Assembly (NCBI GenBank): GCA_013287135.1
Contig: JABDEK010000010.1
Span: 1 to 64,000 of the forward strand
Length of the DNA stretch: 64,000 bases
Source of the DNA: Acidobacteriota bacterium
GTDB taxonomy: Bacteria > Acidobacteriota > Terriglobia > Acidiferrales > UBA7541
Reading direction: 5' to 3'
The notes under the pieces: model-generated
Seen by the model: only the letters and a program-made list of their open reading frames with translations
Databases searched by the model: none
What the model was told of the DNA's origin: nothing
Shown: piece by piece, positions 1 through 64,000 of the stretch
How positions within the stretch are numbered: position 1 is the first letter of the stretch
Layout: each line of letters opens with the position of its first letter
Position numbers and translations under genes: made by a program

Positions 1-759
1 TTTTTCGCCGGGCTGGGCCATGCCTCGGTGCAAACGGTGTACAGCTATCTGGGCTATTACAACGTTTGTAATTTGGGCGGAGAAATGAAGGATCCCGGGA
101 AAAATATTCCGCGAGCGATATTCCTTTCGATTTTCGGGATTGCGATTCTTTATTTTCTGATGCAAACGAGTATTTTAAGCGTGGTTCCATGGCAAGAGGC
201 GCAGAACTCGGGATTTGTGGTAAGTCTGTTCGTAGAGCGGACGTTTGGAATGCGCTGGGCGACTTTTGCAACCGCGCTGATTCTAGTCTTGGCGTTCGGC
301 TCGATTTTTTCCGCCACATTGGGATACTCGCGTGTGCCGTATGCGGCGGCGCTGGACGGTAATTTCTTTTCGGCGTTCGCGCGGGTGCACCCCACCAAGC
401 ACTTTCCGCATATTTCTCTGTTGGCGTTGGGCGCGGCGTCGATATTCATCTGCTTGTTTTTCAGTCTTTTCTCGGTAATCCGCGCCATCCTGGCGATGCG
501 CTGCCTCATCCAATTTGTTGGCCAAGCGGTTGGACTGCTGTTGCTTCATCGGCGATGGAAGGCGGAGCGTTGGCCCTTTCGAATGTGGCTTTATCCGGTT
601 CCAGTGATCATCGCGATAACGGGCTGGATTGCAATTTTTATTTCGACGGGGCGAACGCCAATGCTCGCTTCGCTCGCGGCGATGTCAGCGGGTATTCTTG
701 TTTACTCGGTGCGAGCGCGACTTTTGCGGCAATGGCCATTTCAGGAGGGTGTTGGATGA
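1..759 (+). CDS. APC-family amino-acid permease, C-terminal part (5' end outside window)
   Basis: The reading frame is open from base 1, so the N-terminus lies upstream; about 252 residues are visible. They hold several hydrophobic membrane segments separated by short basic loops (for example HRRWKAERW). The pattern around GYYNVCNLGGEMKDPGKNIPRA is the conserved NxxGE-x-KxPxKNIPRA loop of the amino acid-polyamine-organocation superfamily. The protein should import an amino acid or related amine across the inner membrane; the substrate cannot be read from sequence. The stop codon overlaps the start of the PIG-L gene (ATGA at 756-759), so the two are probably translationally coupled. Family is fairly certain, substrate unknown. 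Confidence 0.85.
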   Translation, partial: FFAGLGHASVQTVYSYLGYYNVCNLGGEMKDPGKNIPRAIFLSIFGIAILYFLMQTSILSVVPWQEAQNSGFVVSLFVERTFGMRWATFATALILVLAFGSIFSATLGYSRVPYAAALDGNFFSAFARVHPTKHFPHISLLALGAASIFICLFFSLFSVIRAILAMRCLIQFVGQAVGLLLLHRRWKAERWPFRMWLYPVPVIIAITGWIAIFISTGRTPMLASLAAMSAGILVYSVRARLLRQWPFQEGVG

Positions 760-3266
760 AGCGGTGGCGAACAATTTGGCTGGCAACAATCTTGGCGGGA
801 CTCACGGTGCTTTCTGCCAGTCGTCAGGCGATGGGGCAGTCGCTGGCCGACACCATCGAAGCTATTCTTTTTGTGACCGCGCATCCCGACGACGAATGGT
901 CCGGCTTGTTGACCTACCTTTCGCGCGGCCTGGATACGGACGTTGGACTTCTGACTCTGACGCGCGGCCAGGGCGGACAGAATGCGATTGGGCCGGAGCA
1001 AGGCGGCGCGTTGGGAGTAATTCGCACAGAAGAATTGCTGTTGGCGGACGAGCATTATGGCGTGCATCAATTTTTCACTCGCGCGCCAGACTTTGGTTTT
1101 TCAAAGAGCGCCGACCAAACCATGAAGATTTGGGACAACATTGCGCTGGAAGATATGGTGCGGGCCATTCGCACGTATCGCCCCCAAGTGGTGATCAATG
1201 GCTGGGGCGGCGTGCATTCCGGACATGGGCAGCATCAAGCGAGCGGCATATTGACGCCGCAGGCGGTGGTTGCAGCTGCGGATCCAAAAATGTTTCCGGA
1301 ACAAATCTCAGAAGGATTAGCGCCGTGGAAAGTAACGCTGGAAGTGCGCCTGGCGCGGGAGAAAACTTCCGACGCTGTCGAACTCCCCGTCAATGATGTT
1401 TCTCCGCTTTGCGGCAAGAGCTATACCGAGATGGGCATGGAAGGGCATGCGCTGCACCGCTCGCAGGGCACGCCGGCATTTTTCGGCAACGCATTTTTCC
1501 GGCGGCCGATTTATCTGGTCGCAGAAAACGAGAAAGACACGGCCGGGAAGTTCGACGCGAAGCTCCTGGGGGAACCTCTCACGTCGCTCAGCACGCGCTT
1601 CCCCTCGCTGCAAGCGTCGATGGCCACGCGGCTGACGGCGGCGGATGCAGACTTGAAAGCGGCGCTGGTTGCGGTGCGTTCCCTGCAACGAACGGATGCA
1701 GCTACTTCGCTGGCGCAGGCCGGACTGCAAATTGGAGTTTTGAGAAACGAAATTTCGAAAACCGCCATGGCGGATCGTGCCAACAGCGAAACTTCATCCG
1801 CGTTATTTGAGTTGCAACACGTAAGCGAACGAATCGATCGCGCGCTGGCTGAAGACGTGGCGATTTCGTTCGAAGCGCAGGCAGACCGTCACGAGCTAGT
1901 AGCGGGTGAGGATTTTTCCGTGGAAGTAGCGTTTGAAGGAAAACCAATCGTGCCGGTGAAGTGGACGCTGGATGCGAGCGACATCCAGGTTCCACCGGGC
2001 TGGAGCGCGGCCAAAAAACCAGCGAAACAAGATAGCGAAAGTGAAAATTTCAAAGTGTCGATTCCGGCGGATGCTAAAGCACCGAGATCGCCCCAGGACG
2101 CAATCCTGCCGTTTCCGGCGCCGCTCGTTCGTGTTGCTTTGACTGTTGTTTGGAGTTCCTACCGATTTACGATCGAGAAGCCGGTGGAAAGTATGCAGGC
2201 AACGACCACGGGCATCGCAACGTACCCACTGGAGCTGGTTCCGGCGGTGACGCTGACAGTTGAGCCGGAGCAAGTGATGGTTCCGGTGCAGAGAGCGTCA
2301 GAACCGGTGAAGCTGCTCGCGCGTATTCGGTATCACGGAACGAAACCAGCAAAGGTGGAGGTCGGAGTAGATGCGCCCGACGGATGGAAAGCGCAGCCGG
2401 TTGCGCCACTGGATTTCTCTACCAGCGGCGATCAATTAATCCGTTTGCTCGTAGAGCCCCCGGCGCGAACCGTTCCGGGAGCCTACGCTCTGCATCCTTA
2501 CGCGCGCATTGGCGAAGAGACGTTTAGAACTTCGCTCGAGCCCATTCCGACTCTTCCCACGCGCAATTGGAGCGAGCCTTCCGACGCTACTGTTCATGTT
2601 CTGGATCTGAATGTTCCGGCCAACCTGCGAGTAGGTTACATTGCGGCAGAAAATGATCCACTACCCGAAATTCTGCGACGGTTGGGTATTCAGGTGGATT
2701 TGCTCGACGAAGTAGCGTTGGCGTTCGGCGATTTAAGCCAGTGCGACGCAATCACTGTGGGCATACGCGCCTACGAACTGCGTCCCGACTTGTTGCGCGC
2801 AAATCAGCGGCTGCTGGATTATGTGGATCGAGGCGGAACGCTGCTGGTGCAGTACCAGCGGGATTTCGCTTGGGACAAGGAACCGCCCGCGCCATACCCG
2901 GCGAAAATGGGAGATAGGGTTGCGCGTGTGACCGACCCGAATTCTCCGGTACATTTTCTTGCGCCCGATAGTCCGTTGATGAACACTCCTAACAAAATGA
3001 CTCTGGCGGATTTTGAGGGCTGGGAGCAGGAGCGCGGCTTGTATTTCTGGGGCACCTTCGATCCGCGCTATCAAGCACTATTGGGACTGAAGGATTTTAA
3101 CGAAGCGGAAGTAACTGGTGCGCTTGTGGCTGCGCGAGTCGGAAAAGGATTGTACATCTACACCGGCTTGTCATTTTTCCGCGAGCTTCCGGCAGGGGTG
3201 CCAGGTGCCTACCGTCTATTTGTCAATTTGCTGAGCCAGACACAACATGCCGCAGCCAAAAACTGA
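756..3266 (+). CDS. Exported PIG-L family (LmbE-like) deacetylase with C-terminal Ig-like and amidotransferase-like regions
   Basis: 836 residues from the ATG at 756, chosen because AGGAGG lies at 743-748 and an N-terminal signal segment (MKRWRTIWLATILAGL) begins there; an upstream in-frame ATG at 555 only reads through the permease gene. After the signal comes the PIG-L zinc-hydrolase motif AHPDDEW and a later HSGHGQH histidine cluster, typical of metal-dependent N-acetyl-sugar deacetylases. Residues of about 420-640 look like beta-rich NEW3/Ig-type modules. The last 200 residues (YVDRGGTLLVQYQ, then YIYTGLSFFRELPAG) resemble a ThuA/glutamine-amidotransferase-like fold. It probably removes acetyl groups from a sugar conjugate outside the cytoplasm; the substrate is unknown. 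The next gene overlaps it by 20 nt. Confidence 0.85.
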   Translation: MKRWRTIWLATILAGLTVLSASRQAMGQSLADTIEAILFVTAHPDDEWSGLLTYLSRGLDTDVGLLTLTRGQGGQNAIGPEQGGALGVIRTEELLLADEHYGVHQFFTRAPDFGFSKSADQTMKIWDNIALEDMVRAIRTYRPQVVINGWGGVHSGHGQHQASGILTPQAVVAAADPKMFPEQISEGLAPWKVTLEVRLAREKTSDAVELPVNDVSPLCGKSYTEMGMEGHALHRSQGTPAFFGNAFFRRPIYLVAENEKDTAGKFDAKLLGEPLTSLSTRFPSLQASMATRLTAADADLKAALVAVRSLQRTDAATSLAQAGLQIGVLRNEISKTAMADRANSETSSALFELQHVSERIDRALAEDVAISFEAQADRHELVAGEDFSVEVAFEGKPIVPVKWTLDASDIQVPPGWSAAKKPAKQDSESENFKVSIPADAKAPRSPQDAILPFPAPLVRVALTVVWSSYRFTIEKPVESMQATTTGIATYPLELVPAVTLTVEPEQVMVPVQRASEPVKLLARIRYHGTKPAKVEVGVDAPDGWKAQPVAPLDFSTSGDQLIRLLVEPPARTVPGAYALHPYARIGEETFRTSLEPIPTLPTRNWSEPSDATVHVLDLNVPANLRVGYIAAENDPLPEILRRLGIQVDLLDEVALAFGDLSQCDAITVGIRAYELRPDLLRANQRLLDYVDRGGTLLVQYQRDFAWDKEPPAPYPAKMGDRVARVTDPNSPVHFLAPDSPLMNTPNKMTLADFEGWEQERGLYFWGTFDPRYQALLGLKDFNEAEVTGALVAARVGKGLYIYTGLSFFRELPAGVPGAYRLFVNLLSQTQHAAAKN

Positions 3267-4035
3267 ATCACTTCAAACAGGTGCGCACGAGGAATTTACA
3301 ACCCCGCGTATGATCCGGATTCCGGCCGGCTCGTTCTTGATGGGCAGCGATGCGGGCCAGGATAACGAACGACCGGTGCATCGTGTTTGGGTGCATACCT
3401 TCGAAATGGCCGCCTGCCAAGTGACGAATGCCGAGTATGGCCAATTCATTTCAGCCACGGGGCATCGCAAACCTGTGCATTGGGACGATTCAAATTTCTC
3501 CGATCCTTTACAACCAGTGGTAGCGCCTTCCTGGTTTGATGCCGTCGAGTTTTGCGAATGGCTGAGCCGTATGACCCAACAGCACTTTCGTTTACCCACG
3601 GAAGCGGAGTGGGAATATGCTGCGCGAGGCGGCCTGGAACAGGAATCATTTCCATGGGGAGACGAGCCCCCCGAATCGCTGGCAAGCTATGCGGCGCGCT
3701 GGAAGACTGGACCAGAACCAGTAGGGCGTGCGGAAACGAATGGTTACGGCCTTTGCGATATCGGCGCAAATGTCCACGAATGGTGCGCCGATTGGTTTGA
3801 CGCAGATTACTACCGAGTATCGCCGGAGCGAAATCCCCAAGGACCGGCAGGACAAGTGGACAACGCGCCCGCCGGAGCAAAATTCACGGCGCCGGCTCGG
3901 CGGGCGTCGCGAGGAGGATCCTGGCGTCATTTCACGAAAGTGTCGCGGTGCGCCGCGCGGTCAAGCATCCCTCCGGAATTTCAGTATGCAGATTACGGAT
4001 TTCGTGTTGCTTGCGATGTCTGCGACTCTCCATAA
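3247..4035 (+). CDS. Formylglycine-generating-enzyme-like (SUMF1/EgtB fold) protein
   Basis: 262 residues with the FGE-sulfatase fold: MIRIPAGSFLMGSD at the start, PVHRVWVHTFEMAACQVTNAEY, RLPTEAEWEYAARGG, NVHEWCADWF, and a C-terminal RGGSWRHF...SRCAARSSIPP...YGFRVA block. True formylglycine-generating enzymes use two active-site cysteines, five residues apart near this block. Here only the second (in RCAAR) is present and the first position is Thr. I therefore infer that it may not be a classical sulfatase activator; relatives with this fold include EgtB-type and PvdO-type enzymes. No sulfatase is visible nearby. The gene overlaps the deacetylase by 20 nt, so it is probably co-translated with it. 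No signal peptide is seen. Confidence 0.85.
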   Translation: MPQPKTESLQTGAHEEFTTPRMIRIPAGSFLMGSDAGQDNERPVHRVWVHTFEMAACQVTNAEYGQFISATGHRKPVHWDDSNFSDPLQPVVAPSWFDAVEFCEWLSRMTQQHFRLPTEAEWEYAARGGLEQESFPWGDEPPESLASYAARWKTGPEPVGRAETNGYGLCDIGANVHEWCADWFDADYYRVSPERNPQGPAGQVDNAPAGAKFTAPARRASRGGSWRHFTKVSRCAARSSIPPEFQYADYGFRVACDVCDSP

Positions 4036-4084
4036 ACTTGTCTGATAAGTTCTCTGGAATCAATGAATCGGTCTGGACAAGTTT
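4034..4084 (+). repeat. Inverted repeat after the FGE-like gene
   Basis: AAACTTGTC (4034-4042, overlapping the stop codon) is the exact reverse complement of GACAAGTTT (4076-4084), with a 33-nt loop. There is no clear U-run, so it may be a 3'-end stabilising stem or a weak terminator. Confidence 0.35.
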
Positions 4085-4251
4085 CTGGCACTAGCGACGC
4101 GTCGAAGACGCAGTCAGGGCTAACCAAAGAACTTCCCGACCCATCCAATCCTCTACGACTCTGAATGCGCTACGACAACACTGACCCGTTTGCCTTCCCT
4201 CATGAGCACAAGGTGAAAGGTCCGACCGCCGCTTAATTTTTGTTCATGATA

Positions 4252-4274
4252 TTCTCCCAGTCAAATCGGGAGAA
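4252..4274 (+). promoter_or_regulatory. Hairpin that would sequester the Shine-Dalgarno of the next gene
   Basis: TTCTCCC (4252-4258) pairs perfectly with GGGAGAA (4268-4274) across a 9-nt loop. The right arm contains the ribosome-binding sequence GGGAGA placed 6-9 nt before the ATG at 4280. If it forms in mRNA it would lower translation of the downstream NTF2-like gene. Seen in sequence; function inferred. Confidence 0.4.
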
Positions 4275-4279
4275 AGTGA

Positions 4280-4918
4280 ATGAAAGACGCACGACAAAAA
4301 TCCAATTTTTGGGAAACCGGCATGACCTTTCAGTGGAACTCTAAATCCCGCGTCCTGCGGCTGCTTGCAGGGTTCGCAATAATCTTAATAGCCTCATCGG
4401 CAGCCTGGGGACAGAAAAATAAGAACAAAAAGCCGGATAACTCGCCCATGCCTTCGATCCCGCTTCCCACTTCCGATGAAATCGATCGCGACATTGGAGA
4501 AATGCTGGGCGCCTTTCAAGTGGGAAACATCGAAGCTATGCATAAATATTATTCCGATAGCGCCACGTTCGTGAGCGGAGCTTTCGGGCCGCCGATTTTA
4601 GGCTGGCAGAACTACATCGCGGGATATCAGCAACAGCGGGCCTCGTTCCAGGGAAGTCAGGTGGTCCGGCGCAACACGAACATCTTTGTGCACGGGGATG
4701 TGGCTTGGGCGTCGTATCAGTGGGAGTTCAGCTCGGTGTTGAATGGGAAGCCGTACGGAATACGCGGCCAAACGACGCTGGTGTTCAATAAAGTGGGAGA
4801 TAACTGGCTGATCGTCCACAATCACACATCACAACTTTGTGAACAATCGGCTGGAGGCCAGCAACAACCTCCCGCTCAAATGCCTGCGGCTCCGACTTCT
4901 CCGCGGCCTAATCAGTAA
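4280..4918 (+). CDS. Secreted NTF2-like (SnoaL/DUF4440-type) protein
   Basis: 212 residues. The N-terminus carries a hydrophobic export segment (LLAGFAIILIASSAAWG) followed by a lysine-rich patch. The core, about residues 70-185, has the cone-shaped NTF2/SnoaL pattern: an opening helix (EIDRDIGEMLGAFQVGNIEAMHKYYSDSATFV), a GW..Y segment, then strands ending DVAWASYQW and TTLVFNKVGDNWLIVHNHTS, the usual last strand of DUF4440/SgcJ proteins. A Pro/Gln-rich tail follows. Such domains bind small ligands or act as isomerases; this one's role is unknown. The second in-frame Met (MTFQWNSK, at 4322) could be the true start, but the first has the better ribosome-binding site. Confidence 0.7.
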   Translation: MKDARQKSNFWETGMTFQWNSKSRVLRLLAGFAIILIASSAAWGQKNKNKKPDNSPMPSIPLPTSDEIDRDIGEMLGAFQVGNIEAMHKYYSDSATFVSGAFGPPILGWQNYIAGYQQQRASFQGSQVVRRNTNIFVHGDVAWASYQWEFSSVLNGKPYGIRGQTTLVFNKVGDNWLIVHNHTSQLCEQSAGGQQQPPAQMPAAPTSPRPNQ

Positions 4919-4985
4919 GTCAGCGGAGACATGAAGAATGTCGGCTCGCAGCATCATCGGGGAACGGTGGCTTCGCCTGCGGGCT

Positions 4986-5267
4986 TCAGAAGTTCTTATA
5001 TCCGCGCCAGAGCCATATTCCGGCGATTATCATCAGCAGCAAAACCGAGATCGTGATTAGGATGTTGATCGGAGTGCTCAGCTTCTCGATGCGCGCGACC
5101 AGAAGGCGTTGCTCCTGAGCCATGGAATCCCCGGCCTTATCCAGAAAGATCTGGTCTTCCTCGTGGGCTCCCAGCATGGCGCGATAAATCAGCATACAGA
5201 TAAGCACGGTGGTAACTACTGCCCAGCCTACTAGCAGTGTGAAAAGGGTGGTTCCGAGCTCCTCCAT
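4986..5267 (-). CDS. Small two-helix membrane protein
   Basis: 93 residues starting at MEELGTTLF; GGGAG sits about 6-7 nt upstream of this ATG, which is preferred over the longer frame beginning at 5327. Two hydrophobic segments (about residues 8-28, TLLVGWAVVTTVLICMLIY, and 68-87, INILITISVLLLMIIAGIW) flank a charged linker (HEEDQIFLDKAGDSMAQEQ). No family is recognised. The organisation suggests an inner-membrane hairpin protein with the charged loop on one side. Confidence 0.6.
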   Translation of the reverse strand: MEELGTTLFTLLVGWAVVTTVLICMLIYRAMLGAHEEDQIFLDKAGDSMAQEQRLLVARIEKLSTPINILITISVLLLMIIAGIWLWRGYKNF

Positions 5268-5386
5268 GGTTATCTCCCTGCCCGCTGAGGTCGAACTGGC
5301 AAGAATGAGCCGCCCAAGCGGGCCCATATCTGAAGCGGTATTGGCGGGATTATAGCACCACCCGCAATGGGTTGCGTTAACGGGGG

Positions 5387-5725
5387 TTAAGCGAAGCTTT
5401 CGTCGGGGAAGTGAACGTGCCAGAAATTCCTTGTGGGATAGAGGATCTCAATCCCCAGTTCGAAATTACCGTCATCCGCGCCCTGGACGCGCACCACGCG
5501 AAACTCCTGGGTTTCTTGAGAAACCCTATTCAGCACTTCGATACGAGAACCCAATGCCGGCGAGAACGGGGCGCGAAGAAGGGCTCCGAAGCGGCTAACG
5601 GCAATTGCTTCAGCCGGGGTATCGAGAGGCTGTCCAAAGCTTCCATCACTGAATACCTGCACCGGGATTCGGATTAAGATGCGGCTTGAGCGGCGACGCT
5701 CAATCATCGCGCGGGCGGATGCCAT
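5387..5725 (-). CDS. PilZ-like domain protein
   Basis: 112 residues. It opens with ERRRSSRILIRIPVQVF, matching the RxxxR start of PilZ domains, followed by a short strand and AIAVSRFGALLRAP, which stands where the D/NxSxxG motif normally lies. The middle (SRIEVLNRVSQETQEFRVVRVQG) and the end (NFELGIEILYP) fit the PilZ barrel. The second motif is degenerate (Ala-Val-Ser rather than Asp/Asn-x-Ser), so cyclic-di-GMP binding is plausible but not assured. GAGGAG about 7 nt before the ATG supports this start. It stands alone between a small membrane protein and a tRNA gene. Confidence 0.7.
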   Translation of the reverse strand: MASARAMIERRRSSRILIRIPVQVFSDGSFGQPLDTPAEAIAVSRFGALLRAPFSPALGSRIEVLNRVSQETQEFRVVRVQGADDGNFELGIEILYPTRNFWHVHFPDESFA

Positions 5726-5818
5726 AATTTGCTCCTCAGATCGGACGCAGGCCGGAGCGTTAACTTTAAGCGCGGCGAGGTTCCAGGGTCAAGGTTACCG
5801 CAAACCGCGTGTGCTTCG

Positions 5819-5848
5819 TTGACAAACCATAGGCCACGCGGCAATATG
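5819..5848 (+). promoter_or_regulatory. Candidate promoter of the tRNA-Leu gene
   Basis: A perfect -35 hexamer TTGACA (5819-5824) is followed after 17-18 nt by the weak -10 candidates CAATAT/AATATG, about 30 nt before the tRNA 5' end. Inferred from position and the perfect -35. Confidence 0.45.
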
Positions 5849-5878
5849 GTTGCTCCTCGTTGTTTTGCCGCAAGAAAT

Positions 5879-5965
5879 GCCCAAGTGGCGGAATTGGCAG
5901 ACGCGCTAGCTTCAGGAGCTAGTTCCCGCAAGGGAGTGGAGGTTCGAGTCCTCTCTTGGGCACCA
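5879..5965 (+). tRNA. tRNA-Leu, anticodon CAG
   Basis: A class II tRNA of 87 nt including an encoded CCA. The acceptor stem pairs GCCCAAG (5879-5885) with CTTGGGC (5955-5961), discriminator A. The D arm is GCGGAATTGGCAGACGC. The anticodon stem CTAGC/GCTAG encloses loop TTCAGGA with anticodon CAG. A long variable arm TCCC-GCAA-GGGA is the leucine/serine-type extra stem. The T arm carries loop TTCGAGT. No duplicated 3' end is visible nearby, so there is no sign of an integrated element. Confidence 0.97.
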
Positions 5966-6039
5966 AAATTCGTGACCGCACCTGCCTCAAATTAGGCCGT
6001 TTCTCGTTATACGCGATTTTGACCGGAACCTTTGACTCT

Positions 6040-8244
6040 CTAGACCAGCAACTGTTCCATGCGGATGGGGAGGTCGCGTACGCGTACGCCGGTAGCGTGA
6101 TAGACGGCGGACGTAAGCGCAGAGGCAACGCCGGTGAGGCCGATCTCACCTACTCCGCGCGCGCCATATTCGTTTAGCACCGTGTCTGGATAATCCAGGA
6201 ATATGCAGTCCATCTCCGGAATGTCCGCATTTACCGGGACAATATAGTCCGCGAAATTGTTATTGATGGGGTGGCCGTTGCGGGTGTCGTAGATAGTGGC
6301 TTCAAATAGGCCCATGCCGATTCCCATCACTACGCCGCCTAGAATCTGATTTCTCGCTGTTTTGGCGTTCACCATGCGACCGCTATCGATCACGGTCAGC
6401 CAACGCGTTATACGCAGGCGAGCGATGCCCGGATCGAATGAAATTTCGCAGAAGTGAGCTCCGAAAGAATGCGTGGAGAACTTCTTCACATCCGGATCAG
6501 CGTCGGTTTTTGCGTGGCCGTCCAGGCCGACGAGGTTGCGCAAAGCCAGGATGTCTTGAAAGGGAACGCCTGTATCGGGAGACTTATCCTGGGCATGAAT
6601 GCGTCCCTGAGTCATTTTCAATGTCTTGGCGTCTACGTTTTGAAAAGGCGAATTGGGAGTATACACGGCCACTTGGATTACAGCGTCAACGGCTTTCTGC
6701 GTGGCTTCAACGATAGCCGGGAGCACCGTGGAGGTCACCGACGAGCCGCCAGAAGTAGGGCCAGGAGGCAAAGCGCTGTCACCCAGCACCACCTGAATTT
6801 TGCCCAACGGCAAACCGGTTTTGTCGGATACGACCTGAGCGAAAACCGTATATGTGCCGGTGCCGATATCTTGCGTGGCGCAGGACGCGCGAGCAGTTCC
6901 GTCCGCGAGGAGCCTAACGCGAACTTCGGCAGCGTGGCGGCCGGCGGGCCATGTGCAGGTGGCCATACCCCATCCCTGAATTAGGTCGCCGTTGCGCATC
7001 GAACCGACTTTTGGATTGCGCTTGGACCACCCGAAGCGGTCCGCCCCCGTCTGATAGGCTTCGCGAAGATGTTTGCTGGACCATGGAAGGTTGGAAGCCT
7101 CGTCGGTTTCCGCATAATTTTTCAGGCGAAGCTCGAGAGCATCCATATTCAGCTTAATCGCCAGTTCATCCATAGCCGATTCAATGGCGAAAAGTGCCGG
7201 AGTTCTTCCGGGGCCGCGCATCGGTGTGGGCGTTCCGACGTTGAGGCGAGCCAAATGTTGTATCGCAGTGTTATTGGGAGAGCTATAAAGCAGCGACGAT
7301 ACCTGCGTGCAGTCTTCCACGTAATCATCCACCAAGGATGTGTGCTGAAGGATGTCATTTTGGAATGACACAAGCTTGCCATCCTGCGTCGCGCCTAAAC
7401 GCATGCGTTGTTGCGTAGCGGGACGGTGGCCTACGGTAGTGAACATCAAAGTTCGCGGAACAGAGACTTTTACGGGGCGTCCGAGCTTACGCGCCGCCAC
7501 CGCCGCGAGCAGCGAATGAGGCCAGGGAAAGAGTTTGCCGCCGAATCCCGAGCCGATGAATTTTGAAATTACTTCAATATTTTCCAATGGAATGCCGAGC
7601 ATCTCCGACATCACGTTGTGATGATTCACCACACCTTGCGACGATTCGTATAGCGTGACTTTATCTTTATTCCACACGGCAATCGTGGCGTGCATTTCCA
7701 TCGGATTGTGGGTTTCGGTCGGCGTGGTGTAAGTCTGGTCAAGCTGTACAGGAGCTTTCGGAAAGGCTGAATCCGCATCGCCTCGGGAATACTTCTTGGC
7801 CAGTGTGGTGTTCGAAGTTGTCGCTTGATTCAACAAAACTAGTGGGGCCTTCTCGTCGTAAGTCACATGAACATTCGCCGCTGCATCCTGGGCTTGCTGA
7901 AAAGTATCAGCAACGACCAGGGCTACGAATTGGCCGTAGTAATAGATATTTCCATCCTCGAACGGAGGGCGACTTTCTCCAGGGCGGCTTAGTTCCTCAA
8001 AGGCGCCAGCGGGACGGTAGAGCTTGTCGAAATTATCGTGATGAAAAACTGCCAGCACACCGGGCATTTTTTCGGCCTTGACGGAATCGATTCGTGCAAT
8101 TTTCCCATCGGCAATCGTGCTCGGGACTGCCACTCCGTAGGCGAGTTTTTCAATAGGATAGTCTGCGGCATATTTAGCGCCGCCGGTGACTTTCAGCTTT
8201 CCATCTATGCGCGTGATTGGTCCCCCAATTACTGAGCTGCTCAT
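6040..8244 (-). CDS. paoC: Aldehyde oxidoreductase molybdopterin-binding subunit (PaoC/YagR-like)
   Basis: 734 residues from MSSSVIGGPITRIDGK; AGGAGA lies 6-7 nt upstream of this ATG, whereas the longer frame (8271) lacks support. The large subunit of xanthine-dehydrogenase-family enzymes is clear: GGAKYAADYP near the N-terminus, EPHN-like PTETHNPMEMHA, the GSGFGGK molybdopterin loop, RGPGRTPALFAIESAMDELA, GWGMATCTWP, and the C-terminal GARGVGEIGLTG with the conserved catalytic Glu at about residue 700. It binds the Mo-cofactor and oxidises aldehyde-type substrates; with a TAT-exported partner it should act in the periplasm. It is the last gene of a three-gene operon (36 nt after the FAD subunit). 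The dedicated maturation factor PaoD/XdhC is not in the window. Confidence 0.9.
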   Translation of the reverse strand: MSSSVIGGPITRIDGKLKVTGGAKYAADYPIEKLAYGVAVPSTIADGKIARIDSVKAEKMPGVLAVFHHDNFDKLYRPAGAFEELSRPGESRPPFEDGNIYYYGQFVALVVADTFQQAQDAAANVHVTYDEKAPLVLLNQATTSNTTLAKKYSRGDADSAFPKAPVQLDQTYTTPTETHNPMEMHATIAVWNKDKVTLYESSQGVVNHHNVMSEMLGIPLENIEVISKFIGSGFGGKLFPWPHSLLAAVAARKLGRPVKVSVPRTLMFTTVGHRPATQQRMRLGATQDGKLVSFQNDILQHTSLVDDYVEDCTQVSSLLYSSPNNTAIQHLARLNVGTPTPMRGPGRTPALFAIESAMDELAIKLNMDALELRLKNYAETDEASNLPWSSKHLREAYQTGADRFGWSKRNPKVGSMRNGDLIQGWGMATCTWPAGRHAAEVRVRLLADGTARASCATQDIGTGTYTVFAQVVSDKTGLPLGKIQVVLGDSALPPGPTSGGSSVTSTVLPAIVEATQKAVDAVIQVAVYTPNSPFQNVDAKTLKMTQGRIHAQDKSPDTGVPFQDILALRNLVGLDGHAKTDADPDVKKFSTHSFGAHFCEISFDPGIARLRITRWLTVIDSGRMVNAKTARNQILGGVVMGIGMGLFEATIYDTRNGHPINNNFADYIVPVNADIPEMDCIFLDYPDTVLNEYGARGVGEIGLTGVASALTSAVYHATGVRVRDLPIRMEQLLV

Positions 8245-8280
8245 TCGTTCTCTCCTGCGCAATTCTGACAACTATTCGTC

Positions 8281-9267
8281 TTAAGCGAACTGCGTAACGT
8301 TTTTGAGCGTGCGAGTAAGGCAGCGCTTGGCTAACTCAACTTTGAAGGCGTTATCGTGCCTAGGCTTGGCGTCCTTCAGGGCCGCTTCGGCGGCAGCTCG
8401 AAAATTGTTTTCGCTGGCTTCGCGGCCTTCCAGGATCTGCTCCGCCTCCATGGATCTCCATGGCTTGGTCCCCACGCCACCTAAAGCAATACGAACTCGC
8501 TGAATGCGATGGCCGCTTAGCAAAGCGACCACGGCGGCGGAAGACAGCGCAAATTCATACGACGCGCGGTCTCGAAGCTTCAAATAGTGAGAGCGCGTGC
8601 CATTCGTCAACGGAGGCAATGTCACGTAAGTGATCAAATCGCCCAGCGCCAACACGTTTTCGCGATTGGGCGTGGATCCGGGCAGCAGGTAAAAATCATT
8701 TAACGGAACGTTACGCTCTCCATGGGCGCCTTGTATATGCACAACAGCTTCGAGCGCCATCATGGCTACGGCCATATCCGAGGGATGCGTTGCGATGCAA
8801 TGTTCGCTTGTTCCAAGGATGGCGTGGATCCTGTTAAAGCCATCGATCGCGGGGCATCCCGAGCCGGGCTCGCGTTTGTTGCAGGGATAGGCGGTATCGC
8901 GAAAATAGTAACAACGTGTGCGTTGAAGCAGATTGCCGCCGGTGCTAGCCATGTTTCGAAGTTGCGGCGAAGCTCCGGAGAGAAGCGCTTCGGAAAGAAC
9001 CGTGTAACGTTGTTGGACCGTTTCATCGTGTGCTAAATCACTATTTCGGACCATAGCGCCAATTTTCAATCCGCCATCGGGCGTGGATTCGATTTGGGTG
9101 AGAGGCAGGGAATTAATGTCCACAACCTTTTTTGGTATTTCGACATTCAACTTCATCAGATCGACCAGCGTGGTACCGCCAGCCACAAATTTTGCTTCCG
9201 TTTGCGAGCGCACTGCCTCGAGCGCGGAACTTACCGTCTTGGCTTGGTTGAATTGAAAAGCTTCCAT
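8281..9267 (-). CDS. paoB: Aldehyde oxidoreductase FAD-binding subunit with [4Fe-4S] insert (PaoB/YagS-like)
   Basis: 328 residues starting at MEAFQFNQAKTVSSALEAV; GAGGAAAC upstream fits, and the longer upstream frame only mirrors the neighbouring gene. FAD-binding motifs are present: AGGTTLVDLMK (residues 29-39) and ASTGGNLLQRTRC. The segment from residue 116 to 160 carries four cysteines (C119, C129, C138, C157) in the pattern RTRCYYFR...CNKREPGSGCPA...SEHCIATHPSDMA. This insert is characteristic of the E. coli PaoB-type subunit, where it holds an extra [4Fe-4S] cluster. The C-terminal CO-dehydrogenase flavoprotein domain follows (VRIALGGVGTKPWRSMEAEQIL). It passes electrons from the 2Fe-2S subunit to FAD. 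Confidence 0.9.
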   Translation of the reverse strand: MEAFQFNQAKTVSSALEAVRSQTEAKFVAGGTTLVDLMKLNVEIPKKVVDINSLPLTQIESTPDGGLKIGAMVRNSDLAHDETVQQRYTVLSEALLSGASPQLRNMASTGGNLLQRTRCYYFRDTAYPCNKREPGSGCPAIDGFNRIHAILGTSEHCIATHPSDMAVAMMALEAVVHIQGAHGERNVPLNDFYLLPGSTPNRENVLALGDLITYVTLPPLTNGTRSHYLKLRDRASYEFALSSAAVVALLSGHRIQRVRIALGGVGTKPWRSMEAEQILEGREASENNFRAAAEAALKDAKPRHDNAFKVELAKRCLTRTLKNVTQFA

Positions 9268-9314
9268 TTGAATTGTTTCCTCAGGTACCAGATCTCGGAC
9301 GTGAAATGAATTTA

Positions 9315-9986
9315 TTACGCGCCGCGTCGCGCGCTTTGAACTGCGGCGACGATGTTGTCGTAAGCACCGCAGCGGCAGATGTTTCCGCTCATACATTCGC
9401 GGACGGCAGCGTCGTCCTGGCCGCAAGGTTCTTTGAGCAGCGCGACAGCGGACATGATCTGGCCGGAGGTACAATAGCCACACTGAAATCCGTCATGCTC
9501 CAGGAAAGCGGCTTGGACGGGATGCAATTCGCCATCTTGAGCCAAGCCCTCGACGGTGGTGATCTTGTCGCCTTGGTGCATGATGGCAAACGTCAGGCAA
9601 GAATTTACGCGCCGTCCGTTTATGTGCAGCGTGCATGCGCCGCACTGGCCGTGGTCGCAACCTTTCTTCGTGCCGGGAAGGTGAAGGTTTTCGCGCAGCG
9701 CATCAAGGAGGGTGACGCGAGGCTCCAAGGCAATATGGTGCTCTTTCCCATTGATGTTGAGCACCATGGGCACCGCGCCCGGAACTTCGGCGCCCGGGAT
9801 CGCTTCGGTGGCCGGCACAGGCTCTTGTACCGGAGCGGAGTGGAGCAACGGCACGGTTGTGACGGCTAAGCTCGCCGTACCGAGTTGCGTGAGGAAAGAA
9901 CGCCTGGTAAAGCGGCCTGACGTTTCCGATTGCTTGAGCTGTTCTTCTTCGGCAATCTCGATTATCGATTTATCTTTTTTTGCCAT
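9315..9986 (-). CDS. paoA: Aldehyde oxidoreductase 2Fe-2S subunit with TAT signal (PaoA/YagT-like)
   Basis: 223 residues. A twin-arginine signal (RFTRRSFLTQLG, Arg28-Arg29) and hydrophobic stretch ASLAVTTVPLL predict export of the folded complex. The plant-type ferredoxin cluster uses C110, C115, C118 and C130 (GCDHGQCGACTL...NSC). The C-terminal helical [2Fe-2S] domain uses C169, C172, C204 and C206 (CGYC...CRC). It is the small electron-transfer subunit, first in the minus-strand operon, followed by paoB after 47 nt and paoC after 36 nt. The order and signal match periplasmic PaoABC of enterobacteria, which detoxifies aromatic aldehydes; the exact substrate here is inferred. The family includes isoquinoline oxidoreductases, so substrate assignment stays open. 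Confidence 0.9.
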   Translation of the reverse strand: MAKKDKSIIEIAEEEQLKQSETSGRFTRRSFLTQLGTASLAVTTVPLLHSAPVQEPVPATEAIPGAEVPGAVPMVLNINGKEHHIALEPRVTLLDALRENLHLPGTKKGCDHGQCGACTLHINGRRVNSCLTFAIMHQGDKITTVEGLAQDGELHPVQAAFLEHDGFQCGYCTSGQIMSAVALLKEPCGQDDAAVRECMSGNICRCGAYDNIVAAVQSARRGA

Positions 9987-10144
9987 GGTTATGCCTTAGA
10001 AGAGGTTGGGCTTGAGAACTGACTTCTACATTCGACTTGATGCGTTCGGGGTTGGCCAAGGCGCATGATACTTCGTGCGAAAAGATAAGCGATACAGGGA
10101 ATACCTTAGCAGGGGTAGGAAAATCCCGTTAGTCGCGGAGGCAC

Positions 10145-11053
10145 TTAACGCGCGAGCACCTTGTCCACACGTTCGGTAAGACTCTTTGCATCGAAGGGGG
10201 CACGCACTTTCACATCGTTGTCGAAATAAACGAACACGTCGCGGGCCGGTAGCTTCGCGCCGCATTCCTTAACTACACGTTCAGCGTCATCTGGTTCTGT
10301 TCCCCGCGCCCAGGAGCAAACGCGGCCGGTCCATTGTTCCAGCGCCTCATTGGTGTAGCCGCTGGCATAAAGAATCTCCGAGCCGTGCAAACGGCAATAC
10401 ATGAAATCGGACGTCACGTCCATCAGCCTGGGCCACTCCACTGTATCGGCGCAAACGAGTGCGACATTATAATTGCGCAACATTTCGATAAATTCCGGCG
10501 TGGCAAAACTTGTATGCCGAATCTCAATCGCATGCCGTAAGGGACGAGCTGCATCCGGCTTCATCGCCGCTCGACCCTTCATCCATTTGTCGTGCTTTTT
10601 CGCGAGAGCAGCGGCGGATTCGCTATCGTGAGGCAGGAGTTTCAGGAATTCTTCGAGTCTTTCTGTATCGTACTTAAAATTGGGCGGCAGCTGCCATAGA
10701 ATCGGACCTAGTTTCGGCCCTAGACGAAAAAGCCCCGACGCCAGAAAATTCGCCAGCGGTGTTTTGGCGTCTCGCAAACGGCGTATGTGAGTTATGAAAC
10801 GTGGCGCCTTTACGGAAAAAACGAAATCGTCGGGCGTTTCGCCGGCCCAAGCCTCGAAATACTCCGGACGCTGTAGGGAATAGAACGTGCCGTTGATTTC
10901 AATGGATCGAAAAATACTGGAGGCATAGGCTAGTTCTTCTTTCTGAGACAATTTTTCGGGATAGAAAACGCCGCGCCACGGAATGTATCTCCAGCCTGAA
11001 ATGCCGATGCGAACTTCGCCTGCGGGAGCCGCGTCTGCCGATTTCTTGCTCAT
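10145..11053 (-). CDS. DUF72 domain protein (YecE-like)
   Basis: 302 residues with the TIM-barrel-like DUF72 pattern: VRIGISGWRYIPWRGVFYPEKLSQKEELAYAS near the start, SIEINGTFYSLQRPEYFEAWA, DDFVFSVKAPRFITHIRRL, LGPILWQLPPNF, AIEIRHTSFATPEF, and FVYFDNDV near the end. The length is close to the family norm. Biochemical function of the family is not established; links to nucleic-acid processing are speculative. It lies 36 nt downstream of lhr on the same strand, so it is probably co-transcribed with it. The segment between this gene and paoA (9987-10144) shows no gene. Confidence 0.9.
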   Translation of the reverse strand: MSKKSADAAPAGEVRIGISGWRYIPWRGVFYPEKLSQKEELAYASSIFRSIEINGTFYSLQRPEYFEAWAGETPDDFVFSVKAPRFITHIRRLRDAKTPLANFLASGLFRLGPKLGPILWQLPPNFKYDTERLEEFLKLLPHDSESAAALAKKHDKWMKGRAAMKPDAARPLRHAIEIRHTSFATPEFIEMLRNYNVALVCADTVEWPRLMDVTSDFMYCRLHGSEILYASGYTNEALEQWTGRVCSWARGTEPDDAERVVKECGAKLPARDVFVYFDNDVKVRAPFDAKSLTERVDKVLAR

Positions 11054-11089
11054 TTGATCGCGTTTGCGGCGAAAGTCGCTGGTCCGGTC

Positions 11090-14000
11090 TTACACCGCAA
11101 TCGAGTCGGTAAATTGCGCGGCGGAATCTTCCGTTTCCAGCGGCACTCCATCGCGGAATGTGACAGTTTTTCCGGAGACCGAAGAAACACGATCGCCCGG
11201 CAATAGAATGCCCACCAGGTTCAAGGGATCCGCAGCAGAAATCGTGACAGTCTCGCCGCTGGGCTCAATCTTGCGCATAGCGCGCAGGGATTCGACGGCC
11301 ATTGGCAGGGCGAATTGCTCTCCCATAAACCCGCTGACGAACCGCCCGCCGCGCACTTCACCACGATCTTCCAAGCGACGGAACGCAATCAACAGTTCAC
11401 GCCAGCGCGGAACAATCGTCTCGCGCGCGATCACTTCGCGGAAGACGATGCCGTAGCGTTTCAGCAACATCCAGCAGGTGGCATCAGCGATCCGGGCGCA
11501 ATCGGGAGTTTCGTGTGCGTACAGCAGCGACCATCGTCCAACGCTATGGCGCGGGCGGGAGTTGTGGCCACGCCCCTGTCCGGAACGTCGCTTCGGATCG
11601 ATCAACGCGCGAATATTATCGAAGCCGTCCGCGGTAATCATTCCCGCAGTAACCAGCTCCCACAGTGCGGTTTCTATTTCCGCTTTCAGCTTGCCCGTGC
11701 CGCGCACGAGATCTGCGAAGAAAGAAGCGCCTCGCTGGCGCAGATAGTTGAGGGCATCGCGAGCATTCTGGCTGAGGCCGCGCGGATCCTGCGTGTCTCC
11801 ATCCGCATGTTGCGATATCATCCAGTCCGAATCTTCGCGCACGAAAAACGCGATGGGCGCCACGCTGGTGGGAATCACACGACGGCTAATGCTATTTTGA
11901 TCTTCGTAAGTTGCCGGGTGTGGTGAAAGTCGACCCCAGCCCGCGGCACCCGTGAGGCAAAGACGATCGAGCGCTTGCGGATCGTAATCCGCAATTCGCC
12001 TGCTGAGAATTTGGCGCTCCCAAGCATTGGCTGGCGCTTCGTAACCTTGCAATTGTTGCAGCACTTCCAAAATGCCGCGCTCGCCGAGCACTTCGCTGCT
12101 GGGCGCCACATGTTGCCAGCGCAGTAACCAACGCATGAATTGAGCCGCGGTAGCCGGCTGAATCTGGCTGCGCAAAGTTCCCAGCGTCATGCGATGGATG
12201 CGCGCGAGCAAACGGCGTTCGCACCATTCCGTTTCTTGGCTGGAGCCGTCGGTGAAGTGGCCGCGCAAAATGGCGCCGCTTGCTTCCAAACGCAGGAATA
12301 TTTTGTCCACATCGTTGACGGCAAGTCCCAGGAAGTCGCTTAGCGTCGCAGCTGAAACCGGCCCGAGCTGCCCCATCCATCCAGTGACGCATGCAAACAG
12401 CGCATCTTCTCGCGATGTAACAGAAGTTTCGATTTTAGGGAGAGCGGAATCAAAACGTGCTTCAGGAAACGCAGCAGAAAAAGTTGCCGCTTTTTCTGTT
12501 GCGACCCAATAGCCCTGCTCGCCGACTGTTGCTCTAGCCGCTCGGCGAGCTTCACTCAACTGCGAAAAATATTCCGCCGACTCTTCAACAGAATTAGCCG
12601 CACGTTGCTGCAGTTCCAGCGCCCCGCCCGCTACATTTAGCTCCAACGAGTTCGGGTTTGAATTGTGAGGCAGCGGAAACGCGATCAATGTCTGCAGCAC
12701 ATCATGGAGTTCGTCGCCGTCGCGCACGTCAGGCCACGCCTCTTCACGAACCTGCGAGATTGCAGCAGGATCCAGGCGGCCAATTTCAGAAAGTACTGCA
12801 TCAGGCAGCATGCGACGCATCTCTACAGCGCGGGCGCGGCGTTCTTCGAGCGGCGCGTCGTCAAGATATGCATACGGATTTGCATTTAGAATTTCGTGCG
12901 AAAACTGCGACGGAACCGGTGTCTCCACCGCGATGCAGCGAATACTGCCCGAAGCTATGCGATCCAAGACATTCTTCAGGCCTTCGATATCCATAGCCTC
13001 CGTCAGCGCATCCTTCATGGTCTCGCGAGCTAACGGATGATCCGGAATCTTAATTTCGCCTTCGATATTTTCCTGGCATGCCAGCGCCTCCGGAAACACC
13101 GCCGCGAGCAAATCTTCAGAGCGCATTCGCTGAATTTGCGGCGGGACCTTTTTCCCGCCCATAAATCGCAGAAGCGCAAGCGCGCGCCCGGCTACCCAGC
13201 GCCAGCGGGTATTGAAAATCGGCGACGCCAACACAGCTTGTTCCAGCAGATGTTCCACGCTGGCGGATTGCAGAAAGTTAAAAACATCGCCCAGCGGGAA
13301 GCTGTGTTGGTCGCTTAGCGAAATATTCAGGCCGTTGTCAGTTGCGGCGGCTTGCAGTTCGAAATTGAAAGAGCGACAGAATCGTTTTCGCAGCGCCAGT
13401 CCCCACGCTTTGTTGATGCGGCCTCCGAAGGGAGCGTGAATGACGAGTTGCATTCCGCCGCCTTCGTCAAAAAAACGCTCCGCGATCACGGTGTCCTGCG
13501 TGGGAACGGCGCGCAACACCGCGCGGCCGGTTACGATATATTCCACTGCTTGTTCGGCGCCAGATTGGTCGAGCCCACATTCTCGCTTTAGCCACTCCAC
13601 CGCAGCTGCACCTTCGGGCAGAGCGCCACGAACGTACCCGGGTGAAACGCCTTCGGTGAGCGAACTAATTTTCTCTCGCACCGCGGCAATTTCCTCGGAG
13701 AGTTCCATGGTGCGCGAGGGAGCTTCACCAAGCCAAAAAGGAATGCTGGGAGCAGCTCCTTTAGCATCTTCCACGGAAACGGAGCCGGATTGCACGCGGC
13801 GAATGCGCCACGAAGTGTTCCCAAGCAACATAATATCGCCGCGCAAACTTTCCACCGCGAAGTCTTCATCCACGGTTCCAACTACGATGTGTTCCGGCTC
13901 CGCGATTACCGTGTACAGCGAATTATCTGGAATGGCGCCGCCGCTGGTGATGGCCGCGAGTCTGGCGCCGCGGCGTCCATGCAATCGATTGTTCACTTGA

Positions 14001-15442
14001 TCGCGATGCAGATACGCCCCGTAACGGCCCCGGCGGGCCGCGATTCCATTTGAAAGCATCTCTATGATTTCATCGAACTCTTTTCGCGCAAGATTGCGAT
14101 ATGGATAGGCGCGGCGAACGAGTGCGAATAAATCATCTTCCAGCCAATCCTCTGCCGCGCAAGCCGCCACGATTTGCTGAGCGAGAATGTCGAGCGGACA
14201 TTCTGGAATCATGATGCGATCCAGCTCCAGGCGATTGATCGCTCGAACGAGCGCGGCGCATTCAATCAGTTCGTCGCGCGTAGTGGCGAACAATCGGCCC
14301 TTGGGCACAGCGCCACGCCAATGGCCTGCGCGTCCGATGCGCTGCAATGCGACTGCGATCGAGCGAGGCGAACCAATCTGGCAGACAAGATCAACGGTTC
14401 CGATATCGATACCTAATTCAAGCGAAGCAGTAGCGACTAATGCGCGTATATCGCCGGATTTTAATTTTCCTTCTACCAACAATCGTCGAGCGCGCGACAG
14501 GCTGCCATGATGCGAAGCGACTGCATCTTGTCCAAGTATTGCCGTGAGATGATGCCCCACGCGTTCCGCTAGACGGCGGGTGTTGACAAAAATCAGCGTG
14601 GAACGATTGGCCAGCACCAAATCAGCGATGCGTTTGTAAATTTCTTCCCACATTTCGTTCGAGGCAACTGGCCCAAGCTCGCTAGCTGGCACTTCGATAG
14701 CCAAATCCAGATGGCGGCGCTGCGAGATCTGGACAATTGCAGGATCATTTCCGTCATTCCCCGCCAGGAAATTTGCGATCAGCTCGATCGGTTTCTGCGT
14801 GGCGGAAAGGCCGATGCGCGTAGAGCGGTTTCCGGTGAGAGCATCAACGCGTTCGAGCGAAAGTGAAAGATGCGACCCGCGTTTGTCGTCCGCAATGGCG
14901 TGGATCTCGTCTATGATCACAGTTTTTACGGTACGCAGGATTTCACGGCTCTTCGCGGCGGTAAGCAGAATGTATAGGGATTCCGGAGTTGTCACCAGAA
15001 TGTGTGGCGGACGCTTCTGCATGGCGCGGCGTTCGTGCATCAACGTGTCGCCGGTTCTCACAGCTGTGCGAATTTCCGGCATTAAAAAACCGCGTTGTTG
15101 CGCAAGTTGCAGGATTTCACCGAGCGGCGTATCCAGATTTTTCTGAATGTCATTGCCCAGCGCCTTCAGCGGCGAGACGTACAAAACTTCCGTCTTATCT
15201 TCCAATTCGCCCGCCAGCGCTTTGCGAACCAGCCGGTCGATGCAAGCCAGAAACGCCGCCAGCGTTTTTCCGGAACCCGTGGGAGCGCAAATCAGCGTGG
15301 TTTTATCGCCAAGAATATGCGGCCAACCCTGTTCCTGCGGTTCAGTGGGAGTGCCGAACTTGTTGACGAACCACTCCTGAACCAATGGGTGCGCCCATGC
15401 GAGGCCGGTCGGAAGTGAAACAGCGCAAGCGGTCTGACTCAC
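11090..15442 (-). CDS. lhr: Lhr-type large superfamily 2 DNA helicase
   Basis: 1450 residues, the size of full-length Lhr (Lhr-Core plus C-terminal extension). Helicase motifs in order: CAPTGSGKTLAAF (Walker A), TTPESLYILLT, VIIDEIHAIADDKRG (DEIH, Walker B), GLSATQKPIELIANFL (motif III), SHHGSLSRARR, and GIDIGTVDLVCQIGSPRSIAVALQRIGRAGH (motifs V/VI). A winged-helix/beta-barrel DEAD_assoc region and a long C-terminal half follow. Lhr is an ATP-driven 3'-5' translocase linked to DNA repair and, in mycobacteria, is damage-induced. A uracil-DNA glycosylase activity has been reported for the E. coli Lhr C-terminal region, which is notable because the gene just upstream is UdgX-like. DUF72 follows after 36 nt. 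Confidence 0.95.
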   Translation of the reverse strand: MSQTACAVSLPTGLAWAHPLVQEWFVNKFGTPTEPQEQGWPHILGDKTTLICAPTGSGKTLAAFLACIDRLVRKALAGELEDKTEVLYVSPLKALGNDIQKNLDTPLGEILQLAQQRGFLMPEIRTAVRTGDTLMHERRAMQKRPPHILVTTPESLYILLTAAKSREILRTVKTVIIDEIHAIADDKRGSHLSLSLERVDALTGNRSTRIGLSATQKPIELIANFLAGNDGNDPAIVQISQRRHLDLAIEVPASELGPVASNEMWEEIYKRIADLVLANRSTLIFVNTRRLAERVGHHLTAILGQDAVASHHGSLSRARRLLVEGKLKSGDIRALVATASLELGIDIGTVDLVCQIGSPRSIAVALQRIGRAGHWRGAVPKGRLFATTRDELIECAALVRAINRLELDRIMIPECPLDILAQQIVAACAAEDWLEDDLFALVRRAYPYRNLARKEFDEIIEMLSNGIAARRGRYGAYLHRDQVNNRLHGRRGARLAAITSGGAIPDNSLYTVIAEPEHIVVGTVDEDFAVESLRGDIMLLGNTSWRIRRVQSGSVSVEDAKGAAPSIPFWLGEAPSRTMELSEEIAAVREKISSLTEGVSPGYVRGALPEGAAAVEWLKRECGLDQSGAEQAVEYIVTGRAVLRAVPTQDTVIAERFFDEGGGMQLVIHAPFGGRINKAWGLALRKRFCRSFNFELQAAATDNGLNISLSDQHSFPLGDVFNFLQSASVEHLLEQAVLASPIFNTRWRWVAGRALALLRFMGGKKVPPQIQRMRSEDLLAAVFPEALACQENIEGEIKIPDHPLARETMKDALTEAMDIEGLKNVLDRIASGSIRCIAVETPVPSQFSHEILNANPYAYLDDAPLEERRARAVEMRRMLPDAVLSEIGRLDPAAISQVREEAWPDVRDGDELHDVLQTLIAFPLPHNSNPNSLELNVAGGALELQQRAANSVEESAEYFSQLSEARRAARATVGEQGYWVATEKAATFSAAFPEARFDSALPKIETSVTSREDALFACVTGWMGQLGPVSAATLSDFLGLAVNDVDKIFLRLEASGAILRGHFTDGSSQETEWCERRLLARIHRMTLGTLRSQIQPATAAQFMRWLLRWQHVAPSSEVLGERGILEVLQQLQGYEAPANAWERQILSRRIADYDPQALDRLCLTGAAGWGRLSPHPATYEDQNSISRRVIPTSVAPIAFFVREDSDWMISQHADGDTQDPRGLSQNARDALNYLRQRGASFFADLVRGTGKLKAEIETALWELVTAGMITADGFDNIRALIDPKRRSGQGRGHNSRPRHSVGRWSLLYAHETPDCARIADATCWMLLKRYGIVFREVIARETIVPRWRELLIAFRRLEDRGEVRGGRFVSGFMGEQFALPMAVESLRAMRKIEPSGETVTISAADPLNLVGILLPGDRVSSVSGKTVTFRDGVPLETEDSAAQFTDSIAV

Positions 15443-15557
15443 GATATACCTGGGAAAAGAGAAAGGTCGTTAAACTGAGTACATATATATTGTGCCCGAA
15501 AACCCGTTCGTTTGCAAAATCGCTGCAAAGGCCCACTTTTCAACTGCTGCGGCCTGT

Positions 15558-16190
15558 CTAGTGAACCTGCGTGATCTTTTTCAAATCTACAATGAATTTT
15601 TTCATTTCGTCCTCGCGCGTGGCTTCATCCGGCGCGCGCAATATCGAGGAAGGATGCACAGTTGCCATCACGTGCGGAGCAAGAGTCGATTTTACGAACT
15701 CGCCGCGATGTTGCGCGATGCGAAAATCGCGGCCTAATAAGGCCTGCGCCGCCGTGGCTCCCAGACAAACAATTATTTTTGGACGCAGCGCTGCGATTTC
15801 AGCATCGAGCCACGGCCGGCACGCCGCAATTTCCGCGGCATTCGGTTTTTTGTGGATGCGACGCTTCCCGCGCGGCTCCCATTTAAAATGTTTCACGGCG
15901 TTAGTCACGTAAACTGTTTTTCGATCGATCCCGGCTTCCTCCAGTGCGGCGTCCAATAACTTTCCCGCCGGTCCGACAAACGGCTTGCCTTCGAGGTCTT
16001 CTTGATTGCCTGGCTGCTCGCCCACCAGCATGATTTTCGCAGTCGGCAACCCTTCGCCAAACACGGTCTGCGTCCCAAGTTTCCACAGATCGCAGGCCTT
16101 GCAGGTTTTGGAAGCCTCTCGCAATTCGTCCAAAGATGCATGCAAGGGAAACAAAGTTTTTTCGGAATCACGTGGAATACGTTTTGCCAT
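15558..16190 (-). CDS. udgX: UdgX-type uracil-DNA glycosylase (4Fe-4S, covalent-binding family)
   Basis: 210 residues from MAKRIPRDSEKT; the longer frame to 16460 crosses the divergent imuA start and is rejected. Family 4-like cysteines for an Fe-S cluster are C30, C33, C124 and C142. Motif A is GEQPGNQED (57-65) and motif B is HPSSIL (179-184). The decisive feature is KRRIH with His113 in the R-loop, followed by KKP: this insert defines UdgX, whose histidine forms a covalent bond with the abasic sugar after uracil excision in the Mycobacterium smegmatis enzyme. It should trap or repair uracil in DNA in the cytoplasm. lhr lies 115 nt downstream on the same strand and imuA is divergent across 154 bp. 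Confidence 0.9.
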   Translation of the reverse strand: MAKRIPRDSEKTLFPLHASLDELREASKTCKACDLWKLGTQTVFGEGLPTAKIMLVGEQPGNQEDLEGKPFVGPAGKLLDAALEEAGIDRKTVYVTNAVKHFKWEPRGKRRIHKKPNAAEIAACRPWLDAEIAALRPKIIVCLGATAAQALLGRDFRIAQHRGEFVKSTLAPHVMATVHPSSILRAPDEATREDEMKKFIVDLKKITQVH

Positions 16191-16250
16191 GTTTCTTAGA
16201 TGCAAGACGGATTCTCGCTGGCGCATATTGCGAACTTCACTGAATGCGAG

Positions 16251-16282
16251 CCGTTGACAACGGAAGGGAATTCGTAGAGAAT
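16251..16282 (+). promoter_or_regulatory. Candidate promoter and palindromic operator between udgX and imuA
   Basis: CCGTTGACAACGG (16251-16263) is a perfect palindrome with six pairs around a central A. It contains TTGACA (16254-16259), a perfect -35 hexamer for the plus strand; GAGAAT 17 nt further (16277-16282) is a 4/6 match to a -10 box. A repressor bound here could control imuA and, across the 154-bp gap, udgX. It does not match the classic E. coli or Bacillus LexA boxes. Sequence seen; role inferred. Confidence 0.4.
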
Positions 16283-16344
16283 TTCGACTAGGCGAAGAAA
16301 AAGCGAAGATATTGACCCTTCTCTTTCTCCTCCCCGGGCCTGTT

Positions 16345-17151
16345 ATGGCTGTAAATCTCGCTACTTTGCGCTCCAACGTCGAACTTGCCCTGGCAGGGCG
16401 TGTCGTCGCTCCATTTTCGTATCGCGACCGCCATGCAGTTGAAACCGTTTCCACCGGCATCGCGGAAATCGATTCATTGGCGGTAGGTTTGCCGCGCGGA
16501 GCGTTGACTGAAATTTTTGGTCCAGCTTGTTCCGGCCGGACTACTCTTTTGCTCTCCGCTTTGGCCGTAAGGACTGCTCATGCAGAAGCCTGCGCGTTGA
16601 TCGACGGATGCGATGCTTTCGATCCCCACTCTGCGAAAGCTGCTGGCGTAGAACTAAAACAATTGCTGTGGGTGCGCTGCCGCAACATTGAACAAACTCT
16701 GCGCGCTACAGATTTGCTTTTGCAAGGCGGCGGATTCGGTTTCATCGCGCTCGACTTGGGTGACATGCGTGCGGACATGCTACGTCACGTTCCGCTGGAA
16801 TCCTGGTTTCGTTTTCGGCGCGCCGTGGAGGATACGCCTACCGTCCTCATGGTTTTGGAGCCAGAGTCCAATGCCAAAACGTGCGCCTCGCTGGTCCTGC
16901 ACATGGAAGCGGAACCAGCGCGATGGGCAACCACGCTGGAAGCTCACGCCACGGATTTTTTCAGGTATCCGCCTTCCTGGCTGTTGGAAGGCTTCGGCAT
17001 TCGTGCGGAATTGCTTCGTTCCCGCATGCAGCCGATTGCGACAAACAGTTTTCGAAAACCGTTCGCTTCAGCGGGCCGCTCAGAACTCTTCGAAACAAAC
17101 GTCCTGCGAAGTTATCTCAGTGTTGTGCGAATGGAACCAGCACCGAAGTGA
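16345..17151 (+). CDS. imuA: ImuA-like RecA-fold mutasome protein
   Basis: 268 residues from MAVNLATLRSNVE; a TTG 33 nt upstream (16312) is an alternative start and neither has a strong ribosome-binding site. The core is a RecA-like domain: GIAEIDSLAVGLPRGALTEIFG, a degenerate P-loop GPACSGRTTLLLSALA, and a Walker-B-like strand GFGFIALDLGDM. It stands directly before imuB and dnaE2 (gap 48 nt to imuB), the signature of the ImuA-ImuB-DnaE2 cassette of bacteria lacking UmuDC. In that system ImuA helps recruit the error-prone polymerase at damaged forks and is SOS-induced. Assignment rests on fold plus gene order. Confidence 0.85.
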   Translation: MAVNLATLRSNVELALAGRVVAPFSYRDRHAVETVSTGIAEIDSLAVGLPRGALTEIFGPACSGRTTLLLSALAVRTAHAEACALIDGCDAFDPHSAKAAGVELKQLLWVRCRNIEQTLRATDLLLQGGGFGFIALDLGDMRADMLRHVPLESWFRFRRAVEDTPTVLMVLEPESNAKTCASLVLHMEAEPARWATTLEAHATDFFRYPPSWLLEGFGIRAELLRSRMQPIATNSFRKPFASAGRSELFETNVLRSYLSVVRMEPAPK

Positions 17152-17199
17152 AGCGAGAATTGCAGAGAAACTTATTGCTGCTCCTGAAACCGAAATTTT

Positions 17200-18801
17200 A
17201 TGGCTTTCGCTTCCATCCACGTTCCCAATTTCCCGGTGCAAGCCGTTGTGCGCGCGGAACCCAGCTTATGCAATAAGGCCGTCGCGCTGGTGGATGGAAC
17301 TCCTCCAATCCGGAACGTAATCGTGGCCAACGAACTAGCTTTGCTAGCTGGCATCGAATTGGGCATGACGAAATCGCAAGCAGTGCAATTTCACGCCGTG
17401 GAAATTCGCAACCGTTCTCGCGTGCAGGAAAAATCGGCTCATGCAGCTTTGCTTGATCTAGGAGCCTCTGTTTCTCCACGCATGGAAGACACGGCGCCAG
17501 ACACAATTATTCTGGATATTTCCGGCCTCACTTCCTTATTTGGGAGTGATGAAAATATTTACAGGCAATTGATGCAACGTGCATCCAGCATGGGTTTGCT
17601 CGTGCACGTTGCAGTTTCTTCTAATTTGGAAGTTGCTCTGCACGCCGCGCGCGGTTTTTCCGGCATTACGGTGATTCCCCCAGGTGAAGAAGCGAAATGC
17701 CTGGGCAAACTGTCTGCGCGCGCGCTTTTGCCCTCCGCCGAAATTCTGGAAACCCTGGAGCGTTGGGGTGTGCGCGACTGCGCCGCTCTGGCGGCTCTTC
17801 CCGTGCTGCAATTGTCGGAGCGATTGGGCCAGGAAGGAGTTCGCCTTCACGAGTTGGCGCGCGGCGCGTGTTTACGTTCGCTTGTGCTGGCACAGCCCGG
17901 AGTGCGCTTCGAAGAAGAAATGGCGCTGGACTTCGCCGTTGCCGAGCTCGAGCCGCTCGCGTTTCTGCTAGGCCGGTTACTCGATCAATTGTGCGCGCGG
18001 CTGGAAGCGCGTGCACTGGCAGCCTGTGCGATTCGCACGCACTTTGATTTAGAGGATTCCTTCGAAAAGGATTTCCAAGTCCTCGGCGAGAATTCTCCTC
18101 CCAAGCTCGCTCCAAAAACTTATGAAAAGGTTCTGAGTTTGCCCGTGCCTACACGAAATTCGAAAATGTTTTTGAAACTGTTGCATTTGCAATTGCAGGC
18201 GGACCCTCCGCACGCAGCCATTGTGAAAATTATTCTCTCTGCCGAGCCGGCTCGTCCGCGCGCGGCACAAGGCGGACTATTTCTTCCCAGTTGCCCGGAT
18301 CCCGAAAAATTAGAGCTAACCATCGGACGATTGGCGAATCTAGTGGGCCATGCAAACGTTGGCTCGCCCGAATTGATCGACACGCATCGTCCCGGCGATT
18401 TTCGAATGGCCCGTTTCGCGCCGGCGAGCGACGAATCGACAATCCCGCAAAAGAATGCAACTGCTTTCACCCCTGGTTCTAGAGAAACTCCCCTAACTGC
18501 ATTCCGCGTTTTCAGGCCGGAAATACAAGTAAATGTTGAACTGCAACAAAACGATCCCACGCGTATTTATTTTCGCGGTATGCGCGGAAATATCATTGCA
18601 GCTTCCGGGCCGTGGCGAACTTCCGGAGATTGGTGGCGGGAAGACACCTGGCAGCAGGATGAATGGGACGTCGAAGTCCGCTTTGATTCCGTGAGCGGGC
18701 AAAGCCAAAAAATCTCCAGCCCGCGCACGCAGAACGGAATTTATCGCATCTATTACGACTCGCTCCGCGCCGCCTGGTTCGCGCGCGGCCGCTACGACTG
18801 A
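17200..18801 (+). CDS. imuB: ImuB, catalytically inactive Y-family polymerase-like protein
   Basis: 533 residues. N-terminal palm region resembles Y-family polymerases (FASIHVPNFPVQAVVRAEP...VANELALLAGIELGMTKSQA), but the first catalytic Asp (normally in the VDMDxFF motif) is replaced (HVPNFPV) and the second motif reads APDTIILDISG instead of SxDExxLD. This loss of metal-binding acids is typical of ImuB. The HhH/little-finger region and a long C-terminal tail (PEIQVNVELQQNDPTRIYF...GDWWREDTWQQDEWDVEV) follow. ImuB acts as an adaptor joining the beta clamp, ImuA and DnaE2 in translesion synthesis. The stop codon overlaps the DnaE2 start by one base, implying coupled translation. Confidence 0.92.
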   Translation: MAFASIHVPNFPVQAVVRAEPSLCNKAVALVDGTPPIRNVIVANELALLAGIELGMTKSQAVQFHAVEIRNRSRVQEKSAHAALLDLGASVSPRMEDTAPDTIILDISGLTSLFGSDENIYRQLMQRASSMGLLVHVAVSSNLEVALHAARGFSGITVIPPGEEAKCLGKLSARALLPSAEILETLERWGVRDCAALAALPVLQLSERLGQEGVRLHELARGACLRSLVLAQPGVRFEEEMALDFAVAELEPLAFLLGRLLDQLCARLEARALAACAIRTHFDLEDSFEKDFQVLGENSPPKLAPKTYEKVLSLPVPTRNSKMFLKLLHLQLQADPPHAAIVKIILSAEPARPRAAQGGLFLPSCPDPEKLELTIGRLANLVGHANVGSPELIDTHRPGDFRMARFAPASDESTIPQKNATAFTPGSRETPLTAFRVFRPEIQVNVELQQNDPTRIYFRGMRGNIIAASGPWRTSGDWWREDTWQQDEWDVEVRFDSVSGQSQKISSPRTQNGIYRIYYDSLRAAWFARGRYD

Positions 18802-21800
18802 TGTATACAGAATTTCACGCTCGCTCCGCTTTCAGTTTTCTCGAAGGCGCATCTTTGCCTGAAGAATTGGCGGCGGTGTGCGCGGAATATGGGATGCAGT
18901 CGATGGCTTTGCTCGATCGCGATGGAGTTTACGGCGCTCCTCGTTTTTATCTGGCCGCAGATAAAAGTCAGATTCGCGCTCACATTGGCGCTGAAGTCAC
19001 TTCCGCCGCTGGCTGGCGTTACCCCTTGCTCGTGGAATCGCGCGAAGGCTATCAGAATCTTTGCCGCTTGATCACGAAAATGAAATTGCGCGCCCCGAAA
19101 GGCAAAGGAGATGTTTCGGGCAGGGAAGTAGTCCCATACGCCCGCGGACTTGTATGCCTCTCCGGAGGTGAAGAAGGGCCTCTGGCGCATGCTTTAGCAA
19201 ATGGCGGAATTGAAAGCGGAATGAAATGCGTTCAGCAGCTATGCGAACTCTTCGGCAAACAGAATGTTTATGTCGAGCTACAGAGGCATTTTCTGCGCGA
19301 AGAAGAAGCACGAAATCATGCCGCCATCGAAATTGCGGAGAAATTAGGCCTTCCGTTGCTCGCTACGAATGGTGTGCGCCATGCCGTTCCAGAGCGTCGC
19401 GAGGTGCTGGACGTCTTCACCTGCATTCGGAATCATCGCACGTTGGCTACGGCTGGCCGTCTACTGGCGCGCAATTCCGAGCTGCATATGAAAACGCCTG
19501 CGGAAATGGCGCAACTTTTCGCGGATGTTCCCGAAGCGGTCGCGAATACACAGGTGCTTTCTTCGCGTCTGCAATTCACTTTGAAAGATCTAGGTTATCG
19601 GTTTCCGAAATATCCGGTTCCCGACGGCAAACCGGAAATCCATTTTTTGCGTCAACGAGCGCACGACGGCATGGTCTCGCGCTATGGATTGAATAATGAA
19701 CGTGCGCAGGCGCAAATCGGACGCGAGCTTGACTTGATCGAAAAGTTGGACTTGGCAGGCTACTTCCTTATCGTTTGGGACATCGTTCGTTTTTGTCGCG
19801 AACAGAATATTCTGGTGCAGGGGCGCGGCTCCGCTGCGAATAGCGCGGTCTGTTACGCGCTGGGCATCACCGCCGTCGACCCCGTAAGAATGGACCTTCT
19901 CTTCGAGCGGTTTCTTTCTGAAGAGCGCGGAGAATGGCCGGACATCGATCTCGATCTTCCCAGCGGAGACCAGCGCGAACGCGCGATTCAATATGTATAC
20001 GAACGCTATGGAAAATTGGGCGCAGCCATGACCGCCAACGTGATCACCTATCGCGGCCGCTCCGCCGCGCGTGAAATCGGCAAGGCGTTATCTTTTAATC
20101 CTGAAACTTTGAGCCGTTTGACCAGCCTAGTAAGCGCGTGGGAATACAAGGATGCAAATGACACTCTGGCGCGGCAATTTCGTGACGCCGGATTCGACAT
20201 GCAGCATCCGCAAATCCGTAAATTCTTCGAACTTTGCCTGCAATTTCAAGATTTGCCGCGCCATCTCGGCCAGCATTCCGGAGGCTTGGTGGTGTGCCAG
20301 GATCAATTGGATTCGATCGTTCCTCTGGAACCGGCCACCATGCCCGGCCGCGTCGTCGTGCAGTGGGACAAAGATGATTGTGCCGACATGAAAATTGTGA
20401 AAGTGGATCTTCTGGGCCTGGGAATGATGGCCGTCTTGGAAGATTGCCTTCAAATCATCCAGAAAGATTACGGCGAAGAAATAGATTTAGGAAGGTTGCC
20501 CGCAAACGATCCGGTAGTTTACGACACGCTGCAAAAAGCGGACACCATCGGAATGTTCCAGGTGGAAAGTCATGCGCAAATGGCTTGTCTGCCGCGCCTG
20601 CGGCCCGAATGTTTTTACGACATCGTCGTGCAGGTAGCCATCATCCGGCCCGGACCAATCGTTGGAAAAATGGTCAATCCTTTTTTGAAACGTCGCCAGG
20701 GCCGCGAGGCGGTCGATTATCTTCATCCTTCACTCAAACCGGTGCTTGACCGCACTCTGGGTGTGCCTTTATTTCAAGAACAGCTGTTGCGCATGGCCAT
20801 GATCGCCGCCGGATTCAGCGGTGGGGAAGCAGAGGAATTACGCCGCGCATTCGGATTTAAACGCTCCGAACGAAGAATGAAAGAAATAGAGAAAAAGCTT
20901 CGCTCAGGAATGGATAGGAATGAAATCTCATCCGAGGCCCAGGAAAAGATTATTTTGGCCATCACTTCTTTTGCTTTATATGGATTTCCTGAATCCCACG
21001 CCGCAAGTTTCGCGCTGCTTGCCTATGCCAGCGCTTTTTTGAAATGCCGTTACCTGGCTGCTTTCACCGCTGCCATTTTGAATAACCAGCCCATGGGGTT
21101 CTATCAGCCCGACACGCTGGTACGCGACGCACAGCGCCACGGCCTGAAAGTGAAACCTATCGATGTGACCTGCTCGAACTGGCTTTGCCAGCTTGAAAAA
21201 AGTGGCCAGACTTTTTGCGTGCGCCTGGGGATGCGCTTTGTGAAAGGCTTGCGAGGTGATGTAGCTTTGAAAATTGTAAGTGAGCGTGCCATTCGCCCAT
21301 TTTCCTCCATCCACGATTTAAAGCTTCGCGTCCCCATGATTCAGAAAACGGAACTTGCAACCCTCGCGGAAATCGGCGCGTTGAATTTTATTGGCGCAAA
21401 GAAAGTCCATCGCCGCGATGCCTTGTGGCAAATCGAACGTGCCTCTAGGCGCCCAGGCCCGTTGCTGGAAAATGTGGAAGAAAAGGGAATGGAAATAAAA
21501 GGCAAAACCGTAGAACTGGAAGCCGCTCAGGCTCCCTCCGCAATACTTTCTCCTCTGGCGGCGATGACCGGGGAAGAAAGATTAGTCGCAGATTTTCGCG
21601 GCACAGGCTTGACCGTTGGACTTCACCCCATGGGCCACCATCGCGCTGAAATGAAGAGAAGGGGCGTGCGATCAGCCATGGAGCTTCTAAATCTTCCGAA
21701 CGGCATGCACGTTCGAATTGCCGGAGGAGTGATCACGCGCCAGCGTCCCGGAACAGCGAAAGGTTTTGTGTTTATTAGCCTAGAAGATGAAACAGGAATC

Positions 21801-21980
21801 TCGAATGCAATCGTCACACCGCAATTATTCGAGAGCAATCATGTGGTGATCGTTCATCAGCAATTTTTAATGATTGAAGGAGAACTGCAGAACCAGGATG
21901 GAGTAATTTCGGTGAAAGCGGAAAGGATTGAACCGCTGCGAATCACGCGGGCCGAAACAACTTCACACGATTTTCACTAA
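18801..21980 (+). CDS. dnaE2: Error-prone DNA polymerase DnaE2 (ImuC)
   Basis: 1059 residues, the usual DnaE2 length (shorter than replicative DnaE). N-terminal PHP domain starts YTEFHARSAFSFLEGASLPEELA, lacking the first metal histidine as in many DnaE2 proteins. The polymerase core has VQGRGSAANSAVCYALGITAVDP and the catalytic PDIDLDLPSGDQRE (Asp382 and Asp384 by estimate), GMFQVESHAQMACLPRLRP, and RRAFGFKRSERRM. The C-terminus has an OB-fold (VRIAGGVITRQRPGTAKGF...LEDETGISNAIV). It copies damaged DNA with low fidelity as the effector of the mutasome. It is the last gene of imuA-imuB-dnaE2 and converges on a response-regulator gene 24 nt away. Confidence 0.96.
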   Translation: MYTEFHARSAFSFLEGASLPEELAAVCAEYGMQSMALLDRDGVYGAPRFYLAADKSQIRAHIGAEVTSAAGWRYPLLVESREGYQNLCRLITKMKLRAPKGKGDVSGREVVPYARGLVCLSGGEEGPLAHALANGGIESGMKCVQQLCELFGKQNVYVELQRHFLREEEARNHAAIEIAEKLGLPLLATNGVRHAVPERREVLDVFTCIRNHRTLATAGRLLARNSELHMKTPAEMAQLFADVPEAVANTQVLSSRLQFTLKDLGYRFPKYPVPDGKPEIHFLRQRAHDGMVSRYGLNNERAQAQIGRELDLIEKLDLAGYFLIVWDIVRFCREQNILVQGRGSAANSAVCYALGITAVDPVRMDLLFERFLSEERGEWPDIDLDLPSGDQRERAIQYVYERYGKLGAAMTANVITYRGRSAAREIGKALSFNPETLSRLTSLVSAWEYKDANDTLARQFRDAGFDMQHPQIRKFFELCLQFQDLPRHLGQHSGGLVVCQDQLDSIVPLEPATMPGRVVVQWDKDDCADMKIVKVDLLGLGMMAVLEDCLQIIQKDYGEEIDLGRLPANDPVVYDTLQKADTIGMFQVESHAQMACLPRLRPECFYDIVVQVAIIRPGPIVGKMVNPFLKRRQGREAVDYLHPSLKPVLDRTLGVPLFQEQLLRMAMIAAGFSGGEAEELRRAFGFKRSERRMKEIEKKLRSGMDRNEISSEAQEKIILAITSFALYGFPESHAASFALLAYASAFLKCRYLAAFTAAILNNQPMGFYQPDTLVRDAQRHGLKVKPIDVTCSNWLCQLEKSGQTFCVRLGMRFVKGLRGDVALKIVSERAIRPFSSIHDLKLRVPMIQKTELATLAEIGALNFIGAKKVHRRDALWQIERASRRPGPLLENVEEKGMEIKGKTVELEAAQAPSAILSPLAAMTGEERLVADFRGTGLTVGLHPMGHHRAEMKRRGVRSAMELLNLPNGMHVRIAGGVITRQRPGTAKGFVFISLEDETGISNAIVTPQLFESNHVVIVHQQFLMIEGELQNQDGVISVKAERIEPLRITRAETTSHDFH

Positions 21981-22004
21981 GCTCGACGAAAAATTGGAGA
22001 AACG

Positions 22005-22502
22005 CTAGTTTACCCGCGGTTCATCCGTACCCAGAACCGATTGGATAGTATCCAGCAGATTTTTCATGGGCGCCGACTTCACAGCATGCGCCTGAACGCC
22101 AATACGCGCGATCTCATCCTTCATTTGCTGTGATTCATGCATGGTGAAAATAACGATTTTGGCGCTCGGATCCGCCGCGCGAATCAACCGAGCGGCATCC
22201 AATCCACCCATCACCGGCATACTAATGTCCAGGATGATCAAATCAGGTTTCAGTTCCGTGGCTTTTGCAACAGCCTCTTTGCCGTTTATTACGTCGGCGC
22301 ATACTTCCCAACCGGCTGCTGACAGAGCCGCGCGCAAACCTCGCCGCACTGCTTCATGGTCATCAGCAATCAAAATTCTCATTGGTTTCTTTCGACCGGA
22401 AGCGCGAGCATCGCTTTCCCCTGAAGAGTCGAGCGCAGTACAGAAAAGGGGAGAAGAACCATTGGTCTTGGGGTCCAAGATAAGTGCCGAACGTCGAACC
22501 AT
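22005..22502 (-). CDS. Receiver-only response regulator
   Basis: Up to 165 residues. The receiver domain begins at MRILIADDHEAVRRGL (internal ATG at 22382) and has the acidic pocket (ADDH), the phospho-acceptor Asp in LIILDISMPVMGGLD, the Thr of IVIFTMHES and the conserved Lys in HAVKSAP. There is no output domain. The longer start at 22502 has GGAGA spaced correctly, whereas the internal one has only AAAGAAA; if the longer form is made it adds a 40-residue Ser-rich leader of no known function. It probably relays phosphate or works through protein contacts. No histidine kinase is in the window. Converges on dnaE2. Confidence 0.85.
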   Translation of the reverse strand: MVRRSALILDPKTNGSSPLFCTALDSSGESDARASGRKKPMRILIADDHEAVRRGLRAALSAAGWEVCADVINGKEAVAKATELKPDLIILDISMPVMGGLDAARLIRAADPSAKIVIFTMHESQQMKDEIARIGVQAHAVKSAPMKNLLDTIQSVLGTDEPRVN

Positions 22503-22679
22503 ATTTTCTCCAACAGACGAGAAGATATTCTACCAACGCCGTACCTATTAATCCGAGGGTTCAAAATAGCAGAAGAAACGCGAGGAATGCAAAGTAAAAC
22601 GAGCTATCCGGCTATGTTTAGATCAATACATACTACACATACTACAAAACTTGAAAAGGTTCAGCCTTGCGGGGTGTCC

Positions 22680-22973
22680 TTAATGCAACGGATGGAAGTA
22701 TCGGTGTCTCCGGCTCGTCAGGCTTACCGTTAAACGATGTGTCCATCCAAAGAGCGCTGAATCCCTGACAACGGCAGGCGTGAGTGGCAGCTCCGCGTTG
22801 CTCAAGCCAGATTTCAAAAGCGAAAATCGAGCATGGATAAAAGCCTGACGAAGTCCTTCCGCAATTAATAGGCAAACCACGATAGCGAATAAAAGACCGA
22901 GATATCCGACGACAAAAATTAAAAACGCGGCAGCAACTTGTAGAGCCGAGTTATAAGTGCTGAGAATATTCAT
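22680..22973 (-). CDS. Small membrane protein, unknown family
   Basis: 97 residues. GGAG about 7 nt before the ATG supports expression. A single long hydrophobic segment (about residues 10-40, ALQVAAAFLIFVVGYLGLLFAI and on to VVCLLIAEGL) is followed by a polar, basic C-terminal half (SRRHRYFHPLH). No family is recognised. It is on the same strand as the next small gene, about 60 nt away. The 177 bp between it and the receiver gene (22503-22679) show no gene. Confidence 0.5.
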   Translation of the reverse strand: MNILSTYNSALQVAAAFLIFVVGYLGLLFAIVVCLLIAEGLRQAFIHARFSLLKSGLSNAELPLTPAVVRDSALFGWTHRLTVSLTSRRHRYFHPLH

Positions 22974-23033
22974 TTTCGTCTCCGCTCAAAAGCTGCTGCC
23001 GCCATTTAGGTCCACTAAATTCCACTACTGCGA

Positions 23034-23228
23034 TTACGCGCCAGCCTTCTTGCTTTTGTCAGTGTTTTTCGATTTCCGCGGCGCGTCGTCTTCGTCATCC
23101 TGCGCCGGAATGCGTCCTGTGGTACGGTCCGGCTCAATCCTGCGGTCGGTCGGCGAAGAGGGGCTCGGACTATCAATAGGAGTGAGACCCGGCCCGCTGC
23201 TGGAATCTTCCGGACGGCGTATGCCCAT
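23034..23228 (-). CDS. Small disordered charged protein
   Basis: 64 residues, almost entirely Ser, Pro, Asp, Arg and Lys (PEDSSSGPGLTPIDSPSPSSP...DDEDDAPRKSKNTDKSKKAGA), so predicted to be unstructured. AAAGGAG lies about 8 nt upstream of the ATG, the main reason to call it. No family recognised. The intergenic stretch between it and the AI-2E gene contains a perfect 12-bp palindrome AAGCGATCGCTT (23264-23275). Confidence 0.45.
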   Translation of the reverse strand: MGIRRPEDSSSGPGLTPIDSPSPSSPTDRRIEPDRTTGRIPAQDDEDDAPRKSKNTDKSKKAGA

Positions 23229-23372
23229 TGGAGCTGCTCCTTTTAGCGTTTATAAACCTCGAGAAGCGATCGCTTGAATGCCCAGTATCGAAGAAGTTAA
23301 AGTCGCGGTCTATCCGGCAAACGCTGTACTTATGAAAACCAAGCTTCGTAGGGAAAAATCAGCTTGATGCAA

Positions 23373-25244
23373 TTACTGAGTGACTGCTTCGGCCAGCGAA
23401 GGTACCTGGTTAATGGCTTCCGACAGGCTACTGACGATCATATCTGCCTCAACGATTCCCAAACGCGTTCGCATTACTTCTAGATTTCCCGCAAATCCCC
23501 ACAAACTGATGCCGATTCTCGATTTCGGGAACCGCACGCGTAGTTTCTTGTAGAGCCGGCGCGTATTGTAAACACTGTAAGGCGGCAGAGCAGAAACATA
23601 AATCACTTCGCAATGCTGTTCGGAGGCCTCTTCCATCATATCTTCCACTGACGCCGGGACAATTACTTGCGCGTTGTACCCCGCTCGATTAGACAAGTGG
23701 CCGAGCATCATGCCCATGATTTCATCTCCCTCGTCGCGAGCCGGAATACAAGTAATCGCGCAACCGTTTCCGTTCGTCTTCTTCGCATGCGGCGCAGCGA
23801 GCCTGGAATCCTCTGTCGTCGCTTCCTCGATTTCCTGGGAATCGGTGTCAGTAACTGGTTTAAGCGTGAGCTCCTCGATGATTTCCTTCAATGTTTGAAA
23901 TACGAATTGCTCGCGCGCGTCACCCAATCCCACCTCTGCTCGATCCTTCTCGATAAAGATCAATACGGGCGTGATAACAGCTTCATACAGTTTTTCGATT
24001 GAGCCTTCCTTTAGAAAGGCCTCTACAACTTGCCGAGCTCCTTCGGCGTCCACGCGACGCAGCCGTTGATAGAGCCGTACCTCCGTTCCGAGAACACGCT
24101 GGTCCCCCAGCAGCACGCTTAGGAATTCCCACTGCGGTATGTAACGGCCAATCACTACGATGCATACTGTTAAGGGCGTCGAAAGCAGCAAGCCAACCGG
24201 ACCCCACAAAGCAGCCCAAAAAATGGCCGCCACTAAAATCGCCAGGGACGAAACTCCCGTCTGAGCCGCATACAACAGTGGTTCGATCACATAGGACGTG
24301 AGAATCTCAATCACCACGAATGATCCGAACGCCAACAGAGGCTTCAACCAGCCGTCAAAAACTGCGAGCGATAACAAAATTGGCATTGCTGCGCCCGCCA
24401 GAGTTCCCAAATACGGCACGAATCTTAAAAGCCCAGCAAGCACTCCCCATAGAAACGCGTTAGGGACACGGATAAAATAAAGAGCCGTTCCGAAGAGTGC
24501 GCCGTAGCCGAGATTCATCACGAATTGAAGGAATAAATACCGCCCCACTCGCTTGGTGGCCTCATCAAACGCCTGCGTGGTGACGTGAAATCTGCTAAGC
24601 CCAGCTAGCGTAAACAACCGGTTTCGAAGATCGTCCCTGCGCAGAAGAATAAACGCGGTAAACACCATCACAATTCCAAGTGTCGCCATCGGGCCCAGGA
24701 AGGGACCCAGCAAAGCGCGAACCGAAGCGATCGGGCTGTTCTGCTGAACAACTTCTACCGGAACAGGGTGGGCGATACTCCCGCCGGGAAGCAAAGAACG
24801 CTTGCTCCGCGGATTTTGGTCGGCTCCCTCGTCTGGCGAGGGTGTCTCGATCGTCGACGATAATTCTTTTCCCAGTTCTTTTACTGTAGCTTCCGCCTTA
24901 CCGATTCCATTGTCTTTTACTCCACGAAAACTCTCGATTTTCCTCGAAATGGTAGTCTTGTAGTTTGGAATTTGAGTGGCCAAACCAATCGCTTGGTTGA
25001 AGACCAGATAACCTAGACCCCCTAAAAGTCCAGCGACGAGCAGCACAACCACGATTACCGGACCGGTTCTGCCAAGACGTGCCCTTTCCAGAAGGTTAAC
25101 GAGTGGCGCCAGAAGGAAGGCGAGCAGAACGGCCAGCGCGATAGGAACTAAGACTGACCTGGCAAAATAAAGCGCGGCCACGGTTATCACTGCCGTTACA
25201 AACGGAGGAAAGTTCGACGGATCTCGGGCTGTTCTGCTTGGCAT
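23373..25244 (-). CDS. AI-2E/PerM-family membrane protein fused to a B12-binding-like C-terminal domain
   Basis: 623 residues. The N-terminal 360 residues are an AI-2E transporter (PerM-type) domain with paired helices at the start (VTAVITVAALYFARSVLVPIAL), a long soluble loop (about residues 85-160) and conserved FLWGVLAGLLRFVPYLGTLAGAAMP. After a linker of about 100 residues the last 130 (ITCIPARDEGDEIMGMMLGHLS...VIYVSALPPYSVYNTRRLYKKLR) look like a Rossmann-type cobalamin-binding fold. The cobalamin-ligating DxHxxG motif is not present (DEGDEIMG). The fusion suggests an input or sensor role; transport substrate is unknown. Downstream of DUF2252 by 28 nt on the same strand. No clear ribosome-binding site. 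Confidence 0.8.
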   Translation of the reverse strand: MPSRTARDPSNFPPFVTAVITVAALYFARSVLVPIALAVLLAFLLAPLVNLLERARLGRTGPVIVVVLLVAGLLGGLGYLVFNQAIGLATQIPNYKTTISRKIESFRGVKDNGIGKAEATVKELGKELSSTIETPSPDEGADQNPRSKRSLLPGGSIAHPVPVEVVQQNSPIASVRALLGPFLGPMATLGIVMVFTAFILLRRDDLRNRLFTLAGLSRFHVTTQAFDEATKRVGRYLFLQFVMNLGYGALFGTALYFIRVPNAFLWGVLAGLLRFVPYLGTLAGAAMPILLSLAVFDGWLKPLLAFGSFVVIEILTSYVIEPLLYAAQTGVSSLAILVAAIFWAALWGPVGLLLSTPLTVCIVVIGRYIPQWEFLSVLLGDQRVLGTEVRLYQRLRRVDAEGARQVVEAFLKEGSIEKLYEAVITPVLIFIEKDRAEVGLGDAREQFVFQTLKEIIEELTLKPVTDTDSQEIEEATTEDSRLAAPHAKKTNGNGCAITCIPARDEGDEIMGMMLGHLSNRAGYNAQVIVPASVEDMMEEASEQHCEVIYVSALPPYSVYNTRRLYKKLRVRFPKSRIGISLWGFAGNLEVMRTRLGIVEADMIVSSLSEAINQVPSLAEAVTQ

Positions 25245-25272
25245 AGTAGTGACTGAAAACTCAAAAGCGAAG

Positions 25273-26355
25273 TTACATTTTCTCCGCTCGCCATTCCTTC
25301 CAATCCTTGGATACCATTCGCGCCATTTCCTTAGCGCCCACTCTAAGCCAGTTCGCGCGCCGGTCTCGCAGATCTTTTTGAATCAGTTTCACTGAGCGTT
25401 TCGATCCTAGATGTACGTTCGCTGCTTCCCAGCCCATTTTATTCAGCATGCGGTCTTCCTCCCGTTTTTTGGGTAGCGTTTCAATTTCTACGGGAGAAGA
25501 ATCGGGCGATAGTCTGCTCACACGCCAGTTCTGCTGCGCCCGCACATACGGATCTTGGCAGCGAACAGAAATTTCCATTATTCGCGGGTAGTAAATAGTG
25601 TTTTGGTTTTTTCCCTGGTTTGCCCACGCGCAAGCCGACGCGACCAAAGTTTTAGCTTCCAGCGCAATTTTCCCGCCTTCCCAATCGGCGATGGCCACCA
25701 TGCGCGGATGTCCCAAGCTGCCGGTCCCGGCTGTCCGCTTCACTACGCGATAGGGAAGATTCGGAACAGGAAACAGTTCCTTCCACATTTTTCTGGGCGT
25801 CGCGGGTACGGGATTTCGCAGAGCAGGATTGCTCTCCAGCTTCTTCCAGAAAGAAGGCGGATTATCCAACCGGCTTAGTGCAACCGGGGCAAACCACGCG
25901 TTCTGATCCTCCAACACTACCGGAGTGCCGCCTTCTTTCAGAGAGTCCCTATACCCTTCCAGGATTGCATCACATGAACTTTTCGTATCGGTTTGAAGAT
26001 GACCGAGGGAATAAGCCAGGCGCGCGCTGGTCGCTAGCCGAACCAAGTCGTTTGTGTACGGAAGAAAATAAGCTTCATCGAAGTCGTCGATTCCCCAAAC
26101 GAGTCTGCCGAACTTGTCTCGCCAAGTTCCAAAACTATTTACATGCAAATCGCCGACAGCCAACACCGATGGCGCGGAGGACAGCTCCTTGCAATGCTTC
26201 GGCCACAACCGAGCCCAGCGATAGAACGTTCCGCGAAAAAATCGGAATTCATCTTCAGCCATTAATTCGTGTTTTTGATGGAGCTCTGCTTCGACCACGG
26301 GAATTCTGGCTCGAAGCCAGCCTTCGAAGCTCGTGGTAGCTTTGAAAATATTCAT
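25273..26355 (-). CDS. DUF2252 family protein (kinase-like fold)
   Basis: 360 residues with DUF2252 hallmarks: HELMAEDEFRFFRGTFYRWARLW near the start, AVGDLHVNSFGTWRD (residues about 65-80) and WGIDDFDEAYFLPYTNDLVRLATSA, the equivalents of the catalytic-loop and metal-binding segments of aminoglycoside-phosphotransferase-like folds, then RVVKRTAGTGSLGHPRM. Substrate and activity of the family are unknown. It starts 82 nt after the end of ku on the same strand and is followed within 28 nt by the AI-2E-family gene, so the three could be one transcript. Confidence 0.88.
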   Translation of the reverse strand: MNIFKATTSFEGWLRARIPVVEAELHQKHELMAEDEFRFFRGTFYRWARLWPKHCKELSSAPSVLAVGDLHVNSFGTWRDKFGRLVWGIDDFDEAYFLPYTNDLVRLATSARLAYSLGHLQTDTKSSCDAILEGYRDSLKEGGTPVVLEDQNAWFAPVALSRLDNPPSFWKKLESNPALRNPVPATPRKMWKELFPVPNLPYRVVKRTAGTGSLGHPRMVAIADWEGGKIALEAKTLVASACAWANQGKNQNTIYYPRIMEISVRCQDPYVRAQQNWRVSRLSPDSSPVEIETLPKKREEDRMLNKMGWEAANVHLGSKRSVKLIQKDLRDRRANWLRVGAKEMARMVSKDWKEWRAEKM

Positions 26356-26437
26356 TGGAATGAGCGTTTCTATCGACTATTCAGAATCTTGACGAGGCCA
26401 CGGCGATGCACATCGGCCGGGAAAAGCCATTCAAAGC

Positions 26438-27280
26438 TTAACTTGCTTTGCGCCGAGTCCGTTTTTCGTGAGCCGAAGTTTCTCGAGTCGCACGTAGAGG
26501 AGCTTTCCGGCCTTCCGCGGTTCTCTCCAGGCTTTTCTTTAGCGCCGCCATCATGTCAATTACTGGCGCGCGTTCCGGACGAGGAGTGGCCGCAATCTCA
26601 CGACCCTTCTGTTTCGCCTCGATAAGAGCTTTAAGCCTGGTTTCAAATTCATCGTGATATTTCTTCAGATTAAAATGCTCGGACAGATTGTCCACCAGTT
26701 GTTCGGCAAGTTTTACCTCCTGAGGTGACAGCTTCACGTTTTCGATTTTTCCGTATCCCGGCGCTTCGCGGATTTCGTTTGCGAAGTACATGCTGTGCAG
26801 CGCAATTCCATGGTCGTAGGGCCGCAGGAAAACGGTGTACTCGCGCTGATGCATGGTGATCTTGGCGATGGCCACACGGTCCTTGTCTTCCATGGTCCTC
26901 AACAGCAGCGCATATGCTTTTTTGCCTTCGGCCTCCGGCACCACAAAGTATGACGAATCGAAAAATAGCGGATCGATCTCCGACTCATTCACAAACGCCA
27001 GAATTTCCATCGAGCGCGCAGATTCCGGAGTTATCTTCTTGATTTCTTCCGGATCGATCACCACATACTTTCCGTCCTCGTATTCGTAACCTTTCACCAC
27101 TTCCGAGCGTTCCACGATTCGGTTGCACGTCGGGCAAAAAAGAGGTTGGCGCAGCCTGGTCTTGCAAACTTTATGCAACTGGTGGAGTCCTATCCGAGAA
27201 CTGCGCGCGGCCGGGAACAATTTGACGGGAATCGAAATCAATCCGAAGGTAATGAAACCTTTCCAAGCGGACGATGCCAT
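26438..27280 (-). CDS. ku: Non-homologous end-joining protein Ku
   Basis: 280 residues, normal for bacterial Ku. It opens ASSAWKGFITFGLISIPVKLFPAAR, the standard Ku start, then a CPTC pair (FCPTCNRIVERSEVVKGYEYEDGKYVVIDPEEI), PLFFDSSYFVVPE, AIAKITMHQREYTVFLRP and HSMYFANEIRE, ending in a Lys/Arg-rich tail that aids DNA binding. Ku dimers thread onto double-strand ends and recruit LigD. The gene is divergent from ligD across a 146-bp gap, the classic NHEJ pair. DUF2252 follows on the same strand. Confidence 0.97.
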   Translation of the reverse strand: MASSAWKGFITFGLISIPVKLFPAARSSRIGLHQLHKVCKTRLRQPLFCPTCNRIVERSEVVKGYEYEDGKYVVIDPEEIKKITPESARSMEILAFVNESEIDPLFFDSSYFVVPEAEGKKAYALLLRTMEDKDRVAIAKITMHQREYTVFLRPYDHGIALHSMYFANEIREAPGYGKIENVKLSPQEVKLAEQLVDNLSEHFNLKKYHDEFETRLKALIEAKQKGREIAATPRPERAPVIDMMAALKKSLERTAEGRKAPLRATRETSAHEKRTRRKAS

Positions 27281-27426
27281 AGGCTTTCAGCCCTCCAGTG
27301 CAATTTATCCGTATACAGACTTCGCGGCAGGAAGGCCATCGGGCGAAGCCTGTAGCCGTCAGTAGAATACGTTGTACTTAAGAATTCAAGTTTTTGCTGT
27401 TGAGTCCCCAGCCTATAATCGGCCCG
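27281..27426. promoter_or_regulatory. Shared ku/ligD intergenic region
   Basis: 146 bp separate the two divergent NHEJ genes and must hold both promoters. An AT-rich stretch near TTGTACTTAAGAATTCAAG (about 27372-27390) is the likeliest plus-strand promoter zone. No clear operator was found. Confidence 0.4.
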
Positions 27427-30105
27427 ATGTCGCTCAAGGAATACAAACGCAAACGACGCTTCGATTCCACGCCGGAGCCTGCTGGCCGGCGCCCGTCATA
27501 TCGCGGATCTGATTTTGTCGTTCAAGAACATCACGCGCGCCGCCTTCACTACGATTTCCGCCTGGAAGTAAATGGCGTGATGAAATCCTGGGCCGTGCCC
27601 AAAGGCCCATCGATGAATCCCGGTGATAAACGCCTCGCAATTCAAACCGAAGATCATCCACTCGAATACGCCAAGTTTCAGGGCGAAATACCGCAGGGCA
27701 ATTATGGCGCCGGCGATGTGATCATATGGGACAACGGCACCTTCGAAGTGGAAGGAAATCTCTCGGCGCAACAGCAGCTCGATCGCGGCGAGCTGAAGTT
27801 CATTTTGCACGGTAAAAAACTCACCGGAAGTTTTGTGTTGGTCAAAATCCGCAGCCGGGAACCCGGAAAACAAGAATGGCTGCTGATTAAGCATCGCGAT
27901 TCATCCTCCAGCGACACCTGGAATATCCAAGAACATGCCGGCTCGGTCCTCCCAGAAACCAAAGGCCCCAAGAAGAAATGGATTTCCAATCGCCTGGCAA
28001 GCAGGGGAAAAACCAAAATTGTTGTGAAGAAGGCCGATTTGGATTTTCCGCCGGCCGCGAAGCGTGCGCCGATGCCGTACTGGATACAACCGGCCCTCGC
28101 ATCCTTGGCCGGTCGGCCATTTTCCGATCCTGCGTGGCTCTTCGAAATCAAATGGGATGGAGCGCGGATACTCGCTCGCATTCAAAACGGCAAAGTGCGT
28201 CTTTGGTCCCGTTCTCAGCGCGATGTTACCGACGAATATCCGGATATCTCCGCCGTGGTGCCAAGTGCCGCGGGAGGGCATGACGTTTGGCTGGACGGCG
28301 AGATTGTGGCACTGGATAAAGAAGGTCGCAGCGATTTCCAAACTCTTCAACAACGGTTTTCCAACATCAAACCTAGCGCTGAACTGATGCGCCAAATCCC
28401 AGTCGTCTATTACTGCTTCGACCTTCTCTATTGTGATGGCTACGATCTGCGTCGAGTCCCTCTTCTGGAACGCAAAACCCTGCTGAAACAGATTCTCCGG
28501 CAAGACGCCATCGTCCGTTTTTCAGACCATGAAATGGAGAAGGGCAAAGAACTTTACGATTTGGCTCTCGAGAAGCAACTCGAAGGAATCTTGGGGAAGA
28601 GAATCGACAGTATTTATCCAGAAGGGCGCACTACTTCATGGCTGAAATTCAAAGTAATTCGCGAACTGGACGCGGTCGTCGGCGGATGGACCGAACCTCG
28701 CGGAACACGCGAGCATTTCGGCGCGCTTCTGTTGGGCCTCTATGACGGCAAAAAACTTGAATTTATTTGCGGTGCCGGAAGCGGATTTTCCGACGCTCTT
28801 CAAGAGCGGGTTGCAGCCCAGTTGGAAGCCCTGCGGGTCGAGAAATGTCCGTTCGCAACCAAGCCGGTTACTCGCGAAAAAGCTCATTGGGTAAAGCCCG
28901 AGGTCGTCGCACGAGTGAAGTATGGCGGTTGGACCGAAGGCCGGCACCTCCGCCAACCCACATTTCTGGGATTCCAGGAAGACCACGACCCAAAAGAATG
29001 CACCTTTGAAAAGGAAACGGAAGAGGTCAAAGCCAGCCGTGCAAAGAAAGAGCCAAGTTCCAGTGAGCCTCCCGAAACGGGGGAAAACCCCACACCAAAA
29101 AAACTGGTTCCAACCGGGTCTCCCGCTCAAGGCGTTACTCTGAAAACAGATAAAGAGCTCGCTGAAGAACTTGATCGTGGTTCGCAATCGGAAGTTTTCG
29201 TCGAAATCGACGGAGTGTCCCTTCGCCTCAGCAACCTTAATAAGGTGTATTTTCCGTCTGACGGTTACACCAAAAGAAATTTGTTGGCATATTATTTTTT
29301 TATTTCGCCTTTCCTTCAACCTTTTCTGAAAGACAGACCTCTGGTCTTGCGGCGTTATCCAAACGGAATCAAAGGCCAGGCCTTTTTTCAAAAGGATGCA
29401 GGCAAAGACGCTCCGGAATGGATTAAAACCGCCACCATTCGGTCAGAAAGCAAATCGAAGCCCATTCAATATTTTCTGGCCAATGATCGAGCCAGTCTGC
29501 TGTATCTGACTAATCTCGGATGCATCGACCACAACCCGTGGTCATCCCGCTTCGATGATCCAGAGCATCCCGACTATATTTTTTTTGATTTGGACCCCAC
29601 GGAGGGAACTTCTTTCACCACGGTGGTCAAGCTCGCGAAAATGCTAACCGCGAAGCTGGAAGAGATAGGCATGAAGGTTTTCTTGAAAACCTCCGGCGCC
29701 ACCGGACTTCACATCTTCCTTCCCATTGAACGCCTCTACACTTATGAGCAGGTTCGGCAATTCGTTTCGACGATCGCTTCGCTCACCATGCAGCAACATC
29801 CGGGGATAATTACTTTGGATCGAACCGTCGGTCGCCGACCCAAGGGAAGCATCTACATCGATGCGCATCAAAATTCCGAAGCGCAGTCGCTAGCCTCGGT
29901 CTATTCTGTCCGCGCTTTTCCTCACGCACCGATATCGACGCCGATTCTAGCCGCCGAGCTGAGCCCAAAGCTTCGTCCGGAAACTTGGAATTTATCCTCG
30001 ATACGCCGTCGCATCGACGAAAAAGGTAATCTCTGGTCTAAATTCTGGAAATCCAGACAAAAGCTCGAGCCCGCGGTTGAGCGCCTGGAAAAGAATCTCA
30101 AGTAA
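27427..30105 (+). CDS. ligD: Multifunctional NHEJ DNA ligase D (phosphoesterase-ligase-polymerase)
   Basis: 892 residues from MSLKEYKRKRRF; the alternative TTG at 27394 adds 11 unconvincing residues. Domain order is PE-Lig-Pol, as in Pseudomonas LigD. The 3'-phosphoesterase (about residues 30-150) has HHARRLHYDFRLE and TEDHPLEYAKFQGE with the metal/catalytic histidines. The ATP-dependent ligase has KWDGAR with the adenylated Lys at about 242, then DGEIVALD, LEGILGKR and WLKFK. The C-terminal primase-like polymerase (about 600-880) has the metal-binding pair in FFDLDPTEG (Asp721/Asp723), SGATGLHIFLP and LDRTVGRRPKGSIYIDAHQN. It fills, trims and seals broken ends bound by Ku. All three active sites look intact. 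Confidence 0.97.
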   Translation: MSLKEYKRKRRFDSTPEPAGRRPSYRGSDFVVQEHHARRLHYDFRLEVNGVMKSWAVPKGPSMNPGDKRLAIQTEDHPLEYAKFQGEIPQGNYGAGDVIIWDNGTFEVEGNLSAQQQLDRGELKFILHGKKLTGSFVLVKIRSREPGKQEWLLIKHRDSSSSDTWNIQEHAGSVLPETKGPKKKWISNRLASRGKTKIVVKKADLDFPPAAKRAPMPYWIQPALASLAGRPFSDPAWLFEIKWDGARILARIQNGKVRLWSRSQRDVTDEYPDISAVVPSAAGGHDVWLDGEIVALDKEGRSDFQTLQQRFSNIKPSAELMRQIPVVYYCFDLLYCDGYDLRRVPLLERKTLLKQILRQDAIVRFSDHEMEKGKELYDLALEKQLEGILGKRIDSIYPEGRTTSWLKFKVIRELDAVVGGWTEPRGTREHFGALLLGLYDGKKLEFICGAGSGFSDALQERVAAQLEALRVEKCPFATKPVTREKAHWVKPEVVARVKYGGWTEGRHLRQPTFLGFQEDHDPKECTFEKETEEVKASRAKKEPSSSEPPETGENPTPKKLVPTGSPAQGVTLKTDKELAEELDRGSQSEVFVEIDGVSLRLSNLNKVYFPSDGYTKRNLLAYYFFISPFLQPFLKDRPLVLRRYPNGIKGQAFFQKDAGKDAPEWIKTATIRSESKSKPIQYFLANDRASLLYLTNLGCIDHNPWSSRFDDPEHPDYIFFDLDPTEGTSFTTVVKLAKMLTAKLEEIGMKVFLKTSGATGLHIFLPIERLYTYEQVRQFVSTIASLTMQQHPGIITLDRTVGRRPKGSIYIDAHQNSEAQSLASVYSVRAFPHAPISTPILAAELSPKLRPETWNLSSIRRRIDEKGNLWSKFWKSRQKLEPAVERLEKNLK

Positions 30106-30298
30106 AGCGATGCGCGGCGGCAATAGCTAGATAGACACTCTACCGGAAGTACTCCTCTCTCCTACAGCGTTACCTTTATTGTGCCCATCCCTTGGACAGG
30201 CTTAACCTTTCAGGTCAACGCTCGCGTTGCCGGTGGCGAAGTGCGCAAGACCATTCTAGAAAGTACGGTAAACATTCGCGCCACAGGGGGAAGCTTAC

Positions 30299-30454
30299 TT
30301 GTTGCTGATGATCTTGGTAGTTGTGCTGCTGCTTGCTCTTTTCGGAAGCCTGCCCAGCTGGCCACACAGTAGAAACTGGGGATATTACCCCAGCGGTGGA
30401 ATAGGTCTCATCCTGCTTATTCTTTTAATTCTGTTGCTCATGGGCAGGCTTTGA
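30299..30454 (+). CDS. DUF3309-like hydrophobic micro-protein
   Basis: 51 residues from TTG at 30299 (48 from ATG at 30308). A G-rich ribosome-binding sequence AGGGGG (30285-30290) suits the TTG. The protein is a hydrophobic stretch (LMILVVVLLLALFGSLP), a conserved centre SWPHSRNWGYYPSGGIG, and a second hydrophobic stretch (LILLILLILLLMGRL), the layout I know from DUF3309 small membrane proteins. Function of the family is unknown. It lies 17 nt before a broken receiver gene. The 193 bp before it (30106-30298) contain no convincing gene. Confidence 0.75.
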   Translation: MLLMILVVVLLLALFGSLPSWPHSRNWGYYPSGGIGLILLILLILLLMGRL

Positions 30455-30471
30455 AGCGTCAGGAAATCTGA

Positions 30472-30862
30472 GTGCCACTTACAATTTTGTTTGTTGATGA
30501 TGAGAAGATGGTGCGTTCTGCGCTTCAAGACTTCTCAGTGCCCGTTCGGAATACAAGGTTGTGGGGAAGCAACGGATGGTCGCGACGCCGTATCGAAGGA
30601 TCGCGATTTGAAGCCTGATGTCATCATCACGGACGTCACCATGCCCGAAATGAATGGCCTGCAAGCAACGCCTGAAATCAAGAAGGAAAATCCGTCAATT
30701 GAGATATTGATTTTCACCCAGCATGATTCCAATCAAATCGTGCGGGAAGCCCAAAAAGCCGGCGGCAGCGGTTACCTGTTGAACTCGCAAGCTCATTGGT
30801 TGGCCGCAGCGGTGGACGTCATAAGTCAGCACAAGCCCTTCTTTCAGAGTAAGCAGCTTTAA
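30472..30862 (+). pseudogene. Response-regulator receiver gene broken by two single-base deletions
   Basis: Starting at GTG 30472 (AGGAAA at 30461-30466), frame one encodes the receiver start LTILFVDDEKMVRSALQDF. A missing base in TTC-CTC around 30534 moves to a second frame encoding LSARSEYKVVG. A missing G in the G-run at 30563-30566 moves to a third frame encoding EATDGRDAV, then DLKPDVIITDVTMPEMNGLQ with the phospho-acceptor Asp and a normal receiver end. Joined, these give a continuous receiver domain; as written no frame covers it. Either a decayed gene or local base-call errors. The last part alone is open as a 123-codon ORF. Confidence 0.75.
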
Positions 30863-30893
30863 TATCTCAGCGCGATCTGGAGGAACTACGAGG

Positions 30894-31256
30894 ATGGCCG
30901 CTATTTGGAGTGTGCCGATTTTGTTACTAGGAGTTCTTTCCCTGCGTGCGCCTGGCCAGCAACCCAACAACACACCCATGTCTTTCACCGGCGAAATCAT
31001 GGATAACGAGTGCGCTGCCGCAGGATCTCATACCGATATGATGCAGAAAGAAGGATTCAAAACTGCGAAAGATTGCGCGCTGGGTTGCGTGAAGGCTGGA
31101 GGGCAATTCGTCCTTTTTGGTTTGAACAAGACTACCTATCAGCTCGACGATCAAGAGAAGCCTGTCGATTACGCGGGCCAGAAGGTCACCATTATCGGCA
31201 CGTACGATGGCGCGACAAAGACAATTCACGTTCAGTCCATACAAGCGGTTCCATAG
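30894..31256 (+). CDS. Secreted DUF5818-type protein
   Basis: 120 residues. A signal peptide (AAIWSVPILLLGVLSLRAPGQ) leads a compact domain: MSFTGEIMDNECAAAGSHTDMM, KTAKDCALGCVKAGGQFVLFGLNKTTYQLDDQEKPVDYAGQKVTIIGTYDGATKTIHVQSI. Three cysteines (NEC, KDC, LGC) and the OB-like strand pattern match the DUF5818 family found mostly in Acidobacteriota; this is one reason for the taxonomic guess. Role unknown, probably periplasmic. GGAGG precedes the ATG by about 10 nt. Confidence 0.8.
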   Translation: MAAIWSVPILLLGVLSLRAPGQQPNNTPMSFTGEIMDNECAAAGSHTDMMQKEGFKTAKDCALGCVKAGGQFVLFGLNKTTYQLDDQEKPVDYAGQKVTIIGTYDGATKTIHVQSIQAVP

Positions 31257-31576
31257 AGGTCGAACTTCAAGAATTTTTCCGGGTCACTTCTCACCAAATG
31301 CCAACTTCTATTTCTCGCTATACCGCGTACTTTTGAGTGCGCCAAGAAGATAAAGACGCGTTAACTCCGTCGTCTGCCACGATTTGTCTAATCCTTGATT
31401 CGAAAGAAGCTACAGGAACACCCGCTCTGAAGTACAGGATGCCGCCGATAGACCCCCAGCTCGAATTTGATTATTTTGTACGGGCATTCGGGCGTTGTCC
31501 TTCGGGGGATTTGCTTCGTAATGGATCTAATAAGCTACTTATATTCAATCATTTAAATACTGAATTGAGGTGATTC
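31257..31576. other. 320-bp intergenic region before the sigma-factor gene
   Basis: No supported gene. A 78-codon open frame (31337-31573) lacks a ribosome-binding site and a recognisable protein. The AT-rich last 60 bases probably contain the promoter of the sigma-factor gene. Confidence 0.5.
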
Positions 31577-32218
31577 GTGCACGGCAATACTAAAGAAGTC
31601 AGCAAGACTCAGGCGCCTTCGAAATGGGGAGATGCAAACTCTCAATATTTGGATGACGAGCTTCATCTGGTGAAGCGCGCGCAGTCAGGCGACAAGAACG
31701 CTTTCGCCAGTTTGATCCAGCCTTATATCCGCAAGGCCTATCACGTTGCGTTGAAAATCACGCGCAATCGAGAAGACGCGGAAGACGCATCGCAACAGAG
31801 CCTGCTCAATGCTTACGCCCACATTCATCAATTCCGTGGACAGTCTCGGTTCTCGAGCTGGCTCATGCGCATCGCCATGAACGAAGCGCTGATAAAAGTG
31901 CGCAAGCGCCGATCTGAGGATCACTACCTGACCTACGACAATAGCAACGGCGATGAGCCGAGTCCGGTGCAGATGTTGAGTGCGGGCGACGCCTACCATC
32001 CCGAGAAGCTCTACTCAAAAGCAGAAGATCATCGTGCTCTCCGCGAAGCAATCAATGGGCTGGGAAGCGGTTCGCGGCTTGTAGTGTGGCTCTTGGGCAT
32101 GCAGGAGTGGCAAGCAAAAGAGGCTGCCTCGGTTTTGAAACTGTCTCAATCCGCAGTGAAGACCAGGTTTTCGCGCGCGCGACAACAACTGCGGGAATGC
32201 CTGGCGGAGCGGATGTAA
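31577..32218 (+). CDS. ECF-type RNA polymerase sigma factor
   Basis: 213 residues from GTG 31577, with GAGGTG just upstream. Sigma region 2 is seen in ELHLVKRAQSGDKNAFASLIQPYIRKAYHVALKITRNREDAEDASQQSLLNAY and FRGQSRFSSWLMRIAMNEAL, and region 4 in EWQAKEAASVLKLSQSAVKTRFSRARQQLRECL. No region 1 or 3, so extracytoplasmic-function class. No anti-sigma gene is recognisable next to it; the short ORF that follows (32256) is not a clear zinc-binding anti-sigma protein. It likely controls envelope or stress genes, possibly the small genes around it. Confidence 0.92.
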   Translation: MHGNTKEVSKTQAPSKWGDANSQYLDDELHLVKRAQSGDKNAFASLIQPYIRKAYHVALKITRNREDAEDASQQSLLNAYAHIHQFRGQSRFSSWLMRIAMNEALIKVRKRRSEDHYLTYDNSNGDEPSPVQMLSAGDAYHPEKLYSKAEDHRALREAINGLGSGSRLVVWLLGMQEWQAKEAASVLKLSQSAVKTRFSRARQQLRECLAERM

Positions 32219-32255
32219 ACGATATTCGTTGATTCAATTTCGGAGGACAAAATTT

Positions 32256-32516
32256 ATGTGCACTCCCGCAATCTCTGCTAAATCAAATTCGCGCCACCGT
32301 AACGCGTCGGAATACTCAGTATTTACCCGCGCCGGCAGTGAGTTTGAGTGTCTACGCGGGTTCCGATCCACTGACACCTTATTTGCAGAGCCGATTCAAT
32401 CTTTCACTACCCGGGTGGTTGCAGATGACTGGTGCAGCGATGTTAGAAGAAGTCAGGCTGTGCGTTCTTCCCGGCACAACCTCCGCGAAGGGGAAGCTAA
32501 CCCTGCAATTCTCTGA
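32256..32516 (+). CDS. Possible small protein of unknown family
   Basis: 86 codons with GGAGG (32242-32246) 9 nt before the ATG and 37 nt after the sigma-factor stop, so it could be its partner gene. The protein (start MCTPAISAKSNSRHRN) has no recognised domain. The alternative frame over 32338-32526 reads more like a folded protein (VYAGSDPLTPYLQSRFNLSL...), hinting at another frameshifted small gene. Both possibilities are weak. The rest of 32219-32782 shows no supported gene. Confidence 0.25.
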   Translation: MCTPAISAKSNSRHRNASEYSVFTRAGSEFECLRGFRSTDTLFAEPIQSFTTRVVADDWCSDVRRSQAVRSSRHNLREGEANPAIL

Positions 32517-32782
32517 CACAAGATGAAGTCCAGCCAGCAGTTCTCCACGCACGCTTTCCCGTTGATGGCGCGGTCCGCGGCGTGCCGCTGGATTTTGTTC
32601 ATCTTATGCGCGATACGCAGCCAATTAAATCCCATGCCTGCAAAGTTTTTCGCGAGCCCTTCGGCACTTGACTGTGCGCCGATTACGGAATTAAATGCCA
32701 AGTGATGAAGCACCCAGCTAGCAAACTTTTGGATGCATGGGCCCGTTGATGTTTTTCAAATCCAGGACGGTCGGAGACCAAC

Positions 32783-33439
32783 ATGAAAACACTTCGTATT
32801 TTGATCGCAGATGACCACGATCTAATGCGACGTGGAGTGAAGGCCCTGCTTCAATCTCACGCCGGTTGGGAAATAGTCGGCGAAGCGCATACCGGCCGCG
32901 AAGCCGTGTCAAAAGCAGAAGAGTTGAAGCCGGACGTTGTGATTCTCGACATCAGCATGCCGGATCTCAACGGCGTCGACGCTGCCAAGAGAATCCGAAA
33001 AGCTTCGCCGGATACTGAGGTTCTTATCCTGTCCGTGCATTATTCGGACCAGCTCATTCGGGACATCCTGGAAGCCGGTGTCCGCGGCTACATCGTGAAG
33101 TCCGATTCGGATCGCGATCTGGTAATCGCCGTGGAAACTCTCGCGAATCACAAGCCCTTTTTCACGCCGCGCGCGACCGAAGTGATGCTTACAAATTTTA
33201 ACGAGGGAAAGACGAAAGCCGATCTCCCCGAGACTATGCGCGACCGTCTTACCTCTCGCGAGCGGGAAATTGTCCAACTCTTGGCCGAAGGCAAAAGCAG
33301 CAAGGAAGTTGCCTCTTCTTTGAACATCAGCGTGAAAACTGCTGAGACTCATCGAGCCAATATCATGCGCAAACTTCAATTGCATACCGTCAGCGAATTG
33401 GTTCGCTACGCCGTCAGAAATCAAATTATCGAGCCTTAG
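32783..33439 (+). CDS. NarL/FixJ-family response regulator
   Basis: 218 residues. Receiver domain: RILIADDHDLMRRGVKALLQ, phospho-acceptor in VVILDISMPDLNGVD, VLILSVHYSD, GYIVKSDSD with the conserved Lys. LuxR-type helix-turn-helix: LTSREREIVQLLAEGKSSKEVASSLNISVKTAETHRANIMRKLQLHTVSELVRYAVRN. GGAG lies upstream of the ATG. A transcription activator or repressor controlled by a kinase not seen here. Its receiver is similar to the receiver-only protein at 22005-22502 and to the broken gene at 30472. Confidence 0.94.
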   Translation: MKTLRILIADDHDLMRRGVKALLQSHAGWEIVGEAHTGREAVSKAEELKPDVVILDISMPDLNGVDAAKRIRKASPDTEVLILSVHYSDQLIRDILEAGVRGYIVKSDSDRDLVIAVETLANHKPFFTPRATEVMLTNFNEGKTKADLPETMRDRLTSREREIVQLLAEGKSSKEVASSLNISVKTAETHRANIMRKLQLHTVSELVRYAVRNQIIEP

Positions 33440-33660
33440 CACTTCCGAATTTGGGTTCGCCGGTCGTTTTTCGGGCTGCGGCAGCAGAAAATCCGCGCGA
33501 TCATCGAGATTTCCCGGCTTTCCGCTCTTCTACAGGAAATTCCCTAGATGTCTAACGAATTGTCTGTATTGATGGAACTCCTTAACTGGCCGACAATTAG
33601 TTCGCTAAATTACTGTGGATTCTGTGTTTACAAGCCACCACTGAGGAAAGGAATCCTGAT

Positions 33661-34170
33661 ATGAAGGTACCCGCCATCAACGAAAAAATTGCAGAGGTTG
33701 TCCATTCGGAGGCTAGGGAATTTTACAAACCTGACGCTACAGTGTTAGTTGTAACCAACGACACAGAAATCCGCAGAGATATGTCCGAGCTTCTCGAATC
33801 GTTTCCGGTGAAGACTTTATGGGTTCGAGGCATGGAAGAAGTAAAGAAGACTTTATCTCGAGAGAAGGTCAGCCTTTGTCTGTGTGGTTTCTGGCTTCTG
33901 GATGGTACTTACCGCGACGTCGTGAGGTTTTTGCGATTGCAACGCGCGGAAATTCCCGCGGTCATCGTCTGCGCTCCTTCCTGTCCGAACGACTACAGAG
34001 ATTATCTGGCAGCATTGAATATCAGCGCATTCGATTTTATTTGCCATCCATACAGAATGTCGGACATGGAAAAAATCCTGCACTCTGCCGCGGGTGTTCC
34101 GTTAAGGCCCCCCTCGCCTGTCCCTCCCCTGGTGGCGCCGGGAGCTGCTGGATTACGAAAAGCTAGTTGA
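33661..34170 (+). CDS. Pseudo-receiver domain protein
   Basis: 169 residues; AAAGGA lies about 12 nt before the ATG. Residues about 25-140 follow the receiver fold (ATVLVVTNDTEIRRDMSELLESF, VSLCLCGFWLLDGTYRDVVRFLRLQRAEIPAVIVCAPS, ISAFDFICHPYRMSDMEKIL). The usual phospho-acceptor Asp at the end of strand 3 is missing (LCGFWLLDG) and the conserved Lys is replaced (CHPY). It probably works without phosphorylation. A Pro-rich tail follows. It lies 145 nt upstream of the cyclic-glucan synthase gene, so a regulatory link is possible but unproven. Confidence 0.7.
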   Translation: MKVPAINEKIAEVVHSEAREFYKPDATVLVVTNDTEIRRDMSELLESFPVKTLWVRGMEEVKKTLSREKVSLCLCGFWLLDGTYRDVVRFLRLQRAEIPAVIVCAPSCPNDYRDYLAALNISAFDFICHPYRMSDMEKILHSAAGVPLRPPSPVPPLVAPGAAGLRKAS

Positions 34171-34315
34171 TCTGGCGCTCATCGGTTTGCCGGTGCTTGG
34201 TCTGAAAAATTTGCTTATCTCGTATTCTCATTCCCGCGTTCACATCTTGCGTTGTATTCTAGTGCGTTAGCATCGCATCCCTGAGTCGCTCTTTCATCAG
34301 CTCTCTAGGTAAACA

Positions 34316-37300
34316 ATGGCCAGCGTCCCCCACACCCAAACGATCGTCGCTGAAGTCCACGAGCCGATTCGTGCGGAGCTTTTCAGCGTAGAACGTTTGG
34401 AGCAGCATGCGGAAAGCCTGGCCGCTGCTCAAACTGTCACCACGGACTCCGATAGCGGCCGCCCGCTGATCCCGCGCGTGGCGGAGAACGGCCGTGTGTT
34501 GCTCGAATATTACCGCGCCACCGCCAAAGCAGTTCAGCAGGAACTCACCATCACCCCCGCGGCGGAATGGCTGGTTGACAACTTCTACATCGTGGAAGAG
34601 CAACTCCGCGAAATTCGTGACGACCTCCCGGTCGGCTTTTATAAAAAATTGCCGAAGTTAGCCTCTGGGCACTTGGAAGGTTATCCGCGTGTCTTCGGTG
34701 TGGCCTGGGCTTATGTGGCGCATACCGATAGCCGCTTCGATCCGGAAGTGTTGCGCGCCTTCGTCACCGCCTATCAACGCGTGCAACCCCTCACCATTGG
34801 TGAATTATGGGCCGTTGCCATCACCCTCCGTATCGTGCTCGTAGAAAATTTGCGCAGGATCGCGGAACGTCTGGTTTTGAGTCGCCGCGCCCGCGAAGAA
34901 GCCGATTTGCTTGCTGACAGTCTGCTAGGAACGGGCGGCCAAGCCACCATCTCTCCTGCCACTGTTTTGCGAGGTTTTGAAAAGAAGCCTCTCGAAAGGG
35001 CTTTCGCCGTTCAACTCGTGCAGCGATTGCGCGACTTGGATCCGAAAGTGGGCCCTATCCTCGTCTGGCTCGACGAGCGTCTCGCCGCGCAAGGCACCAC
35101 CGCAGACGAAATTGTTCGTGCCGAGCACCAACAGCAAGCCGCGATGACGGTTACTGTCCGCAACATCATCACCAGCATGCGGCTGACCTCTGAATTCGAT
35201 TGGCAGTTTTTTTTCGAAAGCGTCAGCCTGGTGGACCAGGTTTTGCGGGCCGGAAGCAATTTTGCAGAAATGGATTTCACCACCCGCGATTATTATCGTC
35301 ACGCCATCGAAGACCTTTCGCGTGGATCGAAATACTCCGAAATTGAAGTTGCGGAGCGCGCCGTACACCACGCCAAGCGTGGTCGAGCGGAGAAAATCGA
35401 TGGCCAGCCTGCCGACGACCGTCGCTCTGACCCCGGCCACTATCTGATATCGCGGGGACGCTGGGAATTTGAACGCGAGCTCGACTTCCATGTTCCGTGG
35501 CGGCGCGGCCTTCTCCGCCTTTACGTGCGGGCTGCAGTTCCCGGTTATTTGGGGACCATCGCACTACTGACCGCCATCATTTTGACTTTCCCGCTTCATC
35601 ACGCTCACCGTCTCGGTTTACATACCGGCTATCTAGTGTTGTTGGGCTTGCTTGCATCCATTCCCGCATCGGATTTGGCCATCGCACTCGTCAATCGCAC
35701 AGTAACCGATTTGCTTGGACCGCGTACCCTGGCCCGTCTGGAATTCAAAGAAGGTGTCCCCACCGAGCTGCGCACTGTCGTGGCTGTTCCGACTCTGCTC
35801 ACTTCAGGGCAGGGAATCAAAGAGCAAGTCGAACACCTGGAAGTCCATTACCTGGCGAATCCCGATGGTGACTTGCGCTTCGCTTTACTTTCCGACTGGG
35901 TTGACGCTCCCACCGAAAGCCTGCAGGGTGACGATCAACTGTTAGCTGTCGCGGTTGATGCCATCGCAAGTTTAAACGCCAGTCATGGTCCGCCGCCCGG
36001 CGGAGGTGATCGCTTTTTCTTGTTCCACCGTAAACGTGTGTGGAATGAGTCGGAGCAAAAATGGATGGGATGGGAGCGCAAGCGCGGAAAACTCCACGAA
36101 TTCAACCAGCTTCTTCGCGGCTCAACGAACACCACTTTCATGCCGCTCGGGGCGCGCCCGCCGGAAATGATTCCGCGTGTGCGTTACGTAATTACGCTGG
36201 ACGCGGACACCCGCCTGCCTCGCGGCACCGCAGGACGCCTAGTAGGAACCATGGCCCATCCGCTCAATCGTCCGAAATTCGACCCTGAAGTGGGCCGCGT
36301 TGTGGATGGTTACGCGATCGTTCAACCCAGAATCACTCCTTCGCTCACTACCGATCGCGAAGGTTCGCTCTTCCAGAAAATCTTTGCCGGTCCCAGCGGC
36401 ATCGATCCTTACGCCTCGGCCGTGTCAGACGTATACCAGGATCTCTTTCGCGAAGGCTCCTACACCGGCAAAGGAATTTACGATCTCGATGCGTTTGAGA
36501 CTTCACTGGCAGGCAAAGTAAAAGAGAACACCCTGCTCAGCCACGATCTCTTTGAAGGCATCTTCGCTCGCACTGCTTTGGCTAGTGACATTGAGCTGTT
36601 CGATGAATTTCCTTCGCACTATGAAGCCGCCGCCCTCCGCCAGAGTCGCTGGGCGCGCGGAGACTGGCAGCTTCTTCCCTGGATTTTCGGACACGACGGT
36701 TTATCCAAAGAAGAAAGCCAGAAGGTAAAGATTCCGGCGATCAGCCGCTGGAAGATGCTCGACAATTTGCGCCGCACTCTTTCCGCGCCTTGCATGTTCC
36801 TTACGTTGGTCGTTGGTTGGTTAGTCCCCGGAATATCTCCATGGATGTGGACCCGCTTCATCCTCGCGACGCTAGCAATTCCTTCGTTGATCCCTTTCCT
36901 CACCGGCCTGAGTCCGCGCATCGGCGGAATTTCGAAACGCAGCCACATTCGCGGGGTGCTTTCGGATCTGACGTTGGGATTGGAACAAATCGCCTTGACC
37001 GTGATCTTGCTCGCCTACCAGGCATGGTTGATGTCTGACGCGATCCTGCGCACGCTGGCCCGCATTCTCGTAACGCGAAAAAATTTGCTGCAATGGATTA
37101 CCGCGGCGCAGGCCAAGTCCGCAGTCGATCTGGATATTTTCGGCGTCTACAAAAGAATGATCTCCAGTGTCGTCCTGGCTTTGGCGGCGCTGCTCGCCGT
37201 TATATTCGTCAGGCACAACGCGTTGCCTGCCGCGATCCCTTTTGTTGCTTTGTGGGTTGCGGCGCCCGCTGTCGCTCGCTGGATCAGCCTTCCTCCCAGC

Positions 37301-40300
37301 CTCCCGGAAATAGAAACGCTGACGTCCAAAGACGCGAAGACTCTGCGATTGACTTCGCGTTCCACCTGGCGATTCTTCGAAGAATTTGTCACTCCCGAGG
37401 AAAATTTCCTTCCTCCGGATAATTTTCAGGAAGATCCCAAGCCAGTGGTGGCCCATCGGACTTCGCCCACGAACATCGGGCTCTATTTACTTACAACGCT
37501 TGCTGCGCGCGATTTTGGCTGGATTGGAACCACGGGCGTGGTCGAACGGCTCGCAGCCACCTTTCAGACCATGAATAAGTTGGAACAGTTTCGCGGTCAT
37601 TTTTATAACTGGTACGACACGCGAGACCTCCATCCTCTCGATCCAAAATACGTATCCTCCGTGGATAGTGGAAATATCGCCGGTCATCTGTTGGCGTTGG
37701 GCAATGGCTGCAGGGAATTGATTCAAAAATCGTCTGTTGAAACATCGTTGTTGGCTGGAATCGAAGATACACTTCTATTGTTACGTGAAGCCCTTGCTCG
37801 CGTCACGGACACTCGGCGCACCCACACCGTCACGCGCAAACAACTCGCCAACGCGATAGACGCCGCTGCCACCTCATGCGTGTTGCCTCCCACCGACACT
37901 GCAGACTGGGCCGTCCGCTTCGTTGAATTGAAAGATCGCGTTCAGACCGTCGCAGACATTGCGCAAACGCTCGATCAAGAGCTTGGGAATGCTGCTAATT
38001 CTGAATTGCGATACTACGCAGAGAGCGCCCGAGCCTGCGTGGAATCGAACTTTCAAGACGCAAGAATCCTAATTCCCTGGCTGCGACTGGATTCGGAAGT
38101 CGTCATGCAGATGGCTGAACGTCCCGCGGCCCAGGCTCGCGAATGGGTTGCCATTGAGCCTTTCTTCCGCAGCGTTCCCACCTTGGCGGATGCCCCCGAG
38201 CGATTTGAAGCCGCCATTCGTGAGCTCTCTACGCTGGGCGCAAGTTTAGTGCACCAGCCTCTGGAAAATCGCGAGCTGCTTGCGCGGATCCAAGAGCTGA
38301 TACAAGCGATGAAAGATTCGATCGCGGAGGCCGCTGCGCTAATTCACCGCCTCACTGCCATCGCACAAACAGCCGGCAAATTATTTGAAGCCATGGATTT
38401 CACTTTCCTGTTCGATCATTCGCGCAAACTTTTTTCCATTGGGTATCGAGGCACCGACGGGAGCCTGGATCCAAATTGCTACGACTTGCTGGCTTCTGAA
38501 GCACGGCTCACCAGTTTCATCGCTATTGCTAAAGGAGACGTTCCGTCTTCTCATTGGTTCCGGCTCGGTCGCGCACTCACTCCCGTCGGACGCGGCTCGG
38601 CATTGATTTCCTGGTCGGGCTCGATGTTTGAATATCTCATGCCTGCGCTGGTGCTGCGCTCTCCATCCGGCAGCTTGCTCAGCCAAACCTATGAGCAAGT
38701 AGTTGCGCGGCAAATCGAATACGGCGAAGAGCGCGGCGTGCCCTGGGGAATCTCCGAGTCTGCTTACAACGCCCGTGATATGGATTTCACCTATCAATAT
38801 TCCAGTTTTGGCGTCCCCGGCCTCGGCCTGAAACGCGGCCTCAGCGAGGACTTGGTAATCGCACCGTACGCCACCGCCCTTGCCGCCATGATCGAGCCTT
38901 CCGCTGCGGTTCATAATTTTGAGCGGCTGGCCCAGGCTGGCGGCAAAGGATTTTATGGTTTTTATGAAGCGCTCGATTACACGGGGTCGCGATTGCCCGA
39001 GGGGAAAAATGTTGCCGTAGTTCGCGCGTACATGGCGCACCACCAGGGCATGACATTGTTGTCCGCTGCAAACGTGCTGCATGACGGTGTAATGCAAACG
39101 CGTTTCCACACTGAACCGATCGTGCGAGCCACCGAATTGCTATTGCAGGAACGCACGCCTCGAGACGTCCTGGTTGCGCGTCCACGTGCGGAGGAAGTTT
39201 CGGCCTCGGCTAAAGTGCGTGAGCTTGTTCCGCCGGTGGTCCGCCGCTTCACCACGCCCTACGACGCCACCCCACGCACGCAATTGCTTTCCAATGGACG
39301 TTACGGCGTCATGCTCACCGCAGCAGGCTCCGGCTATAGCCGCTGGCGCGACATTGCCGTCACTCGCTGGCGCGAAGACACGACGCGCGATTGTTGGGGC
39401 AGTTTTATTTTTCTGCGTGATGAGCAGACCGGGAATGTGTGGTCGGCAGGCCACCAGCCTACCGGTATCGAGCCTGATTCCTATGAAGCAATTTTTTATG
39501 AAGATCACGCCGAAATCATTCGGCGCGATCGCTCCCTAACCACCACTCTTGAAGTGGTTGTGTCGTCGGAAGACGACGCGGAAGTCCGCCGCGTAACCAT
39601 TACGAATTTGGGAGTGCGCGCGCGGGATGTGCAGGTCACCTCTTACGCGGAAGTGTGTCTTGCCTCGCAAGCTTCCGATGTCGCGGCGCCCGCTTTCTCC
39701 AACCTTTTCGTGGAGACTGAATTTGTTGCCGACCTTGGCGCCGTCGTCGCTACACGCCGCAAGCGCTCCCCGGAAGAAACTTCCGTGTGGGCCGCGCAGG
39801 TTTTGGTGGTGGACGGCGAAACAGTCGGCGATCTGCAGTTTGAGACAGACCGCGCAAAATTTGTAGGGCGCGCCCGCAACTTACGCAATGCCGTTTCGAT
39901 CCTCGATGGCCGCCCGCTTTCCAACTCAGTCGGCTCTGTGCTCGACCCAATCATCAGCTTGCGCCGTATGGTGCACATTCCACCCGGCACCACCGCTCAT
40001 CTAATTTTTTCCACCATCGTGGCGCCCACGCGCGAAGAGCTTCTCGATTTGGCCGATAAATACCGCGATACGCGAACGTTTGAGCGCACCATCACTCTCG
40101 CCTGGACCCAAGCGCAGGTGCAACTGCATCACTTAAGCATCAGCGCCGAAGAAGCGCACCTTTTTCAAAGGTTGGCAAACGCAGTTCTCTACTCCGACTC
40201 TTCTCTGCGCCCTTCTTCGGACATCCTGAGTACCACTTCTCTCGATATCGGCACTCTGTGGGCCCAGGGAATTTCCGGGGACTTGCCCATCGTCCTCGCG

Positions 40301-43114
40301 CGCATAGACGACGCCGATGATGTGGACATCATCCGTCAGCTTTTGCGCGCCCATGAGTACTGGCGCATGAAGCAATTGTCCGCCGATGTCGTGATCATTA
40401 ACGAGAAAGCCCCTTCCTACGTTCAGGAATTGCATACGTCATTGGAAGCGCTGGTACGCGGCAGCCAGCTCAGGCTTTCTCCCGACACCAGCGGAGTGAG
40501 CGGCAAAATTTTCCTTCTGCGCGGCGACTTGGTTTCGCAGCAAACTCGTACGCAGTTGCAAATGATCGCAAGAGCTGTACTGCTTAGCCGCCGCGGCACA
40601 TTGGCGGAACAAATTACCCGATCGCAGTATAGAGAACCCGTCTCCCCTTATATTTCTCGTCAAACTCGTTTAAGCAAGCGCCAGGACGTGCAATTGCCCC
40701 AGCCAGCTCTCCAATTCTTCAATGGCATTGGCGGTTTCGCCGAGAATGGCCGCGAATATGTGACCGTGTTGAACGAAGGCCTGCGCACTCCGGAGCCTTG
40801 GGTCAATGTGATTGCAAACCCATCGTTCGGCTTTTTGGTTTCCGAATCGGGCTCGGGATTCACCTGGTCCCTCAACAGCCATGAAAACCAACTTACGCCT
40901 TGGTCCAACGATCATGTGTTCGATACAGCCGGCGAAGCACTCTACATCCGTGACGAAGCCACCGGCGAAGTCTGGAGTCCCACCGCGCTGCCCATTCGCG
41001 ACGAAGCCGCCAGCTATTTGTGCCGCCACGGCCAGGGTTACACTCGCTTTCAACACGGCTCTCACGGCATTCAACTCGACTTGATTCAATTCGTGCCGGT
41101 AGAAGACCCCATAAAAATTTCTCGCCTCGCAATTCAGAATGATTCAGGACGTCTGCGGCGCCTCTCAGTCACTGCCTATGCCGAATGGGTCTTGGGAAGC
41201 TCACGTCCCTCTGCAGCTCCCTACATCATCACCGAAATGGATTCAGCATCCGGCGCGCTCTTCGCACGTAGCGCATGGAACGGAGATTTCGGAGGTCGCA
41301 TCGCTTTTGCTGATCTGGCCGGACGCCAATCCTCCTTCACCGCCGATCGCACGGAATTCTTCGGACGTAATGGTGGCCCCGAACGTCCTGCGGCGCTGGA
41401 AACGAGCCGCCCTCTCGGCCGCAAAACAGGCGCAGCCCTGGATCCCTGCGCCGCCCTGCAAACAGTCATCGAGTTGCGCCCCGGGGCTCGGGTGGAAATA
41501 ATTTTTTTCCTCGGCCAGACCGAATCCAAAGAAAAAGCGCGCGACCTTCTGGATCGTTATCGCGCCGCAGACCTTAACCAGGTTTTCCGGGACGTCCTTC
41601 ACCAGTGGGACGACACGCTCAGCGCAGTGCAAGTAAACACTCCCGACCAAAGCATGGACGTAATTTTGAATCGCTGGCTGCTCTATCAAACTCTCTCCAG
41701 CCGCGTTTGGGCGCGAGCCGCTTTCTATCAGCTGAGCGGCGCTTACGGTTTCCGCGATCAACTGCAAGACGTGATGGCCCTAACCGTCTCTAAAAGATCG
41801 GTTACTCGCGAGCAGGTGCTGCGCGCCGCCGCTCATCAGTTCCCCGAGGGTGACGTTCAGCATTGGTGGCATCCGCCTTCCGGTCGCGGCATCCGCACCA
41901 GAATGTCAGACGATCTTCTCTGGCTGCCTTACGCCGTGATTCATTTCATCGAAGCTACCGGCGACATGACCGTCCTCGAAGAGCAAGTCCCCTTCGTGGA
42001 AGGCGATCTCCTGGCCGAAGGTCAAAACGAATCTTACTTCCAGCCCCGCATCTCGCAGAATCGTGCCACGATTTTCGAACACTGCGCACGCGCTTTAGAT
42101 CGCAGCCTCTCCGTTGGCGTCCACGGTCTTCCGCTGATGGGTACCGGCGACTGGAACGATGGCATGAATCGTGTCGGCTACTTGGGAAAGGGAGAAAGCA
42201 TCTGGCTAGGCTGGTTTTTGCACACCGTTCTCTGGGAGTTTGCGAAAGTCGCCGATGCTCGCGGAGAACGCGAACGCGCAGAAAGGTGGCGCGTGCATGT
42301 CAGTCTGTTGAAAGCTGCGCTCGAACGCGAAGGTTGGGACGGAGAATGGTATCGCCGCGCTTACTTTGACGACGGCGCCCCACTTGGATCAGCGCAGAAC
42401 GAAGAATGCCGCATCGACTCCATCGCTCAATCCTGGGGCATCATAAGCGGCGCAGCCGAACCCGGCCGTGGAGCGCGCGCTATGGCTGCCGTCGATCACC
42501 AACTCATTCGTTCTGCCGACGGCCTAATCCTGCTCTTAACTCCGCCATTCGATAAGACGATTCACGACCCCGGCTACATAAAAGGCTATGTCCCCGGCAT
42601 CCGCGAAAACGGTGGCCAATACACGCACGCCTCCACTTGGACCGCTATCGCCTTCGCCGAACTTGGCAACGGTGACAAGGCCACCGAACTCTTCCGCTTC
42701 ATGAATCCGATCAATCGGTCCAACTCGCGAGCCAACGTGCAGCGTTATAAAGTGGAACCCTACGTCGTGGCGGGTGATATTTACGCGGAGCCTCCGCACG
42801 TCGGACGCGGCGGTTGGACTTGGTACACAGGATCGGCAGGCTGGCTGTATCGTACAGGGTTGGAATGGATACTCGGTTTCCGCGTGCGAGGTATGATCCT
42901 GAATATTGACCCGTGTATTCCACGCAATTGGTCCGGCTACTCCATCGATTTCCGCTACCACTCCGCGTTATATAAAATCAAAGTGGAAAACCCCTCAAAC
43001 GTCTCGCGCGGCGTGGCCCTTACCGAAATGGACGGCAAACTTCTCCCCGGCGCTCCAACCATTCCCCTCGCGGATGACGGAGCCGTTCACACAATCCGTA
43101 TTGTGCTGGGCTAA
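34316..43114 (+). CDS. ndvB: Cyclic beta-1,2-glucan synthase (NdvB/ChvB-type, GT84 plus GH94)
   Basis: 2932 residues, matching the very large size of cyclic beta-1,2-glucan synthases. Membrane helices flank a GT84 glycosyltransferase region: helices about 405-465, then YVITLDADTRLPRG (near residue 628, the metal/UDP-glucose-binding DxD), RQSRWARGDWQLLPWIFG (near 778), and more helices about 825-985. A glycoamylase-fold domain lies about 1385-1600 (YDLLASEARLTSFIAIAKGD...WGISESAYNARD...AHHQGMTL). Two GH94-type regions follow, with GTGDWNDGMNRVG (near 2609) carrying the catalytic Asp of the phosphorylase family. It makes linear beta-1,2-glucan from UDP-glucose, adjusts length and cyclises it for release to the periplasm, where such glucans act in osmotic adaptation. 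Export partner not identified nearby. Confidence 0.95.
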   Translation: MASVPHTQTIVAEVHEPIRAELFSVERLEQHAESLAAAQTVTTDSDSGRPLIPRVAENGRVLLEYYRATAKAVQQELTITPAAEWLVDNFYIVEEQLREIRDDLPVGFYKKLPKLASGHLEGYPRVFGVAWAYVAHTDSRFDPEVLRAFVTAYQRVQPLTIGELWAVAITLRIVLVENLRRIAERLVLSRRAREEADLLADSLLGTGGQATISPATVLRGFEKKPLERAFAVQLVQRLRDLDPKVGPILVWLDERLAAQGTTADEIVRAEHQQQAAMTVTVRNIITSMRLTSEFDWQFFFESVSLVDQVLRAGSNFAEMDFTTRDYYRHAIEDLSRGSKYSEIEVAERAVHHAKRGRAEKIDGQPADDRRSDPGHYLISRGRWEFERELDFHVPWRRGLLRLYVRAAVPGYLGTIALLTAIILTFPLHHAHRLGLHTGYLVLLGLLASIPASDLAIALVNRTVTDLLGPRTLARLEFKEGVPTELRTVVAVPTLLTSGQGIKEQVEHLEVHYLANPDGDLRFALLSDWVDAPTESLQGDDQLLAVAVDAIASLNASHGPPPGGGDRFFLFHRKRVWNESEQKWMGWERKRGKLHEFNQLLRGSTNTTFMPLGARPPEMIPRVRYVITLDADTRLPRGTAGRLVGTMAHPLNRPKFDPEVGRVVDGYAIVQPRITPSLTTDREGSLFQKIFAGPSGIDPYASAVSDVYQDLFREGSYTGKGIYDLDAFETSLAGKVKENTLLSHDLFEGIFARTALASDIELFDEFPSHYEAAALRQSRWARGDWQLLPWIFGHDGLSKEESQKVKIPAISRWKMLDNLRRTLSAPCMFLTLVVGWLVPGISPWMWTRFILATLAIPSLIPFLTGLSPRIGGISKRSHIRGVLSDLTLGLEQIALTVILLAYQAWLMSDAILRTLARILVTRKNLLQWITAAQAKSAVDLDIFGVYKRMISSVVLALAALLAVIFVRHNALPAAIPFVALWVAAPAVARWISLPPSLPEIETLTSKDAKTLRLTSRSTWRFFEEFVTPEENFLPPDNFQEDPKPVVAHRTSPTNIGLYLLTTLAARDFGWIGTTGVVERLAATFQTMNKLEQFRGHFYNWYDTRDLHPLDPKYVSSVDSGNIAGHLLALGNGCRELIQKSSVETSLLAGIEDTLLLLREALARVTDTRRTHTVTRKQLANAIDAAATSCVLPPTDTADWAVRFVELKDRVQTVADIAQTLDQELGNAANSELRYYAESARACVESNFQDARILIPWLRLDSEVVMQMAERPAAQAREWVAIEPFFRSVPTLADAPERFEAAIRELSTLGASLVHQPLENRELLARIQELIQAMKDSIAEAAALIHRLTAIAQTAGKLFEAMDFTFLFDHSRKLFSIGYRGTDGSLDPNCYDLLASEARLTSFIAIAKGDVPSSHWFRLGRALTPVGRGSALISWSGSMFEYLMPALVLRSPSGSLLSQTYEQVVARQIEYGEERGVPWGISESAYNARDMDFTYQYSSFGVPGLGLKRGLSEDLVIAPYATALAAMIEPSAAVHNFERLAQAGGKGFYGFYEALDYTGSRLPEGKNVAVVRAYMAHHQGMTLLSAANVLHDGVMQTRFHTEPIVRATELLLQERTPRDVLVARPRAEEVSASAKVRELVPPVVRRFTTPYDATPRTQLLSNGRYGVMLTAAGSGYSRWRDIAVTRWREDTTRDCWGSFIFLRDEQTGNVWSAGHQPTGIEPDSYEAIFYEDHAEIIRRDRSLTTTLEVVVSSEDDAEVRRVTITNLGVRARDVQVTSYAEVCLASQASDVAAPAFSNLFVETEFVADLGAVVATRRKRSPEETSVWAAQVLVVDGETVGDLQFETDRAKFVGRARNLRNAVSILDGRPLSNSVGSVLDPIISLRRMVHIPPGTTAHLIFSTIVAPTREELLDLADKYRDTRTFERTITLAWTQAQVQLHHLSISAEEAHLFQRLANAVLYSDSSLRPSSDILSTTSLDIGTLWAQGISGDLPIVLARIDDADDVDIIRQLLRAHEYWRMKQLSADVVIINEKAPSYVQELHTSLEALVRGSQLRLSPDTSGVSGKIFLLRGDLVSQQTRTQLQMIARAVLLSRRGTLAEQITRSQYREPVSPYISRQTRLSKRQDVQLPQPALQFFNGIGGFAENGREYVTVLNEGLRTPEPWVNVIANPSFGFLVSESGSGFTWSLNSHENQLTPWSNDHVFDTAGEALYIRDEATGEVWSPTALPIRDEAASYLCRHGQGYTRFQHGSHGIQLDLIQFVPVEDPIKISRLAIQNDSGRLRRLSVTAYAEWVLGSSRPSAAPYIITEMDSASGALFARSAWNGDFGGRIAFADLAGRQSSFTADRTEFFGRNGGPERPAALETSRPLGRKTGAALDPCAALQTVIELRPGARVEIIFFLGQTESKEKARDLLDRYRAADLNQVFRDVLHQWDDTLSAVQVNTPDQSMDVILNRWLLYQTLSSRVWARAAFYQLSGAYGFRDQLQDVMALTVSKRSVTREQVLRAAAHQFPEGDVQHWWHPPSGRGIRTRMSDDLLWLPYAVIHFIEATGDMTVLEEQVPFVEGDLLAEGQNESYFQPRISQNRATIFEHCARALDRSLSVGVHGLPLMGTGDWNDGMNRVGYLGKGESIWLGWFLHTVLWEFAKVADARGERERAERWRVHVSLLKAALEREGWDGEWYRRAYFDDGAPLGSAQNEECRIDSIAQSWGIISGAAEPGRGARAMAAVDHQLIRSADGLILLLTPPFDKTIHDPGYIKGYVPGIRENGGQYTHASTWTAIAFAELGNGDKATELFRFMNPINRSNSRANVQRYKVEPYVVAGDIYAEPPHVGRGGWTWYTGSAGWLYRTGLEWILGFRVRGMILNIDPCIPRNWSGYSIDFRYHSALYKIKVENPSNVSRGVALTEMDGKLLPGAPTIPLADDGAVHTIRIVLG

Positions 43115-43171
43115 CGATAAAGATCGACGAGGGGTTTCGCGCTCTGAGAAAGTTAGAAGGGCGCAAACGAA

Positions 43172-43393
43172 CTAGGCTTCTTTTCTGCCGGCTACCAATA
43201 GAAGGATCCCGCCCACCAGTGCGAGGCCTCCGAGTATAGGAGGCAAAGGAACCGTCTTATGCTCGGTAGTGCTGGCCTGGAGAGGGCCAATATCCACGAT
43301 CTTCTTGTGGGTCGTGTATGTGATTCCCTGGAACACAAAAATAAGAATTCCAAGGACGATCAAGATAATCCCAACCAACGGCAAAGTTTTCAT
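43172..43393 (-). CDS. DUF3185-like small membrane protein
   Basis: 73 residues with two membrane helices (PLVGIILIVLGILIFVFQGI and PPILGGLALVGGILLLVAG) joined by TYTTHKKIVDIGPLQASTTEHKTVPL. The QGITYTT...VDIGPLQ...KTVPLPPI..GG pattern is that of a common small envelope protein family annotated as DUF3185. Function unknown. On the same strand as the DUF1328 gene, 65 nt downstream of it. Confidence 0.8.
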   Translation of the reverse strand: MKTLPLVGIILIVLGILIFVFQGITYTTHKKIVDIGPLQASTTEHKTVPLPPILGGLALVGGILLLVAGRKEA

Positions 43394-43458
43394 TTTTGTC
43401 CTGGAGTGCCTCCGACCTAGCCACCACCCGTGGCAACATTATACAGCTAACGCAGTGT

Positions 43459-43623
43459 CTAGGCTCGCCGGGCTAGTCCACCAATCAGAGAGACCAGGAA
43501 CAGCACTAGGAAAATAAAGAACAGAATCCGCGCGATGCCCGCTGCCGCCGCTGCTATCCCGAGAAATCCGAAAACCGCTGCGATCAAAGCCACCACGAAA
43601 AATGCTAGTGCCCAACGCAACAT
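43459..43623 (-). CDS. DUF1328 (UPF0391, YtjA-like) small membrane protein
   Basis: 54 residues from [25 protein letters not shown] lies about 5 nt upstream of this ATG, so the longer frame to 43698 is not used. Two hydrophobic helices with the family's [30 protein letters not shown] centre. A widespread stress-associated membrane peptide of unknown function. Probably co-transcribed with the DUF3185 gene. Confidence 0.85.
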
Positions 43624-43764
43624 ACCGCCTCCTGGTAAATCTGAAGTAGCGCCTGGAAGGGCTGCTCGACCTACACTTCTACGCTCGCTGGGCCGCAATC
43701 ACCATACATGCATCAGCGTAATAGCGGCCCTCGTTTGCTGTAAGCCTCAGGCCCCGGCTAAAGA

Positions 43765-44040
43765 ATGAATTGGGAGATCAGGTAGAAGGCAAGTGGAAGC
43801 AGCTTAATGGACAAGTGAAGGAGAAGTGGGCAAGGTGACCGACGACGACCTTGACGTCATCGACGGCCGCCGCCAACAGCTCGTAGGAAACATACAAGAA
43901 CGATACGGCATGGCCAGGGAAGAGGCCGAGCGCCAGGCACACGAGTTTATAAAATCCACGAAAACATTGCCTGACGACACGAACACCTTTGAAGCCGAGC
44001 GCGCACGACGTGTCGGAGGCGGGTCCTGCTTCGACAGGAC
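43765..44040 (+). pseudogene. csbD-family stress gene broken by frameshifts
   Basis: Three frames together give a CsbD-like protein. ATG 43765 encodes MNW; two extra bases (GA at 43774-43775) then shift to the frame encoding DQVEGKWKQLNGQVKEKW; one G missing in the run at 43828-43830 shifts to KVTDDDLDVIDGRRQQLVGNIQERYGMAREEAERQAHEF. These match the family consensus MNWDQxEGxWKQxKGxVKEKWGKLTDDDL. The last frame stays open to 44158, past a strong terminator at 44042, so the normal stop also seems lost. CsbD proteins are general-stress proteins of unknown mechanism. The end coordinate is approximate. Confidence 0.75.
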
Positions 44041-44041
44041 G

Positions 44042-44078
44042 GGGCGAAATGCTCTAACAGGCATTTCGCCCTCTCTTT
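44042..44078 (+). terminator. Rho-independent terminator after the csbD remnant
   Basis: GGGCGAAATGC (44042-44052) pairs perfectly with GCATTTCGCCC (44061-44071) over an 8-nt loop, followed by TCTCTTTT. An 11-bp perfect stem with a U-rich tail. Confidence 0.88.
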
Positions 44079-44229
44079 TGTCTCTGCGCTACCGGAAGTC
44101 CCCCTACAGTGACTTCCCTCGCTTAATACAATTCCTAGCCGATAGAACGAGTTGCTGAACCAAGGTAGGTTAGAGTCAAGCTCGATGCTTTGTAGTCTCA
44201 AACTCGGCAATTCTTCAGATCTCTCCCCT

Positions 44230-44272
44230 GAAGGGGCCACTCATAGTCTCCCCCTGAAATTGAGGGTGGCCC
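44230..44272. repeat. Inverted repeat in the gap before the 60-residue hypothetical gene
   Basis: AGGGGCCAC (44230-44238) and GTGGCCCCT (44264-44272) are exact reverse complements across 25 nt. No U-run follows. Purpose unclear; the surrounding gap holds no gene. Confidence 0.4.
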
Positions 44273-44412
44273 CTCTCCTCCCTTCCGCTTCCGACCGATA
44301 ACTACAGAGAATCCCTACAAACGCTACAGGATCCCGGGGATAGAGGGCTTTGTTTGCCTTTGCCATACTTTGAAGTTGCCAAGCCCTAAGACGTGAAATT
44401 GAGGGAGTGACG

Positions 44413-44595
44413 ATGTCCATTTACGAACGCTGTACCGATCCAAACCCCAGCCGCGACCCTGTCCGCGAACCCGGCAGAACACCCGGCGATAAGGTTCCTG
44501 AAGTTATCGACCCGCCGGATCCACGGCGTCACGATCAGCCGGGGCCGGATAGCCCGCATCGGCCCGAAGATATTCCAGCACAAGAAGTTCGCTAA
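44413..44595 (+). CDS. Small Pro/Asp-rich hypothetical protein
   Basis: 60 residues from ATG 44413 with GGGAG about 5 nt upstream. Rich in Pro, Asp and Arg (RDPVREPGRTPGDKVPEVIDPPDP), so predicted disordered. No family recognised. The ribosome-binding site is the main support; it precedes the PfpI-like gene by 71 nt. Confidence 0.4.
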   Translation: MSIYERCTDPNPSRDPVREPGRTPGDKVPEVIDPPDPRRHDQPGPDSPHRPEDIPAQEVR

Positions 44596-44666
44596 CCCCT
44601 GCGTTAGCCGGGCACCCCATAGTCGCGTGCTCCAACAATCGATCAATACACTCAAAGGAGATTATT

Positions 44667-45233
44667 ATGTCCGAACAGAAATTGTCACAAATGAAAGTAG
44701 CCATCCTGGCCGGCGACGATTTTGAACAAGCCGAATTGGAAAAGCCGCGCAAGGCTCTCGAAGACGCCGGAGCCAAGACCGTTGTCATTGCTCCCAAGTC
44801 CGGAAAAATCCAGGGATTCAATCATGACGAGAAAGGCGACAAAGTGGCTGTCGATATGACCCTGGACAAAGCCAACCCTGAAGAATTCGACGCCCTTCTT
44901 CTTCCCGGAGGAGCGCTAAATGCGGACTTCCTGCGCGCCGAAAAGAAAGCCCAGGAATTCGTACGAAGCATCGACCAAGCCAAAAAACCGATTGCCGTAA
45001 TCTGCCACGCGCCCTGGCTTCTGGTTTCGGCCGGCCTCGTGAAGGGCCGCACCCTGACTAGCTACTACACAATCCAGGACGACATCCGCAACGCCGGCGG
45101 CAATTGGAAAGACGAAGAAGTCATACGCGACCGAAACTGGGTCTCCAGTCGCCAGCCTACTGACATCCCCGCCTTCAATCGCGAGATGATCTCTCTATTC
45201 TCAGAAGGCAAGGCCAAGAGCGCTCGAGCCTAA
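44667..45233 (+). CDS. DJ-1/PfpI superfamily protein (general-stress, YhbO/GATase1-like)
   Basis: 188 residues; AAAGGAG upstream of the ATG. The fold markers are KVAILAGDDFEQAELEKPRKALEDAG at the N-terminus, FDALLLPGGALNADFLR, and the nucleophile elbow PIAVICHAPWLLVSAGLVKG with the reactive Cys followed by His. The glutamate in the early FEQAE stretch is the usual partner of that Cys. Members act as deglycases, chaperones or proteases and are often stress-induced. It ends just before a two-part hairpin that looks like its terminator. Confidence 0.93.
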   Translation: MSEQKLSQMKVAILAGDDFEQAELEKPRKALEDAGAKTVVIAPKSGKIQGFNHDEKGDKVAVDMTLDKANPEEFDALLLPGGALNADFLRAEKKAQEFVRSIDQAKKPIAVICHAPWLLVSAGLVKGRTLTSYYTIQDDIRNAGGNWKDEEVIRDRNWVSSRQPTDIPAFNREMISLFSEGKAKSARA

Positions 45234-45246
45234 CCCAATCGGAATT

Positions 45247-45306
45247 CGGCCGGCGAGGTTCCATCTGACTCACCGGATGGAACTAGCATTCGTCGGCCGG
45301 GTTTTC
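45247..45306 (+). terminator. Two-tier hairpin after the PfpI-like gene
   Basis: An outer 10-bp stem (45247-45256 with 45290-45299, one G-U pair) encloses an inner perfect 8-bp stem GTTCCATC/GATGGAAC (45258-45265 with 45276-45283). GGTTTTC follows. It starts 13 nt after the stop codon and ends 31 nt before the next GTG start. Confidence 0.65.
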
Positions 45307-45337
45307 TTCAAGCTTCACTTTTGTCTAAAATCGAACT

Positions 45338-46756
45338 GTGGACCCTACATTCCGCAGCCGGAGGGGCCTTTCGCGTCGAGAGCTGCTCCGCCAGCTCGTA
45401 AGCACGGCGGCTTGCGTCCCGGTTCTGGCCAACGGGCGCTCGCTTGCAGATCAGACCCCAGTCCAAAAGCCCGCTCCAGACACTGCAATTCAATTAAGCC
45501 CTCTTCCGCCTGCAACCTATCTCTCTCCGGGAGATGACACTTTCCTGGAACAGTTGGAAAACGCCATCTTCCAATTCTTCTGGGAACAATGCAACCCGAA
45601 GACCGGGATCGTCAAAGATAGATGTAACGTTCGCGGCTCGGACACCAGCATCTTAGGCAGCATCGCTGCTACCGGCTTTGGCCTAACCGCTCTTTGCATC
45701 GGCGAAAAGCGCGGATATGTTTCTTATTCGCAGGCCCGCGATCGCGCGCTCGCCACCTTGCGTTTCCTTTGGAAGAAAATGCCCCAGGAGCGCGGCTTTT
45801 ATTATCACTGGGCCAACATCGCCACCGGCGAAAGATTGTGGCAGTCCGAAGTTTCCTCCGTGGACACTTCCATTCTTCTTTGCGGCATCCTTATGTGCCG
45901 GCAGTATTTCGAACATTCCGAAATTAGCCAGTTAGCCCACGAAATCTTTAACCGTGTCGATTGGAACTGGCTCTCCGAAGACACTCGCGTCCTTCCGCAC
46001 GGTTGGACTCCAGAAGGTGGGTTTTTGCAATATCGCTGGGACAGCTACAGCGAAATGATGATGATGTACCTGCTGGGCCTGGGCTCTTCCTCCCATGTCC
46101 TTCCGCCGCAAGCTTGGGACGCGTGGAAGCGAACCGTCTTTGAATTCGACGGCATCCGCTACATCGGCTCGTACGCTCCGCTATTCATTCATCAATACTC
46201 GCAGGCCTGGTTTGATTTCCGCGGCAAGCGCGACAAATACGTCGATTATTTTCAGAACTCGATTCTTGCCACCGACGTTCACCGCCGTTTTTGCTTGAGC
46301 TTGTCCAAAAAGTTTCCGGATTACAGCGAAAATCTGTGGGGCATCACCGCGTCAGATTCCGAACACGGCTACGAAGTTTGGGGCGGTCCTCCGGCAACCG
46401 GGCCCATCGATGGGACGGTAGTGCCCTGCGCCTCGGCAGGCTCGCTCCCGTTCTTGCCGGGACCGGTGATGCGCGTCCTCCGCACCATTCAATACCGCTA
46501 CGGCGCGGGTACCTGGAGCCGCTACGGCTTCGTGGACGCGTTCAACCCGCTCACGAACTGGTATGACAGCGACATCGTGGGAATCGACGCAGGAATTAGC
46601 ATGGTTATGGCGGAAAACGCGCGCACTGCTTTTGTGTGGGATACTTTTATGAAAAATCCGGAAGCCCAACGAGGTATGGAACGCGCTGGATTCAAATCCT
46701 ACAAACCTGCATCGCCTCAGGAATTAGTGGAGATGCATAACCATGCTAGCCGATGA
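45338..46756 (+). CDS. TAT-exported glycoamylase-fold hydrolase (GH144-like, possible beta-1,2-glucanase)
   Basis: 472 residues from GTG 45338. The N-terminus has a twin-arginine motif (LSRRELLRQLVSTAACVPV), so the folded enzyme should be exported. The rest is the glycoamylase-like (alpha/alpha)6 domain: FFWEQCNPKTGIVKDR, ATGFGLTALCIG, GFYYHWANIATGERLWQSEVSSVDTSILLCG, GGFLQYRWDSYSEMMMMYLLGLGSS, SENLWGITASDSEHGYEVWGGPP, GTVVPCASAGSLPF. The same domain family includes the GH144 endo-beta-1,2-glucanases, and the central domain of the cyclic glucan synthase upstream is related. I infer that it processes beta-1,2-glucan in the periplasm; other glucans are possible. Confidence 0.85.
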   Translation: MDPTFRSRRGLSRRELLRQLVSTAACVPVLANGRSLADQTPVQKPAPDTAIQLSPLPPATYLSPGDDTFLEQLENAIFQFFWEQCNPKTGIVKDRCNVRGSDTSILGSIAATGFGLTALCIGEKRGYVSYSQARDRALATLRFLWKKMPQERGFYYHWANIATGERLWQSEVSSVDTSILLCGILMCRQYFEHSEISQLAHEIFNRVDWNWLSEDTRVLPHGWTPEGGFLQYRWDSYSEMMMMYLLGLGSSSHVLPPQAWDAWKRTVFEFDGIRYIGSYAPLFIHQYSQAWFDFRGKRDKYVDYFQNSILATDVHRRFCLSLSKKFPDYSENLWGITASDSEHGYEVWGGPPATGPIDGTVVPCASAGSLPFLPGPVMRVLRTIQYRYGAGTWSRYGFVDAFNPLTNWYDSDIVGIDAGISMVMAENARTAFVWDTFMKNPEAQRGMERAGFKSYKPASPQELVEMHNHASR

Positions 46757-46789
46757 TGAGCACCGGTCTCCAAGAGCACAGACGGGCCG

Positions 46790-48625
46790 TTAGCGATAGT
46801 TGGCTGCCTGTAGTTCAAACATCTCTGCATACTGGCCGCCGCTCTTCATCAGTTGATCGTGTTTACCTTCTTCTGCAATTTCGCCGTCGGCTAGCACCAG
46901 AACGCGATCAGCCATCCGAACTGTAGAAAATCGGTGAGAAATTAGCAGAGACATTTTGCCTTTTGTCAGCTCTGCAAATCGTTGGAACACTTCATGTTCC
47001 GAACGTGCATCCAGCGCCGCCGTCGGCTCGTCCAGAATCAAAAGTTGCGCATCCCGCAGGTACGCGCGGGCCAAAGCGATTTTCTGCCACTCCCCACCGG
47101 AAAGATCTACGCCGCCCTCAAATCGGCAGCCCAGTACCTGATCAAATCCGTTAGGCAGCCTGCGTATCGTGTGTTCCGCCAAACTCTTATTCGCTGCCGC
47201 GCGTATGCGAAATTGATTATCTAAATCTTCAATTCTGCCTACTGCGATATTTTCTGCCGCAGTCATCTCATAACGCATGAAGTCCTGGAAAATCACGCCA
47301 ATTTCCTTCCAAAGGCTTTCCAGGTCATAATCGCGCAGGTCTTTTCCATCCAGCAAAATCTGGCCTTCCGTCGGATCGTACAAACGTGTGAGCAGCTTCA
47401 CTAGCGTGGTCTTGCCCTGTCCGTTCTCTCCGACAATCGCAATCCGTTCGGTCGGCCCGAGTTTAAAATTGACGTTCTTCAGAACGATTCGCGAGCTTCC
47501 GGGATATTTAAAAGAAACATTCTTAAACTCAAATCCCGTGCGAATCGGCTTGGGAGCTGGCATCGCAGATGCCTTCGAAGAAATCTTCGGCTTCACTGCA
47601 AAAAATTCCAATAGGTCGGTCATGAACAGCGCTTGGTTCGTAATACCTGAAAAGCTTGTGAACACTGCCTGAATATTCGCGCTGGCAGCAGCGATTGCCC
47701 CGGAAAGATAAACCATCACGCCCACGCTTATGGTGCCAATCACCGCTCCATATATAACGTAGGCATAGCTCCCGTAGTATCCAACCAGCCCCAGCAGCGC
47801 CAAGAGAGATCCAAAAGTCAGCCTGCGCTTCGACAAATCCTTCGTCTGGTGATACAGCTCGTCAGCCAGCTCCGAATAACGCCCCATAAGAAACGGCGCC
47901 AATCCAAATAGTTTTAATTCCTTCGCGCTTTCTTTGGCCCCGCCCAACACGCGCAAATAATCCAGCTCGCGCCGCCCGGCGGTCTGTCTATAACTCAGCG
48001 AATAATTCATGAAACCAAAATGAGTTTCGCCCAGAAACGCGGGTACCACGCAGATGATCAATCCGAGCAGGAGTAATTTCGAGAAAATAAAAATGGCCGC
48101 TGCCAAGCTCACTGTGGTGATCACTTCCTGGATCAACCTTCCGCCTACTTGCAGCATTTGAACGCGGTCTACGCCTTGCGCTCGTGCGCGTTCCAGCTTG
48201 TCGTAGAAAACCGGATCCTCATACGACATCAAATCCAGCTTCGCCGCGTGCGTCATCAACTTCAGACTGATGTGTCTCGTGAAACGATCCGCCAAGGTCG
48301 TGTCGCAGAACTCGATGATGCGCGCCATAAATGTAGCCACACCGGCGAGAACAAATTCGAGCAGCACCATCCACCAGAACATATGCGAGAGCGGCACATG
48401 CCTCATCTGATGGTTGGTAACCGAATCGACGATAAATCTCGTCACTGCCAAAATCGAAAGCGGAATCAGCGCGGCGGCCACACGGAAACTCAGGTTCGAA
48501 ACAACAATCCCCGGCGCCGCATCCCACACAAATCGCAACACGGGCGGAATGTTCTTCAGCGCCCCGATTCGCTCGCTCCAGTTAGGCAGCGGCGCCACTT
48601 TTATCGTTGTGCTTGCTGCTGCCAT
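46790..48625 (-). CDS. ABC transporter, fused permease and ATPase
   Basis: 611 residues: six-helix type membrane domain (about 1-345), then an ATPase domain. ATPase motifs are GENGQGKTTLVKLL (Walker A, near residue 398), GVIFQDFMRYEMTAAENI (Q-loop), LSGGEWQKIALARAYL (signature), LLILDEPTAALD (Walker B) and LISHRFSTVRMADRVLVL (H-loop). A half-transporter that should work as a homodimer exporter; typical substrates are lipids, peptides or drugs. Converges on the glycoamylase gene and is divergent from the SpoIIE phosphatase gene. Confidence 0.95.
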   Translation of the reverse strand: MAAASTTIKVAPLPNWSERIGALKNIPPVLRFVWDAAPGIVVSNLSFRVAAALIPLSILAVTRFIVDSVTNHQMRHVPLSHMFWWMVLLEFVLAGVATFMARIIEFCDTTLADRFTRHISLKLMTHAAKLDLMSYEDPVFYDKLERARAQGVDRVQMLQVGGRLIQEVITTVSLAAAIFIFSKLLLLGLIICVVPAFLGETHFGFMNYSLSYRQTAGRRELDYLRVLGGAKESAKELKLFGLAPFLMGRYSELADELYHQTKDLSKRRLTFGSLLALLGLVGYYGSYAYVIYGAVIGTISVGVMVYLSGAIAAASANIQAVFTSFSGITNQALFMTDLLEFFAVKPKISSKASAMPAPKPIRTGFEFKNVSFKYPGSSRIVLKNVNFKLGPTERIAIVGENGQGKTTLVKLLTRLYDPTEGQILLDGKDLRDYDLESLWKEIGVIFQDFMRYEMTAAENIAVGRIEDLDNQFRIRAAANKSLAEHTIRRLPNGFDQVLGCRFEGGVDLSGGEWQKIALARAYLRDAQLLILDEPTAALDARSEHEVFQRFAELTKGKMSLLISHRFSTVRMADRVLVLADGEIAEEGKHDQLMKSGGQYAEMFELQAANYR

Positions 48626-48978
48626 CTCTGCGCTTCTCCAAAATCAAAACATCCAGCTTGTCTTCTGACGCTTTCAACCTATCGCTCGCCTCTCCAGCAG
48701 ACCATACAGCGCTGCATGAAATCCTCGCGAGCAACACACTTCATGTGCATTTCACATGCCAAGCTATTTTAGCTGTAAACCTTTATCCCACAGATGGTTA
48801 CAGAACCAGACAGACTCGCTACCATCGATTTTTTGCTTTGTTTTAGAAGGTTCTACTCGACGAAAATTAAGGTCAAGTGTCACTCAGCAATGTTCCACTT
48901 TGGAGCTAAATTCTTTCAGCACGAACAATACGAAGATTACCCTATCCACCAATCCACCTTTATAACGTACCCTGAGAT
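48626..48978. other. 353-bp divergent intergenic region
   Basis: AT-rich gap between the ABC transporter and phosphatase genes, which should contain both promoters. No ORF with a ribosome-binding site and no clear inverted repeat found. Confidence 0.5.
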
Positions 48979-50178
48979 GTGAACACTTCACCCAGCGAAC
49001 TACGCAGCGATTGGCGGATCTTCGTCGATCCCAAACTAGCAAAGGTCAAGCAGTCCACTCACCAAGCCAAGTTGGTAGCCAGACGCGCCATCTGGCGTTC
49101 TCAAGATGGTTGGCGTCGACTCACTGCCGGCATGGAGCTTGACGATCTTTGGAGCCAGTTCAAATCCGAAGCAGAAGCCAGCGCGCGCCCGTTCAAACAA
49201 GAAGTAGATCGCCAGGCAGAAAAAAATAAGTCCTGGACACATCCTTTCAAAGTATTCGCAGCAATCTCTTCCAGCATTCTAAAAAAGCTTTCGCCGCCAC
49301 GCCGCGTTTTCTTGCTTCTCACTATTATCCTCGCGGTTTTCTCCATCGTCGGACTTGAGTTTTTGTTTTTCACCAGAGAAGTAGAATTGCTCTTGGCCTT
49401 CATAGGTCTGTTGCTCCTGCTGGTGATGGTCCTTGGCGATCACATTTCCATGAAGCGCGACATTGAAATCGCGCGCGAAATCCAGCGCTGGCTCGTCCCG
49501 CGTGTCCCACCGGAAGTCGCTGGAGTGGACTTGGCCTTCGCCACTAGGCCGGCAAAGATGGTCGCCGGTGATTATTACGACGCATTCCGCCGCGCCGTCG
49601 ACGGTCCTTTACTTGTCGCCGTTGCAGACGTCGCCGGCAAAAGCGTTCCAGCCGCGATGTTGATGGCCACTTTCCAAGCCAGTCTTCGCGCCCTAGCTGG
49701 CTCGCAAGGCTCGCTTTCCGATCTTGTCGCCGGATTGAACCGCCAGGCCTGCTCCAATAATATGAACGGGCGTCGCTTCACCACGGCTTTCCTGGCTGAA
49801 CTAGATCCCGTTACCGGAACTCTGAATTACCTTTGCGCCGGCCACAATCCCCCGATGTTGAAGCACCAGGATGGCTCGATCGAACGCCTGAAGTCCGAAA
49901 GCATTCCTCTAGGCATCGAGATAAACGAAAAGTATGAGACCGGCCGCACCGTTCTTGAACGCGGCGATGTCCTGATCATCTATACGGACGGCGTTACCGA
50001 AGCCCGCGACGAAGACGGGAAAGAATTTGGAGAGTCCCGCTTGCTAGCACTGGCTGGTCAACCTCTCGAGGATCGCGCTGCTATGACGCTCTCCACTATC
50101 ATGCGAAAGCTCGACGAGTTCGTCGGCGGAGCGCCCCAGCACGACGACATAACCTGTCTCGTCGTTCGACGTACCTGA
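48979..50178 (+). CDS. Membrane-bound SpoIIE/RsbU-type PP2C serine phosphatase
   Basis: 399 residues from GTG 48979. Two membrane helices (about residues 110-160: VFLLLTIILAVFSIVGLEFLFF and LLLAFIGLLLLLVMVLG) precede a short helix (HISMKRDIEIAREIQRWLVPRVPPEVAGVDLAFATRP), then the phosphatase: MVAGDYYDAFRR and VAVADVAGKSVPAAMLMATFQASLRAL with metal-binding Asp residues, LNYLCAGHNPPML, DVLIIYTDGVTEARDEDGKEFGESRLL and QHDDITCLVVRR. It likely dephosphorylates an anti-sigma-antagonist in a partner-switching pathway; no such partner is seen in the window. Confidence 0.92.
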   Translation: MNTSPSELRSDWRIFVDPKLAKVKQSTHQAKLVARRAIWRSQDGWRRLTAGMELDDLWSQFKSEAEASARPFKQEVDRQAEKNKSWTHPFKVFAAISSSILKKLSPPRRVFLLLTIILAVFSIVGLEFLFFTREVELLLAFIGLLLLLVMVLGDHISMKRDIEIAREIQRWLVPRVPPEVAGVDLAFATRPAKMVAGDYYDAFRRAVDGPLLVAVADVAGKSVPAAMLMATFQASLRALAGSQGSLSDLVAGLNRQACSNNMNGRRFTTAFLAELDPVTGTLNYLCAGHNPPMLKHQDGSIERLKSESIPLGIEINEKYETGRTVLERGDVLIIYTDGVTEARDEDGKEFGESRLLALAGQPLEDRAAMTLSTIMRKLDEFVGGAPQHDDITCLVVRRT

Positions 50179-50198
50179 GAGCATCCATGCTACGGCAT

Positions 50199-50249
50199 GT
50201 CGGCGGACAATCTACGTCGTTCCGTGTATGGCTTCGATTGTTTGCCGAC
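50199..50249 (+). repeat. Long hairpin 20 nt after the phosphatase gene
   Basis: GTCGGCGGACAATC (50199-50212) pairs with GATTGTTTGCCGAC (50236-50249), 14 bp including two G-U pairs, over a 23-nt loop. No U-run follows, so it may stabilise the 3' end or attenuate transcription. Confidence 0.5.
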
Positions 50250-50356
50250 GCTACCGTGTATCATGACATTATGAATGTGGGCTGATTCAGTCAACCTAGA
50301 GTTCGAATTTGCGGTGAACATTCGCAGCAAACCTTGAAAATCAAAATGGAGGCTTT

Positions 50357-50632
50357 ATGAAGAGGATGGGATGGCCGGAAACTATTTCGGCGTTTATAGT
50401 CGGCATCGGCGTGGGAGCGGCAATCGGGATCTTGTTCGCGCCACAATCGGGTGAAGATACTCGTGATTATCTTGTCGGGGCGGCCCAGGATACACTCGAC
50501 GAAGCCGTAAGCACGGGCCAGAAGTGGGCCAACCGCGCCAAGAAGAATGTGGACGAAGCAACTGACTACGTGAAAGACGCAGCCGACGCTGGCCAAAAAG
50601 CGTACCGCGACGCCAAAAGCGCATCCGCGTAG
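50357..50632 (+). CDS. YtxH-like small protein
   Basis: 91 residues; GGAGG about 6 nt before the ATG. An N-terminal helix (ISAFIVGIGVGAAIGILFAPQSGEDTR) carries the family signature of a glycine-rich membrane helix followed by LFAPxxGxxTR; the rest is an amphipathic, Ala/Lys/Asp-rich helix (ATDYVKDAADAGQKAYRDA). YtxH proteins are linked to general stress. A terminator follows at 50659. Confidence 0.88.
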   Translation: MKRMGWPETISAFIVGIGVGAAIGILFAPQSGEDTRDYLVGAAQDTLDEAVSTGQKWANRAKKNVDEATDYVKDAADAGQKAYRDAKSASA

Positions 50633-50658
50633 ATTCGCGCGTTACCTTGTTCCGGCGA

Positions 50659-50694
50659 AAGGGAGAACGGACATGAACCGTTCTCCCTTGTCTT
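50659..50694 (+). terminator. Rho-independent terminator after ytxH-like gene
   Basis: AAGGGAGAACGG (50659-50670) and CCGTTCTCCCTT (50678-50689) form a perfect 12-bp stem with a 7-nt loop, followed by GTCTT. Confidence 0.85.
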
Positions 50695-50833
50695 AGCCCG
50701 CCTGCCTATAATCTGTTATCCGTTGCTCAAAGATTTGACGTCCAAGAATTGGGCCAGTAGAGTATCAGTGCAAATCAGCCTATCGATTGTGCTGGAATTA
50801 CTCGGCATCGCACTTCCATAGAAGGAGAGTGAA

Positions 50834-51304
50834 ATGAAAGAAGCGCCGCAATCTTCGACCGCGAAAACTTTGACGCGAAAAGAACTCATCGCTGCCCTAA
50901 ATGAAGATCTAGCCCGCGAATACCAAGCCATTATTTCCTACGTAATCTATTCGCAAGTGCTGAAGGGCGCGGAGTATATGAACATCGCCGGCGAACTTGA
51001 GAAGCATGCCGGTGAAGAGCTCAGCCACGCGTTGATTATTTCTAACCAGATTGACTATCTGGGAGGCATGCCCACCACTCAGCCTAAGCCGATTCGCACA
51101 TCCGAAAAAGCTCGGGACATGCTCAAATTCGATCTTGAGAACGAGACGGAAACCATTCGCAATTACCGCGATCGCGTGCGTCAGTGCGAAGCCCTTGGTG
51201 AATTCTCCATGGCCGAGCACATTCGCGAGATTCTGATGGACGAACAGGATCATCAGATCGCTCTCGCCACCGCTCTAGGTCAGGAAGTTCCGCACAACTC
51301 CTGA
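50834..51304 (+). CDS. Ferritin-like (bacterioferritin-type) diiron protein
   Basis: 156 residues; GGAGAG upstream of the ATG. A four-helix bundle with diiron ligands in the usual places: ELIAALNEDLAREYQAIISYV (first Glu), ELEKHAGEELSHALIIS (Glu-x-x-His), FDLENETETIRNYRDRV (Glu) and REILMDEQDHQIAL (Glu-x-x-His). It should store or oxidise iron, protecting against peroxide. It precedes a highly basic DNA-binding-like gene by about 50 nt, so the two may be one transcript. Confidence 0.9.
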   Translation: MKEAPQSSTAKTLTRKELIAALNEDLAREYQAIISYVIYSQVLKGAEYMNIAGELEKHAGEELSHALIISNQIDYLGGMPTTQPKPIRTSEKARDMLKFDLENETETIRNYRDRVRQCEALGEFSMAEHIREILMDEQDHQIALATALGQEVPHNS

Positions 51305-51353
51305 AATCGGCCCCAAGAAATAAGCAGCGCGAATAGTTTCCCAGGAGACTCAA

Positions 51354-51620
51354 ATGACTGACGAACAAAAGCCATCCGGCGCAGAGGAATTGCTCACCAA
51401 CGTTGCCACCACCATAGGCTCCGCCCTTGGTACCGTTGCCGCAAAGGTAAACGAATTCTCCAAGGTCGCGAGCGCGGAAGCCAAGCGCCAGCGGCCTCGC
51501 GCAAAGGCTAGAAAAAAATCGCGTCCGGCCAGCCGCTCAAAGCGAAAGGCCAAACCCGCAAAACGCGCCGCCAAATCCGCGGGTCGCAAGCGCCCCGCTC
51601 GTAAAAAATCCCGGCGTTAG
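51354..51620 (+). CDS. Histone H1-like basic protein
   Basis: 88 residues. The first 40 are acidic/neutral (AEELLTNVATTIGSALGTVAAKVNEFSKV, one amphipathic helix); the last 45 are a Lys/Arg/Ala/Pro tail (KARKKSRPASRSKRKAKPAKRAAKSAGRKRPARKKSRR, shown by composition) resembling histone H1 C-terminal tails. GGAG lies about 7 nt upstream of the ATG. It likely binds DNA without sequence preference and may compact the nucleoid. Next to a ferritin-like gene, a pairing reminiscent of Dps-style protection; that link is inferred. Confidence 0.75.
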   Translation: MTDEQKPSGAEELLTNVATTIGSALGTVAAKVNEFSKVASAEAKRQRPRAKARKKSRPASRSKRKAKPAKRAAKSAGRKRPARKKSRR

Positions 51621-51651
51621 CATAGTTGGCGTGCATGTGGCGGGGCAGCCG

Positions 51652-51694
51652 GCGCTAGTAGCCTGCCGTTTAGTCTGTCTTCCTAAACTAGCGC
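51652..51694. repeat. Nested inverted repeat between the H1-like and BON genes
   Basis: Outer arms GCGCTAGT (51652-51659) and ACTAGCGC (51687-51694) enclose inner arms GTTTAG (51668-51673) and CTAAAC (51683-51688); the inner right arm overlaps the outer one by two bases, so the two stems are alternatives or a slipped structure. The 253-bp gap 51621-51873 has no gene. Confidence 0.4.
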
Positions 51695-51873
51695 TGGTAC
51701 GCCTACTCGAATCCTGCCGATCTGTTCAAGGTGCTACTTAAAAACTTCCCAAACTATAGGGTGAGTTCTGGATTGTTCCCTCGCCCAATTAAGTTCATTG
51801 TGTCGGCGCGCAACATTGCCATGTTCGCTCCGGTCAAAACCGCCGGGTTTTCGTTAACGTCTAAGGAGAAGAC

Positions 51874-52422
51874 ATGAAATCACGTTCGCTCGCAAGACTG
51901 CTCACTCTCGCCGCCGTCATATCTCTCGTCGGATGCTCTGGCGGAGCCACCAAATCACCTGACGTGACGGATAGCGTCCGCAAAGCGCTCGATCAAGCTA
52001 ATCTTCATGATGTAAAAGTCAGACAGGATCGCGACAAAGGTGTCGTCACCTTGACCGGCCAAGTAGCCGCCGACGCCGATAAAGCCCAGGCCGAATCCAT
52101 CACCAAGTCGATCGTCGGCTCTCAAGTTGTTGCAGACGAAATCGCCGTAGTCCCGCCTGGCCCGGGCTCCAGCGATGTCAAGACCGTCAACTCCGACCTC
52201 GACAAAGGCATCGAGAAAAACTTGGACGCTGCGCTGATTCAAAACAGGTTGAACAAAGATGTGAAGTATGACGTAAAAAATGGAGTCGTCACGCTAACCG
52301 GCGAGGTGAATTCGCAGGCCAAGCGCGCCCAAGTGGAAAAAGTAGCGGCAGGCGTCCCCAACGTCCAGCAAGTAGTGAACGAACTGCAAGTCAAAAATCA
52401 AAAGGCCAGCTCGACGCAGTAA
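51874..52422 (+). CDS. Lipoprotein with two BON domains
   Basis: 182 residues; AAGGAG upstream of the ATG. The signal ends in a lipobox (LVGC, Cys21), so the protein is lipid-anchored in the envelope. Two BON repeats follow: VRKALDQANLHDVKVRQDRDKGVVTLTGQVAADADKAQAESI and IQNRLNKDVKYDVKNGVVTLTGEVNSQAKRAQVEKV, each ending in the characteristic VVTLTGxV strand. BON domains bind phospholipids or help membrane stability under osmotic stress (compare OsmY). Fits the stress theme of the neighbourhood. Confidence 0.92.
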   Translation: MKSRSLARLLTLAAVISLVGCSGGATKSPDVTDSVRKALDQANLHDVKVRQDRDKGVVTLTGQVAADADKAQAESITKSIVGSQVVADEIAVVPPGPGSSDVKTVNSDLDKGIEKNLDAALIQNRLNKDVKYDVKNGVVTLTGEVNSQAKRAQVEKVAAGVPNVQQVVNELQVKNQKASSTQ

Positions 52423-52498
52423 AAACGGAAAGCAAGCCGCTTTCAAATGTTTTCGCGGAGTGATTGCCAACGCCTATTGCTGGTGGTACTCCTGCTTC

Positions 52499-53146
52499 CT
52501 ATTGCAATACATTCGATAGCGACTTGTAAATTTCCAACCCGCCTTTGTAGTTGTAAATGATGTATCCCAGTCTTCTGAATTTGTTCATGAAGAAGTTCAC
52601 GCGGGGCCTGGTGGTCCCAATCATTTCTGCCAGCGTGTCTTGCGTCACTCGCTGGAGGATCGACGGATTTTCGCTTCCCTTTTCATAATCGTTCAGCAGC
52701 AACAGTGCGCGCGCCAGTCTTTTTTCACTCGAATTGAATAAGTGGTCGATTAGATCCTGTTCGATGCGGTTGTTCCGCGACAGCAAATAATTGATGAATT
52801 GCGTACAGACGTGTGGCTCTTTCTCGATTAGGCGGATCATCTTCTTTCGCTCGATCACCATGATCTTGCTCGGCACCATCGTGATGGCCGATGTCTGATA
52901 AATGGCATGCCCCCCGATGCAGGCCTCCCCAAAGAAATCTCCTCGGCCCAGGAACCCTAGAACGCCGCTTCTCCCGCGCCGAGAAACCAGCACTAGCTTC
53001 ACTACTCCCTCTTGGATGTAATGCACGTCCTTGCACTGCTCTCCTTGAGAAAAAATCGTCTTGCTTGGTACGTATTCCACAACTGTGCCCGCCAATACTT
53101 TCGGGAAAATAATCTTCGTTGGTTTGCCGGGCTTGCTTGCCATCAT
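52499..53146 (-). CDS. Crp/Fnr-family transcription regulator
   Basis: 215 residues (two adjacent ATGs at 53146 and 53143; GAGGAAG upstream). N-terminal cyclic-nucleotide-like barrel: SKTIFSQGEQCKDVHYIQEGVVKLVLVSRRGRSGVLGFLGRGDFFGEACIGGHAIYQTSAITMVPSKIMVIERKKMI, lacking the Fnr cysteine set. C-terminal winged helix: RVTQDTLAEMIGTTRPRVNFFMNKFRRLGYI. The 'RPRVNFFMNKFRRLG' helix is typical of a Crp subgroup in Acidobacteriota. Two inverted repeats upstream (53202-53260) may be its own operators. Confidence 0.93.
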   Translation of the reverse strand: MMASKPGKPTKIIFPKVLAGTVVEYVPSKTIFSQGEQCKDVHYIQEGVVKLVLVSRRGRSGVLGFLGRGDFFGEACIGGHAIYQTSAITMVPSKIMVIERKKMIRLIEKEPHVCTQFINYLLSRNNRIEQDLIDHLFNSSEKRLARALLLLNDYEKGSENPSILQRVTQDTLAEMIGTTRPRVNFFMNKFRRLGYIIYNYKGGLEIYKSLSNVLQ

Positions 53147-53201
53147 TTCTTCCTCAACTTATACTTTGCTTTGCAAAATCGAATCATTGCTATATCACCT
53201 C

Positions 53202-53223
53202 CCGAACAATCTTGTATGTTCGG
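53202..53223. promoter_or_regulatory. Inverted repeat 1 upstream of the Crp/Fnr gene
   Basis: CCGAACA (53202-53208) and TGTTCGG (53217-53223) are perfect reverse complements with an 8-nt spacer, about 56 nt before the regulator's start codon. The position suits an operator over the promoter. Confidence 0.5.
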
Positions 53224-53226
53224 TCA

Positions 53227-53260
53227 ATTTTTGTCTGTCTAACATTGAACAGACAAAAAT
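53227..53260. promoter_or_regulatory. Inverted repeat 2 upstream of the Crp/Fnr gene
   Basis: ATTTTTGTCTGT (53227-53238) and ACAGACAAAAAT (53249-53260) are perfect 12-bp arms with a 10-nt spacer, 3 nt from repeat 1. The T/A-rich ends also allow a bidirectional terminator. It lies between the regulator and the small plus-strand gene at 53346, so could act on either. Confidence 0.5.
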
Positions 53261-53345
53261 CTTGATTGCCCCTATCCTGTCCAAGTCTTTTGCGTTCTTT
53301 TATCCTGGTAGATCGCAGGGGACTTGGAACTTACATCATCGCGCG

Positions 53346-53526
53346 ATGCCTAGTCTAGGGTTCGATATCTTCCGTACGCTCGACGACGGCCATCCTCTCT
53401 GGATTGCGGAAGTCGTAACTTTAAGCCAAAACAAACCTGCACGCTCTTGTTTTGAAGTCCCGCGGTAAATATTTCATCCGAGACGCTTCAACTAGAGAAA
53501 TCGTCTTCAAATTCGTATGCCCCTGA
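53346..53526 (+). pseudogene. Broken paralogue of the downstream micro-protein
   Basis: ATG 53346 opens FDIFRTLDDGHPLWIAEVVTL, then the frame is lost at 53424; one base on, a second frame continues AKTNLHALVLKSRGKYFIRDASTREIVFKFVCP to a stop at 53526. Aligned with the intact paralogue at 53701 (FDIFKRLRNGKPLWIT...), two Glu codons are missing plus one base, consistent with a 5-bp deletion. The first frame alone ends soon after as an unrelated tail. So a tandem duplicate that has been inactivated, unless frameshifting occurs. Confidence 0.7.
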
Positions 53527-53700
53527 TTAATCCTCCTTGCGCTACTCCCGTTCGGCTTGCAGAACGAAGAATTTTCTAAGCAGAATACTGTAGGCGATGC
53601 TCAACTTCCTCATTCTAAAGGCCTATTTAAGCCCCGTAGCTGGCAAGCAAGATGCCCGTTTGAAGCCTGAACGAAAGAGAAGAAACAACTAGGGGGCCTT

Positions 53701-53880
53701 ATGGAAAGCACTTTTGATATTTTCAAACGTCTGCGAAACGGAAAACCTCTATGGATCACTTCCGTGCCGGGTATTGAAGAAGCTCGCGTACGCGTGCACC
53801 GGTTGGGCGCTATTGCTCCCGGGGAATACTTGATTTACTCGCAGCTAAAAGGCGTGATCGTCGAATACGTGAACAACTAA
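53701..53880 (+). CDS. 59-residue conserved micro-protein
   Basis: Starts ATG 53701 with AGGGGG just upstream. Sequence layout: MESTFDIFKRLRNGKPLWIT, then EEARVRVHRLGAIAPGEYLIYSQ and a short strand GVIVEYV. The xFDIFxxLxxGxPLW start followed by an EEA helix and a GEYxIY strand recurs in its broken neighbour at 53346, so this is a genuine small-protein family, probably a beta-alpha-beta fold. Function unknown. Too short for usual ORF cut-offs. It precedes ppk1 by 139 nt. Confidence 0.75.
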   Translation: MESTFDIFKRLRNGKPLWITSVPGIEEARVRVHRLGAIAPGEYLIYSQLKGVIVEYVNN

Positions 53881-54019
53881 AAAGAAAACTTCGGACTAAT
53901 ATGGATATTTGAGCCTTTGATCGAAAAGCTTCCTCTGTTGAAACTCGGCCCCAATTCTTCCGCCGTAACAGCCCAGTAATATTCTCCCGATATCCTGATA
54001 ACCTATCCTTGAGGACAAT

Positions 54020-56194
54020 ATGTCGCGCAACAAGCTTGCGGACCCCAGCTTATTTTTGAACCGCCACTTTTCCTGGCTGCAATTCAACGAGCGCGTCCTG
54101 GAAGAAGCGCGTGACTCGAAGAATCCGCTACTTGAGCGCGTGAAATTCCTGGCCATCACCGCCAGCAATCTTGACGAATTCGTGGAAGTCCGTGTCGCTG
54201 GTCTTTTGCAGCAAGTGGAACACGGTATCCAGGACCCCGGCCCCGATGGCCGCAAACCGCGCGAAGTGCTCACCGAACTCGGCGTCCGAACGCACAAATT
54301 TGTAAAAGCTCAGTACGATTGCTGGCGCGAAGAGCTCGTTCCTTCTCTTCTTTCTGAGTCGATAAAGATCGTCACCATGCGCTCTCTGCGTCCCTCGGCC
54401 CGCGCCCATGTCGAAAACTTTTACTCCAAAACTGCCGAGCCGCTGCTCACGCCGGTAACCGTCGATCCCGCCCATCCATTTCCGCACGTAATTAATAAGG
54501 CGATTTGTCTAGCGTTTCTACTGTGTCGCAAAAAGCGTGGCTCGCAGCCCTATCTGGGAGTCGTCACCGTGCCGCGCGCTCTCCCGCGCTTGGTGCAGTT
54601 GCCCTCCTCCAACGGCTCCGTCGAATACGTTTTTCTTTCCGACGTAATTCACGCCTTCGCCGAACGCCTCTATCACGGATACGAAGTGCTTTCCGCAGCT
54701 GCCTTTCGCGTCACTCGTAACAGCAATCTTTATCTCGAAGCCGAGGAATCGCGGAGCATCATGGATTCGGTTGACGCCCAACTTCACCGCCGCAGAAAAG
54801 GTGAAGCCGTGCGTCTGGAAATCGAAGCCAGCGCGAATCAGGAAATTATCGACCGCCTGGTAGCCAATTTTCGTCTCGCACCCTGGCAAATTTTTTGTGT
54901 GGACGGCCCGCCCAATCTTTCGCGCATCGCCTATCTGTACGAAGCCATTCCTCGGCCCGACCTGAAATATCGCCCATTCATTCCCCGTGAGCTGGCGCTC
55001 AAGTCCGAGTCCGGCGCGCTCTTCGAGTTGATTCGGAAGCGCGACGTTTTGCTGCACCATCCGTACGACTCCTATTCGTCCGTGGTTCGCTTCATTGAAA
55101 GCGCTGCAACAGATCCCGACGTTCTCTCCATTAAACAAACGCTTTATCGCACCAGTGAAAATTCTCCCATCGTTCGTGCTTTGATCGAAGCCGCCTCCAA
55201 AAAGGAAGTCGCTGTCGTCGTGGAGCTCAAAGCTCGTTTCGACGAAGCTTCCAACATCCGCTGGGCGCGCAATCTGCAGGAAGCCGGTGTGCAGGTCTTC
55301 CACGGCGTGGTGGGCCTGAAAACGCATTGCAAACTAGCTCTCATCGCCCGTCGCGAACAAGGCGGCAAAATCCGCCAGTACGCGCATCTCGGTACCGGCA
55401 ATTACAATCCTTCCACCGCTCGTTACTACACCGATCTGAGTCTGCTTACATGCGATGGGCGTATAACCGCTTCCGTGCAACACGTCTTCAATTATTTGAC
55501 GGCTTACTCCGAACGCACGCAATACTTGCCGCTGTTTGTAGCGCCGCTGAATTTAGGAAGAAGCTGTCTGGACTTGATCGACCGCGAAACCGCCCACGCC
55601 CGCGCCGGACGCCCCGCGTTTATTCTCGCCAAAGTAAACGCCCTGCTCGACGAAAAAATCATTCAGGCTCTTTACCGCGCTTCGCAGGCCGGCGTGCAGA
55701 TTGAATTAATCGTGCGCGGCGCTTGTGCCTTGCGTCCGGGGGTTCGCGGAGCCAGCAGCCGCATTCGAGTCAGAAGTGTGGTGGGGCGTTTCCTGGAACA
55801 CAGCCGCGTTTTTGCTTTTGGTAATGGAGGTCATACCGAAATCTATCTGGGCAGCGCGGATTGGATGCAGAGAAATATTTACGAACGCGTGGAAGTCATG
55901 TTCCGCTTGAAAGATCCCGTTCTTTGCAGTCAGGTTTTCACGCAGGTTATTTCGCCCTATTTAGCGGACACGGAAAAAACTCGAGTCTTGCTTCCCAGCG
56001 GGGATTACGTTCGCGGGCACAAAGCGGGTCAGTTCTCCGCCTCGCGCAATGGATTCCGTTTCAACGCTCAGGAGTTTTTGATCGGCTTCACCGAATCTCG
56101 CGAGGACGAGCGAGTTTGGCCGATATTGCCAACTTACGTGAAACTCCCCGCAGTTCCCGAAGGCGCCAGAAAACCTCCGCCCCAATCGGCCTAA
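54020..56194 (+). CDS. ppk1: Polyphosphate kinase 1
   Basis: 724 residues. N domain: FLNRHFSWLQFNERVLEEARDSKNPLLERVKFLAITASNLDEFVEVRVAGL. Head domain follows, with FPHVINKAICLAF. Catalytic domains: ELKARFDEASNIRWARNLQEAGVQV, GLKTHCKLALIAR with the His (about 436) that is phosphorylated in E. coli PPK1 (His435), YAHLGTGNYNPSTARYYTDLSLLT, and FLEHSRVFAFGNG with the second active-site His. It reversibly makes polyphosphate from ATP, supporting stress survival. No exopolyphosphatase is adjacent. It converges on the BIG2 lipoprotein gene. Confidence 0.97.
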   Translation: MSRNKLADPSLFLNRHFSWLQFNERVLEEARDSKNPLLERVKFLAITASNLDEFVEVRVAGLLQQVEHGIQDPGPDGRKPREVLTELGVRTHKFVKAQYDCWREELVPSLLSESIKIVTMRSLRPSARAHVENFYSKTAEPLLTPVTVDPAHPFPHVINKAICLAFLLCRKKRGSQPYLGVVTVPRALPRLVQLPSSNGSVEYVFLSDVIHAFAERLYHGYEVLSAAAFRVTRNSNLYLEAEESRSIMDSVDAQLHRRRKGEAVRLEIEASANQEIIDRLVANFRLAPWQIFCVDGPPNLSRIAYLYEAIPRPDLKYRPFIPRELALKSESGALFELIRKRDVLLHHPYDSYSSVVRFIESAATDPDVLSIKQTLYRTSENSPIVRALIEAASKKEVAVVVELKARFDEASNIRWARNLQEAGVQVFHGVVGLKTHCKLALIARREQGGKIRQYAHLGTGNYNPSTARYYTDLSLLTCDGRITASVQHVFNYLTAYSERTQYLPLFVAPLNLGRSCLDLIDRETAHARAGRPAFILAKVNALLDEKIIQALYRASQAGVQIELIVRGACALRPGVRGASSRIRVRSVVGRFLEHSRVFAFGNGGHTEIYLGSADWMQRNIYERVEVMFRLKDPVLCSQVFTQVISPYLADTEKTRVLLPSGDYVRGHKAGQFSASRNGFRFNAQEFLIGFTESREDERVWPILPTYVKLPAVPEGARKPPPQSA

Positions 56195-56219
56195 GAAGCA
56201 AGTCTGATCAAAAGAACTC

Positions 56220-59200
56220 TTACTTCGGCCCGTAAACGTCCAGCTCCGTCTGGGTACCGAGATACACTTTGCCGTTTGCAATGGTCGGCACCGCGAACTT
56301 CACAGCATTGCCCGCGGTATCGGTTCCCGTCTGGCTGCTATTCCACAACATGCTAAGAGTTCCCTCCTGGTAGGCATACAGCACAGCGGGTCCTAATGGG
56401 GTAGGCGGCGGTGTACCGAATGCGGATGTATCAACGGCCCATATAATTCCATTCGTGTTTCCGTTTGCCGAGGCTACCGGAGTACATCCCGGAAACGGGA
56501 ACGAGTGACCGGAAGTTTCGCTCGGTGAAGTCGACAATAGTCCATTACTCAAAGGAAATGCTTTCAGGGTATCTCCCGCGCCACAGAAATAGACTACGCC
56601 GTTGAAGTAGGCGGGCGCGCTCCATAGCCCGTTAATTTTATTCCCCTGAATCTCCTGCCTAATCTGTGGATCGCCGTTGTTACACGAAGTCTGGCAGTAG
56701 TGTAGATTCCCCGCTGTCATCTGATCCCGATTGATCACATAAATTGTCCCCTCTTTCCCCGCTTCAACCAGTTCATGCGTAACCCCGCCAGTCTGGTCCG
56801 GAAGTAAGAGGACACCGCCTGACCCCACATCCGTATCATTTTCGTCGAGGTTGCTCTGGTCAGAAGGAGTGAAATAGTCCATCAGAGACAGTCTAGAACT
56901 ATCTGTATTAAACAGATTCATTATCGTGTCGCCCAATTCCTGCGCCGGCACATTTACGGTATCGAAAAGGCCATTTCCAGAGGCGATAAAAATGTTTGCG
57001 TTTGAGTCCGCGGCAACTCCAGCGCCAGACATCCAAAAACCGCCTAGGGTGCTGTTCACGCTCCCGTTGGGAGTTGTGATGAAGAGAGATGTTTGAGTGA
57101 ACGTGCTGGCATTGTAGGCAAAAAGCCAACCGTGATAAGGCCAGTAGTCACAATGAGAGGCATAAGCCAGGTAAATAGACCCATTCAACAAAAGCAATCC
57201 GGGACGATTCAAGTGATGTAGTCCGTCCAAAGTTACCGTCGTCCCGCCGTCACCAGTCCCCGGAACCGTCGCCGTGATTTGCACCGGCCCCGGCGACTTT
57301 TCCGCTCCAGTCGTGATATCGATCGCGTGTAACCGGTGAATAATATTTCCGTTCTCCTTGGATTTCGCTTCCACATACATCGTCCCGCTGCTCGGGTCGA
57401 TTACCGGCGTACTTGTAATGCCCACCTGTGGAACCAAGTCAGTGCAACCAGCGCCAAGTTCCGCCTGAATATTCACGGTTGTTGCGCCGGACGCGGTCCC
57501 GTGAGCCGTATCGATCAAGCTCGCATGCCACAATAATCCTGCATTCGTTCCCGTATTGCTGTCGGCGTCAAACGCGTAAACGCTGTCGCCTTCCGTCGCC
57601 ACATAAATCACATTGTGCGTGCCTCCCGCGATCGTCACGTTCGGCACGTACAACGGCTGCGCATAAATAAATCCATCCACCGCTTGCGAAAACAACTTTC
57701 CGAAACTCGCCGTGTTCACGTTCGTCGGAGTCAGAATGCTCTCGCTCAAATTCTGTCCCGTCCGCGCAATGTCATTGTGTTGCGTAAACACGCCCGCAAA
57801 TCCAATGCTGTTGCTCGTTTGATTCGTCACGCTCAAAATCGACACGCCTTTCGTCGATCCCATCACCGCTTGTATCGATGTAAAGCCCGCGTTCACTCCG
57901 CTTCCCAACGTTCCGCTCGTCGCCACGCCAGACGCACTAACGGAAGCCACGCCCGAATTCGAAGAGGTCCAGGTTGTCGTAGCGGTCAGATTTTGTGTGC
58001 TCCCATCGCTGTAATGCCCGGTGGCAGTGAACGCCTGCGTTGCTCCATTGTCGGCAATCGAAGGATTCTGCGGGCTCACCACGATCACCTGAAGTGAAAC
58101 CGCGCTCACCGTCAGCGTTGTCGAGCCTTGCACAGATCCCAGCATCGCCTGAATTGTTGTAGTTCCGTTCACCACGGCGATAGCCAGACCATCTGTCCCA
58201 GCCGTATTGCTGATCGTCGCAATGTTCATTTGGCTGGAACTCCACGTGACCGTGGTCGTCAGATTTTGCGTGCTGCTGTCCGAATACGTGCCGGTAGCCG
58301 TGAATTGTTCCGTGCCGGTTGTCCCGATGGTTGGGTTCGCCGGTGTAACAGCAATCGAAACCAGCGTTGCCACGGTTACTGTCAGTGTTGCTGAACCGTT
58401 CACCGCTCCCAAAACCGCCTTAATACTGCTCGTCCCCGTTCCTACCGCGGTAACCATCCCGCCTGCAGTAATCGTTGCCACACCCGTACTCTGTGAACTC
58501 CAAGTCACCGAGCTCGTAATGTTCTGCGTGGAGTTATCCGAATAAGTGCCAGTGGCCGTGAATTGCTCGGAAGTCCCCTTCGCAATCGACAAATTCGGCG
58601 CCATCACCGCAATCGAAACCAGCGTTGCCGCCGTCACCGTCAAAATCGCGGACCCGCTGACCGCTCCCGAAACCGCCTTAATACTGCTCGTCCCCGTTCC
58701 TACCGCAGTAACCATCCCGCCGGCAGTAATCGTCGCCACATTCGTACTTTGTGAACTCCAGGTCACCGAGCTCGTAATGTTCTGCGTGGAGTTATCCGAA
58801 TAAGTGCCAGTGGCGGTGAGCTGCTCGGAAGTCCCCTTTGCAATCGACAAACTCGGCGCCGTAACCGCAATCGAAACCAGCGTCGCGGATGTCACCGTCA
58901 AAGTCGCCGACCCACTAATGGCTCCCGAGACCGCCTGAATTTTGCTCGTCCCAGCCCCTGCCGCAGTAACCATCCCGCCTGCAGTAATCGTCGCCACGCC
59001 CTCGCTCTGTGAACTCCAAGTCACCGAACTCGTGAGGTTTTGCGTGGAGTTATCCGAATAAGTGCCAGTGGCGGTGAACTGCTCGGAACTCCCCTTCGCA
59101 ATCGACAAATTCGGCGCCGTCACGGCAATCGAAACCAGCGTTGCTGCAGTCACCGTCAAAGTTGCCGACCCGCTTACATTTCCCGAAGCAGCTTGAATCT

Positions 59201-59768
59201 TGGTTGTCCCTGGTGCCAACCCCATCGCCAATCCACCCGCAGTGATCATCGCCACGTTCATGGTCTGCGACGTCCAGGTCACCGAGTTCGTCAGGTTCTG
59301 CGTCGAATTGTCCGAGAAAGTTCCCGTCGCAGTAAACTGCGCAGTCGTCCCTTTCGCAATCGAAAGACTGGAAGCCGTCAAAGCAATCGATACCAACGTT
59401 GCGGAAGTTACAGTGAGTGTCGCCGACCCCACCACCGTTCCCGAAACCGCCTGAATCGTGCTCCTACCAGCGCCCGCCGCTGTTAGCAATCCCCCTGCGG
59501 CAATCGTCGCCACACCCGTATTCTGCGAACTCCAGGTCACCGAACTCGTCAAGTTTTGTGTAGTTTGATCCGAATAAGTGCCCGTCGCCGTGATTTGCTC
59601 GGAAGTTCCCTTCGCCATCGATAGACTTGGCGCCGTTACCGCGATCGAAACCAAGGTAGGATGGTGGTTCGAAGATGGTGAAAATGAGCAGCTTGACATC
59701 AACGCGATCACGCACAGCAAAGCGACAACGGTACTCCCTTTAAGAGCCCAGTGTTGCGAACCCAGCAT
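56220..59768 (-). CDS. Lipoprotein with seven BIG2 Ig-like repeats and a PQQ-like beta-propeller
   Basis: 1182 residues from MLGSQHWALK (AAGGGGAA upstream; the longer frame to 59870 is not used). A lipobox places the lipidated Cys at 27 (LMSSC). Seven BIG2-type bacterial Ig modules of about 86 residues follow, each with the pattern TLVSIAVTxxxLSIAKGT..QFTATGTYSDNSTQNLT..VTWSS...ATIxAGG....G.xxIxA..G...GSATLTVT. The last 540 residues are a PQQ-type propeller (FTQHNDIARTGQNLSESILTPTNVN..FGKLFSQAVDGFIYAQPLYVPNV..NVIYVATEGDSVYAFDAD). Likely a surface-exposed binding or stalk protein. Confidence 0.9.
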   Translation of the reverse strand: MLGSQHWALKGSTVVALLCVIALMSSCSFSPSSNHHPTLVSIAVTAPSLSMAKGTSEQITATGTYSDQTTQNLTSSVTWSSQNTGVATIAAGGLLTAAGAGRSTIQAVSGTVVGSATLTVTSATLVSIALTASSLSIAKGTTAQFTATGTFSDNSTQNLTNSVTWTSQTMNVAMITAGGLAMGLAPGTTKIQAASGNVSGSATLTVTAATLVSIAVTAPNLSIAKGSSEQFTATGTYSDNSTQNLTSSVTWSSQSEGVATITAGGMVTAAGAGTSKIQAVSGAISGSATLTVTSATLVSIAVTAPSLSIAKGTSEQLTATGTYSDNSTQNITSSVTWSSQSTNVATITAGGMVTAVGTGTSSIKAVSGAVSGSAILTVTAATLVSIAVMAPNLSIAKGTSEQFTATGTYSDNSTQNITSSVTWSSQSTGVATITAGGMVTAVGTGTSSIKAVLGAVNGSATLTVTVATLVSIAVTPANPTIGTTGTEQFTATGTYSDSSTQNLTTTVTWSSSQMNIATISNTAGTDGLAIAVVNGTTTIQAMLGSVQGSTTLTVSAVSLQVIVVSPQNPSIADNGATQAFTATGHYSDGSTQNLTATTTWTSSNSGVASVSASGVATSGTLGSGVNAGFTSIQAVMGSTKGVSILSVTNQTSNSIGFAGVFTQHNDIARTGQNLSESILTPTNVNTASFGKLFSQAVDGFIYAQPLYVPNVTIAGGTHNVIYVATEGDSVYAFDADSNTGTNAGLLWHASLIDTAHGTASGATTVNIQAELGAGCTDLVPQVGITSTPVIDPSSGTMYVEAKSKENGNIIHRLHAIDITTGAEKSPGPVQITATVPGTGDGGTTVTLDGLHHLNRPGLLLLNGSIYLAYASHCDYWPYHGWLFAYNASTFTQTSLFITTPNGSVNSTLGGFWMSGAGVAADSNANIFIASGNGLFDTVNVPAQELGDTIMNLFNTDSSRLSLMDYFTPSDQSNLDENDTDVGSGGVLLLPDQTGGVTHELVEAGKEGTIYVINRDQMTAGNLHYCQTSCNNGDPQIRQEIQGNKINGLWSAPAYFNGVVYFCGAGDTLKAFPLSNGLLSTSPSETSGHSFPFPGCTPVASANGNTNGIIWAVDTSAFGTPPPTPLGPAVLYAYQEGTLSMLWNSSQTGTDTAGNAVKFAVPTIANGKVYLGTQTELDVYGPK
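57820..59665 (-). repeat. 258-bp tandem DNA repeats encoding the BIG2 modules
   Basis: The base run TCCG within the SDN codons recurs at 58279, 58537, 58795, 59053, 59311 and 59569, exactly 258 bp (86 codons) apart. The seventh unit is 15 bp longer. Units four and five share near-identical stretches, so the array may expand or contract by recombination. Confidence 0.9.
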
Positions 59769-59995
59769 CTTGCATTCCCCTTGATATGAAGAAGCTTCGG
59801 ATATTGCGGCCGCACCTTGGATGCTTAGACACACTGCGGCGTTACGCGGAGGGACGATCCGAGGACGCAATTATAACAACTTCTCTTTTTCCAACAAGTA
59901 GTCAAAGGTACAGTATTGTGAAAAGACTAACCATACCTGGGCAACTCCATATCGAACCGGGTACCGCTCGTCACTGAAGCCGTTATAATCCGCCC

Positions 59996-61639
59996 ATGGA
60001 ACTAGACTTTGCCTCCGCGTTCCAATGGCTTCTGGGTCCTGAGCCTATGGACCAGAAACATCCCGGCCACCTCTGGCCTCGCTGGATTTTTCTTCGCTGT
60101 CTGGGTCTGATTTACTTCTCCGCTTTCTATTCTCTGTTGTTCCAAATCAAGGGGCTCATCGGTCCCGACGGCATCCTCCCTGCCACCGACTATCTGAAAG
60201 CCGTCGCTTCCGCCTTCCCGGTGATGAAATTTTGGTACGCGCCTACCTTGTTTTGGTTTGGCGCAGGTGACCGCGCGCTAATAGCCGTCTGCTGGCTAGG
60301 CGTGATCGCCTCGCTCCTGGTTGTCCTGAACGTTTGGCCCCGCGCCTCGCTGCTCCTCTGTTTCGTTTGTTTTCTCTCTTTCGTCTCCGCCGCCCAGGAT
60401 TTCTCCAACTATCAATCCGACGGCATGCTCCTCGAAGCCGGCTTCATCGCACTCTTCTTCGCGCCTCCCGGACTTCTTCCCAGCCTCGGACGTGCCAATC
60501 CGCCCTCCCGCGCCGGCCTCTTCCTCTTGCAATGGGAATGGTTTCGCATCTACTTCGAATCCGGAGTCGCCAAGATTGCCAGCGGCGACGTCGCCTGGCG
60601 CAAACTCACCGCTATGGACGACTATTACCAGAACGGCCCGCTCCCCACATGGATCGGCTGGTACGTCCAGCAATTGCCTCACTGGTTTCATGCCTCCGCC
60701 GTCGTCTACACCCTGGTCACCGAGCTTGTCATCGTCTGGATGCTTTTCCTCCCGCGGCGATTTCGAATTCTCTGCTTCTGTATCGTCACGCCGTTCGAAG
60801 TTTCCATCATCCTCACCGCCAATTACACTTTCTTGAATTATTTGGTTTTTCTGTTGGGATTCCTCTTGCTCGACGACCGCCTGATTGAATGGATCGTGCC
60901 GGCGGGCATCCGCACTCGTGTGGAAGCAATCACCTCATGGTCTTTTCTCAAAACGCCCGTACCCAGTGAAGTGGGTAACGCGAAGCCGAATAACCGTTCG
61001 CAGGTAATTTGGTGCGAGCGCCTCACTCTCTTCCGCAGATCAATTGTTTTGGTCAGTCTCGGCTTTGTTTTTTACGCCACCACCGCCCAACTGATCTGGA
61101 TGTTCGCTCCCAGTTTCCCGCTTCCACAACCGCCCGTACGTGCCCTGGAGCCTTTCCGCATCGCCAATCGTTACGGCCTCTTCGCCGTGATGACTCACGG
61201 CCGCTACGAAATTGAATTTCAAGGCTCGCAAGACGGAAAAACCTGGACCGCTTACCCTTTCCGCTACAAGCCTCAGGACATCCACCAAGCCCCGGGAATT
61301 TACGCGCCCTATCAACCGCGCTTCGATTGGAATTTGTGGTTCGCCTCGCTCGGTCCCTGGCAGGATTCGCGTTTCGTCGTGTGGACTGAAGAGCGCCTGA
61401 TCAAAAACAACGGCGACGTCCTCGAGCTCTTCGCAAAAAATCCCTTCCACAATTCTCCGGCCCGGGAAGTCCGCGCCGTAATCTACGAATATTGGTTCAC
61501 TGATCTCCGCACCAAAAAAGTAAACGGCAATTGGTGGCGCCGCGAACTCCTCGGCGAATACGCCCCCGCCCTCCAACGTCAGCCAGATGGCAAAATCGCC
61601 ATCCTCGAAATCCCCACAGTAGAATCCCCTGAGCCTTAA
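59996..61639 (+). CDS. Lipase maturation factor (LMF) family membrane protein
   Basis: 547 residues with multiple helices: LRCLGLIYFSAFYSLLFQIKGLIGPDGILPA near the start, a run of helices (ALIAVCWLGVIASLLVVLNVW, LLCFVCFLSFVSAAQDFSNYQSDGMLLEAGFIALFFAPPG, LLQWEWFRIYFESGVAKIASGDVAWRKLTAMDDYYQNGPLPTWIGWY). QSDGMLLE, RIYFESGVAKIASGDxxW and the PLPTWxxWY segment match animal LMF1 relatives. The C-terminus is a soluble beta domain (NRYGLFAVMTHGRYEIEFQGSQDGKTWTAYPFRYKP). Bacterial function unknown, possibly folding of exported proteins. Confidence 0.92.
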   Translation: MELDFASAFQWLLGPEPMDQKHPGHLWPRWIFLRCLGLIYFSAFYSLLFQIKGLIGPDGILPATDYLKAVASAFPVMKFWYAPTLFWFGAGDRALIAVCWLGVIASLLVVLNVWPRASLLLCFVCFLSFVSAAQDFSNYQSDGMLLEAGFIALFFAPPGLLPSLGRANPPSRAGLFLLQWEWFRIYFESGVAKIASGDVAWRKLTAMDDYYQNGPLPTWIGWYVQQLPHWFHASAVVYTLVTELVIVWMLFLPRRFRILCFCIVTPFEVSIILTANYTFLNYLVFLLGFLLLDDRLIEWIVPAGIRTRVEAITSWSFLKTPVPSEVGNAKPNNRSQVIWCERLTLFRRSIVLVSLGFVFYATTAQLIWMFAPSFPLPQPPVRALEPFRIANRYGLFAVMTHGRYEIEFQGSQDGKTWTAYPFRYKPQDIHQAPGIYAPYQPRFDWNLWFASLGPWQDSRFVVWTEERLIKNNGDVLELFAKNPFHNSPAREVRAVIYEYWFTDLRTKKVNGNWWRRELLGEYAPALQRQPDGKIAILEIPTVESPEP

Positions 61640-61654
61640 ACCGATGAACGCCTA

Positions 61655-62272
61655 TCATTCTTTTCCTTCGATATGATCCTGTAAATGCTTGGCGCACGCC
61701 TCGGCTGAGGTTTGCTCGCCGTGCAGGGTGTTCTTCTTGTTCACCGCGTAGGCGAATGCGATCGCGCCGGACTTTCGGTTTGTCATGGTCACGCTCGCCG
61801 CGTCGTCCGAGTGAATGTTCCCGGTGAAAGCCATTTTTGCCCATCCAGCTTTCTTCTCTTCGGACGTGCCGGTGAGTACGAAGTCGGCCTGAGCCTCGCT
61901 CGCAACGAGCGCCATTTGAACTTTTTTCTTCGTCATCGCGGCAGCGAGATAGGTTTCGAATCCATTCATCGGAGCGATAAACACTGTTGATCCAGGCTCC
62001 ACTTTTGTTGTGATCGGCCCGGCGTAAACCGGTGCTGGAACTGGAGCTGGACCTGGAGCTGGCACAGTTGTTCCGCTCTCGCGTCTTGGTACGCTTGGTG
62101 ATGTTTGTTCAATGGGACGGCACGCTTGAGAACCAAATATCGTTTCGCCTTGATATAAAAAGCCACCAGATTCCGATAAATTCCGGCACATCCATTTTGA
62201 TGGGTCCGCGCTTTGCGCGCAGATCACGGTCGCGCTGACCAACAGGAACAAAAACGCCATAGCTAGTTTCAT
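61655..62272 (-). CDS. Secreted hypothetical protein
   Basis: 205 residues. Signal peptide (KLAMAFLFLLVSATVICAQS), then a Cys-containing segment, a proline-rich linker (PAPGPAPVPAPVYAGP) and a C-terminal domain: GSTVFIAPMNGFETYLAAAMTKKKVQMALVASEAQADFVLTGTSEEKKAGW, FTGNIHSDDAASVTMTNRKSGAIAFAYAVNKKNTLHGEQTSAEACAKHLQDHI. The pattern suggests a CsgG/LpoB-like nucleotide-free fold of envelope lipoprotein type, but no family is named with confidence. Converges on the LMF-family gene (15 nt). Confidence 0.75.
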   Translation of the reverse strand: MKLAMAFLFLLVSATVICAQSADPSKWMCRNLSESGGFLYQGETIFGSQACRPIEQTSPSVPRRESGTTVPAPGPAPVPAPVYAGPITTKVEPGSTVFIAPMNGFETYLAAAMTKKKVQMALVASEAQADFVLTGTSEEKKAGWAKMAFTGNIHSDDAASVTMTNRKSGAIAFAYAVNKKNTLHGEQTSAEACAKHLQDHIEGKE

Positions 62273-62454
62273 TTTCCCCCCGGCAACATGGTAGGTAACG
62301 ATTCTTGGTATGGCTCACAATGTCAACACTAAGGAAGGAGTCCCATAGTACTTTTCTTATGGGTTAACAGGCCACTGGGCTTAGGTCAGTGAACAAGCCT
62401 TCGATCCGCTTCAGTTGGATCACAAATACACATTGAAACACGCTTGAAATTTCG

Positions 62455-63525
62455 ATGTATACTTCCGCGCCCGATACTTCATCTCAAAACCTAGGTGGAC
62501 CACCAATGATCGCAGAGCGCCCAGATCCCCCTGCACATACCGGCATATTCCAACTGATGAATGGCTTTCACGTCGCCGGCGCTGTCTCCTGCCTCGCCCT
62601 ACTCGGCATCCCCGATCTCATTGACGCTGTTCCCAAATCAGCTGACGAACTGGCAATGCAGATCGGCGCTGACCCGCAAGCGCTCTACCGTCTTATGCGA
62701 GCCACCGCGTGCGTGGGAGTGCTATCCGAAGGCCCCGACGGGAAGTTTTCGCAAACGCCGATGTCCGCAATTCTGCGCAGCAACGCCACTCCCAGCCTGC
62801 GAGCCTTTGCCATCATGACCGGCAGAGAGTGGCACGGACGCGGCTGGTCCCACCTAGATTATTGCGTCCGCACCGGCAAGCAAGCGCTGGAGAAAATCTA
62901 CGGCGCTCACATCTTCGAATATATAAAGCAAAATCCGGCGGAAGGGCAAATTTTCAACGACGCCATGACCCAGATTTCCATGATCGATAGCCCCGCCGTC
63001 GCCGATGCCTACAATTTTGACCGCATTCATTCCATCGTGGACATCGCCGGCGGCCACGGACTTTTGCTCGCAACCATCCTGAAAAGGAATCCGCAAATGC
63101 GCGGCACGCTCTACGAGATGCCCCACGTTCTCGAAGGAGCCAAGAATGGACCGCTGAAGCCCGTGATGGATCGCTGCACCCTTGCGTCCGGCGATATGTT
63201 TTCCTCGGTTCCCGCAAGCGCCGACGCTTACATCATGAAACACATCATTCACGACTGGCCCGACGACCGCTGCATCCAGATCCTCAGAGCCTGCCGAAAA
63301 GGCGTGAACTCCGGCGGCAAACTCCTGGTGGTCGATAACGTAATTCACCCGGGCAACGACTTCTCCCCCGGCAAATTCCTCGACCTGCAAATGCTGATTT
63401 TCCCTAGCGGATGCGAGCGAACAGAAAAACAATTCCGCGCCTTGTTTGCAGCCTCCGGATGGCAGCTAACCTGCATCATCCCCACCGTCGCCGCCGATTC
63501 CATCGTAGAAGGCCTCCCAGCGTAA
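62455..63525 (+). CDS. Family 2 O-methyltransferase (SAM-dependent)
   Basis: 356 residues (ATG 62455; an internal ATG at 62506 with GGTGG upstream is a possible start). An N-terminal dimerisation/winged-helix part (GIFQLMNGFHVAGAVSCLALLGIPDLIDAVPKSADELAMQIGADPQALYRLMRA) precedes the SAM-binding domain: IVDIAGGHGLLLATILKRNP (glycine-rich motif I), ASGDMFSSVPASADAYIMKHIIHDWPDDRCIQILRACRKGV, typical of the family. It methylates a hydroxyl of a small molecule; family members act on phenolics and antibiotics. No biosynthetic cluster is visible. Confidence 0.9.
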   Translation: MYTSAPDTSSQNLGGPPMIAERPDPPAHTGIFQLMNGFHVAGAVSCLALLGIPDLIDAVPKSADELAMQIGADPQALYRLMRATACVGVLSEGPDGKFSQTPMSAILRSNATPSLRAFAIMTGREWHGRGWSHLDYCVRTGKQALEKIYGAHIFEYIKQNPAEGQIFNDAMTQISMIDSPAVADAYNFDRIHSIVDIAGGHGLLLATILKRNPQMRGTLYEMPHVLEGAKNGPLKPVMDRCTLASGDMFSSVPASADAYIMKHIIHDWPDDRCIQILRACRKGVNSGGKLLVVDNVIHPGNDFSPGKFLDLQMLIFPSGCERTEKQFRALFAASGWQLTCIIPTVAADSIVEGLPA

Positions 63526-64000
63526 GCCCATAGCGTCTTAGATCGATCTGCTGCACGTCGCCCCGCCGAGATTCATTTGTAGGGGCGCGGCATGCTGCGC
63601 CCGCTGGCGCCACTCATATACGGCTGGAAACGCTGAGGATGTCTTTTTAGATGTGCAGCTCGTCCGCCGAGAATGCGCCCGCGACGCCAGGCCGTTGTTT
63701 CGGGGCGCGGGACGCAGTTTGAGGGATCTGCTCTTTCTTTCTGTCCACGCCATGACCGAGAGAACTTAACAGGCGAGCGCAGTGGTTGTGTCATGAATAT
63801 CGTTCTAAGTGACGGCCGCCTCAATCAAGCCCAGGTCGTGAGGCCTAAGGTCTTCGGCGTTGCCTTAGGATTTAATTTTGTCATCCCGACAGAGGCTCTC
63901 TTTTAGCCGACAAGGGATCTGCTTTCGCCTTGCCTCACGCCACCACGTAAGAGAACCTAGTAGTGAATTATCAATGTGTAAACTCCTCCCACTCCCATGA
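63526..64000. other. 475-bp terminal non-coding stretch with repeat-like sequence
   Basis: No supported gene. GGGCGC (63583-63588) and GCGCCC (63597-63602) form a hairpin around GGCATGCT. Around 63880-63925 TTTGTCATCCCGACAGAGG and GGGATCTGCTTTC resemble the dispersed intergenic sequence (the TCATCCCGA..GGGATCTGC type) common in acidobacterial genomes. Open frames here (for example 63673-63906) look spurious. Confidence 0.5.

Follow-up and report, generated by a model that had tools for sequence, protein, structure and literature searches.

The 64,000-nucleotide stretch of DNA analysed here (the window; positions 1-64,000 of JABDEK010000010.1, assembly GCA_013287135.1, Acidobacteriota bacterium of the lineage Terriglobia; Acidiferrales; UBA7541) carries a tandem pair of very short genes belonging to an expanded domain family for which no Pfam or NCBIfam model was found. 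As judged by structure prediction, the members of this family are domains of approximately 55 residues with a beta-beta-alpha-beta-beta order. The domain is proposed to function as a small protein-protein signalling adaptor which, at this locus, would serve as a partner and feedback modulator of a Crp/Fnr regulator under a common operator; the probability of this reading is estimated at about 40%. Put simply, the findings suggest that a tiny protein helps to control the bacterial switch proteins beside which it is encoded. The new part is the domain family itself, small signalling adaptors being an already known type; genes this short readily escape notice, and no model for the family exists in the libraries searched. 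The features of the locus are as follows.

52499-53146, minus strand: Crp/Fnr-family regulator, divergent from copy 1 (PF00027, cNMP-binding, 63.1 bits against a cut-off of 27.5; PF13545, Crp-type HTH, 41.3 bits against 27; orthologs lie beside family genes)
53227-53260, unstranded: presumed operator, a palindrome in the gap that separates copy 1 from the Crp/Fnr gene (inverted repeat; strict pattern in relatives)
53280-53328, unstranded: second inverted repeat, imperfect (79%; 19-nt pair 53280-53298/53310-53328)
53346-53469, plus strand: copy 1, N-terminal half of a disrupted family gene, frame 1 (75% identity, over 28 aa, with its intact counterpart in relatives G004 and G019)
53434-53526, plus strand: copy 1, C-terminal half, read in a second frame (62% identity with the intact orthologs across 21 aa)
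53701-53880, plus strand: copy 2, intact 59-aa family protein, MESTFDIFKRL...GEYLIYSQ... (open reading frame, ribosome-binding site, orthologs, dN/dS, AlphaFold2 model)
54020-56194, plus strand: polyphosphate kinase 1 (PPK1), downstream neighbour (TIGR03705, 865.5 bits; same order in three close relatives)

The initial annotation had described copy 2 as an intact 59-residue gene with a good ribosome-binding site, and this description held: an AGGGGG lies a few bases 5' of the ATG. Orthologs with 81-84% protein identity were found in three other genomes (Acidobacteria bacterium MAG isolates palsa_134, palsa_289 and palsa_348), and a search with the single copy 2 sequence matched 14 of 41 genomes (the 40 nearest and the window's own), returning both paralogs and orthologs at E values of 1e-3 to 1e-29. 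Comparison of copy 2 with its G004 ortholog in the stated frame gave 30.3 changes per approximately 41 synonymous sites and 11.7 per approximately 133 nonsynonymous sites (pS 0.73, pN 0.09), such that approximately 30 of 42 substitutions are synonymous; the pattern was reversed in the two shifted frames that served as the control. With this excess confined to the stated frame, and the identity retained in three genomes, copy 2 is, by its pattern of substitution, a real coding gene above chance expectation, and its reading as a spurious open reading frame was ruled out by the same pattern and control. A dN/dS of approximately 0.03-0.05 against two relatives marks it as a diverged duplicate under strong purifying selection.

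The neighbouring copy 1 had been recognized as a broken gene sharing the pattern of copy 2, and both halves of the domain are indeed present in two frames; positions 53346-53469 read MPSLGFDIFRTLDDGHPLWIAEVVTLSQ..., the second half (...GKYFIRDASTREIVF...) starts at 53434 in a different frame, and the family profile matches each half separately. The tandem pair claimed earlier is retained in G004 and G019. The break, by comparison, is a property of the window, as copy 1 is intact in both relatives; a programmed frameshift was rejected because these relatives carry it in a single frame. Differences between the copy 1 halves and G004 are mainly synonymous (pS 0.71, pN 0.13), with values similar to those of the adjacent Crp/Fnr gene (pS 0.70, pN 0.13). 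The halves thus still look constrained in the window, and this argues that the disruption is recent or an error of assembly rather than the result of old decay.

Profiles of the family, whose domain has the sequence pattern YDIF...W...GEY, were built from 28 and then 76 members, the latter representing an alignment of 108 rows thinned by similarity, and copy 2, itself one of the rows, matched the 76-row profile over its full length (E 6.8e-22). The prospect raised by the initial annotation that homologues might be lacking outside this locus was contradicted by profile searches of the window's taxonomic family, where the domain was found in 56 of 89 genomes with as many as 22 matches in one of them (G222). 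Of 399 genomes that sampled the class, 64 also carry it (58 in the window's family and six in three other families), and in two draws from the phylum, which sampled few genomes of the window's family, one of 149 and one of 396 genomes matched, both being the window's own. None of the 76 members matched NCBIfam at an E value of 0.01 or better, and three Pfam models were each matched by a single member (E 0.0038 to 0.0093), with PF13104 (DUF3956), the only one of the three for which a cut-off was printed, scoring below it. A known family was rejected as the identity of copy 2, given a best Pfam match below cut-off, a best PHROGs match at E 0.045 and no NCBIfam match; likewise, its reading as a phage, plasmid or viral gene was set aside after searches of such collections with the single copy 2 sequence returned no match. 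A limited library of papers yielded no description of the family. The existence of the family is well supported, and the suspicion from the outset that it might be undescribed is supported by the Pfam, NCBIfam and literature searches; unknown families from uncultivated taxa are catalogued in FESNov (PMC10849945). The further notion of a family of microproteins was borne out by the stand-alone tiny proteins but proved too narrow, the domain also being fused to receiver-like domains. A second, divergent member (LGLPFCILKL...) was observed in recurrent pairs, beside either a pseudo-receiver fusion or another member, at four loci (L102, L103, L104 and L105), and such pairs occur in several genomes of one genus. 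Separately, the title of one record, Betaproteobacteria bacterium (L113, CAJCHZ010000054.1), looks wrong; compare G219, which is placed in the window's Acidobacterial family.

The initial annotation placed the pair next to a Crp/Fnr regulator with two inverted repeats. The regulator, recognized by two Pfam models, and both repeats are present, but only the first repeat is conserved; it comprises a perfect 12-nt inverted pair (53227-53238/53249-53260; scan of 53120-53720) with the core 53233-53254 reading GTCTGTCTAACATTGAACAGAC. The second was not found in relatives and is probably a product of chance. The TGT-N10-ACA geometry of the palindrome matches that of the CRP site. Among the 89 genomes, seven of the nine closest Crp/Fnr orthologs, spanning three genera, have a family gene as their divergent neighbour (G000, G004, G019, G011, G012, G239 and G222); the ortholog of G002 has a family gene approximately 1.6 kb away, and that of G015 is cut off by a contig end, the contig with copy 2 in this genome beginning just before copy 2. 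The strict palindrome (GTCTGTNNAANNTTNNACAGAC, zero mismatches) occurs once each in six of the nine ortholog genomes, each time just upstream of the Crp ortholog, and is absent from the 80 other genomes of the family, with the provision that the orthologs are not independent observations. It is missing at the orthologs of G002, G011 and G012, the last two having a weaker palindrome (15 and 16 of 20 positions). Ten of the 16 genomes with palindrome matches carry one-mismatch sites only, and tblastn of the flanks fetched around these sites (loci of nine of the ten genomes) detected no relative of the window's Crp/Fnr protein. A scan for sigma-70 promoters and terminators returned the numbers expected by chance, and the copy to which the palindrome belongs, copy 1, is the one disrupted in the window genome.

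In the arrangement that we infer, as regards operator function, protein partner and direction of effect alike, the Crp/Fnr regulator would bind the palindrome at 53227-53260 and control its own gene together with copy 1, which diverges from it. The microprotein would then bind to this regulator, or to a different signalling protein, whose activity it would tune as a feedback co-regulator, a role that may fall to copy 1 and perhaps to copy 2 as well.

The principal alternative is that the microprotein is a mere target of the Crp/Fnr regulator, a stress-response effector acting, for example, on polyphosphate kinase or the cell envelope, with no feedback. This agrees with the position of the palindrome between the regulator and the microprotein gene and with the composition of the locus, where G004 and G019 retain the arrangement of SpoIIE-type phosphatase, YtxH, ferritin-like, BON, Crp/Fnr, copy 1, copy 2 and PPK1. 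However, PPK1 adjoins the pair in close relatives only, whereas other genera and families also show the Crp/Fnr neighbour and the receiver-type fusions, and a simple effector is judged unlikely, albeit the most serious of the alternatives. Two other genes of the locus were noted in passing. An 88-residue Lys/Arg/Ala-rich protein encoded between the ferritin-like and BON genes (51354-51620, plus strand) resembles a histone H1 tail by eye and has no Pfam match; downstream of PPK1, a 1216-residue protein (56220-59870, minus strand) with several similar Ig-like repeats, again by eye, is kept in close relatives.

The proposal of a signalling adaptor draws further on gene neighbourhoods across the family, with genes delimited by the simple rule of taking the longest open reading frame. 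One hundred loci were picked from the matches in the 89 genomes, and two neighbour groups dominate: receiver/kinase/PilZ-like proteins (30 loci) and Crp/Fnr proteins (15 loci, with 12 of 17 genes directly adjacent). In a Pfam check of ten neighbours, the sole PilZ-like protein tested did not reach the cut-off; the check also brought up GGDEF proteins. Genes of the Crp/Fnr, receiver, kinase or PilZ class account for 28 of 204 adjacent genes compared to 6 of 307 background genes (20 regions of the same genomes), where the Crp and PilZ counts are circular because these very neighbours had served as seeds for the class models, and the receiver and kinase enrichments are weak when taken singly (p of approximately 0.05 or worse). 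A Crp/Fnr or two-component-type gene lies within two genes at only 35 of the 100 loci; most members have none adjacent. With PF00027 as an independent model, 12 of 60 family domains (nine loci) have a cNMP domain at a distance of 1.5 kb or less, compared to 0.4 expected, in a set of 14 genomes of which at least 11 were chosen because such a neighbour had already been seen; this tally covers 60 of 62 family domains and the cNMP positions of 10 of the 14 genomes, with partial second-domain rows omitted, and inspection by eye of the other four revealed no cNMP domain within 1.5 kb. Outside the window's taxonomic family, a Crp/Fnr-like gene lies directly upstream of the family gene at one locus (L252).

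A C-terminal domain of approximately 110 residues is carried by 22 of the 116 family open reading frames at the 100 loci, a share that is not a census as long open frames were picked first, and the same domain was found at five of 12 further loci; one fusion comes from another taxonomic family (L249, genome G523, family f77). Pfam did not recognize this domain in the six such proteins scanned. Its predicted model has the topology of a receiver and aligned with the receivers 3dgf and 3a0u over 109 residues with a Z of 16.0 and an rmsd of 1.7-2.0 (1.7 for 3dgf). In all 17 aligned fusions, the aspartate that serves as phosphoacceptor in PF00072 is replaced by glycine, the position having been assigned by a profile alignment to receivers with a probability of only 25.8%. 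On account of the modelled receiver fold and this glycine, the fused domain is regarded as a pseudo-receiver by predicted fold and residue rather than by sequence search. At another locus (L072), a true receiver (61.1 bits) is joined to a C-terminal family domain; there, a stop codon directly precedes the receiver and no in-frame start is present (L072:6999-7571, minus strand), and the fusion may therefore be broken or misassembled.

With the family domain of L072 in the C-terminal output position, members could be viewed as small nucleic-acid-binding output modules that act directly on DNA or RNA, and beta-beta-alpha folds can bind DNA. Unlike the classic receiver-output layout, however, the partner is C-terminal and lacks a phosphoacceptor in the 22 of 116 members noted above, and the near-invariant residues of the domain are alanine and leucine, with no conserved basic motif apparent; direct action on nucleic acid is thus considered improbable. 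As an adaptor, the domain would instead serve on its own, as a microprotein, or else make up one of the two domains of a protein whose other domain is a receiver or pseudo-receiver.

Structure prediction, which the initial annotation had called for, returned a confident fold for the 59-aa protein (AlphaFold2 with 28 rows; beta-beta-alpha-beta-beta, pLDDT 93.1, pTM 0.78). In the 76-row alignment, conservation reaches 90% at only Ala28 and Leu35, and no set of catalytic residues is found among the conserved positions; the restriction to these two residues speaks for a binding module over an enzyme. Fold searches with the model gave nothing above background, and a profile search of solved structures gave weak matches only (best E 0.044). 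The best fold rows were T4 Dmd, at a Z of 6.3 and an rmsd of 2.4 over 56, and AcrIF9, at a Z of 5.6-6.0, with a Foldseek E of 0.18, values that fall within background according to the tool's own note (E 0.18 and Z below 8); transthyretin and the Rubisco small subunit scored nearly as high, and none of the four was accepted as a relative at such scores. That Dmd and AcrIF9 are among the nearest solved folds might point to an antitoxin-like or anti-phage inhibitor protein, a very improbable identity given these near ties with unrelated folds, the empty phage, plasmid and viral searches and the regulators found as neighbours. Least credible of all is a conserved noise or decaying duplicate without function, to which the confinement of the family to one lineage and the frameshifted copy in the window assembly might be attributed, and which the substitution pattern of copy 2 already contradicts, together with its dN/dS, the kept synteny, the confident predicted fold and the many paralogs.

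A broader form of the adaptor proposal may be framed, in which this class-restricted, expanded domain (as searched within the phylum) is an exchangeable adaptor for Crp/Fnr regulators, receivers and pseudo-receivers and acts here as a dedicated co-regulator, the regulator's only strict genomic operator being common with the microprotein gene; it is advanced tentatively and is, in full, doubtful. The presence of the domain beside Crp/Fnr genes and its fusion to receivers devoid of the phosphoacceptor suggest that the mostly uncultivated Acidobacteriota of soil and peat possess a level of signalling control of their own, for which the single-operator divergon would provide a compact test system.

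Four known systems bear comparison. The Pfam family approached by copy 2, PF13104 (DUF3956), is matched weakly and in part (16.6 bits over 20 residues, below the gathering cut-off of 22.3 bits), and only one of the 76 members matches it at an E value of 0.01. T4/RB69 Dmd and AcrIF9 have a similar order of strands and helix and align with the family domain over nearly its full length (Z 5.6-6.3), but they differ in identity (5-12%, with no sequence relation and an E of 0.18 or worse) and in genomic setting. CheY-like receivers and pseudo-receivers, such as that of CikA, which appeared among the Foldseek rows for the fused domain, resemble this partner in predicted receiver fold and missing phosphoacceptor aspartate; the family domain itself is no receiver and stands alone at the window locus. 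Finally, systems in which Crp/Fnr and a divergent partner are served by a common operator have the same divergent layout, with one TGT-N10-ACA palindrome in between, and differ from the present locus in that the presumptive partner here is an undescribed 55-residue domain.
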